A stretch of 64,000 nucleotides of DNA from Xanthomonas sp. DAR 35659 (lineage in GTDB: Bacteria > Pseudomonadota > Gammaproteobacteria > Xanthomonadales > Xanthomonadaceae): NCBI RefSeq assembly GCF_041242975.1, contig NZ_CP162488.1, positions 3,214,001-3,278,000 on the forward strand, in the 5' to 3' direction. Position numbers and translations under genes: made by a program. Numbering within the stretch: the stretch's first letter is position 1; the number at the start of each line of letters is the position of its first letter. The notes under the pieces are model-generated. The model was not told the origin of the DNA. It searched no databases and saw only the letters and a program-made list of their open reading frames with translations. Below are positions 1-64,000 of the stretch, piece by piece.

Positions 1-3000
1 GCGTTGTTCGCGCAGGTGCTTGGATTGGAGGCGGTCGGCGCGGACCAGGGCTTCTTCGCCCTGGGCGGTGACAGCATCGGCTCGATCCAACTGGTCGCGC
101 GCGCCCGCGTCCAGGGGTTGCACTTCAGCGTTCGCGACGTGTTCGAACAACAGACCGCGCAGGCGCTGGCGCGCGTGCTCGGCACGGGCAAGGCCGTTGC
201 CGATCGGCTCGGCGCGCTGCCGCCGGTCGCGCCATCCGGACCGCTGCCGGCCACGCCGATCATGCACTGGCTGTTCGAACGCCCGGGCGATCATGACGAT
301 TTCGCCCAGACCCTGCTGCTGAACGTGCCTGCGCTGCAGGCCGAACCGCTGCGCGCCGCCGTGCAGGATCTGATCGACCACCACGACGCGCTGCGCCTGC
401 GCCTGCTCGACGGCAATGCCCTGGAGATCGGTGCGCGCGGCAGCGTGCCCGCGGCCGATCTGATCACCCGGGTGGACCTGGCCGGTGGCGATATCGCGGC
501 CACTATCCAATGCATCGCCGAGGCTTCGGCCGCCACGCAGCGCCGCTTGGCGCCGCGCGCCGGACGCATGCTGCAGATGGCGTGGTTCGACGACGGCGCC
601 AGGTCGCGCCTGTTCCTCGCCATTCACCATCTCGCCGTCGACGGCGTATCGTGGCGCATCCTCGTGCCCGACCTGCGCGCCGCGTACGAAGCGCGCGCCG
701 CCGGCCGCGCGCCCGTGCTGGAACCGGTGCCGACCTCGCTGCGGCAGTGGGCGCTGGCCCTGCCGCAGGCCGCCGCCGCGTACCGCGACGAACTGCCGTT
801 CTGGCAGGCGATGGACGAGGCCAGCCCGGCACCACTCGGGACGCGCGCGCTCGACCCGCGGCGCGACACGCTGGCCAGCCAACGCCACCTGCCGCTGCGC
901 CTGGACGGCGACACCACCCGCATCCTGTTGACCCGCGCCACCGAGCGCATGGGCGGGCGCGTCAACGACGTCCTGTTGAGTGCGTTCGCGCTTGCGATGC
1001 TGCAGTGGAACGCGGAGCGCGGCCATGCCGAGGACAGCGTGCACTTCGAACTGGAAGGCCACGGCCGCGACACCCGGGTGGCCGGCGCCGATCTCAGCCG
1101 CACGGTCGGCTGGTTCACCAGCCAGTTCCCGCTGCGCCTGGCGCTGCACGGCGTCGACCGCGCCGCGGCATTGCGCGGCGACGCCGAACTCGACCGCGCG
1201 CTCAAGGCGATCAAGCAGCAGCTGCGCGAAGTGCCCAACCATGGCGTGGGCTACGGCCTGCTGCGCTATCTCGACGACCTCGGCCGTGCCACGCTGGCGA
1301 CGCGGGCACCGGCGCCGATCGGCTTCAACTACCTCGGCCGTTTCGCGGTCGGCGACGGCGACGCGCCGGCGGGGTGGATGCCCGCCGCCGACGTCGACCT
1401 CGGGGGCGACGGCGACGCCTGCCGCCCGCTCGCCCACGCCCTGTCGCTTGCCGCCACCACCGAAGACCGCAGCGCCGGCCCGGTGCTGTGCGCGACGTGG
1501 AGCTGGGCCGGCGAGCTGTTCGCCAGAGCCGATATCGAGCGTCTGGCGGCGCTCTGGTGCCAGGCCCTGCGCGCGATCGCCGCGCGCGCGGCCGAGTGCG
1601 CGTCCCTGCTGACCCCAGCCGACCTGGCGCTGGTGACGCTGGATCAAGCGCAGATCGACGCGCTGCAGGCCGAAGCCCCGCCGCTGCTCGACGTATGGCC
1701 ATTGTCGCCGCTGCAGCACGGCTTCCTGTTCCACAGCCTGTTCGAACAAGGCGGCGACGGCGAAGCGCAGACCGCCGAGCGCTACCTGGTCCAGTTGGGC
1801 TTCACCCTGCACGGCCCGCTCGATCCGCAGCGCCTGCGTGGCGCGGCGCAGGCGCTGTTGCAGCGCCATCCCAACCTGCGCGCCGGGTTCGCCCACCATG
1901 GCCTGCCCGCGCCCGTGCAGACGATCCCACGTCAGGCCGAACTGCCCTGGCATGAGCTCGCGCTGGACGGCGACGCCGCCGCGCGCAAGGCCGCGCTGGA
2001 ACGTTTCATGGACCAGGACCGCGACCGCCGCTTCGACCTGACCCGCGGTCCAGCGCTGCGCTTCGCCCTGCTCCGCGACGGCGATGCGTGCCGCCACCAT
2101 CTCGTGTTCACCAGCCACCATCTCCTGCTCGATGGCTGGTCCTCGCCGATGCTGCTGCGCGAGCTGTTCACGCTGTATCGCGAGGGCGACGGCGCGCTCG
2201 AGGCGCCAGCGCCCTACCGCGACTACCTGGCCTGGCTGCATGCGCGCGACCAGGACGCTTCGCGCCGGGCCTGGCGCGAGGCGCTGCATGGCCTGAGCGA
2301 ACCGACCCGGCTGACCGCGGCCTCGAACGCGGTGACCGTGCCGCGGATGCTGAGCGCGCACGTCTCGGCGACGCTCGCCGCCGCGCTGATCGCGCACGCG
2401 CGCGAACGCCAGCTGACCCTCAACACCCTGGTCCAGGCGGCGTGGGCGATGGTGCTCGGGCATCTGACCCGGCGCGACGACGTGTGCTTCGGGGTCACGG
2501 TTTCCGGGCGTCCGCCGGATGTCGCCGGGGTCGAGCGCATGATCGGATTGTTCATCAACACGGTGCCGCTGCGCCTGCGGCTCCGCGGGCAAGAGCGACT
2601 GGACGAATTGCTCGACCGCCTGCAGGCGCAGCAGACCGCGCTGATCGGCCATGAGTATCTGAGCCTGGCACAGATCCAACGCGAGGCCGGCGGGGGCGAA
2701 CTGTTCGACACCCTGCTGGTGTTCGAGAACTTTCCGGTCGAACCCGCCGCGGCGGGCGACGGCGGCGGCGATGCGGCGGCGTTGGCCGTGTCGCTGCTCG
2801 GCAATCATGGCGCCGCCGCGACCCATTACCCGCTTGGCCTGTCGATCTTGCCACCGGCGCCGGGCGAACCGCTGCGCCTGGAGGTGAGCTATCGCCCGGA
2901 CCTGCTCGATCCCGGCCAGGTACGGCGCATCCTTGCCCGCTTCGAGCGCGCGCTGACGGCCATCGTCCACACGCCCCGGCTGCGGGTGGCCGCGCTCGAC

Positions 3001-5613
3001 CTGCAAGCGGACGAAGAGCGTGCGCTGGCCGAGGCCCGCAATGCCACGGCGCGCGCCTACCCGTCGGACACCGCGATCAGCCGCTTCCGTGCCCAGGCCG
3101 CGCACACGCCCGACGCGGTGGCCGTGCACTTCGGCGCACGTCGCATCCGCTACGCCGAACTCGACCGCCGCGCCGAGCGCGTAGCGCGCCGCCTGCAGGC
3201 ACTCGGCGCAGGGCCGGACCGCATCGTCGGCCTGTGTCTGGAGCGGTCGCCCGAGGCGATCGTCGGTCTGCTCGGCATCCTGATGAGCGGCGCGGCCTAT
3301 CTGGCGCTGGACCCGGATTACCCGGCGCAACGCCTGGCCTACATGCTCGACGACGCGCGTCCCATGGCGGTACTGACCCAGGTGGCGCTGCGCGACCGGC
3401 TGCCCGCCTGCGCCGCGCAGATCCTCGCGATCGACGCGATCGACGCCGAGCCCGACGCCGCGCCGCCGCTGCGCGCCGTTCCGCGCCCCGACCACCTGGC
3501 CTATGTGCTCTACACCTCCGGCTCCACCGGCAAGCCCAAGGCCGTGATGGGCACCCACCGCAGCCTCGCCGCGCGCCTGCACTGGGACGTCGCGCCCGAC
3601 CGCGCACCGATCGCCGAGGTCTACGCGCAGAAGACCACCGTCAACTTCATCGACGTGTTGTGGGAGCTGCTCATGCCGTTGGTGCGCGGCGAGCAACTGC
3701 TGGTACTCACCCGCGAGCAGGCGACCGACCCGGAGGCGATGATCGACGCGCTCGCCCGCGGCGGCGCCACCCGCATCGTGCTGGTGCCTTCGCTGCTGCG
3801 CGCGCTGCTCGACAGCGGCCAGGCGCTCGCCGCGCGGTTGCCGAATCTGTACTACTGGGCGTGCAGCGGCGAGGCGCTGAACCCGGAACTGGCCAGGCGC
3901 TTCAAGGCGCAACTGCCGCGGGCGCGCCTGCTCAACGTCTATGGCACCTCCGAGTTCTGGGACGCCACCAGCCACGACGTGCGCGTGGACGAACGCGACG
4001 CGCACGGGGTGCCGATCGGGACGCTGCTCGACAACGTGCGCGCCTACGTGCTCGACCCGTTCCTACGCCCCGTGCCGCCCGGCACGCCGGGCGAGTTGTA
4101 CGTCGCCGGCGACGGGCTCGCGCGGGGCTACCTGGGCCGCGCCGCGCTCAGCGCCGAGCGCTTCGTCGCCAATCCGTTCGAGCGCGGCGCGCGCATGTAC
4201 CGCTCCGGCGATCTGGTGCGCTGGCGCGAGGAGGGCGGACTGGACTACCTGGGCCGCGCCGACCGCCAACTCAAGATCCGCGGCCAGCGCGTGGAGACAG
4301 GCGAAATCGAGGCATTGCTCTCGGCCGACCCCGGGATCGCCCGGTGCGCGGTCGGCCTGCACCATGCGCCGTCCGCCCGGGAAAGGCTGGTCGCCTATCT
4401 GGTGCCGGCCGGCAGTGGCGCGGCGGGGTTGGACACCGCCGCGCTACGCGAGCGCCTGGCCGCGCAATTGCCGGCGCACATGCTGCCGTCCGCGTTCGTC
4501 GTCCTCGATGCGCTACCGCTGCTGCCCAACGGCAAGATCGACCATGCCGCGCTGCCCGCACCCGACGTTGCGCCGCTGCGGCCCGCCTCGTCGCCGCAGC
4601 AACAGGCGCTGTGCGCGCTATTCGCCGAAGTGCTGGAACGCGACGAGGTCGGCGTCGACGCGGACTTCTTCGAACTCGGTGGCCACTCGCTGCTGGCGCC
4701 GCGGCTGGTCGCACGCATCCGCGACGTGCTCGGCGCGCGCGTGTCGGTGCGCGACGTGTTCGAGGCGCCGACCGTCGCCCTGCTGGCCAAACGCCTGGAT
4801 GCGCCGCTGCGCGCGTTGTCCTCGTTCGAGGCGGTGTTGCCGATCCGCGCCCGGGGCGAGCTGGCGCCGCTGTTCTGCCTGCCCCCGGCCGGTGGCCTGG
4901 GCTGGTGGTACCAGGGCCTGTCGCGCCATCTCGATCCGCGCCGACCGATCTACGCCTTGCAAGGCCGTGGGCTGCGCGCGCACGAACCCCTGCCGCACAG
5001 TCTGGAAGAAGTGGCCGAAGCGTGCCTGGCGCAGATCCGCGCGTTGCAGCCGAACGGGCCGTACCACCTGCTCGGGTGGTCGTATGGAGGGACGCTCGCC
5101 TTCGAGGTCGCGCAACGCATGCAAGCGCAAGGCGACACCGTCGCCCTGCTCGCCCTGCTCGACAGCTACCTGCTCACCGCCCTGCCCGGCTTCGACGCGG
5201 ACGCCAACCGCAAGCCGCACGCGCGCATCCTCGCCGATTTCCTCGACGTCTCCGGCTGCGCTCCGGACGACTGCGATGCCGAATCGCTCGACTACGAACG
5301 CGCCGCGCAGCTACTGTCCGACAGCGTGTACTCCGGATTCGACGCCGACCAACTGCAGCGTCTGGTCGCGGCCACCGCCAACGACGTCGACCTGCTCGGC
5401 CGCTATCGGCCGGGCGCGCGGCCGCGCATGGACGCGGTGTACTTCAACGCCACCGCCGGCAAGCAAGAAGCCTCGCCCGGCCCGGCCGAGTTCGCCGCCG
5501 CGCTCGACGGTCGCCTGCATGTCCATGACCTCGACTGCCGCCACGACGAGATGGCGCATCCGCAGCACCTGGCGCGGATCGGCCGCGTACTCGCGCAGCG
5601 CTACCGGTTGTGA
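1..5613 (+). CDS. Nonribosomal peptide synthetase, C-terminal part (T-E-C-A-T-TE), 5' truncated by window
   Basis: Terminal part of a modular peptide synthetase; the frame is open from the first base, so the gene starts outside the window. Counting from the codon at position 4: carrier domain (phosphopantetheine Ser24 in GGDSIGS), epimerization domain about 80-530 (HHLAVDG at 208, EGHGRD at 351), condensation domain about 565-990 (HHLLLDG at 705; placed after E, so probably D-L type), adenylation domain about 1015-1510 ([10 protein letters not shown] near 1170, NGK Lys1511), second carrier (Ser1562 in GGHSLL), and type I thioesterase about 1615-1860 (Ser1693 in GWSYGG, His1847). The visible product end is therefore a D-configured residue, then the residue loaded here, then release by TE. 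Specificity positions read by eye are Ile235, Asp236, Trp239 (GrsA numbering), unlike the usual Asp235. The stop overlaps a GTG of the next frame, and a decarboxylase and an MbtH gene follow, suggesting one operon. Confidence 0.95.
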
Positions 5614-5657
5614 CCACGGCCGTTCCCGCTCGCCCCCGCCCCAATCGAGACAGCCGC

Positions 5658-6923
5658 ATGACCCGCCTCGCCATCGACCGCCGCAAGACCCTGCCCGAGC
5701 AAGGGCTGCCCTGGAACGCGCTGCAGGACGCCATGTCCGACATGCGCAGCGGCGACGCCGACTGGCGACACGGACGCACCCCGCTGCACGTCTATTACGC
5801 CGGCGAGGACGTGCTGGACGTCGCGCGCCGTGCCTATGCGATGTTCATCAACGAGAACGCGCTCGCGCCCGCGGCCTTTCCCAGCCTGCAACGCATGCAG
5901 GACGACATCATCGACATCGCGCTGTCGCTGCTCGGCGGCGGCGCGCGCGGCGGCGGCAGCATGACGTCCGGCGGCACCGAGAGCATCATCCTGGCCGTAC
6001 GCAGCGCGCTGCGCGCCTTCCGCCACCGGCATCCGCGCATCGCGCGGCCGCGTCTGTTGCTGCCGACCAGCGCCCATCCCGCCTACGACAAGGCCGCCGA
6101 CCTGATGCAACTGGATGTGCTGCGGGTGCCGATCGGCCAGGACTACCGCGCCGACGTCGAGGTGCTGGCGCAGAACCTGACAGCGGACACCCTGATGATC
6201 GTCGCCTCGGCGCCGTCGCTGCCCTTCGGCGTCATCGATCCGGTCGAATCCATCGCCCGGCTGGCGCGCGAGCACGGCGTCTGGCTGCATGTGGACGCCT
6301 GCATCGGCGGTTTCCTGGCCCCGCACGTGGCGAAGTTCAAGCCGGGACTGCCGCGCTTCGATCTCTCCGTCCCCGGCGTGCGCTCGCTGTCGGCCGACCT
6401 GCACAAATTCGGCTACAGCGCCAAGGGAGCGTCGGTCATCCTCTACGCCGACGCCGAGGACATGGCCTACCAGCACTTCGAATACTTCGACTGGCCCAAG
6501 GGCATGTATCGCACCCAGACCCTCACCGGCACCCGCCCCGGGGGCACCGTCGCCGCGGCTTGGGCGGTGCTGCACTACCTGGGCGAGAACGGCTATCGCG
6601 CCCTGGCGCAACGGGTGATGCGCCTGCGCGATCGCTACATCGCCGGGATCCGCGCCATTCCCGACCTGCACCTGTTCGGCGAGCCGGACCTGAGCGTGAT
6701 CGCCTACGGTTCGCAGGAATTGGACATCCATGGCATCGGCGATGCCATGCAGACGCGCGGCTGGTACGTCAGCCGCCTCTCGCACCCTCCCGCGCTGCAT
6801 ATGACCGTCACGCCGGGCCATGACCTTGGCGTGGACGCCTATCTTGCGGACCTGGCGCAGTGCGTGCACACGCGCGAACGCGGCAAGCCGGCCAATCTGG
6901 CCAGAACGATCGTCACCTACTGA
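5658..6923 (+). CDS. PLP-dependent decarboxylase, sphingosine-phosphate-lyase-like
   Basis: A 421-residue fold-type I PLP enzyme of the group II decarboxylase/sphingosine-1-phosphate lyase superfamily. Visible motifs are SGGTES near residue 97 (phosphate binding), HVDACIGG (the Asp that contacts the pyridine nitrogen) and ADLHKFG with the Schiff-base Lys250. The ATG has a weak GAGA upstream; a GTG at 5610 overlapping the NRPS stop is an alternative that would add 16 residues. It lies between an NRPS and an mbtH gene on the same strand, so it probably supplies or modifies a building block of the peptide. Relatives decarboxylate amino acids including glutamate, tyrosine and aspartate; given the unusual downstream adenylation code, aspartate to beta-alanine is an attractive but untested guess. 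Confidence 0.85.
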
Positions 6924-6954
6924 ACCGTCCCATCCATCACCACAGGAGCACTCC

Positions 6955-7173
6955 ATGAGCAACCCCTTCGACGATGCCGACGGCGTCTTTCTGGTCCTGG
7001 TCAACGACGAGAACCAGCATTCGCTGTGGCCGGAATTCGCCGCGATTCCGGAAGGTTGGCGCCAGCTGCACGGCCCCGACACGCGCCAGGCCTGCCTGGA
7101 GTACATCGAGACCCATTGGACCGATATGCGGCCGGCCAGCCTCATCCGCGCCATGCAGGAAGACGCGAACTGA
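6955..7173 (+). CDS. MbtH-like NRPS accessory protein
   Basis: A 72-residue protein showing the whole MbtH signature: NDEN, SLWP, IPEGW, a conserved Cys in CLEYIE, and WTDMRPASL. MbtH proteins bind adenylation domains and promote their folding or activity, so this one probably partners the synthetase two genes upstream. The start is fixed by an AGGAG eight bases before the ATG; the longer open frame upstream is the shadow of the decarboxylase. No other NRPS is visible in the window, and this looks like the last gene of the NRPS operon, since the next gene runs the other way. Confidence 0.97.
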
Positions 7174-7230
7174 GACGAGCCGCGAAGAGGGCTTCCGCGG
7201 TCGCCGCCGCGGACGCCGCTGCTCCCGGGT

Positions 7231-7249
7231 ACGACGCGCCCCGCGTCGT
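7231..7249. terminator. Possible hairpin between convergent mbtH and ester hydrolase genes
   Basis: An 8-bp GC-only stem (ACGACGCG with CGCGTCGT, 3-base loop) lies just beyond mbtH and close to the end of the convergent gene. There is no U tract, so it is at best a weak or factor-assisted terminator. Confidence 0.25.
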
Positions 7250-7257
7250 CGTCGCGC

Positions 7258-9174
7258 TCAGCGCACCGGCAGACTGATGTAGCTCGCCTGCTGCGGCGTA
7301 TGCCAGATGCGCTGCGTCGCCTTCTGGTAGTCGCCGGGCTTGGCGAAGTAGATGTTGGGCACGTAGGTCTGCGGATTGCGGTCGTACAGCGGGAACAGGC
7401 TCGACTGCACCTGCACCATCACCCGGTGGCCGCGCTGGAAGGTGTGGTTGGCGGTGGGCAGGCCGAAACGGTAGGCGAGCGGCTGGTTCGGCGCGATCGG
7501 CTTGGGCGTTTCGAAGCTCTCGCGGTAGCGGCCGCGGAAGATCGCCAGCGACACCGGCAGTTCGTAGCCGCCCAGCTTGGGATCGGACGCCATCTGCTCC
7601 GGATACACGTCGATCAGCTTCACCACCCAGTCGCTGTCGCTGCCGCTGGTAGAGGCCTGCAGGTGCACTTCCGGAGCGCCGGCGATGCTGAGCGGGGCGT
7701 CCAGCGGTTCGCTGACGTAGGTCAGCACGTCGGTGCGGCCGTCGACGAAGCGCTGGTCGTGCACCAGCCAGGTGGTCCACATGTCGCGGTCGCCGAACTC
7801 GACCGGGCGCGGCACGAACGGCACCGGCTTGGCCGGGTCGGACACGTACTCCTCGTATTCGCCCTGCCCAGCCTGCGGCGCGTCGAACGACAGCTTGCCG
7901 CCGGCCGCCAGGTACAGCGGCTTGCTGCGCGACGCGCAGCCCTGGGCGCAGCTGCGCGGCCACGCCTGCAGGCGGTCCCAGTGGTTCTCGCCGGTGTTGT
8001 AGATGAACACCGGCGGGGTGTCGGCCTTGGGCGCGCCATCGACCAGATACTGGTCGAAGAACGGCTTGAGCACATCGCGGCGGAACTGCAGCGCGGTGTC
8101 GCCGTCGAACTTCAGCGCGCCCAGCGCCGACCCGTCGTAATTGACCTGGCTGTGCCGCCACGGGCCCATCACCAGATAGTTGCGGTCGTTGCCGGTGTCG
8201 CGCGGCTCCATCGCGGCGTAGCTGTGGATCGCGCCCCACATGTCCTCCTGGTCCCACAGCCCCTGCAGCCACATCGTCGGCACCTTCAGCGGCGTGCGCG
8301 CCATCACCTTGTCCAGCGCCTGCTCCTGCCAGAACGCGTCGTAGGCCGGGTGCTCGGTGAGCTTGCGCCACCACGGCAGTTGCTCCAGGCCCGCGGCCTT
8401 GGCGTAGTCGCCGGCCGAGCCGGCGCGCAGGAAATTGCTGTAGTCGTCGTAGCCCTGGCGCGGGATGCCCGCGCCCTTGCCGCGCTTGCTGAGCTGGCCG
8501 GTGAAGTAGTCGAAGTTGACCTGGCGGAAGGCGCCGTAGTTGAGCCAGTCGTCGCCCATCCAGCCGTCGATCATCGGGCTTTCCGGCGCGGCCACCTTCA
8601 GCGCCGGGTGCGGGTCGGTCAGCGCCATCACCACGGTGAAGCCTTCATAGGACGAGCCGATCATGCCGACCTTGCCGTTGGACTCGGGCACGTGCTTGAC
8701 CAGCCAGTCGATGGTGTCCCAGGCGTCGGTGGCGTGGTCGACCTTGCTGCCGTTGAGCGGGCCGCGCAGCGGCCGGGTCATCACGTAGTCGCCCTCGGAA
8801 CCGTACTTGCCGCGGATGTCCTGGAACACGCGGATGTAGCCGCCATCGACGAACACTTCGTCGCCCTGCGGCAGCAGGTCGCGCATGTGCGGCGAGGCCA
8901 GGCGGCTGGCGCGGCCGCTGGCGTCGTAGGGCGTGCGGGTCAGCAGGATCGGCGCGCCGTGCGCGCCCTTGGGCAGCACGATCACCGTGTGCAGCTTGAC
9001 GCCGTCGCGCATCGGGATCATCACCTCGCGCTTGATGTAGTCGTTGGCCGCGGTCGGCGCCACGAACGGCTTGCCGGTGATGTCCGGCGTCATCGGCGCG
9101 GTCTGGGCCTGCGCGGCGGTGTCCAGGGCGGCGGCGATCAGGGTGGCGAGCAAGCGGGCGGCGATGGGTCGCAT
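7258..9174 (-). CDS. Alpha-amino-acid ester hydrolase (CocE/NonD family), secreted
   Basis: A 638-residue serine hydrolase with an N-terminal signal peptide (about residues 1-23, ending AQAQ). It closely resembles the crystallised Xanthomonas alpha-amino-acid ester hydrolase, which hydrolyses esters and amides of alpha-amino acids and acylates beta-lactam nuclei. The catalytic triad is readable: Ser175 in GSSYEG, Asp308 in GLWDQED, His341 in WRHSQ; the acidic residues Glu310 and Asp311 just after the Asp fit the cluster that binds the substrate amino group. The chosen start has a GGAGGT at good spacing and begins the signal peptide. It probably acts in the periplasm on small peptides or amino-acid esters. 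It is convergent with the NRPS operon; I see no evidence that it belongs to it. Confidence 0.92.
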   Translation of the reverse strand: MRPIAARLLATLIAAALDTAAQAQTAPMTPDITGKPFVAPTAANDYIKREVMIPMRDGVKLHTVIVLPKGAHGAPILLTRTPYDASGRASRLASPHMRDLLPQGDEVFVDGGYIRVFQDIRGKYGSEGDYVMTRPLRGPLNGSKVDHATDAWDTIDWLVKHVPESNGKVGMIGSSYEGFTVVMALTDPHPALKVAAPESPMIDGWMGDDWLNYGAFRQVNFDYFTGQLSKRGKGAGIPRQGYDDYSNFLRAGSAGDYAKAAGLEQLPWWRKLTEHPAYDAFWQEQALDKVMARTPLKVPTMWLQGLWDQEDMWGAIHSYAAMEPRDTGNDRNYLVMGPWRHSQVNYDGSALGALKFDGDTALQFRRDVLKPFFDQYLVDGAPKADTPPVFIYNTGENHWDRLQAWPRSCAQGCASRSKPLYLAAGGKLSFDAPQAGQGEYEEYVSDPAKPVPFVPRPVEFGDRDMWTTWLVHDQRFVDGRTDVLTYVSEPLDAPLSIAGAPEVHLQASTSGSDSDWVVKLIDVYPEQMASDPKLGGYELPVSLAIFRGRYRESFETPKPIAPNQPLAYRFGLPTANHTFQRGHRVMVQVQSSLFPLYDRNPQTYVPNIYFAKPGDYQKATQRIWHTPQQASYISLPVR

Positions 9175-9386
9175 GGGACCTCCGAACAGTGAGGAGGCGA
9201 CTGTAGGCGCAATTGCCGCCGGCGCGGAAGTGTCGCCGCGACGACGGCCGCCGCGCGCGGCATCGCGAATCCGCACGGCGGTGGCGGCCCCGCGCGTCCG
9301 TCACGGAGCGATGGGCGATAATGGATGTTTTCCGAGACGGCCTGCCTGGCATCCTCGTGTGCCGGCCGCAGGTCTTCGCTGCCGCC

Positions 9387-10547
9387 ATGGTCGATGTCCC
9401 CACGCTGCTCGGCTACACCACCGTGCTGCTGCTGTGCCTGTCGCTGCTGGTGCTGGTCGCGCGCCCGAGCGCGGGCAATCGCCTGTGGCTGGCGATGCCG
9501 TTCCTGGCCGGCGCCTGCGGCTGCGGCTTGCTGATCCAGCCGCAGGCGTTCCCCGGCCGGCTCGGCCTGCAACTCGGCGCGTTCTGCATCACCCTCGCCT
9601 ACGCGTTCGGCTGGCAGGCGATACGCGCGTTCTACGAGCGTCCGCCGAAATGGGGCTGGCTGCTGTTGCCGGGCCTGCTGTGGCTGGGCCTGGCCATCGC
9701 CGTGTTCGGCCGCTACGGCTGGACCACGGCCAACGCCAGCCTGCGGGTCGGGCTGGTCTGCCTGTACAGCGCGCTGCCGGCGTGGGAACTGTGGCGCCGG
9801 CGCAAGGGCGGCGTGCCGTCCACCGGCCTGCTGTCGCTGGTGTTCTGGGTAGCCGCGGCGCTGGCCGCGCTGGCCACGGTCTTCGCCCACTGGTTGCCGC
9901 AGCCGCTGGGCGCGGCGCCCACCCAGACCTGGGCGGTGGTGTTCTACAACGTCAGGATCCTGCTGCACGTGCTGCTGGCCAGCGCGCTGCTGGTGGCGAT
10001 GCACAAGGAGCGCGAGGCGCTGCGCTACTACGACGACTCGGTGCGCGACCCGATGACCGGCCTGTACAACCGCCGCTTCTTCCAGCAGCGCACCGAGGAA
10101 TGGCGCGACCGCGGCGCGCGGCGGCGCTCCGTGCTGTTCTTCGACATCGACCATTTCAAGCGCATCAACGACCGCCATGGCCACCGGCTCGGCGACGCGG
10201 TGATCGTGCTGGCCGCGCAGGTCGCGCGACGCAGCCTGCGCAAGGGCGACTGGATCTTCCGCTTCGGCGGCGAAGAGTTCGTCTGCGTGCTGCCCGATAG
10301 CGACCTGGCGCAGGCAAGCGCCCTGGCCGAGCGCTTGCGCCTGGCGTTCATGGCCCAGGCCAGGGAGGTGGAGGGACGCCGCCTCGACGCGACCATCAGC
10401 GTCGGCGTGGCGACCTCGATGGGCGGCGCGCTGCCAGTCGAGGCGCTGGTGGCGCAGGCCGACCGCATGCTCTACCGGGCCAAGGCCGCAGGACGCAACC
10501 GCACGGTGTCGAGCGGCGACGACCATCCGTTGCGCGCCGACTCCTAG
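9387..10547 (+). CDS. Membrane-bound diguanylate cyclase (GGDEF)
   Basis: A 386-residue protein with about six hydrophobic segments in the first 210 residues, then a GGDEF domain. The active site is GGEEF (294-298), preceded by an intact product-inhibition site RKGD (285-288) at the usual spacing, so it is expected to make cyclic di-GMP and to be feedback-inhibited. The start is uncertain: the ATG chosen opens directly onto the first membrane segment but lacks a clear ribosome site; an ATG at 9321 would add 22 residues. The N-terminal domain is not a sensor family I recognise. It is transcribed alone, divergently from the ester hydrolase. Confidence 0.9.
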   Translation: MVDVPTLLGYTTVLLLCLSLLVLVARPSAGNRLWLAMPFLAGACGCGLLIQPQAFPGRLGLQLGAFCITLAYAFGWQAIRAFYERPPKWGWLLLPGLLWLGLAIAVFGRYGWTTANASLRVGLVCLYSALPAWELWRRRKGGVPSTGLLSLVFWVAAALAALATVFAHWLPQPLGAAPTQTWAVVFYNVRILLHVLLASALLVAMHKEREALRYYDDSVRDPMTGLYNRRFFQQRTEEWRDRGARRRSVLFFDIDHFKRINDRHGHRLGDAVIVLAAQVARRSLRKGDWIFRFGGEEFVCVLPDSDLAQASALAERLRLAFMAQAREVEGRRLDATISVGVATSMGGALPVEALVAQADRMLYRAKAAGRNRTVSSGDDHPLRADS

Positions 10548-10654
10548 CGCGCGCCGTCAGCGGCACCACGCGAAGCGCAGCACCGCGACGTCGCGGCATA
10601 CGCGCGGTGCCGCGCCTGGCCCCTCGCCGCCTGGCCCCTCGCCGTGCGCAGCGC

Positions 10655-10800
10655 TTCGTGGTGGACCTGGAATGGCGCGACGGCAAGGCGACGCGGATCG
10701 CGCCGCGCAGCGTCGGCGGGCGCGCCTATCGAACACACGCGCTCAACGGAACGCGGCTAACGCTGGGGCTGGCACGCTGCGGCGCCACGCACGTGCCGCG
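10655..10800 (+). pseudogene. Possible remnant of a glycoside hydrolase C-terminal domain
   Basis: An open stretch reads RFVVDLEWRDGKATRIAPRS and then LNGTRLTLGLARC. This resembles the last beta-sandwich of GH95-type fucosidases (VDLxWRDGxxxxAxLRS). There is no upstream partner, no ribosome site, and the open frame then runs through antisense sequence of the next gene. It may be a decayed gene end or chance similarity. Confidence 0.22.
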
Positions 10801-10836
10801 ACGATCGCCGGGCAGTCGGGACGCGCAACGGACGCA

Positions 10837-11610
10837 TCAGCCCAAGCGGATGCCCGGCCCCAACACCGCGACGAACCACAGGCTGGCCAATGCGCCGGCG
10901 ACCCGCCAGCCGATGCCCAACCGCAGCCCATCGCGCTCGACTGGCGCGGGAGGCAGCAAGGATGGCAGCGCCAGCATGCCCGCCATGGCCAGGAATCCCG
11001 TCGCCACACCCGAACTCAACACCAGCGCCCAGCCGACCGGGTTGAACAGCGCGCCCAACGTGAGCAGCAGCCCGAAGCCGAGATAGGAGACGCGACAGGC
11101 ACGCGCGGCTTGCGTGGCGGACAAGACGCCATCGGCGCACAGCGTCGCCAGCGCGGCCGACGCGACCCGCATGGCCGCCCAGTAGCCGACGACGCCGGCG
11201 ATCCCCAGCGGAATCCGCCAGGCCGCCGCATTGCCGATGGCAGCGAACACCGTCGCCCAATCGCCGCTCCCCAGCAGCGCCGAATAGACCAGATAGGCCG
11301 CTGCATTGAACAGATTGAACGTGCCGACGACCCAGGCGGCATAGCGCCATGCTGCTGGCAGACCGGAGCGACGCGCCAGGGCGAGCGTGAGCGCGGCACA
11401 GAGATTGAACGCCGGGCCGGCCAGGGCGATCCACGGCGAGGTGCCGACGCTGCTCAGGCCGATGGTCGAAAGCAGCCGCATGCTCACGCCTGGCGTGAAC
11501 ATCGCGACCACGGTGTGCGCGAGTTCGTGCCCGGTATCGCCGACCACAGCGGCCAGCGCGGCGACGGCCAGCAGCGAGAGGAAGCTCAAACCGCCATGCC
11601 CGGTCCGCAT
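10837..11610 (-). CDS. M50-like zinc metalloprotease-type membrane protein
   Basis: A 257-residue, very hydrophobic protein with about six membrane segments. The motif HELAH at 28-32 matches HExxH of site-2-protease-type (M50) peptidases, placed in the first membrane segment as usual. The second M50 motif (NPDG-like) is not obvious; NPVGW near residue 200 is the nearest candidate. Proteolytic activity is therefore plausible but unproven. Its ATG lies one base after the proA stop, making it the last gene of the arginine/proline operon. No role in amino-acid synthesis is evident. Confidence 0.72.
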   Translation of the reverse strand: MRTGHGGLSFLSLLAVAALAAVVGDTGHELAHTVVAMFTPGVSMRLLSTIGLSSVGTSPWIALAGPAFNLCAALTLALARRSGLPAAWRYAAWVVGTFNLFNAAAYLVYSALLGSGDWATVFAAIGNAAAWRIPLGIAGVVGYWAAMRVASAALATLCADGVLSATQAARACRVSYLGFGLLLTLGALFNPVGWALVLSSGVATGFLAMAGMLALPSLLPPAPVERDGLRLGIGWRVAGALASLWFVAVLGPGIRLG

Positions 11611-11611
11611 G

Positions 11612-12859
<1,248 letters not shown>

Positions 12860-12880
12860 TGGGGGTTCCGGGGGCTGGAT

Positions 12881-13008
12881 GGGGATTCGGGATTCGGGAT
12901 TCGGGAAAGGCTACGCGCGGTGCTGGAAGGTTCGAAGGGACGGACGCAATACGGCCTGCATAGAAGCCACGCTTATGCCGATTCCCCACTCCCGATTCCC
13001 GATTCCCG
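12881..13008. repeat. Inverted pair of GGGNATN minisatellites between proB and proA
   Basis: The plus strand has GGGGATTCGGGATTCGGG-type tracts at 12881-12905 and the complementary C-rich tract at 12978-13008, about 70 bases apart. Each has four or more G-runs spaced by four bases, the pattern of a G-quadruplex former; a GGGNATN repeat of this kind is reported as enriched in Xanthomonas. The right-hand tract encodes the last residues of ProB. Confidence 0.8.
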
Positions 13009-14163
13009 CACCACCACCAGATCATCGCGATGGATGACGTTCTCGCCATAGTTGTAGCCCAGGATCGCCTCGATGTCGCGCGAGTGGCGGCCGGCGATGC
13101 GGCGGATGTCCACCGCCGCGTACTGGCTGACCCCGCGCGCCAGGCAGCGCTCGCCGGCCGCGTCGCGCAGGCGCACCTCCACCATGTCGCCGCGGCGGAA
13201 CTCGCCCACGGCACCGGCGACGCCGCCCGGTAGCAACGAAGCGCCCTTGTCGAGCAGCGCGGCCGCGGCACCGGCATCGACCAGGATCGCGCCCGGCTCC
13301 ACCGGCACGTGGCGCAGCCAGTACTTGCGCGCGGCGATGCGGGTGCGCGCGGCGTGGATGCGGGTGCCGCGCAGGCGGTCCTGGGCCAGGCCGCGCACCA
13401 CCTCGGCGCTGCGGCCATTGAACAGATAGGTCTCGATGCCGGCGGCGCCGGCCTTGGCCGCGGCCTCCAGCTTGGTGCGCATGCCGCCGGTGCCCACGCC
13501 GCTGCCGCTGCCGCCGGCCATCGCCAGCACCGCCGCGCTCAGCTCCTGCACCTCGTGCAGCGGCTGCGCCTGCGGGTCGCGGCGCGGGTCGGCGGTGTAC
13601 AGGCCGTCGATGTCGGTGGCGATGAACAACGCATCGGCATCGACCAGCGCGGCGACGATCGCAGCCAGGTTGTCGTTGTCGCCGAGCTTGAGTTCGTCCA
13701 CCGAGACCGTGTCGTTCTCGTTGACCACCGGCAGCGCCCCCAGCCGCAGCAGCTCGCCCAGGGTGGCGCGTGCGTTGAGATAGCGGCGGCGGTTGCGCAG
13801 GTCGTCGTGGGTCAGCAGCACCTGCGCCACCGGCCGCTCGAAGAAGCGCTGCCACAGCGCGATCAGCTGCGCCTGGCCGAGCGCGGCCAGCGCCTGCCGC
13901 GCGGCCAGCGCCGCGCCCGCCTCGGCGGCCTTGGGCACGATGGCGCGACCGGCGGCGACCGCGCCGGAGGACACGATCACCAGTTCGCGCCCGGCCGCCA
14001 GGTTGGCCGACACGAACTGCGCCAGGCCCAGCGCGAAGCGTGGCGTGAGTCCACCGCCGTCGGCGGCCAGCAGGCTGCTGCCGACCTTGAGCACCGCGCG
14101 CCGCCAGGGCGGCAGCACCTGCTCGACGAAGGGCGTGGCGGCGGTGGCGGTCGGTGCGGTCAT
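12973..14163 (-). CDS. proB: Glutamate 5-kinase with PUA domain
   Basis: A 396-residue amino-acid kinase that phosphorylates glutamate as the first committed step of proline synthesis. The kinase domain (about 1-265) shows KVGSSLL, SSGAVAAGR and NENDTVS; a PUA domain occupies about 290-375. The last residues (RESGIGSGESA) are not family sequence: they are translated from a GGGAATC-type minisatellite that the frame runs into before stopping. The preceding gene ends 16 bases upstream, consistent with one transcript. Family members are feedback-inhibited by proline. Confidence 0.97.
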   Translation of the reverse strand: MTAPTATAATPFVEQVLPPWRRAVLKVGSSLLAADGGGLTPRFALGLAQFVSANLAAGRELVIVSSGAVAAGRAIVPKAAEAGAALAARQALAALGQAQLIALWQRFFERPVAQVLLTHDDLRNRRRYLNARATLGELLRLGALPVVNENDTVSVDELKLGDNDNLAAIVAALVDADALFIATDIDGLYTADPRRDPQAQPLHEVQELSAAVLAMAGGSGSGVGTGGMRTKLEAAAKAGAAGIETYLFNGRSAEVVRGLAQDRLRGTRIHAARTRIAARKYWLRHVPVEPGAILVDAGAAAALLDKGASLLPGGVAGAVGEFRRGDMVEVRLRDAAGERCLARGVSQYAAVDIRRIAGRHSRDIEAILGYNYGENVIHRDDLVVVRESGIGSGESA

Positions 14164-14179
14164 CGGGCGCTCGCTCGGC

Positions 14180-14437
14180 TCAGTGCGCGTTCCAGGCGTA
14201 CACGGTCAGCTCGGACGCGGCCTGGAGCGCCAGCGGATCCTCGGCGACGATGGCCTGCGCCTGCGCCAGGCTGTCCACGTTCTTGAGCACATAGGCCCCA
14301 CCGCTGCCGTCGCCGAAGCCACCGCTGCGCTCCAGCAGCCCGCGTTCGCGCAGCGCGGCAAGGAAGTCGCGATGCGGCTGGATCACCGACTCCGGAAACG
14401 CCGGCTTGCGCATCGCCATCACCAGGTACAACGTCAT
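14180..14437 (-). CDS. YciI family protein
   Basis: An 85-residue protein of the small YciI (YCII) alpha+beta fold: begins MTLYLVMAMR, has a His/Asp pair (PHRDF) at the usual active-site position, and ends LTVYAWNAH. Function of the family is largely unknown; some members have weak dehalogenase- or isomerase-like activity. The start is set by GGAGAA seven bases upstream. It lies between the BPL_N protein and proB in the arginine operon. A metabolic repair role is only a guess. Confidence 0.85.
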   Translation of the reverse strand: MTLYLVMAMRKPAFPESVIQPHRDFLAALRERGLLERSGGFGDGSGGAYVLKNVDSLAQAQAIVAEDPLALQAASELTVYAWNAH

Positions 14438-14507
14438 TGCCTTCTCCTGCATGCGAGGCGCGGCATGGCATGCGCCTCCGGTAAAAGTTCGACGACCGCG
14501 CGCTGCC

Positions 14508-15347
14508 TCAGCGCACCGGCGGTGGTGCCTCCGCGCGGGCGCCAAGGCCGGGAAACAGCCGCAGCAGCCGTCGCAGGTTGTCCTGCGGGGCGACATCGCC
14601 GGCCTCGTCCATCCAGCGCTCGTCCGCCTCCGGATGCGGCCCGGCCAGCACCACCGTGCCGCGGCCATGGCGATAGCGCGCGATCGCCACGTCGCCGTTG
14701 CCGTACTGGGCGATCGGCACGAAGCCGTCCGCCGCGCTGCCGGTGAGGAACGGGCCGTCCTGATAGTAGACGCGCTGCCAGGTTCCGTCCCAGCGGATGG
14801 CGATGGTGTGGTCGCCTTCGTCGTCGATGCCCGAGCGCGGACGCCCGACTTCCGACTGCAGCGCCACATCGACCAGGCCGATGCCGTCGCGGTCGGCCAG
14901 GTACGCCCCCATGCACAGGCCCAGGAAACCCTTGCCGCCGCTGACGAAGTCGCGCAAGGCCGCGGCGCCATCGTCGCCGAGGGCGGCGTACGCGGCCGGG
15001 ATGTCCTGGCCGCCGCCGGGCTGGATGTACAGATCGACATCGCGCAGCGTGGCGGGGGTCACGTGCAGCGGTTCGCGCTCGCCGACATAGACGATCGTCA
15101 GCGGCAGGCCGGTCGCGCGCAACGCATCCACCACCATCTCCGAGCAGCCGCGGCAGCCGGCCGCACCGCGGTAGACCGCCACCTTCGGCGCGGCCCCGAC
15201 CGCCGCGCTGGCCGGGGCCGCGGGCAGCGCCAGCAGCCCCGCGACGAGCAGCGCCAAGGCGATGGTCCGCAGGCCGCCCGCACTGCCTGACCACGCGGGC
15301 GATGCGATCGCCGCGCGCCAGCCTGTGGGACGGCCACGCAGGCTCAT
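14508..15347 (-). CDS. BPL_N (biotin-protein-ligase N-terminal) domain, glutamine-amidotransferase-like secreted protein
   Basis: A 279-residue protein with a Tat/Sec-like N-terminus: basic residues, then a hydrophobic stretch ending near PASA at about residue 48. The rest has a class I glutamine-amidotransferase-like fold, with QPGGGQDIP and the nucleophile elbow GLCMGAY, as in BPL_N proteins of yeast biotin ligase type but without a ligase domain. Export suggests a periplasmic function. The ATG overlaps the argH stop by four bases (ATGA), so translation is probably coupled. Function is unknown; I cannot say why it is in the arginine operon. Confidence 0.8.
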
Positions 15348-16639
15348 CCCAGCGTGTCCCAGCGCGCGCGCAGCGCCTGCAACTGCAGATCGGCGGCTGC
15401 ACCGGGCGACACCCGCGCCGCCAGGCTGCCTTCCGGCGTGCGCCCCTGCCCCGCGCTGTCGGCGGATGCGGCGGCGGCCTGGTAGGCCTCGCGGAACGGC
15501 ACGCCGGCCACCGCGGCTTCCACCGCCACGTCGGTGGCGTACATGCCCGAGTCGATCGCCGCGCGCAGCTTGTCCTCGCGCCACTCCAGGTTGGCCAGCA
15601 GCGCCGGCAGCAGCTCCAGCGCGGCCAGGCCGCGGCCGAAGCCGTGGAAGATCGCGCCCTTGCTGCTCTGCAGGTCACGGTGATAGCCCGACGGCAGCGA
15701 CAGCAACTGTTCGATCTCGGTGCGCGCGGCGGCCACGCTGGCGTGGGTGGCGCGCATCAGCTCGATCACGTCGGGGTTGCGCTTGTTGGGCATGATCGAG
15801 CTGCCGGTGGTGTACTGCGCCGGCAGCGCGACGAACCCGAATTCGCCGCTAGTGAACAGCGACAGATCCCAGGCAAGGCGGCGCAGATCCAGGGTGGCGC
15901 TGCCCAGCGCTTCCAGCGCGGCCATCTCGAACTTGCCGCGCGAGAGCTGCGCGTAGATCGGGCTGACCTGCAGCCGCGCGAAGCCCAGCGCGGCGGTGGT
16001 GTGGGCGCGGTCCAGCGGCAGGTTGACGCCGTAGCCGGCGGCGGTGCCGAGCGGATTGCAGTCGACCAGGCGCAGGGTGTCGCGCGCGCGGATCGCGTCG
16101 TCGATGAAGGCCTCGGCCCAGCCCGCCCACCACATGCCGGCCGAGGACACCACGGCGCGCTGGATGTGGGTGTAGCCGGGCACCGGCAGGTCGCGCTCGG
16201 CCTGCGCGCGATCCAGCGCCACCTTGGCGATTTCCGCGCCGAGCTGCGCCAGCCGCGCCAGCCTGTCCTTCAGCCACAGCCGGGTGGCGACCAGGATCTG
16301 GTCGTTGCGGCTGCGCCCGGTGTGGATCTTGCGTCCGGCATCGCCCAGGCGCTCGGTCAGCCGCGCCTCGATCGCCGAGTGGCCGTCCTCGAAGCGCGCA
16401 TCCAGCACGAACGCGCCGCTGCGGAAATCCTCGGCCAGCACCGCCAGTTCGCGCTGCAGCCCGGCCAGTTCGTCGGCCGAGAGAATGCCGATGCGCTGCA
16501 GGCCTTCGGCGTGCGCGCCGCTGGCGGCGATGTCGTGCAGGAAGAACTCGCGGTCCAGCAGCACGTCGTCGCCGGCCAGGAAGGCCTGGATCTGCGTGTC
16601 GACGGCGACGCCGGGTTTTTGCCAAAGCAGATTGGTCAT
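15344..16639 (-). CDS. argH: Argininosuccinate lyase
   Basis: A 431-residue fumarase-superfamily enzyme that cleaves argininosuccinate into arginine and fumarate, the last step of the pathway. The superfamily signature [12 protein letters not shown] is present and TGRSRNDQ lies in the usual N-terminal region. The ATG chosen gives [10 protein letters not shown]; the frame is open further upstream only because of a GGGAAT minisatellite. The stop overlaps the start of the BPL_N gene. Confidence 0.97.
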
Positions 16640-16640
16640 T

Positions 16641-16678
16641 GGGAAGCCGGGAATGGGGATTGGGGAATTGGGATTCGG
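16641..16678 (+). repeat. GGGNATN minisatellite before argH
   Basis: Five G-runs of three or four spaced by AAT/ATT-type linkers lie directly upstream of the argH start codon, on the template side of the operon. It is a potential quadruplex in the argC-argH spacer. Confidence 0.75.
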
Positions 16679-16727
16679 AAAGCGGCGCACTGCGTCCGTT
16701 GGGGATACGGCGCTGATTGTGGGTGTC

Positions 16728-17704
<977 letters not shown>

Positions 17705-17708
<4 letters not shown>

Positions 17709-18322
17709 GCGTGCGAATCCAGGCGGAACTGCAGGTGGCGTTTCACCCCGGCCCATTCCGTATCGATGATGGAAAAGACGACGGTGTCGCGCGGGGTGCC
17801 GTCGGCGTGGCGCTTGTGGTTGCGCAGCACGCCGTCCTGCTTGGCCCCCAACCGCGCGATCGCGCTGCGCGAGGCGTGGTTGAACCAACTGGTCTCGAAC
17901 ACCACACTGAGACAACCGAGCGTGTCGAAGGCATGCCCAAGCAGCAGCAGCTTGGCCTCGGTGTTCAGGCCCGTGCGCTGCACCCGCGGCGCATACCAGG
18001 TGTAGCCGATCGACAGCGTCGGCACCTGCGGATCCAGGCCGTAGAAACGCGTGCTGCCGACGATCTCGCCCTGCGCATCGCGCACCACGAACGGCAGCAC
18101 CCGGCCCAGCGCCTGCACCTCCAGCGCGGCGGCGACATAGGCGTCCACCCGCTCCGGCGCCGGCACGTTGGTGTACCACAGCCTGTCCAGGCCGCTGCCG
18201 TGCAGCGCGGCGCGCAGGCCCTCGGCGTGCGCCGCCTGCAATGGCTCCAGGCCGACGTGGCGGCCGCGCAGCGTCGGCACGCGGCGCCAGGATTCGGGAA
18301 GTGCGGGATCGATGCTGGACAT
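17705..18322 (-). CDS. GNAT acetyltransferase (RimJ/RimL type)
   Basis: A 205-residue GNAT protein with the RimJ-like layout: [11 protein letters not shown] at the N-terminus, [14 protein letters not shown] strand, [20 protein letters not shown] as the acetyl-CoA-binding region, then [16 protein letters not shown]. Such proteins acetylate N-terminal or small-molecule amines. It is embedded between the synthase/kinase gene and argC, overlapping argC by four bases, which suggests co-regulation with arginine synthesis. Its substrate is unknown; acetyl transfer onto glutamate is already covered by the fused synthase. Confidence 0.85.
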
Positions 18323-18348
18323 TGGGAGAGTCTAGGCGAGAAGGCCGC

Positions 18349-19665
18349 TCAGCCCTGCAGGGTCGGCGTGCGCGTGGCGCAATGCGCCACGCAGTGCTGG
18401 ATCTGCTCGAAGCTGTCCAGTCCGTACCAGAACACCTTCCACTTCTCCTGTTTGAAGCAGCCGTCGGACTCGGCGTAGTAGAAGATGTTGACCTGGTTGT
18501 TGTGGCGCGAGCGCCAGAACAGCTGCGGCGTCTCCTCGCGCATCACGTTCCACACCGCACGGCCCAGGCCCTCGCCCTGCGCGTCGTCGAGCACCGCGAA
18601 CTTGTCCAGGTAGGTATAGCCGCCCTCGTCGGTGAGGATCACCGCGGTGCGGTAGTTCTCGCTGACGTAGGCGCGCAGCAGCTTGGTGGTGTCGAAATAG
18701 TCCGGCACCAGGGTGCGGCCGAAGCTGGATTCGATCAAGGTCTTCAGCCGCGGCAGGTCCAGCTCGCTCCACGCCGTGGCGCGCAGCACCTTCTCGCCGC
18801 GCCGCACCAGGGTGCCCGAGCCCTTATGGGTGAACAGTTCCTTGGCCAGGTCGGCCGGACGCGTGATCGACACCGACGACTCCAGCGGCAGCCGGTCCAG
18901 CAGATCCTTGATCTGCTCGATCTTCACCTTCATGCCGCCATGGATCCAGGGCTGCGCGATCAGGTGGTCGTACTCGGTGGACAGGTTGATCGAATCGATC
19001 ACCCGGCCCTGTTCGTCGAGCAGGCCGCCGGTGCCGGTGAGGAAGATGATCTTGTACGGCTGCAGTTCCTGCACCAGTTCGTTGGCGGCGAAATCAGCGT
19101 TGATGTTGAGGATCTGCCCGCTGGGGGTTTCGCCCAGGCTGGTGATGACCGGGATCGAGCCGGCCTGCAGGCTGGCCTCGATCGGCGCCAGGTTCACCGC
19201 GGTGACCTCGCCGACCAGCCCGTAGGTGTCGCGGTCCAGGTACTGCGCCTCGAACACGCCGCCGGTGATCGAGGTGGCGCGCGCGCCATTCTGCTGCAGC
19301 GCCTCGACCAGCTTGAGGTTGGAGGCCTGGAACACCCGGCGCACGATCGCCAGCGCTTCCGGCGAGGTCACCCGCAGGCCATTGACGGTCTGCTTGTCGA
19401 TGCCGGCGGCGGACAGCTCCGCGTCCAGCTGCGGGCCGGCGCCGTGCAGCACGATCGGGGTCAGGCCCACTTCCTGCAGGAACGACAGCGACGAGGTCAG
19501 CGCCTCCAGGTCGTCGCGCAGCACCGCGCCGCCGACCTTGACCACGGCGAAGCGCTTGGCATCCAGTTGCGAGAAGCGCTTGAGGTACTGGCTGATCTCC
19601 TTCGCGCTGGCCATGCTCGAAAGCAGGCGCACAATGGTCTGGCGGGTTTGGCGGTTGGCGTGCAT
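18349..19665 (-). CDS. argB: Bifunctional N-acetylglutamate synthase/kinase
   Basis: A 438-residue fusion. The N-terminal part (about 20-285) is an amino-acid kinase: [13 protein letters not shown], and a C-terminal HGGMKVK. The C-terminal part (about 290-438) is a GNAT domain of the vertebrate/fungal NAGS type, with [14 protein letters not shown] and GEGLGRAVW. The arrangement is that of the Xanthomonas enzyme, which makes and phosphorylates N-acetylglutamate and is inhibited by arginine. This covers the first two steps, so no separate argA is needed. The start codon is uncertain; an internal ATG 17 residues in (MASAKEIS) is equally plausible. Confidence 0.96.
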
Positions 19666-19742
19666 GGCGGGGGGCGGTGTCCGAAGGAATCCAGGGTGGG
19701 CGATCGCGGGATCGGCCCGGATGGCAGGTGGAGGCGCGCGGC

Positions 19743-20855
19743 TCAGCGCGCGCCGTTGATGATGCGGTGCACCGCGTCGGCGTAGCGCTGCAGTTGCTCC
19801 AGCGTCACGAACTCGTCGGCGGTGTGCGCCTGGGCGATGTCGCCCGGGCCGTAGACCAGCGCGGTGTAGCCGCCGGCGGAGAACAGCGAGGCCTCGGTCC
19901 AGAAGTCCACCGCGTTGCCGATCGGCAGCTCCAGCGCATCGGCGACGTCGCGCGCGGCCAGGCGCTTGTCCTCGGCGCGGGCGCCATTCCAGTCAGAAGC
20001 CGCGCCCGACGGCAGGCTCGGCCCGCGGAATGTCTCCTCGAAATGCGCCGCGGCCGGCTCGGCGAAGCCGGCGAAGGTCGCCAGCAAGGCGTCCACGTCC
20101 ATCGACGGCAGCGGCCGGAAGCCGAAGCGCAGCTCCGCCGCCGGCGCGATCATGTTGGCCTTGATCCCGCCCTCGACCCGGCCGATGTTGAAGCGCAGCC
20201 CGGTCAGCCCGCCGAAGCGCGCATGCGCCAGCGACTCCACATGGTCCAGCGCACGGCCGCCCCAGCGCATCGCCTGATGCAGCGCGCTGGCCGCGGCGTC
20301 CTGCTTGCCCGAGGCATGCCCGGCGCGGCCGGCGAAGCGCATCAACACCGAGCTGATGCCGCGGTGCGCCAGCACCGCCTCGCTCATGGTCGGCTCGGCC
20401 ACCAGCACCGCCTCGTAGGCGATGCCGCGGGCCAGGAACGCGGCGATGCAGCGCGGGTCGTTGGCCTCCTCGTCGCTGGAGAACAGGAACGCTGCATCGC
20501 CGTCGCCGGCATTGGCTGCCGCGACCAGCGCCGCAGCCGCGCCCTTGATGTCGCACACGCCCAGGCCGACCACGCGATCGTCCAGGCGCCGCATGACGTG
20601 CGGGTCGGCGCTCCAGTGCGGCGAATCCGGCACCGTGTCCAAGTGCACATTGAACAGGTACTTCGGCGTGCCGCGCACCGCATACAGGCTGACCGCGCCG
20701 GCGCCGTGGTCGATCACCTCCACCGCGAAGCCGGGCAGCTGCGCGCGGAGGTAGTCGAAGATGCCATCAGTGCCGATCGCGCGCGGCGGATTGCGGGTGT
20801 CGAAGGACACCAGCGCCTGCAGGTGATCGAGCGTGGAGGTGAGCAGATCGGTCAT
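19743..20855 (-). CDS. argE: N-acetylcitrulline (acetylornithine-type) deacetylase
   Basis: A 370-residue M20 metallohydrolase. Metal ligands are visible in HLDTVP, GVCDIKG, and SSDEEAND (the Glu pair). In Xanthomonas the carbamoyltransferase acts on N-acetylornithine, so this enzyme removes the acetyl group from N-acetylcitrulline to give citrulline. The AOTCase encoded upstream in the same operon supports that substrate here rather than acetylornithine. The upstream GNAT gene ends six bases before its ATG. Confidence 0.94.
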
Positions 20856-20861
20856 GGTCGG

Positions 20862-21305
20862 TCAGGCCGCCGTGGGGCGGGTGCGATAGAGGTCGGGGTG
20901 GGCGATTTCCATCAACGACTGCGGCCGCGCCGGCGCGGCGAAGCCGTATTGGGCGTATAGCGCATGCGCATCGGAGGTGGCGAGCATGAAGCGGCGCAGG
21001 CCCTGCAGCTGCGGATGCGCCATGATCGCGGCGACCAGTTGCTTGCCGTAGCCGCGGCCGCGGTAGGCGTCGAGCACGAACACGTCGGCCAGATAGGCAA
21101 ACGTCGCCCCGTCGGTGATCGCTCGGGCGAACGCCACCTGCCCTGCACCCTCGACATAGCCGCCGAAGCACAGCGAACCGGCGATCGCCCGCTGCACCGT
21201 ATCCAGCGGGATGCCCAGGCACCAATAGGCCTGCTCGCTGAGGAAGCGATGGATCAGCGGCAGATCCAGTTCCTGCTTGTCGGTGCTGATGCGTAGTGCG
21301 TGCAT
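20862..21305 (-). CDS. GNAT acetyltransferase
   Basis: A 147-residue GNAT domain protein. It has the acetyl-CoA loop DAYRGRGYGKQLV and the C-terminal LYAQYGF motif, preceded by LADVFV. This compact type acetylates small amines or amino acids; the substrate is unknown. The longer open frame upstream comes from an intergenic inverted-repeat element and is not coding; the ATG at MHALRIS is the natural start. It lies between argG and the deacetylase gene, so it is probably co-transcribed with them. Confidence 0.85.
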   Translation of the reverse strand: MHALRISTDKQELDLPLIHRFLSEQAYWCLGIPLDTVQRAIAGSLCFGGYVEGAGQVAFARAITDGATFAYLADVFVLDAYRGRGYGKQLVAAIMAHPQLQGLRRFMLATSDAHALYAQYGFAAPARPQSLMEIAHPDLYRTRPTAA

Positions 21306-21322
21306 GGTTCCATCGCAGTGGC

Positions 21323-21500
21323 CCCCTTCTCCCACCGGGAGAAGGTGCCCCCGAAGGGGGCGGATGAGGGTACGGGCGAAGCCTGGTAAAGCGAATCGCG
21401 CCAGCGAGGTAAAGGGACAGGCGCAACGCGCAGCCAACGATTGCGAGGCTTCGCCCGTACCCTCACCCCAACCCCTCTCCCGAGGGGAGAGGGGCTTTTC
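21323..21500. repeat. Intergenic inverted-repeat element, copy 1 (argG-GNAT spacer)
   Basis: About 178 bases with mirrored ends: a left half with TTCTCCC, GGGAGAAGGTG, GGCGGATGAGGGTACGGGCG and a right half with GCTTCGCCCGTACCCTCACC and CCTCTCCCGAGGGGAGAGG. The two halves can fold on each other, and each outer end is itself a small hairpin. Two relatives lie at 26455-26609 and 57104-57240. The middle part differs between copies. It has the look of a REP/MITE-like non-autonomous repeat. Confidence 0.85.
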
Positions 21501-21506
21501 AAAGCG

Positions 21507-22742
21507 TCAGCGATTGACCTGGGCGTACAGCGTCGAGCTCATCCCGAACAGCTTGATGAAGCCCTCGGCCTCGGCCACGCCCCAGTCCGCCGACTGCGCG
21601 TAGGTGGCGCCCTTGGCGTTGAGCAGGTGCGGCGACTTCACCGCCACCGCGTCGACGCGGCCGCCGCGGGTCTCCAGCGTCACTTCGCCGTTGACCATCG
21701 CCTGCGACGACTTCAGGAAGGCCTCCAGGTCGGTCTTCAGCGGGTCGTGGTAGAAGCCCTCGTAGACCAGCTCCACCCACTTGCGCGCCACGTCCGGCTT
21801 GAAGCGGTTCTGCTGCTTGGTCAGCACCGCGTCCTCCAGCGCGCGGTGCGCGGCCAGCAGCGCCACCAGGCCCGGCGCCTCGAACACGATGCGGCCCTTC
21901 AGGCCGATCACGGTGTCGCCGGTGTACACGCCGCGGCCCACGCCGTAGGGCGCGAACAGCTTGTTGAGCTTGGCCAGGATCTGTTCGCCCGGCAGCGCCT
22001 TGCCGTCGAGTTCGACCGCCTCGCCGTGCACGAACTTCAGCTTCACCGTCAGCGGCTCGGTCGGCCACGCGCTGCGCGGCGCGCACCAGCCGCGGGCGCC
22101 CTCGCCCGGCGCTTCCCAGCGGTCGATCTCGCCGCCGGACATGGTCAGGCCCAGCAGGTTCTCGTTGATGGTGTAGGCCTGCTGCTTGGCGCGCACGCCG
22201 AAGCCGCGCTCCTCCAGGTACTTCTGCTCGTAGGCGCGGGTCTGGGTGTGTTCCTTCTGGATCTCGCGGATCGGCGCGACGATCTCGTAGTCGCCCAGCG
22301 CCTTGACCGCCAGGTCGAAGCGCACCTGGTCGTTGCCCATGCCGGTGCAGCCGTGGGCGATGACCTTGGTGCCCAGTTCCTCGGCGCGCTTGAGCGCTGC
22401 ATCGACGATCAGGTAGCGGTCCGACACCAGCAGCGGATACTGGCCCTGATAGCCCTCGCCGGCCCACACGAACGGCTTGACGAAGCCGGCCCAGATCGCC
22501 GGGCCGCCATCGACCGTGACGTGGCTGGCCGCACCCAGTTCCGCGGCGCGCTTCTCGATGAAGTCGCGCTCCTCGGCGTCCACGCCGCCGGTGTCGGCGA
22601 ACACGGTGTGCACCGCATAGCCCTTGGCCTGCAGGTAGGGAATGCAGAAGCTGGTGTCCAGGCCGCCGGAGAAGGCGAGGACGATGTCCTTGAAGCCGGG
22701 AGTGGGGATTGGGGAATCGGGAATGGAAGAAGCGGTGCTCAT
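21507..22742 (-). CDS. argG: Argininosuccinate synthase
   Basis: A 411-residue ATP-dependent ligase joining citrulline and aspartate. The P-loop is [10 protein letters not shown] and [12 protein letters not shown] follows. It is the type that starts further upstream than E. coli-like forms. Residues 5-15 ([11 protein letters not shown]) are not conserved family sequence: they are read from a GGGNATN minisatellite inserted just after the start codon. The ATG has an AAGGAA nine bases upstream, so initiation before the repeat is well supported. Confidence 0.96.
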
Positions 22743-22823
22743 GGTTGTTTCCTTATCACGCGTAAAAGTGGGGGCCAACGCTGTTGCTGTAGCGATTCTC
22801 TATTCCCGATTCCCGATTCCCGC
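22698..22823. repeat. Inverted pair of GGGNATN minisatellites across the argF'-argG junction
   Basis: A G-rich tract (22698-22726, plus strand) sits inside the 5' coding region of argG. A C-rich tract (22794-22823) covers the 3' end of argF', whose last residues (AGIGNRE) it encodes. The pair flanks the argG start region and could fold as two quadruplexes or one long cruciform. Confidence 0.78.
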
Positions 22824-23831
22824 TTGCGACGCAAGCGCCGCCATGATGGCCTTCTGCACATGCAGTCGGTTCTCGGCCTCGTCGATGGCGATGCAATTGG
22901 GCGAATCCATCACCGCGTCGGTGGCCTTGACGTTGCGGCGCAGCGGCAGGCAGTGCGAGAACACGCCGTTGTTGGTCAGCGCCATCTTGCGTTCGTCGAC
23001 GATGAAGTGCTGGTACTGGTCGCGGATCGGCTTCTCCGGGCCCCAGTTGCCGAAGAACGGCAGCGCGCCCCAACTCTTGGCGTAGACCACGTCGGCGCCG
23101 GCGTAGGCGCTGTCGATGTCGTGGCTGACGGTCAGCGAACCACCGCTCTCTTCCACGTTCTGCGCGGCCCAGCCCATATAGCGCTCGTCGAGCACGTAGT
23201 CCGGGGTCGGGCACAGCAGGGTCACGTCCATGCCCAGGCGGGTGGCGATGGTCAGCGCGGAATTGGCCACCGCGGTATTCAGCGGCTTGGGATGGTAGGT
23301 CCAGGTCAGCACGTACTTCTTGCCGCGCAGGTCCTGGGTGCCGAAGTGCTCCTGCAGCGCCAGCGCATGCGCCAACTCCTGGCAGGGATGGGTGATGGTC
23401 TCCATGTTGATCACCGGCACCGGCGAATACCTGGCGAAGCTCTTCAACACCAGGTCCTCGCGGTCCTTGGCCCAGTCGACGAACTTCGGGAACGCGCGCA
23501 CGCCGATCAGGTCCACGTAGCGGCCCAGTACCCGCGCCACCTCGGCGATGTGCTCCTCGGTGTCGCCGTCCATCACCGTGCCCAGGTCGAACTCGATCGG
23601 CCAGGCGTCCTTGCCCGGCTGCAGCACCACCGCATGCCCGCCCAACTGGAACGCGCCCAGCTCGAAGCTGGTGCGGGTCCGCATCGACGGGTTGAAGAAC
23701 ACCAGCGCGATCGACTTGCCCTTCAGCTCGCTGCCTAGTTTGTTGCGCTTGAACAGCGCGGCCTGGGTCAGCAGCGCGTCCAGCTCGGCCCGGCTCCAGT
23801 CCTGGGTGTTCAAGAAGTGCTTCAGAGACAT
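22800..23831 (-). CDS. argF': N-acetylornithine carbamoyltransferase
   Basis: A 343-residue transcarbamylase of the acetylornithine type found in Xanthomonas. Diagnostic residues are readable: the carbamoyl-phosphate loop SMRTRTS (49-55), Glu92 in TEEH (Pro in the succinylornithine type), HPCQ at 148-151, the KPLNTAVANS segment, CLP near 294, and Lys302 (the lysine carboxylated in the known structure). It converts N-acetylornithine to N-acetylcitrulline, so the pathway here bypasses ornithine. The ATG has AAAGGA upstream. It is the first structural gene of the operon, 94 bases after a candidate attenuator. Confidence 0.96.
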   Translation of the reverse strand: MSLKHFLNTQDWSRAELDALLTQAALFKRNKLGSELKGKSIALVFFNPSMRTRTSFELGAFQLGGHAVVLQPGKDAWPIEFDLGTVMDGDTEEHIAEVARVLGRYVDLIGVRAFPKFVDWAKDREDLVLKSFARYSPVPVINMETITHPCQELAHALALQEHFGTQDLRGKKYVLTWTYHPKPLNTAVANSALTIATRLGMDVTLLCPTPDYVLDERYMGWAAQNVEESGGSLTVSHDIDSAYAGADVVYAKSWGALPFFGNWGPEKPIRDQYQHFIVDERKMALTNNGVFSHCLPLRRNVKATDAVMDSPNCIAIDEAENRLHVQKAIMAALASQAGIGNRE

Positions 23832-23924
23832 CGATCGATCCTTTGCAGCGGTGGGGACGCGGGACGCGCGGGAGGTTCCAGGAGCAGGTTCTTTACGGGT
23901 GAAACTTTTCCGGCCGATGAAACG

Positions 23925-23985
23925 AAAAAACCCAGCCTCGGGCTGGGTTTTCAGAACGAACGGCACGACGCTCCGGTTACCCAGC
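23925..23985 (-). promoter_or_regulatory. Candidate arginine attenuator (terminator with competing antiterminator)
   Basis: On the minus strand a 7-bp stem (CCCAGCC/GGCTGGG, 23931-23947) is followed by six Ts (23930-23925): an intrinsic terminator placed before argF'. A segment GCTGGGT at 23985-23979, overlapping the stop codon of an upstream mini-ORF, is complementary to ACCCAGC of the terminator's 5' arm (23948-23942). The two pairings exclude each other. A ribosome finishing the leader would cover the first segment and permit termination; one stalled at the Arg codons would leave it free. It could instead be a plain terminator for the gene ending at 24122. Confidence 0.5.
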
Positions 23986-24078
23986 GAGAATGTGGGATTC
24001 CGGTCGACGCGCGCGCGATGTCATGCCCGAGGCCATGCGGGCGGCGCTGAGATCGTGCTGGGGCAGGTTCGCTTTCAT
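23977..24078 (-). CDS. Putative arginine leader peptide
   Basis: A 33-codon ORF with an AGGA nine bases before its ATG, ending with TAA 29 bases before the terminator stem. It has four Arg codons, three of them packed as Arg-Ala-Arg-Arg at codons 22-25 and including the rare CGA. They lie eight codons before the stop, so a stalled ribosome would leave the antiterminator segment free. Arg content is modest compared with classical leaders (12%), so this is a proposal from position and pairing, not from composition alone. Confidence 0.42.
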   Translation of the reverse strand: MKANLPQHDLSAARMASGMTSRARRPESHILAG

Positions 24079-24121
24079 CGGCGCGCATCCTCGCACACGC
24101 ACGCCACAGGCGCAAGCGCGC

Positions 24122-24652
24122 TCAGCGCGGCGGCACCACGACCGCATCGGGCATGTACGGCGCCACCGACACGCGGATGCGCAGCCGGTTGCCCGGATCC
24201 TCCGGCAACCGCGAGCGGTACTTGGTGCCCTTGTACACATAGTCCACGTCGTAGGCGATCGGGCGACGGAACTCGCGGCCGACTTCGACCAGGCGGCAGT
24301 TGCGTCCGCTCGATGGCGCCGCCGGTGCCGCCGCGGCGGCGGGCGCGGTCTCGTGGCGGCGGCTGAAGATGTCCTTCACCGAGTCCATCAGCCGATTCAG
24401 GCGGCTGTCGTCCTGCGCCGGCTTGGCCGGCGCGGGCGCCGGGGCCGGGGCCGGCTCGGGGTCGCACTGCTGCTCGGTGCGGGTCGCACGCAGGGTCTGG
24501 TAGACCGGCTCCACGTTGAGCACCTGCGCGTAGTCGAGCTTGACGTTCTCGATCACCACCACGCGGTTGCGCGCCTCGCTGTCCTGGGCCCAGGCCGGCG
24601 CCGTGCCGCATGCGAACAGGCCGACCAGCGGCAACAACAGGTACGGACGCAT
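24122..24652 (-). CDS. Secreted protein of unknown function
   Basis: A 176-residue protein with a signal peptide (MRPYLLLPLVGLFACG, cleaved near AWAQ). A proline/alanine-rich linker (about 65-110, with an AP repeat) joins two conserved pieces: VVVIENVKLDYAQVLNVEPV and the C-terminal YDVDYVYKGTKYRSRL, DPGNRLRIRVSV. The C-terminal piece resembles that of glycine-zipper 2TM envelope proteins, but the zipper is absent. It is probably periplasmic; function is unknown. A GTG two codons upstream is an alternative start. Confidence 0.75.
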   Translation of the reverse strand: MRPYLLLPLVGLFACGTAPAWAQDSEARNRVVVIENVKLDYAQVLNVEPVYQTLRATRTEQQCDPEPAPAPAPAPAKPAQDDSRLNRLMDSVKDIFSRRHETAPAAAAAPAAPSSGRNCRLVEVGREFRRPIAYDVDYVYKGTKYRSRLPEDPGNRLRIRVSVAPYMPDAVVVPPR

Positions 24653-25034
24653 CGGCACCAGGCTTCGAGGGACAGAACGAGCAGTGTAGGCATGGCGCCT
24701 TGCGTCGGGCTGAACGCCGGCCTACGCGGGCGGCCCGCCCCGCGCGACGCCCCGCCCTTTCGCGACATGGGTCGCCCGCGCGGCGCGAGCAAGCGAGAGG
24801 AAGCGAGCCCACGCCGGCAGGTGGGCCACGCCTGCCGCACAGGTGCGCTTCCCGCGCCCGGGCGCCCACCGCTGCAGGTCTTCCACCGCCGCCCGCGGCT
24901 TTCGCGCGCCCGCGCTGGCCGGCAGCGATGCCGCCGCGTGGCCAAACCCCGTCGACGCGTCGGCGCGGCGAGTCGTGAACGCATGAGACGCCCCGGGCCG
25001 CTGCCGGTAGAATCGAGCGGCTTCCCCACGCCCG
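24653..25034. other. Intergenic stretch between secreted protein and cysS
   Basis: About 380 bases between divergent genes, presumably holding both promoters. I see no convincing gene, repeat or hairpin; all open frames are high-GC shadows. Confidence 0.5.
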
Positions 25035-26450
25035 ATGCCGATGACCCTGCGCCTGCACAACAACCTGACCCGCCGGGTCGACGCCTTCGAACCGCTGGAC
25101 CCGGTCGCCGGTCCCACCCTCTACGTCTGCGGCCCCACCGTCTACAACTACGCGCACATAGGCAACGCGCGCGGCCCGGTAGTGTTCGACGTGCTGGCCG
25201 CGCTGCTGCGGCGGCGCTACGGCGCGCTGCGCTACGCCCGCAACATCACCGACGTGGACGACAAGATCAACGCCGCCGCGCAGGCCCAGGGGGTGCCGAT
25301 CGCCGCCATCACCGACCGCTTCGCCGCCATCTACCGGCAGGACATGGCCGCGCTGGGCGTGCAGCCGCCGGACCTGGAGCCGGAGGCCACCGCGCACATC
25401 CCGCAGATCGTGGCGATGATCGAGCGCCTGATCGGCAGCGGCCATGCCTACGCCGCCGAGGGCCATGTGCTGTTCGCGGTGGGCAGCTTCCCCGGCTACG
25501 GCAAGCTGTCGCGGCGCGATCCGGAGGAGATGCTGGCCGGCGCCCGCGTCGAGGTCGCCCCGTACAAGCGCGACCCCGGCGATTTCGTGCTGTGGAAGCC
25601 GTCCAGCGACGACCTGCCGGGCTGGCAATCGCCATGGGGCCGCGGTCGCCCCGGCTGGCATATCGAATGCTCGGCGATGGCCGCCGCGCACCTGGGCGAG
25701 ACCATCGACATCCACGCCGGCGGCGTGGACCTGCAGTTCCCGCACCACGAGAACGAGATCGCGCAGAGCGAATGCGCCCATGGCGGGGCCACCTTCGCCC
25801 GTTTCTGGTTGCACAACGGCATGCTCAACTTCAGCGGCGCGAAGATGAGCAAGTCGCTGGGCAACATCGAGACCGTGCACGACCTGATCGCCAAGCATCC
25901 GCCGGAAGCGCTGCGCTATGCGCTGTTGAGCGCGCACTATCGGCAACCGCTGGACTGGTCCGAGGCGCTGATCGAACAGTGCAAGAACACCCTGGACCGG
26001 CTGTACGGCACCCTGCGCGCGCTGGACGCGATCGAGGCCACCGCGGCGATCCCGCAAGCGATCGAAACCGCGCTGGACGACGATCTCAACACCCCGCAGG
26101 CGCTGGCCGAAGTGGCGCGGATCGCGACCGTGGCGCGGCAACTGCTCGCGCCGGCCGGCGGTCCCGACGCAGCGCGCGACGCGCAGTTGCAAGCGCAATT
26201 GCAGCAGGCCAAGTCCGACCTGCTCGGTGCCGGTCTGGCGCTGGGCCTGCTGCAGCAGACGCCCGAGGCCTGGTTCAACCGCGGCGTCGGCGACGGCGAC
26301 GATGCGCGCATCCAGGCGCTGATCGACGCGCGCAGCGCCGCCAAGAAGAACCGCGACTTCGCCCAGGCCGATGCGATCCGCCAGGAGCTGGCCGACGAAG
26401 GCATTGTCCTGGAGGACACGCCGCAGGGCGTACGCTGGAAGCGCGGGTGA
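25035..26450 (+). CDS. cysS: Cysteinyl-tRNA synthetase
   Basis: A 471-residue class I aminoacyl-tRNA synthetase that charges tRNA-Cys. The zinc/cysteine-binding start [17 protein letters not shown] includes the HIGN motif, and KMSKSLGN follows at about 270. GWHIECSAM and the zinc ligands in [10 protein letters not shown] are as expected. An ATG two codons later is an alternative start. It is monocistronic by layout; an inverted-repeat element follows the stop directly. Confidence 0.98.
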
Positions 26451-26454
26451 GCTT

Positions 26455-26609
26455 TTCCCTTCTCCCATCGGGAGAAGGTGCCCCGAAGGGGCGGATGAGG
26501 GTACGGCAGCGCCGATAAGACGGCGGGCGTAGCGACTGCCGTCGATTTCTCACGAGGCTGCGCCCGTACCCTCACCCCAACCCCTCTCCCGGTGGGAGAG
26601 GGGCTTTGC
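26455..26609. repeat. Intergenic inverted-repeat element, copy 2 (cysS-sufE spacer)
   Basis: It has the same outer parts as the copy at 21323 (TTCTCCC ... GGCGGATGAGGGTACGG and CGCCCGTACCCTCACCCCAA ... GGGAGAGGGGCTTT) with a different, shorter centre. It begins right at the end of cysS and ends about 20 bases before sufE. Confidence 0.85.
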
Positions 26610-26631
26610 ATCGCTTGATCCTGGATTGCTG

Positions 26632-27069
26632 ATGACCGAGACCGATTTCCCGCTCGAACCCACGCCCGCCGCCGCCCAGGCCGCCATCGCCGAGGAATTC
26701 GGCTTCTTCGGCGACTGGTCCGAGCGCTACCAGTACCTGATCGACCTGGGCCGCAAGCTGCCCGCCTTCCCCGAGGAATGGAAGACCGAGGAGCATCGCC
26801 TGCACGGCTGCCAGTCGATGGTGTGGATCGTGCCCGAGGGCGATGCGCAGCGCCTGGTGTTCCATGCGATCAGCGATTCGGCGATCGTCTCCGGGCTGAT
26901 CTACCTGGCGTTGCGGGTCTACTCCGGACGCAGCGCGGCCGAGATCCTGGCCACCGCGCCGGACTTCGTCGCCGCGATCGGCCTGGGCAAGCATCTGTCG
27001 CCGACCCGCAGCAACGGCCTGGCCGCGCTCCTGGCCTTCATCCAGGACAGCGCGCGCGCGCAGGCATGA
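26632..27069 (+). CDS. sufE: Cysteine desulfuration protein SufE
   Basis: A 145-residue sulfur acceptor that takes persulfide from a SufS-type cysteine desulfurase for Fe-S cluster assembly. The acceptor Cys is in HRLHGCQSMVW, the family hallmark, and LSPTRSNGL near the C-terminus is typical. No sufS gene is nearby. The ATG two codons after an in-frame TTG matches family starts. Its stop overlaps the next gene's ATG (ATGA). Confidence 0.95.
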   Translation: MTETDFPLEPTPAAAQAAIAEEFGFFGDWSERYQYLIDLGRKLPAFPEEWKTEEHRLHGCQSMVWIVPEGDAQRLVFHAISDSAIVSGLIYLALRVYSGRSAAEILATAPDFVAAIGLGKHLSPTRSNGLAALLAFIQDSARAQA

Positions 27070-28316
27070 GCGCGCCGCTGCCGGCCCCACCGCAGACCCT
27101 GCGCACCCTGCTGGCGCATCCCGGCTTCGCGCTGGTGCTGGGCTACCGCATCTGCGCGATGCTGTCCTACCAGATCGTCGCGGTCACGGTCGGCTGGCAC
27201 ATCTACGAAATCACCCGCAACCCGCTGTCGCTGGGGCTGATCGGGCTGGCCGAGATCCTGCCGTTCTTCTGCATCGCGCCGTTCGCCGGCTACCTGGTCG
27301 ACCACCTGCCGCGGCGGCGGCTGGGCATGTTCGCCAGCCTGGGCCTGGTCGCGACCGCGGGCGTGCTGCTGGCGCTGACCCGCGGCTGGCTGCCGGTGCA
27401 TGGCGTGTGGCCGATCTACGCGGCGATCGCGCTGACCGGCGCGGCACGCGCGTTCCTGTCGCCGGTGTACAACGCACTGTTCGCGCGCGCGCTGCCACGA
27501 GAGGCCTATGCGCGCGGCGCCAGCCTCGGCAGCGTGGTGTTCCAGACCGGCATGGTGATCGGCCCGGCGCTGGGCGGGGTGCTGGTCGGCTGGGGCGGCA
27601 AGGGCCTGTCCTACGGCGTGGCGATGGCGGTGGCCTGCGTGGCGATGCTGTCGCTGTTGCTGCTGCGCGTCGCCGAACCGGTCAACGACGGCCCGCGCGC
27701 GTCGATCTTCCGCAGCATCGCCGAGGGCGCGCAGTTCGTGTTCTCCAACCAGATCATGCTCGGCGCGATGGCGCTGGACATGTTCTCGGTGCTGCTTGGC
27801 GGCGCGGTGTCGATGCTGCCCGCCTTCATCCACGACATCCTGCACTACGGCCCCGAAGGCCTGGGCATCCTGCGCGGCGCGCCGGCGCTGGGCTCTGTGC
27901 TGGTCGGGCTGTGGCTGGCGCGGCGCCCGCTGCAGCGCAATGCCGGCCGCATCCTGCTGCTGGCGGTGACCGGCTTCGGCCTGTGCACCATCGCCTTCGG
28001 CCTGTCCCGGCACTTCTGGCTGTCGGCGGCGATCCTGCTGGTCTACGGCATGTGCGACGGCGTGTCGGTGATCGTGCGCTCGACCATCCTGCAACTGGCC
28101 ACGCCGGACGCGATGCGCGGGCGGGTGTCGTCGATCAACGGCATCTTCATCGGCTCGTCGAACGAACTGGGCGCCTTCTACGACGGGGTGATGGCGCGGC
28201 TGATCACGCTCGTGCCCGCAGTGGTGCTGGGCGGATGCGTGACCTTGGTCGTGGTCGGCGTCACCGCCTGGAAAGCGCCGAAGCTGCGCAAGCTGGACCT
28301 GCGCGACCTGCAATAA
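27066..28316 (+). CDS. MFS transporter (MFS_3/EntS-like)
   Basis: A 416-residue protein with about 12 membrane segments and the first-loop motif GYLVDHLPRRRLG of major facilitator transporters; it is closest in style to the MFS_3 exporters that include the enterobactin exporter. FMAGAR-like SSINGIFIGSSNELGAF near 355 is typical of that group. The substrate is unknown. Its start overlaps sufE, so the two are translationally coupled. I see no siderophore genes nearby. Confidence 0.85.
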   Translation: MSAPLPAPPQTLRTLLAHPGFALVLGYRICAMLSYQIVAVTVGWHIYEITRNPLSLGLIGLAEILPFFCIAPFAGYLVDHLPRRRLGMFASLGLVATAGVLLALTRGWLPVHGVWPIYAAIALTGAARAFLSPVYNALFARALPREAYARGASLGSVVFQTGMVIGPALGGVLVGWGGKGLSYGVAMAVACVAMLSLLLLRVAEPVNDGPRASIFRSIAEGAQFVFSNQIMLGAMALDMFSVLLGGAVSMLPAFIHDILHYGPEGLGILRGAPALGSVLVGLWLARRPLQRNAGRILLLAVTGFGLCTIAFGLSRHFWLSAAILLVYGMCDGVSVIVRSTILQLATPDAMRGRVSSINGIFIGSSNELGAFYDGVMARLITLVPAVVLGGCVTLVVVGVTAWKAPKLRKLDLRDLQ

Positions 28317-28328
28317 GGCCGGCGCCGC

Positions 28329-29453
28329 TCAGGGCGCGGCCGCGCCTCCCGTCCGCGCCATCGCGTGCGCCCACGCCTGCGCGCAATCGGGCCCGCCTGC
28401 CGGCGCCACCAGCCCGCCCTGCCCGGCCAGGAACCGGCAGCTCGCCGCGAACACCGCCGGCACCGCCTTGGAGCGGATCGGCGAGGCCAGCACGTGGTTG
28501 CCGGCATCCGGGAAATCCACCGCCTGGCGCAACGCCGGCGGCGTGCCCAACTGCGCGAACATCGCCTGCATCGCCGCCACCGACACCGTCGCGTCCTGAT
28601 GCTGCGCGTCCCGATAGTAGTACCCGAGGAACACCGGCACGTGGATCCGCGCATAGGTCGCCGGCCGCATCCCGCCGCGGGTCAGCGCGGCCAGCGCGCG
28701 GTAGCCGTCGACATGGGTGGCGTCGGCCCAGTAGCCGCTGTCGACCGGGTAGCGCATGACCGGATCGCCGCCATTGCGCGACCACAGCAGCAATTGCGCG
28801 CCCCACGGCCACAGCAGCGGCTGCAGTTGCTCGCCATGCTCGCGCACCAGCGGCGACCACAGCACCAGCGCCTGCACCTGTTGCGGGTGCGCGGCCACGG
28901 TCTGCAGCGCCAGCGCGCCGCCCATCGAATTGCCGATCACCACCACGCGCCGGCCCAGCACCCGCGCCACCGCCAGCGCCTCGGCCGCGCCGCCGAGCAG
29001 ACGCGGCGCGTCGATGCCGCGCAGGGCGTCGGCGGCGACCAGGCCATGTCCGGGCAAGCGCGGCAGGTACAGGTTGCAGCCGAAGTGGCGCGCCAGCCTC
29101 TCGTGGGTGGGCGCGCCTTCGCCCTGGCTGGCGGTGAAGCCGTGCAGGTAGACCATGGCGCAGTCGCGGCGCCCCGGATGCGCCGGATCGGCCCAGACGA
29201 TGCGCGCCTGGTTGTCGGGACGCACGCCGGGCGTGGCCTGTTCGCGCGCGTCGAGCCAGGCCTGCAGCGCCAACGGCTCCTGCGGCAGCGCCGGCAGGGC
29301 GATCGGCGGCAACGTCGGACTGACCCGCGGGCCCAACGCCACGACCGCCACCAGCACCAGCACGATCGACGCCATCCAGCGCAGCGTGCGCCCGCGGCCG
29401 CCACGCCTGCGACGGGTGCCTGCGCGCGTGGCGCGCCCCCAGCCGTCGCTCAT
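28329..29453 (-). CDS. Membrane-anchored alpha/beta hydrolase
   Basis: A 374-residue protein with a basic N-terminus and one membrane segment (about 27-48), then an alpha/beta-hydrolase fold. Motifs: VYLHGFTASQ (oxyanion loop), the nucleophile elbow GNSMGG, and a catalytic-His candidate in DAGNHVLA. It probably sits on the periplasmic side of the inner membrane as an esterase or lipase-like enzyme; the substrate is unknown. It is convergent with the MFS gene, with only 12 bases between the stops. Confidence 0.8.
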   Translation of the reverse strand: MSDGWGRATRAGTRRRRGGRGRTLRWMASIVLVLVAVVALGPRVSPTLPPIALPALPQEPLALQAWLDAREQATPGVRPDNQARIVWADPAHPGRRDCAMVYLHGFTASQGEGAPTHERLARHFGCNLYLPRLPGHGLVAADALRGIDAPRLLGGAAEALAVARVLGRRVVVIGNSMGGALALQTVAAHPQQVQALVLWSPLVREHGEQLQPLLWPWGAQLLLWSRNGGDPVMRYPVDSGYWADATHVDGYRALAALTRGGMRPATYARIHVPVFLGYYYRDAQHQDATVSVAAMQAMFAQLGTPPALRQAVDFPDAGNHVLASPIRSKAVPAVFAASCRFLAGQGGLVAPAGGPDCAQAWAHAMARTGGAAAP

Positions 29454-30010
29454 GCGCACGCGACCACGGCCACGCAGGAGCGACCGCGCGCGTCCATCGG
29501 CATGCCCGAGCCGTGCTGGATCGCACACCTATTCGGCGCGGCGACGCGGCGCGTCATGGCGCGCACCACAGCGGGGACGCCGCGCGGGATACGGAAAAAG
29601 CGACGGTAGAGCATGGGGAGCGGCGCCCGCGTGGCCATCCGCCACGCGGCCAGTCTGCGCTGGCGCGATGACAGCCGGATTTAAGGGCCCCCTTGATCGC
29701 CCCGGGACTTCGCGCCAAGGCGGGCAAGTCGCCGGTGCGCTCAGCCACGCAATGCCTGATCGCGGTGTCTGGAAGTCGCCGCGGACGCCGTCCGACCGGT
29801 GCCGGCCTGCACTGTCCGCACGCCCAATCCTCGTTGCCGCGGTTCGCCGCCCCGTGCTGCTCGCGCCCGCGACACCGCACGCCGGTGCCACGGTCACCGT
29901 CGGGTTGCGGGCACGCATCAACGCCGCCACCCCATATGACCCGCCGCACTCCAAGCGCGATCGCACGCCGGCTCGCTCCAGCCCCCTGTAGCAGAGACAC
30001 CGACCGACAC
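29454..30010. other. Intergenic region upstream of the hydrolase and downstream of dksA
   Basis: About 560 bases. I see no supportable gene; open frames are arginine-rich shadows without ribosome sites. The dksA terminator lies at its right edge. Confidence 0.5.
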
Positions 30011-30036
30011 AAAAAAGCCCCGCACATGGCGGGGCT
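30011..30036 (-). terminator. Intrinsic terminator of dksA
   Basis: On the minus strand AGCCCCGC pairs with GCGGGGCT (8 bp, 5-base loop) and runs into six Ts. It is 35 bases beyond the dksA stop. Confidence 0.88.
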
Positions 30037-30070
30037 TGTTTCGATCGCTGCGGCAAACGCCGGCGACGGA

Positions 30071-31150
30071 TCAGTCGCCCTGCTGCTTCTGCAGGTGCTC
30101 CCAACGCTCCTGCGCATCGATGGTGCGCTCGGCGGTCAGGCGCGCCTCCAGGCGCTCCAGGCCGATCTCTTCGCCGGTGTCCACGCAGTAGCCGTAATCG
30201 CCGGCATCCAGACGCTTGAGCGTGCTGTCGATCTTGCCGATCAGCTTGCGGTAGCGGTCGCGGGTGCGCAGTTCCAGCGAGTTCTCGGTCTCGCGGGTGG
30301 CGCGCTCGGCCTCGTCGCCGATGTCGCGGACTTCGTCGCGCAGGTTCTCGATGGTCTGCTTGGATTCCTCCACCAGATCGGCGCGCCAGGTGAGCAGGCG
30401 CTGGCGGAAGTACTCCTGCTGCAGCGTGCTCATGTACTCCTCGTCGCTGGCCGGCTTGTAGCCCTTGGGCAGGATCGGGCGGCCGGTGGCCTCGTCGGTC
30501 TTGTACTCGACCACCCGGTACTTGGCCGGCTTGGCGGGCGTGTTGGACTTGGCGGTCACCGCGACGGCGACCTTGCCGGTCGGCTTGGCGATCGGCGCCT
30601 TGGGGGTGGATTCGGACTTGGTGGGGGTTTTCGCGGAGGATTTCGAAACGGACACGGGATTCTTTTGTGGCGGGGCCGAGGGCGCGACGGGCTTGGCGGC
30701 GACCGGTGCGGACACCGGGGCTGCGGCAGGCGTGACGGCCTTGGCCGGGACAGACTTGGCCGGCGCCGGCTTGGCGGCCGGCTTCGGAACGGGTTTGGAC
30801 ACGGCCGGGGCGGCCTTCTGCTTGGCCGTGGACGCGGCCTGCTTGACCGCCGCCGTGGCCGGCGTTGCCGCCTGCTTGGGCACGGCGGCCGGCTTGACGG
30901 CGGCCTTCGCCGGCTTGGCGGCCGGTTTGGCCTGGGCCTTCTTGGCGGGCGCGGCCGCCGGCTTGGGCGCCGGCTTCTTCGCCGCCACCTTGGCCGGGGC
31001 CTTCTTGGCGGGCGCAGGCTTGGCTGCCGGCTTGGCCACCGGTTTCTTCAGCGACTTGGCAGCAGCGGACACCGTCGCCTTCTTGGCAACGGGCGGGACG
31101 GGCTTCTTGGCGGCCTTGACGGCCTTCTTTGCAGGTTTTTTAGCAGCCAC
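30071..31150 (-). CDS. dksA: DksA-type RNA polymerase-binding factor with histone-H1-like N-terminal tail
   Basis: A 359-residue protein in two parts. Residues 1 to about 210 are a low-complexity Lys/Ala/Pro tail (many [11 protein letters not shown] units), like eukaryotic histone H1 or pseudomonad AlgP. Residues about 235-355 are a DksA domain: the coiled coil with [15 protein letters not shown], then [20 protein letters not shown]. The zinc finger keeps one Cys only, so it probably binds no zinc. At the coiled-coil tip DEAERA stands where E. coli has DPVDRA. DksA with ppGpp retunes RNA polymerase; the tail may add nucleic-acid binding. A terminator follows the gene. Confidence 0.9.
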
Positions 31151-31283
31151 GAATCGCTCTTCCTTGGTTTCCCCGGGGCCCGGGAAAGCGGGCCTTTATA
31201 GCCTACCCGCCCCCCAGCGGCAACCACGCGGCGTACACACCAGTGAACGGCGGCCGGTCGCGCAACTGGCATATGATGGTCGG

Positions 31284-31538
31284 GTGATCGCCCGCGTTCT
31301 CATCGCCTTGCTGCGCCTGTACCAGCGCTTCATCAGCCCCCTGCTGGGGCCGCGCTGCCGTTTCGTGCCGAGTTGCTCGGCCTATGCGGTCACCGCGCTC
31401 GCCCGCTACGGCGCCTTGCGTGGCGGCTGGATGGCCGCCCGCCGCGTCGGCCGCTGCCACCCCTTCCATCCCGGCGGGTTCGACCCGGTGCCCGATCCAT
31501 CGGCGCCGCCGGCCTGCCGCTGCCCAGGAAAACACTGA
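31284..31538 (+). CDS. yidD: Membrane protein insertion efficiency factor YidD
   Basis: An 84-residue YidD protein: [19 protein letters not shown], then the conserved [13 protein letters not shown] and [15 protein letters not shown]. It assists YidC in membrane protein insertion at the inner membrane. The start is a GTG. Unusually for YidD, it is not beside rnpA/yidC but directly before pyrC, whose ATG begins one base after its stop. Confidence 0.95.
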
Positions 31539-32873
31539 ATGTCCGCCTCCACCCTCATCGTCAACGCCCGCCTGGTCAACGAAGGCCGCGAAACCCAGGG
31601 CGACCTGCGCATCGCCGACGGCCGCATCGCCGCGATCGCCCCGCAGTTGGCCGCGCGCGACGGCGAGACCGTGGTCGACGCCGCCGGGCGCTGGCTGCTG
31701 CCCGGCATGATCGACGACCAGGTGCACTTCCGCGAACCCGGCCTGACCCACAAGGGCGACATCGCCAGCGAATCGGCGGCGGCGGTGGCCGGCGGCCTGA
31801 CCAGCTTCATGGACATGCCCAACACCAACCCACCGACGCTCGACGCGGCCGCGCTGCAGGCCAAGTACGACGCCGCGGCCGGCCGCGCCTGGGGCAACTA
31901 CGGGTTCTACCTGGGCGCGAGCAACGACAACCTGGCCGCGATCCAGACCCTGGATCCGAAGACCGCGCCCGGCATCAAGGTGTTCATGGGCGCCTCCACC
32001 GGCAACATGCTGGTCGACAACCCGCAGACCCTGGACGCGATCTTCCGCGACGCGCCGACCCCGATCATCACCCATTGCGAAGACACGCCGACCATCGACG
32101 CGACCCTGGCCGCGTTCAAGGAAAGGTACGGCGACGCGCTGACCCCGGACATGCACCCGGACATCCGCTCGCGCGAGGCCTGCCTGAAGTCCTCGCAGTT
32201 GGCGGTGTCGCTGGCGAAGAAGCACGGCACCCGCCTGCACGTGCTGCACATCTCCACCGCCGACGAGCTGGCGCTGTTTACGCCCGGCCCGATCCAGGGC
32301 AAGCGCATCACCGCCGAGACCTGCATCCATTTCCTGCGCTTCGACCGCGCGGACTACGCCACGCTCGGCAACCTGATCAAATGCAACCCGGCGATCAAGG
32401 ACGCCAGCGACCGCGAGGCGCTGATCCGCGCGCTGGCCGAGGACGTGATCGACGTGCTCGCCACCGACCACGCGCCGCACACCTGGGAAGAGAAGAGCAA
32501 GCCCTACGCGCAGGCGCCGTCGGGCCTGCCGCTGGTGCAGTACGCGCTGGTCGCGGCGCTGGAGCTGGTGCACGAGGGCCGGCTCAGCGTGGCCCAGGTG
32601 GTGCACAAGTTCGCGCACGCCCCGGCGCTGCTGTTCGACGTGCAGCAGCGCGGCTTCCTGCGCGAGGGCTACCACGCCGACCTGGTGCTGATCGACGACA
32701 CGCCGTTCACCGTGCGCCGCGAGGACATCCTGTCCAAGTGCGGCTGGTCGCCGTTCGAGGGCCGCACGTTCCGCTCGAAGATCGCCGCGACCTGGATCAA
32801 CGGCGCGCTGGCCTGGGACGGCACGCGCCTGGTCGGCGGCCCGAACGGGCAGCGCCTGGCGTTCGACCGCTGA
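31539..32873 (+). CDS. pyrC: Dihydroorotase
   Basis: A 444-residue amidohydrolase that closes carbamoyl-aspartate to dihydroorotate in pyrimidine synthesis. Motifs: PGMIDDQVHFREPGLTHKG, GIKVFMGAS (carboxylated Lys), THCEDT, HVLHIST and ATDHAPHTW. The usual first metal pair HxH reads QVH (Gln61, His63), a variant also common in Bacteroidetes-type dihydroorotases. It is packed between yidD and a peptidase gene with overlapping or touching ends. Confidence 0.94.
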   Translation: MSASTLIVNARLVNEGRETQGDLRIADGRIAAIAPQLAARDGETVVDAAGRWLLPGMIDDQVHFREPGLTHKGDIASESAAAVAGGLTSFMDMPNTNPPTLDAAALQAKYDAAAGRAWGNYGFYLGASNDNLAAIQTLDPKTAPGIKVFMGASTGNMLVDNPQTLDAIFRDAPTPIITHCEDTPTIDATLAAFKERYGDALTPDMHPDIRSREACLKSSQLAVSLAKKHGTRLHVLHISTADELALFTPGPIQGKRITAETCIHFLRFDRADYATLGNLIKCNPAIKDASDREALIRALAEDVIDVLATDHAPHTWEEKSKPYAQAPSGLPLVQYALVAALELVHEGRLSVAQVVHKFAHAPALLFDVQQRGFLREGYHADLVLIDDTPFTVRREDILSKCGWSPFEGRTFRSKIAATWINGALAWDGTRLVGGPNGQRLAFDR

Positions 32874-33733
32874 TGCGGCGCGCACGGCTGCCGGGCGCCG
32901 CGCTGGCGCTCGGGCTGTTGGCGTCGGCCATGGGCGCGCCGCCGCTGCAGGCGCAGACCGGGACCACCGCCAGCGCCGACGCGCGCAGCGTGTTCCCGGC
33001 CAGCGCCTCGCAGGGCGCACTGGTGATCGGCAAGGTGGCGCCGGGCAGCCGCGTGCAGTACGGCGGGCGCACCTTGCGGGTCAGCGGCTACGGCAGCGTG
33101 GTGTTCGGCATCGGCCGCGACGAACGCGGCCCGCTGCGGATCGTGGTGCAGCACGCGGACGGTCGCAGCGAGGACATCGCCATCGCGGTGACCCCGCGCG
33201 ACTGGCCGATCGAACGGGTCAACGGCGTGCCGCCGAAGACGGTCAACCCGCCGCCGGCGATCGCCGAGCGGATCAAGCGCGAGCAGGCCCAGGTCACCGC
33301 CGCGCGCGACCGCGACGACGACCGCACCGATTTCGCCGCGCCCTTCCTCTGGCCGGTGCAGGGCCGGATCAGCGGCCGCTTCGGCAATGCCCGCATGTAC
33401 AACGGGCAAGCCGGCTCCGGCCATTCGGGCATGGACATCGCCGTGCCCACCGGCACCCCGGTCAAGGCGCCGGCGGCGGGCGTGGTCGCCTTCGCCGCGC
33501 CGGACCTGTACCTCACCGGCGGCACGGTGCTGCTCGACCACGGCTACGGGGTCAGCTCGAACTTCCTGCATCTGTCGCGGGTGGACGTGAAGGTCGGCGA
33601 CCGCATCGCCCAGGGCCAGGTGATCGGCGCGGTCGGCGCCACCGGCCGCGCGACCGGGCCGCATCTGCATTGGGGGATGAACTGGTTCGACGTGCGCGTC
33701 GATCCGTTGCTGGTGCTGGAGCGAACCAAGTAA
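32873..33733 (+). CDS. M23 family (LytM-type) peptidoglycan endopeptidase
   Basis: A 286-residue exported protein: signal peptide of about 30 residues (ends LQAQ), an N-terminal beta-rich region, and an M23 domain at about 165-275. Zinc ligands HSGMD and HLHWG are intact, so it should cleave peptidoglycan cross-bridges rather than be a degenerate activator. Its ATG shares one base with the pyrC stop (TGATG). The last 15 codons and downstream sequence are duplicated about 125 bases further on. Confidence 0.93.
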   Translation: MRRARLPGAALALGLLASAMGAPPLQAQTGTTASADARSVFPASASQGALVIGKVAPGSRVQYGGRTLRVSGYGSVVFGIGRDERGPLRIVVQHADGRSEDIAIAVTPRDWPIERVNGVPPKTVNPPPAIAERIKREQAQVTAARDRDDDRTDFAAPFLWPVQGRISGRFGNARMYNGQAGSGHSGMDIAVPTGTPVKAPAAGVVAFAAPDLYLTGGTVLLDHGYGVSSNFLHLSRVDVKVGDRIAQGQVIGAVGATGRATGPHLHWGMNWFDVRVDPLLVLERTK

Positions 33734-33890
33734 CAGCCTGGCGGTTCGCCCGCAGTGGCGCGCGGCGGCGCGTTCTTCATCAACGATCACCGATGCACTC
33801 TCTGGCGCGGTTCGACGTGCGCGTCGATCCACTGCTGGTACTTGAGCGCACGAAGTAAGCGTCTGGCGGTTCGCCTGGGGTAGCGCGCGA
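33684..33890 (+). repeat. Tandem duplication of the 3' end of the M23 gene
   Basis: Bases 33684 to about 33766 (end of the peptidase gene plus about 35 bases) recur at 33809-33890 with some 80-85% identity. The second copy still encodes FDVRVDPLLVLERTK and a stop but has no domain in front of it. It is either a partial tandem duplication or all that is left of a second, deleted paralogue. Confidence 0.8.
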
Positions 33891-33901
33891 CTGCTTTTTA
33901 T

Positions 33902-33963
33902 GGGAGCGACTTCAGTCGCGACGCGCCTTTCCGGTAAAGCCCGTCGCGACTGAAGTCGCTCCC
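33902..33963. repeat. Perfect 22-bp palindromic REP-like hairpin
   Basis: GGGAGCGACTTCAGTCGCG and its exact complement (33902-33923 and 33942-33963) enclose an 18-base loop. It is a sequence variant of the GGAGCGGCTTCAGCCGCG repeats at 34052 and 48456. Confidence 0.88.
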
Positions 33964-34051
33964 GCGAGGGTCGAAGGCGCGCTCGTCGTTTCTGCAGAAA
34001 CGGCTTCGGTCGTTGCCGGCGCAGCGGCGAGCCTTCTGGTTTCGGACATGG

Positions 34052-34075
34052 GTCGCGGCTGAAGCCGCTCCTACA
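34052..34075. repeat. REP-like arm facing the IS110 insertion
   Basis: The complement of TGTAGGAGCGGCTTCAGCCG lies here. Its partner arm (34107-34114 continuing at 35264-35279) is split by the IS110 element. Together they formed an inverted pair with about 31 bases between. Confidence 0.85.
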
Positions 34076-34121
34076 GCATCCGCTACGCCGTGCGTCTTCT
34101 GTCTTATGTAGGAGTCAACTG

Positions 34122-35045
34122 TCATGCAGCAGCGATGACCGGGGGCGCGTAGGAGGTCTGATCGCGTGCGATGGCATTGAGCCAGCGCAGGAACTTGTGC
34201 ATGCAAGCGACGATGGCGACCTTGGACGGCTTGACTGCTGCCTTCAGGCGTGCATAGGTGTTGGCTAAGGGGGAGCCGGCGCGGATGGAGGCCCAGGTGG
34301 CCATGTACAGGACCCGTCGCACGTCGGCGCGTCCGCCGGTGATGCGGCGTTGGCCTTTCCAGCCACCGCTGTCGCGATTGAACGGGGCCAGCCCGACCAG
34401 GGCGGCGAGCTTGCGCGGCGGCAGCGTTCCCAGTTCCGGCAGCCGTGCGGCCAGGGTGGCGCGCAGGATCGCTCCGACCCCAGGGACCTTTGGCAGGGTC
34501 GAACATGTTCTGGCCTGTTGCTCGACCTGCCGGTCCAGCGCCCGGATCTGTTGATTCATCAGGGCGATGACCCGCTCGCACTGGTGGCGCACGTCGGGAC
34601 TGGTGATGTGATCCAGGCGGCGCCGGTGGGCATCGCGCTGGCCGACCACGGTGGTGCGCAGGTCGAGCAGTTCGCGTAGCTGCTGCAGGTGCTCTGGCAG
34701 CACGGTCGTGGGCGTGGTCGGGATGTGCTCAGCCGCGATGGCCAGCAGCCGCGCGTCCAGGGCGTCGGTCTTGGCATGCAGGCCCAGTGCGTTGGCCAAC
34801 GCACGCGGGCGCTGGGCAGACATGCGCACCGCCGGCAGGTCGGCCTGGCGCAGAGCCCGCAGCACCGCCGTCTCATAGCCGCCGCTGGCTTCCAACACGA
34901 TCCGCTCACAAGCCATCGTGGACAGACGCTGGACCAACTCACGCCGTCCTTGCAGCGTGTTGGGCTGGGTCCAGGCCAGTCCGTCCGGCTGCACATGGAT
35001 GACCAGTTCGGCCTTGGCCACATCGATTCCGACAAAGCGCCGCAT
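34122..35045 (-). CDS. IS110-family transposase (DEDD recombinase)
   Basis: A 307-residue recombinase. The RuvC-like acidic residues are Asp8 (GIDVAK), Glu52 (LEASGG), Asp94 and Asp97 (KTDALDA). The C-terminal transposase_20 domain has VPGVGAILRATLAARLPELG and the conserved serine motif DSGGWKG (Ser226). Both catalytic parts are intact, so it may be active. The ATG has GGAG nine bases upstream; the longer frame upstream runs into the element's non-coding RNA region. Confidence 0.95.
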   Translation of the reverse strand: MRRFVGIDVAKAELVIHVQPDGLAWTQPNTLQGRRELVQRLSTMACERIVLEASGGYETAVLRALRQADLPAVRMSAQRPRALANALGLHAKTDALDARLLAIAAEHIPTTPTTVLPEHLQQLRELLDLRTTVVGQRDAHRRRLDHITSPDVRHQCERVIALMNQQIRALDRQVEQQARTCSTLPKVPGVGAILRATLAARLPELGTLPPRKLAALVGLAPFNRDSGGWKGQRRITGGRADVRRVLYMATWASIRAGSPLANTYARLKAAVKPSKVAIVACMHKFLRWLNAIARDQTSYAPPVIAAA

Positions 35046-35074
35046 AGACGTTCTCCGCAGTAGACTCAGGGACG

Positions 35075-35240
35075 AGAGCGCTCCTGCCGATGCCCACGCT
35101 TGTGAGGTTCGAGTTCGCGGCTCGGGCAACTGTTCGGGCTTATCAGGCAGGAGAAACGGAGTGCGGCGGCACTGACTCCTACTCGTGCTCGTTTGGCACT
35201 GCGGCTAAACGGCCTGCCGCACTCCGCTCTCACCTACAAC
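35075..35240 (-). ncRNA. Candidate IS110 bridge RNA
   Basis: The recombinase's 5' non-coding region folds into two adjacent hairpins. One (35157-35226) has an 11-bp stem CGGAGTGCGGC/GCCGCACTCCG; its loop holds AGCCGC and GUAGGAG (minus-strand sense), which pair with opposite strands of the REP-like target on the two sides of the AG/CT core. The other (35081-35153) has an 8-bp stem CTCCTGCC/GGCAGGAG; its loop holds ACAGUUG and CACAAG, which pair with the element's own two ends (34116-34122 and 35258-35263). This is the target-loop/donor-loop arrangement known from IS621. RNA ends are approximate. Confidence 0.78.
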
Positions 35241-35301
35241 GATAAAGCCTAGTAAGACACAAGCGGCTTCAGCCGCGACAGACAGCGTCCTTCCCGACGT
35301 G

Positions 35302-35500
35302 CCATGTTGGTCTCCCTCCGCGCGTCCGCGTCACCACGTTGTCGCCCATCCCGCACCGGCCTGACGGGCCTGAAATCCGCCGCCGAGCACAGCGCCGACC
35401 TACCATGTCTGCCTCCCTCGGCGCGTCCGCGCCACCACGGCGTCACCCATCCCGCACCGACCTGACGGCCCTGAAATCCGCCGCCGAGGACAGCGCCGCA
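35302..35500. repeat. Two tandem copies of a ~101-bp sequence
   Basis: 35302-35399 and 35403-35500 are about 88% identical, sharing CGCATCCCGCACCG-like and CTGAAATCCGCCGCCGAG blocks with a period of 101 bases. No gene is evident in either. They lie between the IS element and the ethanolamine permease gene. Confidence 0.85.
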
Positions 35501-35690
35501 ACGATCCATCGTCAACAGATGCGGCTGCGGACCGAACCGCCGTTGCCATGCTGCTTTGCGGTATAACCGCTGAAGCGGCCAGCACGACCAGCCGCCCGCG
35601 CCGACCACGGCGCGCAACGCGCAATCGCTGTCCCCGCGGTGGTTCGCCGCGGCGTTCGCTCTCCCTCCCCCCGTCCAGGAGATGTGCGCA

Positions 35691-37058
35691 ATGACGATCG
35701 ACAAGCTCAAACCCACCCTCGGCACCCTGCACCTGTGGGGCATCGCCGTGGGCCTGGTGATCTCCGGCGAATACTTCGGCTGGAGCTACGGCTGGGGCGC
35801 CGCCGGCACGCTCGGCTTGCTGGTCACCACGCTCCTGGTGGCGGTGATGTACACCTGTTTCATCTTCAGCTTCACCGAACTGACCACCGCCATCCCCAAC
35901 GCCGGCGGTCCGTTCGCCTACAGCCTGCGCGCGTTCGGCACCGCCGGCGGGATGATCGCCGGCATCGCCACGCTGATCGAGTTCGTGTTCGCGCCGCCGG
36001 CGATCGCGATGGCGATCGGCGCCTACCTCAACGTGCAGTTCCCGACCCTGGACCCGCGCCTGGCCGCGGTCGGCGCCTATGCGGTCTTCATGACCTTGAA
36101 CATCCTCGGCGTCGGCATCGCCGCCACCTTCGAACTGATCGTGACGGTGCTGGCGGTGATCGAGCTGCTGGTGTTCATGGGCGTGGTCGCGCCGGGCTTC
36201 AGCGTGGCCAACTTCGTGCGCGGCGGCTGGGCCGGGTCGGACACGTTCAGCGTGGCGGCGATCGGCGGCATCTTCGCCGCGATCCCGTTCGCGATCTGGT
36301 TCTTCCTGGCGATCGAGGGCGCGGCGATGGCCGCCGAGGAAGCCAAGGATCCCCGCCGCACCATCCCGCGCGCCTACATCGCCGGCATCCTGACCCTGGT
36401 GACGCTGGCGTTCGGGGTGATGATCATGGCCGGCGGCGTCGGCGACTGGCGCGCCCTGTCCAACATCAACGATCCATTGCCGCAGGCGATGAAGGCGGTG
36501 GTCGGGCACAACTCGACCTGGCTGCACATGCTGGTGTGGATCGGCCTGTTCGGCCTGGTGGCCAGCTTCCACGGCATCATCCTGGGCTATTCGCGGCAGT
36601 TCTTCGCGCTGGCGCGCGCCGGTTTCCTGCCGCACGGCCTGGCCAAGCTGTCGCGCTTCCGCACCCCGCACCGCGCGATCCTGGCCGGCGGCGTGGTCGG
36701 CGTGGCGGCGATCTACAGCGACGGCCTGGTGCAGGTACAGGGCATGTCGCTGACCGCGGCGATGATCACCCTATCGGTGTTCGGCGCGATCGTCATGTAC
36801 ATCATGAGCATGCTCAGCCTGTTCAAGCTGCGCCGCGCCGAGCCGCAGCTGGCGCGCAGCTACCGCGCGCCAGGCTATCCACTGGTGCCGGCGCTGGCGC
36901 TGCTGCTGGCGCTGGTGTGCCTGGCGGCGATGGTGTGGTTCAACGCGCTGCTGGCGTTGCTGTTCCTGGGCCTGATGCTGCTCGGCGCGGGTTGCTGCGC
37001 GCTGAGCCTGCGCGGCAACGGCGGCGCGGTCGCCGCCGCGGCCCGCGGCGAGGCATGA
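35691..37058 (+). CDS. eat: Ethanolamine permease
   Basis: A 455-residue APC-family transporter with about 12 membrane segments. GLVISGEYFGWSYGWGAAG near the N-terminus and GGPFAYSLRAFG are typical of the ethanolamine permease group. Identification is helped by the ethanolamine ammonia-lyase genes 50 bases downstream. An AGGAG nine bases before this ATG picks it over an ATG three codons earlier. It probably brings ethanolamine from membrane or plant phospholipids into the cell as a carbon or nitrogen source. Confidence 0.93.
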   Translation: MTIDKLKPTLGTLHLWGIAVGLVISGEYFGWSYGWGAAGTLGLLVTTLLVAVMYTCFIFSFTELTTAIPNAGGPFAYSLRAFGTAGGMIAGIATLIEFVFAPPAIAMAIGAYLNVQFPTLDPRLAAVGAYAVFMTLNILGVGIAATFELIVTVLAVIELLVFMGVVAPGFSVANFVRGGWAGSDTFSVAAIGGIFAAIPFAIWFFLAIEGAAMAAEEAKDPRRTIPRAYIAGILTLVTLAFGVMIMAGGVGDWRALSNINDPLPQAMKAVVGHNSTWLHMLVWIGLFGLVASFHGIILGYSRQFFALARAGFLPHGLAKLSRFRTPHRAILAGGVVGVAAIYSDGLVQVQGMSLTAAMITLSVFGAIVMYIMSMLSLFKLRRAEPQLARSYRAPGYPLVPALALLLALVCLAAMVWFNALLALLFLGLMLLGAGCCALSLRGNGGAVAAAARGEA

Positions 37059-37107
37059 GCGACGACACGGCGCTCGCCGCGCGCGGGCGCCCGCAGGAGA
37101 CTCCGAC

Positions 37108-38502
37108 ATGAGCGGTTTCGCACACAGCGTCGGCGGCCAGACCTGGCGCTTCGACGACCTCAAGGACCTGCTGGCCAAGGCCACCCCGGCCCGCTCGGGC
37201 GACCGCCTGGCCGGGCTGGCCGCGGCCAGCGAACCGCAGCGGGTGGCGGCGCAGATGGCGCTGGCCGAGCTGCCGCTGCGGCACTTCCTGCACGAGGCGG
37301 TGATTCCCTACGAGGACGACGAGGTGACCCGGCTGATCGTGGACAGCCACGACGCGGCCGCGTTCGCGCCGGTGGCGCATCTCACCGTCGGTGACTTCCG
37401 CGACTGGTTGCTGAGCGAGGCGGCCGACGCGGCCGCGCTGGCGGCACTCGCGCCGGGCCTGACCCCGGAGATGGCCGCCGCGGTGTCCAAGCTGATGCGC
37501 ATCCAGGACCTGGTGCTGGTGGCGCAGAAGATCCGCGTGGTCACCGCGTTCCGCAACACGCTGGGGCTGCGCGGGCGGCTGTCCACGCGTTTGCAACCCA
37601 ACCACCCCACCGACGACCTGGCCGGCATCGCCGCCAGCGTGCTCGACGGGCTGCTGTACGCCAACGGCGATGCGGTGATCGGGATCAATCCGGCCAACGA
37701 CAACACCCAGACCATCTGCGAACTGCTGAAGATGCTCGACGCGGTGATCGCCGGCTACCAGATCCCGACCCAGGCCTGCGTGCTGACCCACGTCACCACC
37801 TCGATCGAGGCGATCGAACGCGGCGTGCCGCTGGACCTGGTGTTCCAGTCCATCGCCGGCACGCAGCAGGCCAACGCCAGTTTCGGCATCGATCTGGCGC
37901 TGCTGCAGGAGGGCTACGAGGCCGGGCTAAGCCTCAAGCGCGGCAGCGTCGGCGACAACGTGATGTATTTCGAGACTGGCCAGGGCAGCGCGCTGTCGGC
38001 CGACGCGCACCACGGCGTGGACCAGCAGACCTGCGAGGTGCGCGCCTACGCGGTGGCGCGCCGCTTCAAGCCGCTGCTGGTCAACACCGTGGTCGGCTTC
38101 ATCGGCCCCGAATACCTGTACGACGGCAAGCAGATCATCCGCGCAGGCCTGGAGGATCATTTCTGCGGCAAGCTGCTCGGCGTGCCGATGGGCTGCGACA
38201 TCTGCTACACCAACCATGCCGAAGCCGACCAGGACGACATGGACGTACTGCTGACCCTGCTCGGCACCGCCGGGATCAACTTCATCATGGGCATCCCCGG
38301 CTCCGACGACGTGATGCTCAACTACCAGACCACCTCGTTCCACGATGCGCTGTACGCGCGCCAGGCGCTGGGGCTGCGTCCGGCGCCGGAGTTCGAGGCG
38401 TGGCTGGAACGGCTGGACATTCTGCGCCTGGACGACGGCCGCTTCCGCCTCGGCCACGAGCCGCCGGCGGCGTTCCGGCGTGCGCTGGCACAACTGAGCT
38501 GA
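37108..38502 (+). CDS. eutB: Ethanolamine ammonia-lyase, large subunit
   Basis: A 464-residue TIM-barrel subunit that binds ethanolamine and, with EutC, adenosylcobalamin. Motifs include [15 protein letters not shown] [34 protein letters not shown] and MYFETGQGS. It yields acetaldehyde and ammonia. A ribosome site (GCAGGAG) precedes the ATG. No microcompartment shell genes surround it, so this is the short, non-compartment version. Confidence 0.97.
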
Positions 38503-38513
38503 GCGGGCCGCGC

Positions 38514-39341
38514 ATGCACGACGACAGCGAACGTCCTTCCCGCGCCGACCCCTGGGCCGCACTGCGCCGGCTGACCCCGGCGCGCATCGCCCTGGGCCGC
38601 ACCGGCACCAGCCTGCCGACCGCGGCGCAACTGGACTTCCAGTTCGCGCATGCGCAGGCGCGCGACGCGGTGCACCTGCGCTTCGATCCGGCGCCGCTGA
38701 TTGCCGCGCTGGACGCGCGCGGCCGCGATCACGTCGCGCTGCGCAGCGCCGCGGCCGACCGCCATGTCTACCTGCAACGGCCCGACCTGGGCCGCCGGCT
38801 GAGCGAGGACGCGGCCGGCGAGCTGCGCGGCCGCATCGCCATGCAACGCCGCAGCTACGACCTGGCCGTGGTGGTGGCCGACGGCCTGTCGGCGCTGGCG
38901 GTGCATCGCCACGCCGCGCCGATGCTGGAACGCATCGACGCGCTGGCCGCGGCCGAAGGCTGGACCCTGGCGCCGGTGGCGCTGGTCGAACAGGGGCGTG
39001 TGGCGATCGGCGACGAGATCGGCGAACTGCTGGGCGCGCGCATGAGCGTGGTGTTGATCGGCGAGCGCCCCGGCCTCAGTTCGCCGGACAGCCTCGGCCT
39101 GTACTTCACCTACGCCCCGCGCGTAGGCCTCAACGACGCCTGCCGCAACTGCATCTCCAATGTGCGCGAGGCCGGCCTGAGCTATGCGCAGGCCGCGCAC
39201 AAGCTGGCCTGGCTGATGCGCGAGGCGTGCCGGCGGCAACTCTCCGGCGTGCAGTTGAAGGACCAGGCCGACACCCCGGCGCTGTCGGCCGAAGACGCGC
39301 CGCCGCGCAAGCCGCTGGGCAATTTCCTGATCACGGAGTAA
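38514..39341 (+). CDS. eutC: Ethanolamine ammonia-lyase, small subunit
   Basis: A 275-residue partner of EutB holding much of the cobalamin site. The conserved [44 protein letters not shown] and RNCISNVRE segments are present. It starts 11 bases after eutB. No eutA reactivase gene follows in the window. Confidence 0.97.
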
Positions 39342-39880
39342 GCCGCGTCTGCAGCGACCGTGCCCTGCCCGTCCGCGCGACCGGCATCGACGACGCAAGC
39401 ACGTCGGCGTCCGCCACCAGCGGCCCGGGCAAGCCTCGGCACTGCACGCGGCGCCGCTTCGGTAACGCGCACTGAGCAGCGCTGGCGGCATCGAGGCTAT
39501 CGGCCCCAAGGTGGCCTCATCCCATCACGCGTCGCGCAGCGCCGTGGCGCAACGCAGCAGCGTGCGCGAGTTGCGCATGATGCCGCCGACCTGCCTGGGA
39601 TGCGGTTCCGATCAAGCTCCGCAACCGATCACACAAGCCTCGCCGACGAGGACAGCGGATGTGCCACGCCCAGAGGCAAACCGTGATCGCCCCGACACAA
39701 CCTGCATTTGGCTTCGGTATCGAACGGCAGCGCACTGCCGCGCGCCTAGCATTCGCGCCGGCCACGCCATGGCCACCGATCGCGCCTCTGCGGCCAGTGA
39801 ATGACACCGGTATCAATCCGGTGTCGACGACGGCGCCGCTGGGGCGTAGCAGGTCCCATCCCCAACGAGAGCACACCGCC
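39342..39880. other. Intergenic region between eutC and pectinesterase
   Basis: About 540 bases without a convincing gene. It should hold the pectinesterase promoter. I looked for a perfect HrpX PIP-box (TTCGB-N15-TTCGB) and did not find one. Confidence 0.5.
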
Positions 39881-41062
39881 ATGACCGTATCGCGCTGGTT
39901 CCAGATCCCCGCCACCCTCGCCCTCGCCGGCGGCGCCATCGCCACCGCCTGGGCGCTGACCGGTACCGCCTCCAGGCCGCAATTGACCAGTTCGGAAGCG
40001 GCCAACCAGACCGTCGCCAAGCACCTGGCCCAGGCCGGCACCATCGGCGCGCTGACCACCGACAACTGGAACCCGAGCGCCGGCGTCGCCCTGCTCACCG
40101 CCGATTACGCGGTGGCCGCCGACGGCTCCACGCGCTACCGCAGCGTGCAGGCCGCGGTCGATGCCGCGGTCGCGGCCGGCGGCACGATGCGGCGCTACAT
40201 CAGCGTCAAGCCCGGCACTTACAAGGAAATCGTCTGCGTGCCCGCAGCGGCACCGCCGATCACCCTGTTCGGCCTGGGCAGCGCGCCGGCCGCCACCACC
40301 ATCAGCTTCGGCAACGCCAACCCGACGCCCAAACCCAGCGGCAGCGCCACCCACCCCTGCGCCAGCAACGCGTCCAGCACCACCGTGGGCACCTCCGACA
40401 GCGGCACCGTCACCGTGCGCGCGGCGCAGTTCCAGGCGCGCAACCTGGCGATCGTCAACAGCTACGTCGAGGACACCTACGCCGGCAGCAACCAGTCGGC
40501 GGTGGCGCTGGCGCTGCGCGGCGACAAGGCGGTGCTGGAGAACGTGGCGCTCACCGGCAACCAGGACACCTTGCTGGTCAGCGCGGGCAGCGCCAACACG
40601 GTGATCCGCGCGTTCTTCAAGGGCGGCAGCATCGAGGGCGACACCGACTTCATCTTCGGCTCGGGCGTGGCCGTGTTCTCCGGCAGCACCATCCGCTACA
40701 CCGCCGCGCGCCGCGGCGCCGGCAACGGCGGGGTGATCTTCGCGCCCAGCACCCGGCCCGGCAGCGGCTATGGCTTCCTGGCCTTCGCCAGCACCTTCGA
40801 CGCGGTCGGCGGCCCGTCGGCGAATACGGTGTTCCTGGGCCGCGCCTGGGACGAGAGCGTCGGCAGCCTGTCCAACTACGTCAACGGCAGTTCGCCCAAC
40901 GGCAAGGTGGTGATCCGCGAGTCCACCCTGGGCGCGCACCTCCGCAAGAGCGCGCCATGGAACGCGTCCACGATCGGCCGCCCGTATTGCAGCAGCGGCT
41001 GCACGCAATCGGCCAACCGCTTCTACGAGTACGCCAACAGCGGCGCCGGCAGCGCCGACTGA
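39881..41062 (+). CDS. Pectinesterase (carbohydrate esterase family 8), secreted
   Basis: A 393-residue protein with an N-terminal hydrophobic export segment (about 8-27) and a right-handed beta-helix pectin methylesterase domain. Family motifs: PGTYKE, NQDTLL (oxyanion Gln and first Asp), GDTDFIFG (catalytic Asp) and LGRAWD (Arg). It removes methyl groups from plant-wall pectin so that lyases can act, a typical plant-pathogen function. The ATG follows a GAGA; the longer open frame upstream lacks any signal sequence. Confidence 0.95.
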   Translation: MTVSRWFQIPATLALAGGAIATAWALTGTASRPQLTSSEAANQTVAKHLAQAGTIGALTTDNWNPSAGVALLTADYAVAADGSTRYRSVQAAVDAAVAAGGTMRRYISVKPGTYKEIVCVPAAAPPITLFGLGSAPAATTISFGNANPTPKPSGSATHPCASNASSTTVGTSDSGTVTVRAAQFQARNLAIVNSYVEDTYAGSNQSAVALALRGDKAVLENVALTGNQDTLLVSAGSANTVIRAFFKGGSIEGDTDFIFGSGVAVFSGSTIRYTAARRGAGNGGVIFAPSTRPGSGYGFLAFASTFDAVGGPSANTVFLGRAWDESVGSLSNYVNGSSPNGKVVIRESTLGAHLRKSAPWNASTIGRPYCSSGCTQSANRFYEYANSGAGSAD

Positions 41063-41093
41063 GCCGCGCGCCGGGATCGGCCGTGCTCGGCGC

Positions 41094-41795
41094 TCAGCCC
41101 ACGCCGGCCCACCAGGCGCGCCACACAGTCGCCATCGCATTCGGCGGTGCGCGCACCGCGCGCGCCTGTTGCGCGATGCGCGCACGCGCCAAGGCCGACA
41201 GGATGCGCCGCGGCCGTGGCCCAGCCACGCGCCGCGGCCAGCGCTGCAACAAGGCCTGCGCCCAGCGTTGCGTGGCCTGCGCCTGGTCGCCGCCGCGCAA
41301 CGACAGCGGCACCGCGGCGATGCCGGCATCGGCCAGCCGCTGCGCCAGCACCTGCGTGGCCAGCGCCATCGCCGCATCGCGCTGACCCTCGAACACCGCG
41401 CATTCGACCTGCGCGGCGGCCAGCGCGAACGCCTCCAGGCGCTCGTAGGCATGTGCGGGATCGGCCGCGGCCGCACGCGAGGCGAGCAGCCCCGGCAAGG
41501 CGTCGGCGAGCTGCGCCCAGGGCGCGGCCACCGGTTCCAGCACCCGTCCCAACGGATGCCGCGAACGTTGTCCGGCCCAACTGCGCAATTCCTCGCCCCA
41601 CCACGCCAGCTTGGCGTCGGCCGGCAGCGGATCGCCGGCGATGTTGAGGATGTCGTCGAACTCCTGCAGCAGCGCGAACCACGCCACCGCGCGCGTGCGC
41701 TGCGCCGCCGGCACGAAGGGTTCGGCCACCGTCCATTCCGGCCAGCGGCTGCGCCATTTGTCGAGGAAGGCATCCAGGGCGGAGGTACTGCTCAT
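41094..41795 (-). CDS. Squalene/phytoene synthase family protein
   Basis: A 233-residue all-alpha protein of the squalene/phytoene synthase family. The Asp-rich first motif is recognisable in LLQEFDDILNIAGD, followed by LAWWGEEL. The second Asp-rich motif of true synthases is not obvious, and the length is short (enzymes are about 280-350), so catalytic prenyl coupling is doubtful. No hopanoid or carotenoid genes are near. It begins 22 bases beyond the HAD phosphatase gene and may be co-transcribed. Confidence 0.75.
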   Translation of the reverse strand: MSSTSALDAFLDKWRSRWPEWTVAEPFVPAAQRTRAVAWFALLQEFDDILNIAGDPLPADAKLAWWGEELRSWAGQRSRHPLGRVLEPVAAPWAQLADALPGLLASRAAAADPAHAYERLEAFALAAAQVECAVFEGQRDAAMALATQVLAQRLADAGIAAVPLSLRGGDQAQATQRWAQALLQRWPRRVAGPRPRRILSALARARIAQQARAVRAPPNAMATVWRAWWAGVG

Positions 41796-41817
41796 GCGAT
41801 CGTGCGACTCCGGACGT

Positions 41818-42528
41818 TCATGGGTGCCGCGGCGCGACGGGCCAGGCGCCGGCGTCGAGCAGGTCGGCCGGCGCGGCGACCATGGCATCGGCGCGCCAGG
41901 CCAGCGGGTCGTCGCCGTCCGGGCGATAGCCCCACAGCGCCGCCACCGAGGCCATGCCGGCGGCGCGCGCGGCGAGGATGTCGCGTTCGTCGTCGCCGAC
42001 GTAGGCGATCCGCGCCGGCGGCACGCCGATGCGCTGCGCGGCGACCTGCAGCGGCATGGGGTGCGGCTTGCGCTCGGTCAGCGTATCGCCGCCGATCAGC
42101 ACCGCGCAGCGCCGCTCCCAGCCCAGCTGCGGCAGGATCGCCTGCGCCAGATACTCGGGTTTGTTGGTGACGATGCCCCACACGCAGCCGGCATCGTCCA
42201 GACGCTGCAGCAAGGCCGCGACGCCATCGAACGGCTGCGAATGGCGGCCGATCAGGACCGCGTAGTGGCGCAGGAACTCGGGGATCAGCGCATCGCGCGC
42301 GACCGCAGACAGCTCGGGAAACCCAACGGCCAGCATCGCCCGCGCCCCCTTGGACACCACAGGGCGCAGCTGTTCCAGGGTCAGCGCATCGCGCCCGCGT
42401 TCGGCCAGCAGCGCATTGGCCGCGGCCAGCAGGTCCGGCGCGCTGTCCAGCAAGGTGCCGTCCAGATCGAACAGCACCGCGCGCGGAAACCGTCCGCGCG
42501 CCGGCTGCTCCGATTCCCTATTCGCCAT
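41818..42528 (-). CDS. HAD phosphatase, MupP/Gph type
   Basis: A 236-residue HAD-like phosphatase: [10 protein letters not shown] nucleophile motif, VTNKPEY (second motif), RKPHPMPL (Lys) and VGDDERD (acidic pair). It is annotated by default as phosphoglycolate phosphatase, but position next to ubiG and the segment VSKGARAM recall pseudomonad MupP, the N-acetylmuramate-6-phosphate phosphatase of peptidoglycan recycling. The start region (MANRES) comes from a GGGAATG minisatellite, which also overlaps the end of ubiG by 11 bases. Confidence 0.85.
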
Positions 42529-42540
42529 TCCCGATTCCCG
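42511..42540. repeat. GGGNATN minisatellite in the ubiG/HAD overlap
   Basis: C-rich on the plus strand (CCATTCCCGATTCCCGG and neighbours). It encodes the last residues of UbiG (PGIGNGE) in one frame and the first of the HAD protein in another. Confidence 0.8.
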
Positions 42541-43249
42541 GCTTCACCGCACACGCCAGATAGTTGACCTCGGTACGCGTGCTCAGCCGCGCGCGATTGC
42601 GCCACGGCTCGTACAGCATGCCGCTGACGTCGTGCAGCTGCAGCTCGGCCTGGCGCAGCCACGCCGCCAGTTCGGCCGGCTTGATGAAGTCCTGGTAGCG
42701 GTGGGTGCCGGTGGGCAGCAGCCGCGCCACGTATTCGGCGCCCACGATGGCCAGCGCGAACGCGGCCGGGGTGCGGTTGAGCGTGGACAGGAACAGCTGG
42801 CCGCCGGGCTTGAGCAGGGTCGCGCAGGCGCGAATGATTGCCGCCGGATCGGGCACGTGCTCGAGCATCTCCATGCAGGTGATCGCGTCGAAACTGGCGG
42901 GCGCTTCGGCCGCCAGGTCCTCCACCGACTGCACGCGGTAATCGACCTGCACGCCCGATTCGAGCTGGTGCAGCCGCGCCACCTTGACCAGCTCCGGAGC
43001 CAGGTCGATCGCGGTGACCTGCGCGCCCTCCTTGGCCAGCGCCTCGCTGAGCAGGCCGCCGCCGCAGCCCACGTCGAGCACGCTGGCGCCGCGCAGCGGC
43101 ACGCGCTCGGCGACGTAGCGCAGGCGCACCGGATTCAGCGCGTGCAACGGCTTCTGCGGGCCGTCGGCGTCCCACCAGCGGGTGGCCAGGGCGCCGAACT
43201 TGTCCAGTTCGGCCTGATCGAAGTTGGCGGAGGGAGCGGAAGCGGTCAT
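42518..43249 (-). CDS. ubiG: Ubiquinone biosynthesis O-methyltransferase
   Basis: A 243-residue SAM-dependent methyltransferase for both O-methylations in ubiquinone synthesis. It has [10 protein letters not shown], the SAM motif [16 protein letters not shown], and the C-terminal [10 protein letters not shown] typical of UbiG. It acts at the inner face of the cytoplasmic membrane. The last residues are derived from a minisatellite. It lies between mtaD and the HAD phosphatase, an order shared with pseudomonads. Confidence 0.97.
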
Positions 43250-43301
43250 GGCGGCATCTCGGTTGGGCCGCGCGCGGGACGCGGCGCGGCGGTGGAACGG
43301 A

Positions 43302-44636
43302 TCAGGCGTGCACGCTGCGGATGCGCTCGCGCCATTCGCGCGCGTTGGCGACCAGCGCCTCGGTGTCCATGTCCACCAGCACGCGCTGCTCGAGCTTGCG
43401 CTGGCCGGCGATCCACACGTCGCTGACCTGCTGCCGGCCGGCGGCGTACACCAGTTGCGAGAGCACGTTGTGCAGCGGCTGGGTCTCCAGCGCCGACAGG
43501 TCCACGCAGATCAGGTCGGCCTGCTTGCCGACCTCGATCGAGCCGATCTTCTCGCCGAAGCCCAGCGCGCGCGCGCCGCCGAGGGTGGCCGCGCGCAGCG
43601 TGCTGGCCGCGTCCAGCGCGGTGGCGTCGTTGGCCACCGCCTTGGCCAGGATCGCCGCGGTGCGGTTCTCGCTGAACATGTCCAGGTCGTTGTTGCTGGC
43701 GCAGCCGTCGGTGCCGATCGCCAGGTTCACGCCCGCGCGCTGCAGCGCGCAGGCCGGGCAGAAGCCGGAGGCGAGCTTGAGGTTGGATTCGGGGCAATGC
43801 ACCACGCTGACCCCGCGCTCGGCGCACAGGTGGATCTCCGCGTCGGTGAGCTGGGTCATGTGCACCGCGATCAGGCGGTCGTTGACCAGGCCCAGCCGGT
43901 CCAGCCGCGCCAGCGGGCGCTGCCCGTAATGCTTGAGCGAGTCGGCGATCTCCTGCGCGGTCTCGTGGGTGTGCAGGTGCACCGGCACGTCCAACTGGTC
44001 GGACAGCATCCGCACCCGCTCGAAGTTGGCGTCGTTGACCGTGTACGGCGCGTGCGGCGCGAAGGCGATGCCGATCAGCGGATCGTCGCGCCACTGGTCG
44101 TGCACCTCGCAGGCGCGTTCGAAGTACTCGTCGGCGGTCTTGGCCCAGGCGGTCGGGAAATCGATGATCACCGTGCCCACCCGCGCGCGGAAGCCATGCT
44201 GCTTGTACACCGCGGCCTGCACGTCGGCGAAGAAGTAGTTCTCGTTGGCGCAGGTGGTGCCGCCGCGCAGCATCTCGGCGATCGCCAGCGCGGTGCCGTC
44301 GGCGACGAACTCCGGGCCGATCACCGCGGTCTCCACCGGCCAGATGTGCTGCTGCAGCCACACCATCAGCGGCAGGTCGTCGGCGATGCCGCGCAGCAGG
44401 GTCATCGGGTTGTGGGTATGCGCGTTGACCAGGCCGGGCAGCAGCGCGGCGTCCGGACGCGAGACGGTGCGCGCGGCGGCGAAGCGCGTGCGCGCCTGCG
44501 CGGTCGGCAGCACCGCGACGATCTCGCTGCCGCGCACCGCCACCGCGTGGTCTTCCAGCACCACCGCATGCGGCTCGATCGGGACCACGTAGCCGGCTTC
44601 GATCAGCAGGTCGCAGGATTCGGGGAGGGAGGTCAT
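43302..44636 (-). CDS. mtaD: Methylthioadenosine/S-adenosylhomocysteine deaminase-type amidohydrolase
   Basis: A 444-residue TRZ/ATZ-type amidohydrolase. Metal ligands: NAHTHNP, HTHET, HMTQL, and [13 protein letters not shown]. The group deaminates the adenine ring of methylthioadenosine or S-adenosylhomocysteine. Position next to ubiG, a SAM-dependent methyltransferase, fits removal of the homocysteine by-product. Exact substrate preference cannot be read from sequence. It ends 52 bases before ubiG and is likely in the same operon. Confidence 0.9.
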
Positions 44637-44661
44637 CGCAGATGCTCGGGAAAGGGAAGGA

Positions 44662-45309
44662 TCACGGTGCCGCCTGCGCCAGGCGGATGCGCCGCTGGTA
44701 CACGCGCATCACCACCCACTGCAGCAGGAACACCGCCAGGAAGCCGAAGCGGCCCAGCCAGGGCGCCACCATGCCCACGGGAATGCACAGCGCGAACACC
44801 AGCGGCGAGACCGCCACGCGCATCTTCATCGCCTGCGCCTGCAGCGGGCCCAGCCGTTGCGCCAGGCCTTCCTTGCGCACCGCGTAGGCATGCAGCCAAT
44901 ACGCGGCCAGGCCGATCGCGGCCAGGTGCGCGCAATACACCGAGAACGCCTGGTGGCTGCCGAAGTACTCCGAATACAGCGCGGTGGAGAACGGCAGCAG
45001 CCCGATCAGCATCAGTTGCAGCACGTTGAGCCAGATCAGGCGGTCGTCGAACTGGCGGATGTTCCGGCACAACTGCAGGTGCGACTTCCAGAACAGCGCG
45101 GTGACCAGGAAGCTGACCGCGAAGCCGATGAACAACGGCAGCATCCGGTGCAGCGCGGCCAGAACGCTGCCGGCCGCCTCGATCTGCGCATGGTCCGGGA
45201 CCTTGATCTCCACCGCCAGCAGGGTGATGGCGATGGCGAACACCGCATCGCTGAAGAACACGACGCGGTCGTGCGGGTACTTGGCGTCGGCGCTGTCGGC
45301 GTGGCTCAT
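44662..45309 (-). CDS. TMEM175-family (DUF1211) membrane protein
   Basis: A 215-residue protein with six hydrophobic segments and the family signature RVVFFSDAVFAIAITLL in the first. Bacterial TMEM175 proteins form tetrameric potassium-selective channels whose filter is made by hydrophobic residues of this helix. An AGGAG 11 bases upstream supports the ATG; an upstream in-frame ATG at 45351 is less likely. It sits between efp and mtaD, with no functional link apparent. Confidence 0.88.
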   Translation of the reverse strand: MSHADSADAKYPHDRVVFFSDAVFAIAITLLAVEIKVPDHAQIEAAGSVLAALHRMLPLFIGFAVSFLVTALFWKSHLQLCRNIRQFDDRLIWLNVLQLMLIGLLPFSTALYSEYFGSHQAFSVYCAHLAAIGLAAYWLHAYAVRKEGLAQRLGPLQAQAMKMRVAVSPLVFALCIPVGMVAPWLGRFGFLAVFLLQWVVMRVYQRRIRLAQAAP

Positions 45310-45448
45310 CGTCGCGGGGGCTCCTGGAAGCGGATCGAGCGGCATCGCCATGCGGCGACGTGGCGTTGCACATGCATGGCGGGCGCGCGACGCCGGCCCG
45401 CGCCGGCAGGCGGGCGGCGTCGCAACGCCGCGCCGCGCCGCCGTGGAC

Positions 45449-46015
45449 TTACTTGACGCGCGAGAAGTACTCGCCCGAGCGGGTATCGACCTTGATCACT
45501 TCGTCCTGGCCGACGAACAGCGGCACGCGCACCACCGCGCCGGTTTCCAGCGTGGCCGGCTTGCCGCCGCCGCCGGAGGTGTCGCCGCGCACGCCCGGGT
45601 CGGTCTCGACGATCTTCAGTTCGACGAAGTTCGGCGGGGTGACCTGAATCGGGATGCCGTTCCACAGCGTCACCACGCAATCCTCCTCGCCCTTGATCCA
45701 CTTGGCGGCGTCGCCGACGCCGGCCTTGTCGGCCTGCACCTGCTCGAAGGTTTCCTGCTGCATGAAGTGCCAGTACTCGCCGTCGGCGTACAGGAACTGC
45801 ATGTTGGTATCGACCACGTCGGCCGCTTCCACGCTGTCGGTCGCCTTCATGGTCATTTCGACCACGCGCCCGGACTTGATGAAGCGGTACTTGATGCGGG
45901 TGAAAGCCTGGCCCTTGCCGGGCTTGACGTATTCGGTCTCGGTGATGATCGCGGGTTCGCTGTTGACCAGGATCTTCATCCCGGTCTTGACGTCGTTCAT
46001 GCCGTAGCTGGCCAT
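45449..46015 (-). CDS. efp: Translation elongation factor P
   Basis: A 188-residue EF-P with three beta-barrel domains. The loop KPGKGQAF carries Lys34, the residue beta-lysylated in gammaproteobacteria; it rescues ribosomes stalled at polyproline. The lysine aminomutase needed for the modification is encoded divergently about 100 bases away, supporting lysylation rather than rhamnosylation (which uses Arg32). The ligase gene epmA is not in the window. Confidence 0.98.
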
Positions 46016-46116
46016 CTGAAACTCCTCGGGTAAGGCAAACCCGCCGCGTTCGGCGGCCGGCCGGATAGAATGGAAAGCCCCGCCGCACCCGGCGGGACCT
46101 CGTTGTATGACCGCCT

Positions 46117-47148
<1,032 letters not shown>

Positions 47149-47391
47149 GGGCGGCCTCGCAGCGGTGCGTGCGCGGCGCGATCGCCGCCGACGCGGCGCC
47201 GGCACTCGCGCTGAAGACGCCTGCCAGCACCAACCGCGGGCGACTCAAGAACATAGGATCGGCATTCCATTGCCGGAGCGCTCGACACGACGCGCATGCG
47301 GCGCTTCGAAGACCTGTGCGCCACAAAAGGGCTTTTCGCGAGACGACACGCCTGCGATGGCGCACTGCATGAGGTAGGCTCCCGACGGTGA

Positions 47392-47405
47392 TGCTAGCGC
47401 TAACA
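47392..47405. promoter_or_regulatory. xyl-box-like operator before the GH43 gene
   Basis: TGCTAGCGCTAACA differs by one base from the Xanthomonas xyl-box TGGTAGCGCTAACA, recognised by the LacI-family repressor XylR. It ends 12 bases before the start codon, where a bound repressor would block transcription or initiation. Confidence 0.75.
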
Positions 47406-47417
47406 AGGGAGACGTCG

Positions 47418-48446
47418 ATGGACAGCGCGATGATGACGTGGCGGCAACGATCCTGGTCCGTCGGCCTCGCCGCGCTGCTCGCGGCACTGGCCACCGGCGC
47501 GCTGGCCGCGGAGCGCGCTCCGGCCCCTGGCGCCAACCCGATCGTCCGCGACAGGTTCACCGCCGATCCCGCGCCGCTGGTGGTGGGCGACACGCTCTAC
47601 CTGTACGTCGGCCACGACGAGGCGCAGCGCGACGAGATGTTCACCATGCGCGAATGGCTGGTCTACTCGACCCAGGACATGAAGACCTGGACCGCGCATC
47701 CGCCGATCATGAACGTCAAGGATTTCAAGTGGGCCAAGCAGGATGCCTGGGCGTCCCAGGCGATAGAAAAGAACGGCAAGTTCTATTTCTACGCCGCGGT
47801 GGAACACGACGCCAGCCAGCCGGGCAAGGCGATCGCGGTCGCGGTCGCGGACACACCGACCGGCCCGTTCGTGGACGCGCGTGGGTCGGCGCTGATCACC
47901 AACGCGATGACGCCCAAGGGCACGCACAGTTGGGAGGACATCGACCCCACCGTGCTCACCGACGACGATGGCAGCACCTGGATCGCCTGGGGCAACCGCC
48001 AGTGCTACCTGGCCAAGCTCAAGCCCAACATGATCGAACTGGACGGGCCGATCCGCGAGATCACCCCGCCGCACTTCGAGGAGGGCCCGTGGCTGCACAA
48101 GCGCGGCGACCTGTACTACCTCACCTACGCCTCGCTGGACCGGCAGACCCAGCGCGACGAGCACGTGTCCTACGCGACCGCGCCGGCCATCACCGGACCA
48201 TGGACGTACCGCGGCGAACTGACCGGCTCGGGCAAGTACAGCTTCACCATTCATCCGGGCATCGCGCAGTTCAAGGGCCACTGGTACCTGTTCCTGCACA
48301 ACGCGGCGCTGGCGATCGGCGACTTGAACGGCGCCATCGGCCGACGCGCGGTCACGGTCGAATACCTGCACTACAACGCCGACGGCACCATGCGGCCGGT
48401 GGTGCAGACCGAGGCCGGGGTGTCGGCGCCCGATACCGTCCGTTGA
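47418..48446 (+). CDS. GH43-type glycosidase (xylosidase/arabinofuranosidase), exported
   Basis: A 342-residue protein with a signal peptide (about 1-30, ending ALAA) and a five-bladed beta-propeller glycoside hydrolase domain. Likely catalytic residues: the Asp in ADPAPLV (general base), the Asp in WEDIDPTV (pKa modulator) and the Glu in EEGPWL (general acid). It should remove xylose or arabinose side groups or short oligosaccharides in the periplasm. AAGGGAG precedes the ATG. A xyl-box-like site immediately upstream places it in the xylan-utilisation regulon. Confidence 0.9.
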   Translation: MDSAMMTWRQRSWSVGLAALLAALATGALAAERAPAPGANPIVRDRFTADPAPLVVGDTLYLYVGHDEAQRDEMFTMREWLVYSTQDMKTWTAHPPIMNVKDFKWAKQDAWASQAIEKNGKFYFYAAVEHDASQPGKAIAVAVADTPTGPFVDARGSALITNAMTPKGTHSWEDIDPTVLTDDDGSTWIAWGNRQCYLAKLKPNMIELDGPIREITPPHFEEGPWLHKRGDLYYLTYASLDRQTQRDEHVSYATAPAITGPWTYRGELTGSGKYSFTIHPGIAQFKGHWYLFLHNAALAIGDLNGAIGRRAVTVEYLHYNADGTMRPVVQTEAGVSAPDTVR

Positions 48447-48455
48447 GGCTGCCCC

Positions 48456-48538
48456 GCTTTCCTGTAGGAGCGGCTTCAGCCGCGACAGGCACCTTCGGCA
48501 AGTGCCTGTCGCGGCTGAAGCCGCTCCTACAGGAAAGC
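48456..48538. repeat. Perfect 37-bp REP-like hairpin with intact IS110 target sequence
   Basis: 48456-48492 and 48502-48538 are exact complements with a nine-base loop. Each arm contains TGTAGGAGCGGCTTCAGCC, the sequence split by the IS110 element at 34114. It lies between convergent genes ending at 48446 and 48555 and may also stop transcription. Confidence 0.93.
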
Positions 48539-48554
48539 GTGCGCGGCGCGACGG

Positions 48555-50699
48555 CTAACTGCGCGGCGCGTCGTCGTTTGCCAGCAGTTGGCGCAGCTCG
48601 CTGGCGCTGAGCGGATGGCTGAGCCAGAAGCCCTGCCCCAGTTCGCAGCCGCGTTCGCGCAGCAGCTCGAACTGCACTTCCTGCTCGATGCCCTCGGCGA
48701 CCACGGTGATGCCCAGCGAATGCGCCATCGCGATGATCGCGGTGGTCAGCGCCAGGTCGTCCGGGTCGCGCTGCAGGTCGGCGACGAAGCTCTTGTCGAT
48801 CTTGACCCCGTCCACCGGCACCTGACGCAGATGGCTCAGCCCGGAGAAGCCGGTGCCGAAATCGTCCAGCCACACCTTGACCCCGGTGCGGTGCAGCCGC
48901 GCCAGCATGCTCGCCGCCTGCAGTTCGTCGCCGATCACCGCGGTCTCGGTCAGTTCCAGGTGCAGTTGCGCCGCCGGCAGGCCGGATTCGCGCAGGCAGT
49001 CGGCGACGATCTCCGGCAGGTCGCCGCTGCGCAACTGCCGCGGCGACACGTTGACCGACACGAACAGGTCGCGGCTGCCGTCGAAGCGCTGCCACAGCGT
49101 GGCTTCGTGGCAGGCCGCGCGCAGCACCTTGGGACCGATGCTTTCGATCAACCCGCTCTGTTCGGCGACGTCGATGAACACCGTCGGCGAGATCGTGCCC
49201 AACGCCGGATGCTGCCAGCGCAGCAGCACTTCCACGCCGACCATGCGGCGGTCGCTGGTGCGGAAGATCGGCTGGTACGCCAGCTTGAGTTCGTCGCGGT
49301 CCCAGGCGCCGCGCAGCTCGTGCTCCATGTGCACGCGCCGCTCCACCGCGTAGTCCATCGCGCGGCTGTAGAAGCGATGGCAGTTCTTGCCGGCCAGCTT
49401 GGCCTGGTACATCGCGATGTCGCCGTTCTTCAGCAGCGCGGAGGCATGCTCGGCGTCGCCGGGATAGACCGTGATGCCGATCGAGGTGCCCATGAACACC
49501 TCGCGTTCCTGGATCCGCAACGGCTCGCGCAGTTCCTGCACCAGGCGCTCGGCCAGGCCGGTGGCGACCTGCACCACGCGCTCGGGCGTGTCCTCGACCA
49601 GGATAACGAACTCGTCGCCGCCGAACCGCGCCAGCAGCGCATCGTGCCCGCCGAGCTGGTCCACCGCCAGTTGGATGCGCCGCGCGAATTGCAGCAGCGC
49701 CTCGTCGCCGGCCTCGTGGCCGAGAGTGTCGTTGATCCGCTTGAAATCGTCGATGTCGGCGAACAGCAGCGCCAGCCGCCGCTGCGAGGCGCGCGCCGAC
49801 AGCATGCGATGGTCCAGCGCCTCGCGGAACGCGAGCCGGTTGGTCAGCCCGGTGAGCGCGTCGGTGTAGGCCATGTGGCGCACGTCGCGGTCGTGGCGCG
49901 CGATCGCCTCGCTCATCCGCCCGAACGCGCGCAGCAGTTCGCTGACCTCGTCGTGGCGGCCGCTGTCGCGGCGCTCCACCGCGTAGTCGCCGGCCTCGAT
50001 CTGGCGCGCGGTCGCGGCCAGCCAGCGGATCGGCGCCACCAGCGTGCGCTGCACGTAGACCGCCACCAGCACCGCGGTCAGCCCGAGCGCGGCGAGCAGC
50101 AACAGCAGCCAGCCCAGATGGCGCTTGCCCAGCGCATCCAGGCGCTGATCCAGGTTCTGCCCGGCCTTGCGCTCGTAGACCAGCGCGCGCGCCCAGGACA
50201 TGCCCACGCGCACCCCGCCCACGCGCTGGTCGCCGATCATGATCGGCATCGACACGTCCAGGATCTCGTTGGATTCCTGCGCCAGCAGGCCATTGGCCTT
50301 GATCGCCGCCTCGGCCACCGGCCCGCGCATGCGCTGACCATAGCCGGGCAAGGTATCGCTGCCGTCGTGGATCAGGCGCCCCTCGGCGTCGTAGACCAGC
50401 ACGTAGGCCACCGCCACGTAGCCCAGCGCCGAGCGCACCTGGGTCCCGATCGCGTCCAGGTCCGAGTAGTACACCGGGTTGGCCAGCGACTCGGACAGCT
50501 GCTTGGCCAGCGTCTCGCCACGGCTGCGCATGCTGCTGTCGAACAGGCCGTGGATCACGTTGCCGCTGAGCGTGCGGACCTCGTTCTGCATCGCCGCCTG
50601 GCGCTCCAGCATCAGCGCCAGGATCGCCAGGATCAGCACCGCGGCCACGCCCATCGCCAGCAGGAACCTGGCCTGCAACCCGAAATGCAGCTTTTTCAT
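48555..50699 (-). CDS. GGDEF-EAL cyclic-di-GMP enzyme with periplasmic sensor
   Basis: A 714-residue protein: membrane segment (about 10-30), periplasmic domain (about 31-190), second membrane segment, HAMP (about 215-270), GGDEF domain with intact GGDEF at 360-364, then an EAL domain with EVL at 490-492, LTETAV, DDFGTGFSGL, KIDKSF and AEGIE. Both catalytic sets look complete, so it may make and break cyclic di-GMP. Its ATG overlaps the stop of an upstream periplasmic binding protein gene by four bases, suggesting that protein feeds the signal to its periplasmic domain. Confidence 0.94.
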   Translation of the reverse strand: MKKLHFGLQARFLLAMGVAAVLILAILALMLERQAAMQNEVRTLSGNVIHGLFDSSMRSRGETLAKQLSESLANPVYYSDLDAIGTQVRSALGYVAVAYVLVYDAEGRLIHDGSDTLPGYGQRMRGPVAEAAIKANGLLAQESNEILDVSMPIMIGDQRVGGVRVGMSWARALVYERKAGQNLDQRLDALGKRHLGWLLLLLAALGLTAVLVAVYVQRTLVAPIRWLAATARQIEAGDYAVERRDSGRHDEVSELLRAFGRMSEAIARHDRDVRHMAYTDALTGLTNRLAFREALDHRMLSARASQRRLALLFADIDDFKRINDTLGHEAGDEALLQFARRIQLAVDQLGGHDALLARFGGDEFVILVEDTPERVVQVATGLAERLVQELREPLRIQEREVFMGTSIGITVYPGDAEHASALLKNGDIAMYQAKLAGKNCHRFYSRAMDYAVERRVHMEHELRGAWDRDELKLAYQPIFRTSDRRMVGVEVLLRWQHPALGTISPTVFIDVAEQSGLIESIGPKVLRAACHEATLWQRFDGSRDLFVSVNVSPRQLRSGDLPEIVADCLRESGLPAAQLHLELTETAVIGDELQAASMLARLHRTGVKVWLDDFGTGFSGLSHLRQVPVDGVKIDKSFVADLQRDPDDLALTTAIIAMAHSLGITVVAEGIEQEVQFELLRERGCELGQGFWLSHPLSASELRQLLANDDAPRS

Positions 50700-51637
50700 T
50701 CGACTTCCAGCTTGACCCGCGCCACCCCGGCGCGCAGCTGGTCGAGCCGCTTCTGCGCGGCCTGGTCCACCGGATAGAAGCCGGAGGTGCCGAAGAACTC
50801 GCGCAGCGCCGCACTGCCGCGCGGGTCGTCGGCCGCCTCCAGCAGGACCTCGCGCAGGCGCGCGGCCACCGGCGCGGGCAGGTCGCTGCGCACCATTTCC
50901 ACCGCGCGCGGGTACGGCTCGGTGCGGTAGATCACCCGGAAGTCGCGGCGGAACGCCGGCGGCACGCGGCGGTCGTCGTCCCAGTCCAGGTTGCTCAGCG
51001 CGCCCGCGTCCACCAGGTGCTTGTGCACATAGGAGGCGATGTTGCGTTCCGAACGCGCGAACACGTAGCCGACCGTGTTGAGCGAGGCCTGGTCCTTCGG
51101 CGACAGCAGGATCTCCGGATGCAGGTGGTGCTCGAGCAGGGTCATCATCGGCACCAGGTAGGCGCTGGTGGACAGCGTGCTTTGCAACGCCAGAGTGCGC
51201 CCCTGCAGGTCGCCGAGGCTGTGCACCGGCCCGTCGCGGCGCACGAAGAACACGGTGTGGTACTCGCGTACGCCGCCGCGCTCGGTCAGCAGCAACGGCT
51301 GCACGCCGCCGCGCTGCTGCAGCGCCATCGCGGTGGAGGCGGTCTCGGTGACCCAATCGACGCGGCCGCGGCGCAGGTAGCTGCTCATCTGCTGGCTGTC
51401 GCGGGCCATCAGGATCTGCCCGGAGGTGATGCCGACGCTGCGCATGCGCGGCACCACGTAGTCCAGCAACGGCTTCAATTGCTCGTAATGGGCCTTGGGA
51501 TTGTCGCTGATGCGCCCCAGCACCAGCACCGACGGCCGCGCGTGCACGGCCGCCGGCCAGCACATCGCCAGCGCCAGCCACACCACGACGACACGCCAAC
51601 GCGAACTTTGCAAACCACATTCCCCTGGTTGAGGCAT
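50696..51637 (-). CDS. PhnD-like periplasmic substrate-binding protein
   Basis: A 313-residue exported protein (signal peptide ending AVHA) of the phosphate/phosphonate-binding PhnD type. It has VDWVTETASTA in the N-lobe, LQGRTLALQSTLSTSAYLVP and a C-lobe YRTEPYPRAVEMV segment. No ABC transporter genes lie nearby; instead it is translationally coupled to a GGDEF-EAL gene. It is probably the sensing half of a signalling pair rather than a transport protein. Ligand is unknown. Confidence 0.87.
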   Translation of the reverse strand: MPQPGECGLQSSRWRVVVVWLALAMCWPAAVHARPSVLVLGRISDNPKAHYEQLKPLLDYVVPRMRSVGITSGQILMARDSQQMSSYLRRGRVDWVTETASTAMALQQRGGVQPLLLTERGGVREYHTVFFVRRDGPVHSLGDLQGRTLALQSTLSTSAYLVPMMTLLEHHLHPEILLSPKDQASLNTVGYVFARSERNIASYVHKHLVDAGALSNLDWDDDRRVPPAFRRDFRVIYRTEPYPRAVEMVRSDLPAPVAARLREVLLEAADDPRGSAALREFFGTSGFYPVDQAAQKRLDQLRAGVARVKLEVE

Positions 51638-51811
51638 AAGCCTAGCCGAAAGCGTCAGCGGACGACAGCAGACGGCAGCCGGAACTCCCGGCCGGTGGGC
51701 CGGCAACGTCGAAATGCGCGGGGACGGAGATGCATCGCCTGGCGCGGCGCAACGGACGATCCCTGCCGCGATCCGCCAAGGCCGCGCGGGTTTCCTGCTC
51801 CGCGCTGCGCC

Positions 51812-52567
51812 CTAGCGCGCCTGCCCGGCCAGCCGCGCCATGCGCTGCGCATCGGACAGGATCCCGCGCAGCAGGCGCACCTCCTGCTCGGTCAGCTCGG
51901 TGCGCAGGAACAGCCGGCGCAGCTTGCGCATCGCCGAGTCCGGCGCGCGGCCCTTGTGGAAGTCGATCTCGTCCAGCGTCTCGGCCAGTTGCCCGAACAT
52001 CCCCTCCACCTGCGCGTGGCTGGCCGGCGTTTCGCGGAAACCGGGTTCCGCGGCCGGCGCAGGCGCGCCCCCGCGCAGCTGCGCCAGGCGCAATTCGTAG
52101 GCCAGCACCTGCACCGCCGCGGCCAGATTGAGCGAGCTGAACGCCGGATCGGAGGGAATGTGCACCGCCGCATGGCACAGCTGCAGTTCCTCGTTGGTCA
52201 GGCCGGTGCGCTCGCGCCCGAACACCAGTGCCACTTCGGCCTGCCCGGCCGCCGCCGCGGCCAGCCGCTGCGCGCCGTCGGCCGGCAGCAATTCCTCCAG
52301 CGACACGCGCCGGCTGCGCGCGGTGCAGCCGAGCACCAGCCTGCAATCGGCGACCGCCTCGGCCAGAGTGGCCAGCACCGGCGCCTGCTGCAACACGTCC
52401 TCGGCGCCGGCCGAGCGCCGGTAGGCGTCTTCGTCGAGCGCCCGCTCCGGCGCCACCAGCACCAGTCGCGTCTGCCCCATGGTCTTCATCGCCCGCGCCG
52501 CCGCGCCGATGTTGCCGGGATGCTGGGTACCGACCAGGACGAAGCGGATGCGGGCGGAATCGGTCAT
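51812..52567 (-). CDS. trmJ: tRNA (cytidine/uridine-32-2'-O)-methyltransferase TrmJ
   Basis: A 251-residue SPOUT methyltransferase. The fold markers are LVGTQHPGNIGAAARAM, FGRERTGLTNEEL and FSSLNLAAAVQVLAYE, with the alpha-helical C-terminal extension of TrmJ. It methylates ribose of position 32 in several tRNAs. It is divergent from suhB, the same neighbourhood as in E. coli. Confidence 0.95.
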   Translation of the reverse strand: MTDSARIRFVLVGTQHPGNIGAAARAMKTMGQTRLVLVAPERALDEDAYRRSAGAEDVLQQAPVLATLAEAVADCRLVLGCTARSRRVSLEELLPADGAQRLAAAAAGQAEVALVFGRERTGLTNEELQLCHAAVHIPSDPAFSSLNLAAAVQVLAYELRLAQLRGGAPAPAAEPGFRETPASHAQVEGMFGQLAETLDEIDFHKGRAPDSAMRKLRRLFLRTELTEQEVRLLRGILSDAQRMARLAGQAR

Positions 52568-52685
52568 GGCGATGGCGGATGCGGAGCGAACGGGGGCGTA
52601 GATGGTAAACTGTGCGGCCGGCCATCGCGCCGGACCGCTCTTTTCCTCCGCCAGATCCTTCTCCGCCTTCTCGGGAGCCGTTGCC

Positions 52686-53513
52686 ATGCAAAAACCCGCC
52701 GTCACCGTCATGGTCAAGGCCGCCCGCCTCGCCGGCAACGTGCTGTTGCGCCACATCAACCGCCTGGAAGCGCTGAACGTGGTGCAGAAGGACCGCATGG
52801 ACTACGCCAGCGAAGTCGATGCCGACGCGGAGAAGGTGATCGTCAAGGAACTGCGCCGCGCCTACCCCGACTACGGCGTGATGGGCGAGGAAAGCGGCGT
52901 GCAGGGCGGCGGCCGCTACATGTGGGTGATCGACCCGCTCGACGGCACCAGCAACTACCTGCGCGGCTTCCCGCACTACTGCGTGTCCATCGCCCTGGTC
53001 GAGAACGGCGAGCCGATCGACGCGGTGATCTTCGACCCGCTGCGCAATGAACTGTTCACCGCCAGCCGCGGCAACGGCGCGGTGCTCAACGACCGCCGCA
53101 TCCGCGTCAGCGAGCGCAAGGAGCTCAACGGCGCCATGGTCCATACCGGCTTCGCCCCGCGCGAGCGCAAGCGCGCCAGCGCCCAGCTCAAGTGCGTGGA
53201 CGCGCTGCTGGTCCAGGCCGAGGACATCCGCCGCACCGGCTCGGCCGCGCTGGACCTGGCCTACGTGGCCTGCGGCCGCGCCGACGCCTACTTCGAGGCG
53301 GGCGTGAAGGCCTGGGACATCGCCGCCGGCGTGCTGCTGGTGCGCGAGGCCGGCGGCCGCGTCACCGACCTCAAGGGCGGCACCCTCGGCCGCATCGACG
53401 ACCGCGGCGCACCGCAGTTCCAGGTGGTCGCCGGCAACCTGAAGGTCAGCGACGCGCTGCAGAAGCTGATCGTCAATACCGGGTATGCGGGGGAGTTCGA
53501 CGCGAAGTTTTGA
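52686..53513 (+). CDS. suhB: Inositol-1-monophosphatase SuhB
   Basis: A 275-residue magnesium-dependent phosphatase. Metal ligands are in [16 protein letters not shown] and KAWDIAAG. In E. coli SuhB also joins the rRNA antitermination complex. The start chosen ([17 protein letters not shown]) matches the family; earlier in-frame codons are untranslated leader. Confidence 0.97.
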
Positions 53514-53518
53514 GTGGC

Positions 53519-53700
53519 TGGGAGTCGGGAATGGGGAATCGGGAATGGCAAAGGCGGCTTCCTGCGAACATTGAGGACCCGTGATCCTCCGACAACAAAA
53601 AAGCCGCGCAGATGCGCGGCTTTTTTGTTAGCAGACGAGCGTATTTCAGGTCCGGGAAATCGCGCCTTTACGATTCCCCATTCCCCATTCCCCACTCCCA
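53519..53700. repeat. Inverted GGGNATN minisatellites around a bidirectional terminator
   Basis: G-rich tract 53519-53548 and C-rich tract 53671-53700 flank the suhB-secF gap. Between them at 53603-53620 lies a 7-bp stem (GCCGCGC/GCGCGGC) with runs of A before and T after. Confidence 0.8.
53597..53626. terminator. Bidirectional intrinsic terminator between suhB and secF
   Basis: GCCGCGC and GCGCGGC (four-base loop) are flanked by six As on the left and six Ts on the right, so it can stop both the suhB transcript and the convergent secDF transcript. Confidence 0.9.
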
Positions 53701-53706
53701 GCCCCA

Positions 53707-54672
53707 TCAGGGCCTGCGCGCCAACGCCTCCACATCCTTGGCCTTCGGCAGCAGGTCCTGCTTGGTGACCTGGAACGGGCCGATCGACAGCAGCGGCACC
53801 GCCACGATCACCGAGGAGATCACCACGATGATCGCGCCGATCATGTGGGTCAGGGCCAGGCCTTCCATCGAGGTGCCGCCGTACAGGTACAGGGCCAGCG
53901 CCGACAGGAAGAACATCACCGCGGTGATGACGGTGCGCGACAGGGTCTGGTTGATCGAACGGTTCAGCACCTCGATCGGCTCCACGCGCAGGCTGCGGAA
54001 GTTCTCGCGCACGCGGTCGAACACCACGATGATGTCGTTGATCGCAAAGCCCATCACCGACAGCAGGCCGGCCAGCACGGTCAGGTCGAATTCGCGGCCG
54101 GTGACCGAGACGTAGGCCACCGTCACCAGCAGATCGAACAACGCGGTCAGGCTGGCCACCACCGCGAATTTCCACTCGAAGCGGAAGGCGATGTAGATCA
54201 GGAAGCCGACCAGCATGAACACCGTCGCATAGACGCCGTTCAGTGCCAGGTCCTTGCCGACCTGCGGGCCGACGAACTCGCCCGGCTTCACCGTGGCCGG
54301 ATTCTCGGCGGTGGTCACCGCCTTGCGTACCTGTTCGGCCAGGTTCTTGGTCACGTCCTCGTTGTTGTGCTCGCCCTGCGGCTGCAGGCGAATCACCACC
54401 TCGTTGCCGCTGCCGACGTTCTGCACCTGCGCGTTCTCGAAGCCGGCCTTGCCCAGTTGCTCGCGCACGTGGTCGATGTCCACCGGCTTCTGGAAGCTGG
54501 TCTGCACCAGCGCGCCGCCGGTGAATTCCAGCGCGTAGTTGAAGCCCTTGGCGAAGATCACCCCGAACGAAGCCACCGCCAGCACCAGCATCAGCACCAG
54601 GGTCGGACGCCGCCAGCGCATGAAGTCGATGTTGGTGTCGTTCGGAATCAGGTGAAGCGGAAAAATTTTCAT
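53707..54672 (-). CDS. secF: Protein translocase subunit SecF
   Basis: A 321-residue inner-membrane protein with six membrane segments and a periplasmic loop. GINFKGG-like GFNYALEFTGGALV near the N-terminus and FDRVRENFR in the cytoplasmic loop are SecF hallmarks. With SecD it uses proton flow to drive late stages of secretion. It is the last gene of the yajC-secD-secF group. Confidence 0.98.
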   Translation of the reverse strand: MKIFPLHLIPNDTNIDFMRWRRPTLVLMLVLAVASFGVIFAKGFNYALEFTGGALVQTSFQKPVDIDHVREQLGKAGFENAQVQNVGSGNEVVIRLQPQGEHNNEDVTKNLAEQVRKAVTTAENPATVKPGEFVGPQVGKDLALNGVYATVFMLVGFLIYIAFRFEWKFAVVASLTALFDLLVTVAYVSVTGREFDLTVLAGLLSVMGFAINDIIVVFDRVRENFRSLRVEPIEVLNRSINQTLSRTVITAVMFFLSALALYLYGGTSMEGLALTHMIGAIIVVISSVIVAVPLLSIGPFQVTKQDLLPKAKDVEALARRP

Positions 54673-54730
54673 GGAATGCGGCTCTTCATGATTTGGCTCC
54701 CGCGCCGGCGAGGCGCGGGAGGGGCGCGCG

Positions 54731-56575
54731 TCAAACCGCGACGGACTTGAGCTTCTTGCGGCGGCTGTAGATCAGCGTGGCCAGCGCGCGCGACACGGTG
54801 ATGGCGGTAAACATCGAGGCGAAGATACCGATCATCATGGTCAGCGCGAAACCGCGCAGCGGACCGGTGCCGAACGCATACAGCGCGACGGCGACGATCA
54901 GGCCGGTGAGGTTGGCGTCCAGGATGGTGCCGCCCGCCTTCTCGTAGCCCGCGGCGATCGCCGATTTCGGCGGCACGCCCAGCCGCAACTCCTCGCGGAT
55001 ACGCTCGTTGATCAGCACGTTGGCGTCCACCGACAGGCCCACGGACAAGGCCAGGCCGGCGAAGCCCGGCAAGGTCATGGTGGCGCCGAACAGCGACATC
55101 ACCGAGACCACGATCAGCAGGTTCATCAGCAGCGCCACCGAGGTGATCACGCCGAACATGCGGTAGTACACGCCGAAGAACAGCAGGGTGAACAGGAACG
55201 CATAGACCACCGCGGTAACGCCGCGCTCGACGTTCTCCGCACCCAGGCTCGGGCCGATCACGTACTCCTCGACGAAATCCATCGGCGCCGCCAGCGAACC
55301 GGACTTCAGCAGCTTGGCCAGGTTCTCCGCCTCGGTCTTCTCCAGGCCGGTGGTCTGGAAGTTCTTGCCGAACACGCCGGCGATGCGGGTCGGCGCCAGC
55401 GCCTCTTCCTTGACCCGCACGCTGCGCACTTCCTTGCCGTCGACCATGGTCACGGTGGGGATGCGCTCGATGTAGACCACCGACATCAGCTTGCCGACGT
55501 TGGCGCTGGTGTAGTCGAACATGCGCTGGCCGCCGACGCTGTTGAGCGTCACCGCCACCGCGGGCATGCCGTTCTGGTCGGTGCTGACGCTGGCGGACAC
55601 CATCTGGTCGCCGGTAACCAGGGCGCGCTTGTTGAGCAGCACAGGCCCGCCGCTGTCGCGCAGGCGGTAGACCTTGGCTTCCGGCGGGATGTTGCCGGAA
55701 CGCACCGCGTCTTCCGCGTTGCCGTCGACCACCGCGCGGAACTCCAGCGAGGCGGTGGCGCCGATCATGCGCTTGGCTTCGGCGGTGTCCTGCACGCCCG
55801 GCAGTTCGACCACGATGCGGTCCTCGCCCTGGCGCTGGATGGTCGGCTCGGACACGCCGAGCTGGTTGACGCGATTACGCAGCGTGGTCAGATTTTGCTC
55901 GATCGCGCCGCTGGCGATCTGCTTGAGTTCGGCCTCGGGCACCTTGACCGTGATGGCCTGCCCGGACACGTTGTAGCTCAGCAGCGGCTGCGCCTTGGCC
56001 AGCGTGGCGCGCGCGGCGCCGGCATCGGCGCTCTCGCCCAGGCCGACCTGGATGCTGTTGTCGGGACGGCGCTCGACCGAGCGGTAGGCGATGCGGTTGT
56101 CGCGCAGCGTGGTGCGGATGTCCTCGGCGAAGGCGTCCAGGCGCTTCTCCAGCGCGGCCTTCTGGTCCACCTGCAGGGCGAAGTGCACGCCGCCGACCAG
56201 GTCCAGGCCCAGCACCATCGGCCGGCCGCCGATCTTGGACAGCCACTCCGGCACGGTCGAGGCCAGGTTCAGCGCCACCGTGTAGTTCTCGCCCACCTGC
56301 TGGCGCAGGATGTCGTTGGCGCGGGTCTGCGCCTCCAGGCTCGGCAGGCGCACCATCAAGCTGTCGCCCTCGACGGCCACCGACTTGGGGGTGATCCCCG
56401 CCGTCTTGAGGTCGGCCTCGACCCGCTCGCGCAGGGCCGCGTCGAGTTGGGCGCCGCGGCTGGCGGTGATCTGAACCGACGGGTCCTTCTGGTAGACGTT
56501 GGGCAGCGCGTACAACGCACTGAACGCCAGCACGATCAGGATGAGGAAGTACTTCCAGCGCGGAAACTCGAGCAT
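54731..56575 (-). CDS. secD: Protein translocase subunit SecD
   Basis: A 614-residue membrane protein with one N-terminal segment, the large periplasmic P1 domain (LGLDLVGGVHF at its start) and five C-terminal segments. DANVLINERIREEL in the cytoplasmic loop is the conserved proton-path region. It partners SecF, encoded 58 bases downstream. Confidence 0.98.
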   Translation of the reverse strand: MLEFPRWKYFLILIVLAFSALYALPNVYQKDPSVQITASRGAQLDAALRERVEADLKTAGITPKSVAVEGDSLMVRLPSLEAQTRANDILRQQVGENYTVALNLASTVPEWLSKIGGRPMVLGLDLVGGVHFALQVDQKAALEKRLDAFAEDIRTTLRDNRIAYRSVERRPDNSIQVGLGESADAGAARATLAKAQPLLSYNVSGQAITVKVPEAELKQIASGAIEQNLTTLRNRVNQLGVSEPTIQRQGEDRIVVELPGVQDTAEAKRMIGATASLEFRAVVDGNAEDAVRSGNIPPEAKVYRLRDSGGPVLLNKRALVTGDQMVSASVSTDQNGMPAVAVTLNSVGGQRMFDYTSANVGKLMSVVYIERIPTVTMVDGKEVRSVRVKEEALAPTRIAGVFGKNFQTTGLEKTEAENLAKLLKSGSLAAPMDFVEEYVIGPSLGAENVERGVTAVVYAFLFTLLFFGVYYRMFGVITSVALLMNLLIVVSVMSLFGATMTLPGFAGLALSVGLSVDANVLINERIREELRLGVPPKSAIAAGYEKAGGTILDANLTGLIVAVALYAFGTGPLRGFALTMMIGIFASMFTAITVSRALATLIYSRRKKLKSVAV

Positions 56576-56631
56576 TGCGGGACCCCGCGCGACGCCACGC
56601 CGGCGCCGCGCCTAGCAGTAGGAGAAATGGA

Positions 56632-56976
56632 TCAGGCGGACTTCAGCGTGCCCTTGGGCAGCACGTTGCCGATGGCGCCCTTCTGCACGCGGATGCGTAC
56701 GTTGTCGGCGACTTCCACGGTGATGAAGTGGTCGCCGATGTCGGTGACCACGCCGGCCACGCCGCCGGAGGTGATGACCTCGTCGCCGCGGCCGAGCTTG
56801 TCCAGCATGGACTTGTGTTCCTTCTGCCGCTTCATCTGCGGGCGGATCATCACGAAGTACATCACCGCGATCAGGATGACCGGCAGCAGGAACATCTGCA
56901 TGCCGCCACCGGCGGCGGGAGCGGCGCCGGCGGTCTGCGCCTGGGCCACGGGAATCAGGAGGTCGAACGGGTTCAT
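56632..56976 (-). CDS. yajC: Preprotein translocase subunit YajC
   Basis: A 114-residue single-span protein: hydrophobic segment FLLPVILIAVMYFVMIRP then QMKRQKEH and the cytoplasmic GDEVITSGGVAGVV. It associates with SecDF. It is followed by secD after 56 bases. Confidence 0.97.
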   Translation of the reverse strand: MNPFDLLIPVAQAQTAGAAPAAGGGMQMFLLPVILIAVMYFVMIRPQMKRQKEHKSMLDKLGRGDEVITSGGVAGVVTDIGDHFITVEVADNVRIRVQKGAIGNVLPKGTLKSA

Positions 56977-57103
56977 CGGTATGTCCTATGGTTGGGCAGC
57001 CCGTCGCCGTCGGCACGGACCGCTGGTATGTCGTCTGGAGACGGCAAGCAGCCGCCGATTATGCCACGATCTCCTCTCACCCCCCCGGAACGGCCGCGGC
57101 GCC

Positions 57104-58622
<1,519 letters not shown>

Positions 58623-60455
58623 TCAGTAGCCGTAGACCTCGATCTCCGAATACGCCAGCCAGGAATACGGGTTGTTGGCGTCGATCTTCAGGTAGCGTGC
58701 GCCGCCGCTCAGGGGGATGTAGACCGGCGCCACGTCGGACTGGTCGGGCTCGGTGTGGTAGACCGGCGCACCATAGCTGATCTGTCCACCGCCGCTGCCG
58801 CCGCCGAACACCGCGCCCGGCGTGCCAGCCGACACCTCGAAGGCGATCGGCTGCGCGGTCGGGGCCAGGTCGCTGGCCGAGGTGCGCACGGTGATTCGCA
58901 CTCCGGTCACCGTCCGCAGCTGGCCCAGGTCCAGGGTCACGCTGCCCCAGTAGGCATGCGCGTTCCAGTAGGCGCTGTCGCTGAAGAAGCGCGCGTCGTA
59001 CAGCGATGCCAGGTTGTCGGCGTTGGTCGGCGAGGTCGCACCGACGATCGGCAGGCGCCGGGGCAGGTTGTGCGAGGACGGCGCGGTGTACTGCACCTTG
59101 CGCAGCGGCAACCCGGCCTCGTTGTAGCCAGTGTCGCTCAGGCTGGCCTTGATGTAGGCCTCGCGCTCGATCGGCCGGGTCTGGTTGTCGCCGTAGCGCG
59201 AGGCGATGGCCGCGACGATCGGCGCCGCATACGAGGTGCCGGAAGAAACCTGCAGCCCGCCCAGATAGCGCAGTACGCTGATCTGATGCGCTGGCGCCCA
59301 GGCTTCCACGCACGGTCCGCTGGTCGAGCCGTTCACGAAACCGGTCGCCGGAATCCCCTCCGCGTCCACTTCGGTGATGTAGTCGCCCTTGAAGCGCGAG
59401 CCGTCGCGCTCCAGCCCGCCCACCACCATGATGCCGTCGGCATCGCGCGCCTGCCCTGCGTAGCCGAACGCGACCGCGCATGCGTTCTCGATCGTCCACG
59501 CATCGCCGGTACTGAAGTTGCCGGACGACTCGGTGATGAAGAAGCGGTTGCTGGCCGCGCGCATCACTCGGCCCCAGGCGTGGTTGGAGGCGAAGAGTTT
59601 GGTGCCTGCATGGTTGACCGAGATATTGAGCACGGCGAATTCGCCCTGCTCCTCCGCATGCCGTGCCGCGGCATTGAATTGATAGACGACGTCGGCCTCG
59701 GTCGGCTGGATCGCGAACGCCTTGATCGGCTGCCCGGGATTGACGCCCCTGACCAGTTGCCCGTTGCGCCTGGCCGCGGCCACGCCCGCCACCATGGTGC
59801 TGTGCCGCGGCGCGTTCGGCTGATCCGGAAGCTCCTGGCGATAGACGATGTTCAGATCGGGATTCGCTGGCGTGGCCAACACTTCGTCCAACATATAGAA
59901 GGGGTTGCTGGTGGTGAACGTATCGTTCGTATTGGTATACGCCAGCGCCCACGGCACCACCTCGCCGTTGTCCACGATGTCGCCCGACGTCTGCGAAAAC
60001 ACCCCAGGCGTCGCATCCACGCCGCGCACCGACACCACCCAGTCGGCCTTGGTCAGCTGCGCCGCGACGCGCTCGGGCATCCACGCATAGACCACATTGG
60101 CCACGGTCGACAGCACGCGTTCGATCTTCACGCCGGGCAACTGCGCGACCTGCTGGGCGAAGTGCACCATGCCCTTGCTGTTCTGGTGCGGACGGATCGC
60201 CGGATCGATGGTCCCGAAATCCGCAGGACTGCTCTTGGCGTACAGTTGCTCCGTCTCCTGCAGCACGAAGGGATTGAGGCTGACCGCATACAGCCGCCGG
60301 CCCTGCGCATCGAGACGCGGCAGCGCCGCTTCCTGCAGCAAGCGCTTGGCCGTGAACTTGCCGCCGCCGCTTCCCGGCGTCTGCGCGGATGCCGAGGCCG
60401 CGGACAGGGTCAACAGCATCGCGGCGAGCAACAGCTCGGTCGATTTCTTCTTCAT
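58623..60455 (-). CDS. Subtilisin-like (S8) serine protease with C-terminal discoidin-type domain
   Basis: A 610-residue exported protease: signal peptide (about 1-24, ending ASA), an N-terminal propeptide-like region, an S8 catalytic domain (about 160-470), and a C-terminal F5/8 type C (galactose-binding-like) domain ending YLKIDANNPYS..SEIEVYGY. His218 (HSTMVAG) and Ser408 (GTSYAAP) are clear; Asn278 or Asn313 may form the oxyanion hole. The usual Asp-Thr/Ser-Gly motif is missing; Asp190 in YMLDEVLATPANPDL is the likeliest catalytic Asp. Substrates are unknown; the C-terminal domain may bind cell-surface sugars. Confidence 0.9.
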   Translation of the reverse strand: MKKKSTELLLAAMLLTLSAASASAQTPGSGGGKFTAKRLLQEAALPRLDAQGRRLYAVSLNPFVLQETEQLYAKSSPADFGTIDPAIRPHQNSKGMVHFAQQVAQLPGVKIERVLSTVANVVYAWMPERVAAQLTKADWVVSVRGVDATPGVFSQTSGDIVDNGEVVPWALAYTNTNDTFTTSNPFYMLDEVLATPANPDLNIVYRQELPDQPNAPRHSTMVAGVAAARRNGQLVRGVNPGQPIKAFAIQPTEADVVYQFNAAARHAEEQGEFAVLNISVNHAGTKLFASNHAWGRVMRAASNRFFITESSGNFSTGDAWTIENACAVAFGYAGQARDADGIMVVGGLERDGSRFKGDYITEVDAEGIPATGFVNGSTSGPCVEAWAPAHQISVLRYLGGLQVSSGTSYAAPIVAAIASRYGDNQTRPIEREAYIKASLSDTGYNEAGLPLRKVQYTAPSSHNLPRRLPIVGATSPTNADNLASLYDARFFSDSAYWNAHAYWGSVTLDLGQLRTVTGVRITVRTSASDLAPTAQPIAFEVSAGTPGAVFGGGSGGGQISYGAPVYHTEPDQSDVAPVYIPLSGGARYLKIDANNPYSWLAYSEIEVYGY

Positions 60456-60829
60456 GGACTCATCCTTTGATTGGCGGACGCCCCGCTCGTCGGGACGTCG
60501 GAACCGCGGTTTTTCACCGGGGTTCCTTTGATCAAGACGAGACGCGCGCGCGCATCCCGCAACGCCGCGCGGCAACGTCTACGCAGGAAGACGTTGCCTG
60601 TATCGCATCACACTCCAGCACGCGCGACGTCGCATGCGAATGGACGGAATGCAGGACGCGGAACGTGAAACGGGGACAGTGGCATGTGGAGCGCGTCACG
60701 CACGCGTGTCAGCACCGCGCCGCCGACGCAACGCGACCGGGCGGCCGCGTCGCTAAGCACGGTCGCCGCGGGTGGTCGCAGACGGCGGGATCGGCGGCGC
60801 CACGCACCGCCAAGGTGGCGCCTTGCGCG
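60456..60829. other. Intergenic region between queA and the protease, with a 10-bp hairpin
   Basis: No gene is visible. GGCAACGTCT and its complement AGACGTTGCC (60571-60580, 60589-60598) form a perfect 10-bp stem with an eight-base loop. It lacks a U tract and lies about 115 bases before the protease start, so it may be an operator or leader structure rather than a terminator. Confidence 0.5.
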
Positions 60830-61858
60830 CTACGCGGCGCCCCACAGCAGCATCGCGTCGCCGTAGCTGAAGAAGCGGTAGCGCTGCGCGATCGCATGCC
60901 GGTACGCATCGAAGATGCGCTCGCGCCCGGCGAAGGCCGAGACCATCATCAGCAGGGTGCTTTCCGGCAGATGGAAGTTGGTGACCATCGCATCGACGCT
61001 GCGGATGCGGTAGCCGGGCAGGATGAAGATCTGCGTCTCGCCGGCGAAGGGGTGCAGTTCGCCGTCCTTGGACGCGCTTTCCAATGCGCGCACGACCGTG
61101 GTGCCGATCGCGATCACGCGGCCGCCGGCCGCGCGCGTGCGCCGCACCTGCTCGACCAGGCTGGCGCCGACGTTGAGCCATTCGCGGTGCATCACGTGCT
61201 GATCCAGCGCCTCCACCCGCACCGGCTGGAAGGTGCCGGCGCCCACGTGCAGGGTGACGTGGCCGACGCCGACGCCGCGCGCCTGCAGCGCCTCCAGCAA
61301 CGGCGCATCGAAGTGCAGGCCGGCGGTCGGCGCGGCGACCGCACCCGCCTCGCGCGCGAACACGGTCTGGTAGCGTTCGCGGTCGTCCAGCCCCGGCTCG
61401 CGGCGGATGTACGGCGGCAGCGGCAGCCGCCCGGCGTGTTGCAGCCACGCCTCCAGCGTGTCGGACACGTGGAACTGCAGCACGTAGAACGCGCCGTCGC
61501 GCTCCAGCACCTCGGCCTCGCCGCCGGCGTCGAGGGCGATGCGCGCGCCGGCCTTGGGCGACTTGCTCACCCCCAGTTGCGCGCGGGCGCGCTGGCCGCC
61601 GAGCAGGCGCTCGATCAGGATCTCCACGCGGCCGCCGGTGCTTTTCTGCCCGAACAGGCGCGCCGGAATCACCCGGGTGTCGTTGAACACCAGCAGGTCG
61701 CCGGGCTGCAGCAACTGCGGCAGGTCGCGGATCTGGCGGTCCTCGAACGGCGCCGGCGCCGGCGGCACCAGCAACAGGCGACTGGCCGAGCGTTCGGCCA
61801 GCGGCGCCTGCGCGATCAGTTCTTCGGGCAGGTCGTAGCGGAAATCGGACTTCTTCAA
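60830..61858 (-). CDS. queA: S-adenosylmethionine:tRNA ribosyltransferase-isomerase
   Basis: A 342-residue enzyme that converts preQ1 in tRNA to epoxyqueuosine. Conserved stretches: FRYDLPEELIAQ, FNDTRVIPARL, PTAGLHFD, HVGAGTFQPVR and TNFHLPESTLLMMVSA. Homology starts right at a TTG codon (LKKSDFRYD), the probable start; there is no ATG nearby, and the frame upstream is minisatellite. No strong ribosome site is visible. Confidence 0.96.
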   Translation of the reverse strand: MKKSDFRYDLPEELIAQAPLAERSASRLLLVPPAPAPFEDRQIRDLPQLLQPGDLLVFNDTRVIPARLFGQKSTGGRVEILIERLLGGQRARAQLGVSKSPKAGARIALDAGGEAEVLERDGAFYVLQFHVSDTLEAWLQHAGRLPLPPYIRREPGLDDRERYQTVFAREAGAVAAPTAGLHFDAPLLEALQARGVGVGHVTLHVGAGTFQPVRVEALDQHVMHREWLNVGASLVEQVRRTRAAGGRVIAIGTTVVRALESASKDGELHPFAGETQIFILPGYRIRSVDAMVTNFHLPESTLLMMVSAFAGRERIFDAYRHAIAQRYRFFSYGDAMLLWGAA

Positions 61859-61901
61859 GGCCGGCGGATCGTTGGACGGTGGGCGGGCATTGTAGCTGGC
61901 C

Positions 61902-61996
61902 GGGAATGGGGAATCGGGAACGGGGAATCGCAAGGGCGGTATCCGCTCGCGGCCATGCGCCGTTCCGATTCCCCATTCCCCACTCTCGATTCCCCG
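61902..61996. repeat. Inverted pair of GGGNATN minisatellites between lrp-type gene and queA
   Basis: G-rich 61902-61930 and C-rich 61966-61996, about 35 bases apart, lie between the regulator's stop and the queA start. Confidence 0.8.
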
Positions 61997-62000
61997 CCCC

Positions 62001-62432
62001 TCACCGCTCGAACTTGGTGGACAGGATGATCGACGACGTGGTGCGTTCCACCCCGTCCACGGCGCCGATGCGGTCGGTCAGCACGTCCATGTCGTTGACG
62101 CCCGGGACCACGCCCAGCGCGATCAGGTCGTAGGAGCCGCTGACCGAATGCAGCACGCGCACCTCGTCGATCTCGCGCAGCGCCTTGACCACCGAGGTCA
62201 TCTTCTTCGGCAGCACGGTGATCAGGATGTGCGCGCGGATGTGGCCCTGCTCGAAGTCGTCGCGGGTGCGCACGGTGTAGCCGCAGATCACCCCCTCGCG
62301 CTCCAGCCGCTCGATCCGGCTCTGCACGGTGGTGCGCGACAGGCCCAGCCGGCGGGCGATCTGCGCGGTGGAGGCGCGGGCGTCCTCGCGCAGCAGCGAG
62401 AGCAGGCGTTCGTCGGAAGCGGTGATCTTCAT
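62001..62432 (-). CDS. Lrp/AsnC family transcriptional regulator
   Basis: A 143-residue regulator with an N-terminal winged helix-turn-helix (LLREDARASTAQIARRLGLS ... VQSRIERLE) and a RAM/Lrp ligand domain (GSYDLIALGVV). Such proteins sense amino acids. It is divergent from an aminotransferase gene with 129 bases between, which contain a perfect palindrome close to its own start, suggesting autoregulation and control of the neighbour. Confidence 0.95.
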   Translation of the reverse strand: MKITASDERLLSLLREDARASTAQIARRLGLSRTTVQSRIERLEREGVICGYTVRTRDDFEQGHIRAHILITVLPKKMTSVVKALREIDEVRVLHSVSGSYDLIALGVVPGVNDMDVLTDRIGAVDGVERTTSSIILSTKFER

Positions 62433-62443
62433 ATGCGCGGCGG

Positions 62444-62464
62444 ATTTCGTCGAATCGACGAAAT
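62444..62464. promoter_or_regulatory. Perfect palindrome, likely Lrp-type operator
   Basis: ATTTCGTCG and its complement CGACGAAAT are separated by AAT, 11 bases before the regulator's start codon, in an AT-richer stretch. Size and placement suit binding by the Lrp-type protein. Confidence 0.6.
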
Positions 62465-62490
62465 TATCCGATTTCCTGCACAAATCAACT

Positions 62491-62519
62491 CTGCCAATCG
62501 ACGATCCGGTCCCGATAAT
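62491..62519 (+). promoter_or_regulatory. Possible sigma-70 promoter of the aminotransferase gene
   Basis: CTGCCA and GATAAT with 17 bases between resemble -35 and -10 boxes; the start codon is 42 bases further on. Confidence 0.35.
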
Positions 62520-62561
62520 AGAAGGTCTATCGAAAAACGCCCCGCCACCAGGAGATCCCGC

Positions 62562-64000
62562 ATGACCGTACTCGGCCCCCTCGCCCCGCTGCGCGCCCAT
62601 GCCGGCGAACGCCTGACCACCGGCCTGGACGACGCCAGCATCGCGCGCCTGGCCGCCTCGCACCCGCAACTGGACGCGGCGATCGAGGCCGCCGCGGCCG
62701 AGCATGCGCGCCTGCGGCAGGAATTCGCCGACCTGCTCGACCTGGACGAGCGCGAGCAGATCCGCACGCTGCAGGCCGGTTTCGTCAATTTCTACGCCGA
62801 CGACGCGGTGACACCGTACGTGGCGCTGGCCGCGCGCGGACCATGGGTGGTCACCCTGAAGGGCGCGGTGCTGTACGACGCCGGCGGCTACGGCATGCTC
62901 GGCTTCGGCCACACCCCGGACGCGGTGCTGGAGGCGATGGCGCGCCCGCAGGTAATGGCCAACGTGATGACCCCGAGCGTGTCGCAGCTGCGCTTCGAGC
63001 GCGCCCTACGCGCGGAGATCGGGCACCGCCGCGGCGGCTGTCCGTACGCGAAGTTCATGTGCCTCAACTCCGGCTCGGAGGCGGCCGGCCTGGCCGCGCG
63101 CATCGCCGATATCAACGCCAAGCTGCAGACCGACCCGGGCGCGCGCCATGCCGGCGCGAAGATCAAGCGCCTGGTGGTCAAGGGCAGCTTCCACGGCCGC
63201 ACCGACCGTCCGGGCCTGTATTCCGATTCCAGCCGCAAGGCCTATCTGCAGCATCTGGCCAGCTACCGCGGCGAGGATTCGCTGATCGCGATCGCACCGT
63301 ACGACGTGGACGCGCTGCGCCGCGCGTTCGCCGAGGCCGAGCAAAATGGCTGGTTCATCGAAGCGGTGTTCCTGGAACCGGTGATGGGCGAAGGCGATCC
63401 CGGTCGCGCCCTGCCGCCGGCGTTCTATGCCGCCGCGCGCGAACTCACCCGCGCCCACGGCAGCGTGCTGCTGGTCGACTCGATCCAGGCCGGCCTGCGC
63501 GCGCACGGCGTGCTGTCGGTGGTGGACTATCCCGGCTTCGAGCAACTCGAGGCGCCGGACATGGAGACCTATTCGAAGGCGCTCAACGCCGCGCAGTACC
63601 CGTTGTCGGTGCTGGCGGTGACCGAGCATGCGGCGCAGCTGTACCGCAAGGGCACCTACGGCAACACCATGACCAGCAACCCGCGCGCGCTGGACGTGGC
63701 CACCGCCACCCTGGCGCAGCTGACCCCGCAGGTGCGCGCCAACATCCGCGAGCGCGGCGTGGAGGCGGTGCAGAAGCTGGAGAAGCTCAAGGCCGAACTC
63801 GGCGGCCTGATCACCCAGGTGCAGGGCACCGGGCTACTGTTCTCCTGCGCGCTGGCGCCGCAGTTCAAGTGCTACGGCGCCGGCTCCACCGAGGAATGGC
63901 TGCGCCAGCATGGGGTCAACGTGATCCACGGCGGCGAGAACTCGCTGCGCTTCACCCCGCATTTCGGCATGGATGGCGAGGAACTGGACCTGCTGGTCGG
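62562..64000 (+). CDS. Class III PLP-dependent aminotransferase, 3' end outside window
   Basis: At least 479 residues without a stop before the window ends. Fold-type I motifs: NSGSEAAGLAARI (PLP phosphate site), GSFHGRTDRP, FLEPVMGEGDPGR, LLVDSIQAG (PLP Asp) and a likely Schiff-base Lys339 in ETYSKALN. An N-terminal extension of about 90 residues precedes the domain. AGGAG precedes the ATG. The divergent Lrp-type regulator suggests an amino-acid substrate; Lrp-paired relatives include lysine 6-aminotransferases, but the substrate is not decided by what I can see. Confidence 0.88.
   Translation, partial: MTVLGPLAPLRAHAGERLTTGLDDASIARLAASHPQLDAAIEAAAAEHARLRQEFADLLDLDEREQIRTLQAGFVNFYADDAVTPYVALAARGPWVVTLKGAVLYDAGGYGMLGFGHTPDAVLEAMARPQVMANVMTPSVSQLRFERALRAEIGHRRGGCPYAKFMCLNSGSEAAGLAARIADINAKLQTDPGARHAGAKIKRLVVKGSFHGRTDRPGLYSDSSRKAYLQHLASYRGEDSLIAIAPYDVDALRRAFAEAEQNGWFIEAVFLEPVMGEGDPGRALPPAFYAAARELTRAHGSVLLVDSIQAGLRAHGVLSVVDYPGFEQLEAPDMETYSKALNAAQYPLSVLAVTEHAAQLYRKGTYGNTMTSNPRALDVATATLAQLTPQVRANIRERGVEAVQKLEKLKAELGGLITQVQGTGLLFSCALAPQFKCYGAGSTEEWLRQHGVNVIHGGENSLRFTPHFGMDGEELDLLV

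Follow-up and report, generated by a model that had tools for sequence, protein, structure and literature searches.

An IS110-Group Element and Its Recombinase

An IS110-group element of 1,147 bp lay intact on the minus strand of the window (the whole 64,000-nt stretch of DNA analysed), at 34115–35261, with a copy of the core dinucleotide CT at either end; all features of the element given below lie on this strand. The boundaries were set by comparison with 15 other full copies in the genome and with empty sites. An earlier interpretation made from the letters of this DNA (the sequence-only reading) had recognized an IS110 element here and had placed its limits at 34107 and 35280; the family assignment stood, while the element proper proved to be shorter. 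The AG/CT core that it had described was correct, with AG on the plus strand and CT on the sense strand, and was present as a left copy (35262–35263) and a right copy (34113–34114), whereas empty sites had one copy only. The left end of the element formed the right donor (RD, TGTGTC; 35256–35261), where CTTGTGTC was unchanged in 28/28 aligned non-coding regions (NCRs), and the right end formed the left donor (LD, ACAGTTGA; 34115–34122). Outside the cores lay the two parts of a split REP-like palindrome, the left target (LT, GTCGCGGCTGAAGCCG; 35264–35279) and the right target (RT, CCTACA; 34107–34112).

The single gene (34122–35045) encoded an IS110-family recombinase of 307 aa, and its stop codon shared one base with LD. 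Both family domains in Pfam, DEDD_Tnp_IS110 and Transposase_20, were matched, as was the NCBIfam model “IS110 family RNA-guided transposase” (190.8 bits vs. a cut-off of 140). The sequence-related solved structures were IS621 and ISCro4 only (E = 4.8e-15 and 1.3e-16, respectively), and residues D8, E52, D94, D97, and S226 aligned with the DEDD and serine catalytic residues of IS621, named as essential in the IS621 structure paper (PMC11208158). The non-coding sequence comprised 216 nt before the start codon, in the left end, and 7 nt after the stop codon. No end-to-end inverted repeat occurred among the 25 longest of 46 inverted repeats. The long non-coding left end, the short right end, and the lack of long sub-terminal inverted repeats correspond to the layout of the IS110 group, of which nearly all the features tested were present.

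Genomic Copies and Empty Sites

The host genome (5.4 Mb, one contig) contained 16 full copies, six at 96–100% and ten at 84% DNA identity. All 16 were inserted at the same base of the REP-like palindrome, in the same orientation and with a 2-bp core duplication, giving the layout GTCGCGGCTGAAGCCG-CT-[element]-CT-CCTACA with small variation. The left flank was AAGCCGCT in 15/16 copies and AAACCGCT in 1/16, and the right flank was CTCCTACA in every copy; one copy was flanked by AAACCG in place of AAGCCG. Exact GGCTNNAGCCGCTCCTACA sites numbered 424 in this genome, and the head GTAGGAGCG is common to Xanthomonas REPs described in the literature (PMC2817692).

Among 20 orthologous intergenic loci, those of three relatives (L134 in G014, L135 in G002, and L136 in G017) had the REP doublet unbroken, with only one core, at the place matching that of the window copy; the remaining loci gave no clear counterpart, and L137 gave no match. 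The window copy therefore entered the second REP of a doublet, leaving a CT on each side. The comparison of copies with empty sites proposed in the sequence-only reading thus yielded an intact empty REP in three relatives and one REP position for 16/16 host copies. Genome G003 had its own copy in another REP, a short distance downstream of the same flanking gene (L142/L037, G003:C1:3349543-3351395), apparently a parallel insertion. At the cut-offs used, relatives of the element occurred in 12/20 genomes of the genus and 17/297 genomes of the family, and a protein search of genome contigs returned one locus.

Guides in the Non-coding Left End

All four loop guides claimed in the sequence-only reading were present in the NCR. 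The left target guide (LTG, AGCCGC; 35201–35206) equals the top strand of LT including the core C, and the right target guide (RTG, GUAGGAG; 35176–35182) is the complement of CTCCTAC. The left donor guide (LDG, ACAGUUG; 35127–35133) equals LD, and the right donor guide (RDG, CACAAG; 35099–35104) is the complement of CTTGTG. This is the pattern of IS621-type bridge RNAs, with two loops and four guides, the left guides equal to the top strand and the right guides complementary to it. The guides LTG, RTG, LDG, and RDG were 6, 7, 7, and 6 nt long; the right-target guide has 4 nt in IS621. RTG and RDG read both core bases, LTG read only the C, and LDG ended one base before reaching the core in the clade of the window copy. 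In the IS621 model all four guide interactions include the core, whereas the left-target guide of this family (6–7 nt) lacked the core T in most relatives.

Chance agreement was assessed with 20,000 dinucleotide-preserving shuffles of the NCR, with the first 20 nt removed and without demanding the order of the loops. The observed guide length was reached in 7,253 shuffles for LT, 524 for RT, 901 for LD, and 1,363 for RD. The 6-nt LTG by itself is thus no evidence, because such a match is frequent by chance in GC-rich sequence. All four guides at once were reached in 0/20,000 shuffles, so the four as a set are not expected by chance.

A putative fifth guide, overlooked in the sequence-only reading, is the UCA adjoining RTG (35173–35175). 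It is complementary to the donor end TGA; UCA and RTG together thus give the RNA a 10-nt match to the right junction of the inserted element (pair I17). The corresponding base of IS621 serves as the handshake guide and pairs with the donor once strands have been exchanged (PMC11208158). The first handshake base matched the last donor base in 34/36 elements (26/27 within the family and 8/9 distant ones). The matches were of three kinds, U with A in 21 elements, C with G in 12, and A with T in one. The two misses were L096, which has a weak right-target guide, and L040, where the script matched the wrong place. The donor-loop handshake base was constant within the family.

Predicted RNA Fold and Stem Covariation

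The two hairpins proposed in the sequence-only reading, with an 11-bp stem (CGGAGTGCGGC/GCCGCACTCCG) and an 8-bp stem (CTCCTGCC/GGCAGGAG), were both found in the sequence, and the 11-bp stem was also recovered in the inverted-repeat search. RNAalifold, run on an alignment of 28 distinct NCRs from 17 genomes, gave one stem-loop for the target and one for the donor, both closed by a long-range stem. The long-range stem P1 (GAGAGC, 35226–35231, pairing with GCTCTC, 35074–35079) was conserved with little covariation, since 4/6 of its pairs never vary. Within it, the target-loop stem P2 (35216–35226 with 35158–35167) carried an apical stem-loop (GTGC...GCAC; 35185–35199) in which 100% of cells paired. 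The donor module was closed by P3 (CTCCTGCC, 35146–35153, with GGCAGGAG, 35081–35088) and contained the nearly invariant inner stem P4 (GCCCG, 35135–35139, with TGGGC, 35092–35096; 98.6% of cells paired) and an apical stem-loop (CGAG...CTCG; 35110–35124). The fold, with two stem-loops, internal loops, and covariation, is of the IS621 type. IS621 has a 5′ stem-loop, while in the modeled structure here the conserved GAGAGC/GCUCUC pairing would close the whole RNA.

With guide–guide pairs excluded, 97.9% of cells in the aligned structure paired, a value reached in 0/500 shuffles, and versions of the structure slid along the alignment paired at 31–55%. The sequence-only reading had named a lack of stem covariation as evidence against itself; change on both sides was found in 8/32 pairs and 35 cells, with 0/500 shuffles as high. 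Most of this signal came from the target stem P2 (5/12 pairs), and the donor-loop apical stem-loop contributed 2/5 pairs. One of the five covariation measures, that of further pair types, did not rise above the shuffles (234/500). The outer donor stem P3 was shifted in the alignment and was therefore tested separately. Its cognate arms paired over 6–11 bp (G-U allowed) in 20/20 distinct arm pairs, with sequences that differed between clades; the mean was 8.3 for cognate and 6.7 for non-cognate arms, and 5.4 (maximum 9) when one arm came from the group above 60% protein identity and the other from the group below it.

Folding the entire NCR was uninformative (z = -1.59, 11/200 shuffles as good), the donor hairpin being hidden. 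The predicted transcript (35074–35232, 159 nt) folded with z = -3.19 (2/200 shuffles as good) into the target stem, the 8-bp outer donor stem, and the closing long-range stem; the apical donor hairpin was absent from its minimum-energy fold. Elsewhere in the window, Rfam matched the Xanthomonadaceae small RNA Xoo5 (RF02242) at 23957–24080 on the minus strand (111 bits), the only family in the window to reach its gathering score.

Agreement Between Guides and DNA Among Relatives

In a table of 69 elements, the guide equaled the left target at the C and G directly before the core in 69/69 and at the core C in 61/69, and agreement was poorer further out. The right flank was CTCCTAC in 66 and CTCCCAC in two of the 68 elements with a right end; one of the latter had the matching guide GUGGGAG and one did not, L079 being inserted at CTCCCAC with the guide GUAGGAG. 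Sites that ignore the loop guides, the other observation that the sequence-only reading had held would speak against it, were thus not found overall, with L082 poor in its left target. This single copy (G154) had the guide CGGUCGC at the site GGCGCGC, while its right-target and donor guides did match. L083/L088 and L085 matched the left target in part, and the decayed copies L040 and L050, whose genome has several partial copies, showed donor-guide mismatches. These exceptions, L079 included, may reflect drift, wobble, or tolerated mismatches. The genome of L040 and L050 (G019) also held L060 and further partial matches, and its two copies with a left end carried the guide GUGGGAG, suggesting a decaying population. 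The table left out L060 (no left end) and L086 (truncated NCR), and right-end tests left out L042 (no right end); L039 and L061, apparently one place, count as two rows in it and as one in the promoter and site-choice tests. Partial matches in G018, G019, G218, and G758 were mostly left out.

Covariation of guides with DNA was analyzed in 12 of the 28 usable distinct NCRs of the family and in nine of ten class-level loci; L095 was left out (no clear ends), L097 was used without a left end, and two of the four G132 copies were used. The permutation tests take no account of relatedness among the elements. Right targets matched their own NCR over a mean of 7.14 nt, compared to 5.09 nt for NCRs of elements at other sites (0/20,000 permutations, 21 elements). 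The corresponding values were 6.81 and 4.49 for left donors (0/20,000, 21 elements) and 5.75 and 4.93 for left targets (5/20,000, 20 elements). No covariation was found between right donors and RDG (7,885/20,000 permutations as good). For the 12 family elements alone the tests were weak (738, 1,241, and 1,711 of 20,000 permutations for LT, RT, and LD), because the sites of the family are so similar. The left donors ATAGTCT, ATAGTCA, ACGGTTA, and ACGGTTG of L093, L094, L096, and L097 each had a guide identical to the donor, and the right targets CTTTTGC, CTCCCCC, and CTTGTTA were accompanied by the guides GCAAAAG, GGGGGAG, and UAACAAG. Matches were poor for the donor ACGGTTG of L050 (4 nt) and the right target of L096 (5 nt); the latter, like the left targets of L089, L092, and L096, matched its own NCR no better than other NCRs.

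Five of the class-level IS110-group elements (L089, L091, L093, L094, and L098) had an upstream guide-RNA region and right-target guides TAACAAG. Their sites consisted of TAACG, some 50–80 nt, and then CT-TGTTAG or CT-TGTTAT, and look like integron attC sites. The attC-targeting elements named in PMC11187229 belong to the IS1111 family.

Given its position immediately upstream of the gene, the predicted RNA could instead be a regulatory leader or a small RNA that controls expression of the recombinase, without any guide, as for ISPpu9, whose expression small RNAs are thought to modulate (cited in PMC11208160). From such a role one would expect neither four stretches that match target and donor nor guides that change as the DNA does, and as a substitute for guidance it is very improbable; guide and regulatory roles could coexist.

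Site Choice Among Natural REP Variants

The REPs of Xanthomonas genomes combine a left part AAGCCG or AAGTCG with a right part CTCCTAC or CTCCCAC, and the number of each form varies by genome. REP sites were counted in 12 Xanthomonas genomes, nine of them in the main test, with G018 added later; the site-choice test did not include G005, for want of a right end, or G019, whose decayed copies carry another guide. The REP forms and the tests were picked after the flanks were seen, occupied sites were included in the background, and the P values presume independent insertions and flanks unchanged since.

Elements with the guide GUAGGAG in the nine genomes had 1/51 insertions at CTCCCAC vs. 10.8 expected (P = 2.4e-5), and 1/54 vs. 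11.3 expected with G018 included. With the guide AAGUCGC, in four genomes, the doubly matching form AAGTCG/CTCCTAC held 4/12 insertions vs. 0.35 expected (P = 2.9e-4), the others being 7/12 at AAGCCG/CTCCTAC and 1/12 at AAGTCG/CTCCCAC. These strict counts exclude four insertions that deviate from AAGYCGCTCCYAC; including them gives 1/55 and 5/13. An overall preference of this guide for AAGTCG was not found (5/12 vs. 4.6 expected), because most AAGTCG sites in these genomes carry the avoided CTCCCAC. With the guide AGCCGC, 0/39 insertions were at AAGTCG vs. 2.9 expected, a marginal result (P = 0.046). Site choice among natural REP variants follows the right guide, and the left-target evidence is uneven across elements.

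T-form sites made up 15–42% in the four genomes with the guide AAGUCGC and 3–20% in five genomes with AGCCGC. As a tentative proposal, about which we are more doubtful than confident, the family might have a compact bridge RNA closed by its long-range stem and lacking a 5′ stem-loop, with guides that drift with the REPs of the host; a left-target U would read both C and T forms through G-U wobble, so that one guide could follow a changing REP population.

Two other accounts of the choice of REPs were considered. With 424 exact GGCTNNAGCCGCTCCTACA sites in the genome, REPs might be used merely as abundant, safe intergenic places, the agreement with the guides being a side effect; this is hardly credible, as the 16 copies of the host occupy one base position in one orientation and the variant CTCCCAC is avoided. 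The recombinase protein might itself read the palindrome, and the NCR matches would then be leftovers or chance; for IS1397 and ISKpn1, which belong to another IS family, evidence suggests that the protein does read the REP (PMC1525189). Because the REP sites of nearly all family members are much alike, reading by protein and reading by RNA cannot be told apart from target preference alone; furthermore, the left-target match is common by chance, and a protein with a preference for CTCCTAC could equally avoid CTCCCAC. A protein reader would not explain why RT and LD change with the guides in distant relatives (e.g., CTTTTGC/GCAAAAG and CTCCCCC/GGGGGAG), why the handshake base tracks the donor end, or why the guide matches are located in defined loops with covarying stems, and we consider it quite improbable. 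Recombination guided by a bridge RNA of the IS110 group accounts best for the insertion of the element, with a probability of roughly 0.93.

Predicted Circle-Junction Promoter and Proposed Insertion Cycle

In the circle, the right end supplies TTGA (from LD), which is completed by the core CT and the left end to TTGACT-N17-TATCGT, with 9/12 consensus positions; the -10 box TATCGT lies at 35239–35244, and this predicted promoter is complete only in the circular form. Among 27 representatives, 20 had 8–9/12 matches and seven, a clade near 45% protein identity, had 6–7/12. The best score in the inserted form was 6/12 for the window copy and 5–8 for the whole set, with L033 and L034 reaching 8/12. 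A sigma-70 scan of the inserted form detected no promoter-like site, in line with a promoter that exists only in the circle. Initiation 7 nt past the -10 box would fall near 35232, immediately ahead of the long-range stem and about 6 nt before the target stem, and an IS621-like 5′ stem-loop would therefore not fit.

Transcription, RNA binding, and strand exchange are inferred from IS621, and the cycle is proposed by analogy. The recombinase would excise the element as a circle, whose joined ends (right end, CT, and left end) would make the promoter, with the -35 box TTGA|CT spanning the crossover. Transcription through the left end would then produce an RNA of ∼160 nt with the target and donor loops. 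The two guides of each loop would read opposite sides of the core, the left guide on the bottom strand and the right guide on the top strand. The target loop would find ...AGCCG-CT-CCTAC... in a REP-like palindrome, and the junction of the circle would be bound by the donor loop. At CT, strands would be exchanged by the DEDD/serine recombinase; the handshake bases UCA would then pair with the incoming donor end TGA. The inserted element would have a fixed orientation and be bordered at both ends by CT.

Relationship to Known Elements and Significance

The anatomy, the copies, the empty sites, the agreement of guides with sites, the stem covariation, and the site preference are direct observations, and the IS621-type interpretation offered in the sequence-only reading gained support from the two lines of evidence that could have overturned it. 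Judged from sequence, the element almost certainly carries its own bridge RNA, and the mechanism would be the one known from IS621. It resembles IS621 of E. coli in its DEDD and serine recombinase and in a bridge RNA of the left end with the target loop preceding the donor loop (PMC11208160, PMC11208158). Further likenesses to IS621 as described there are left guides that read the bottom strand and right guides that read the top, a handshake base after the right-target guide, the CT core, the REP target, and a promoter made at the circle junction. It differs in that the recombinase match is remote (58.9 bits), and the REP sequence is unlike the IS621 target quoted in PMC11208160. The best sequence match among solved structures was the ISCro4 recombinase (PDB 9t56), a comparison of the protein alone.

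The IS110-group elements ISPpu10 and ISPpu9 of Pseudomonas putida had 7/7 copies each in REPs with 2-bp direct repeats (PMC1525189); they belong to another host and are likened here by description. The seekRNA elements of the IS1111 group (e.g., ISPa11, ISKpn4, and ISPst6) are also RNA-guided and DEDD-type, and ISPa11 targets REPs (PMC11187229). That group has its guide RNA downstream of the gene and sub-terminal inverted repeats, whereas the guide RNA here is upstream. Membership in the IS1111 group was considered and rejected, with only 7 nt separating the stop codon from the end of the element.

Already described for the IS110 family (PMC11208160, PMC11208158) are the mechanism by bridge RNA, the CT core, insertion into REPs, a promoter at the junction, covariation of guides with targets, handshake guides, and, in some orthologs, longer right guides; the present element is therefore a well-supported further example. 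Durrant et al. (2024; PMC11208160) predicted a bridge RNA in 85.7% of the IS110 elements in ISfinder, and ISPpu10 is one of six elements for which a predicted bridge RNA is shown there. IS110 insertions into REPs were cataloged in PMC1525189, where Xanthomonas is absent from the text consulted. A literature search for a Xanthomonas bridge RNA, or for a bridge RNA of a Xanthomonas IS110 element at REPs, found no paper (supplements lay outside the search), and the word Xanthomonas is absent from the main texts of PMC11208160 and PMC11187229, with a supplementary entry possible. The novelty that the sequence-only reading had seen in a Xanthomonas bridge RNA is thus weakened by the ISfinder prediction and the REP-dwelling ISPpu10.

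The most useful additions are the test on natural REP variants and the handshake base. With these results, a multi-copy family of Xanthomonas and related genomes joins the elements whose bridge RNA can be read. These genomes combine dozens of separate insertions with dozens to hundreds of natural REP variants and form a library for measuring the mismatch tolerance of a bridge RNA, and the short RNA with its long right-target guide may interest builders of programmable recombinases.
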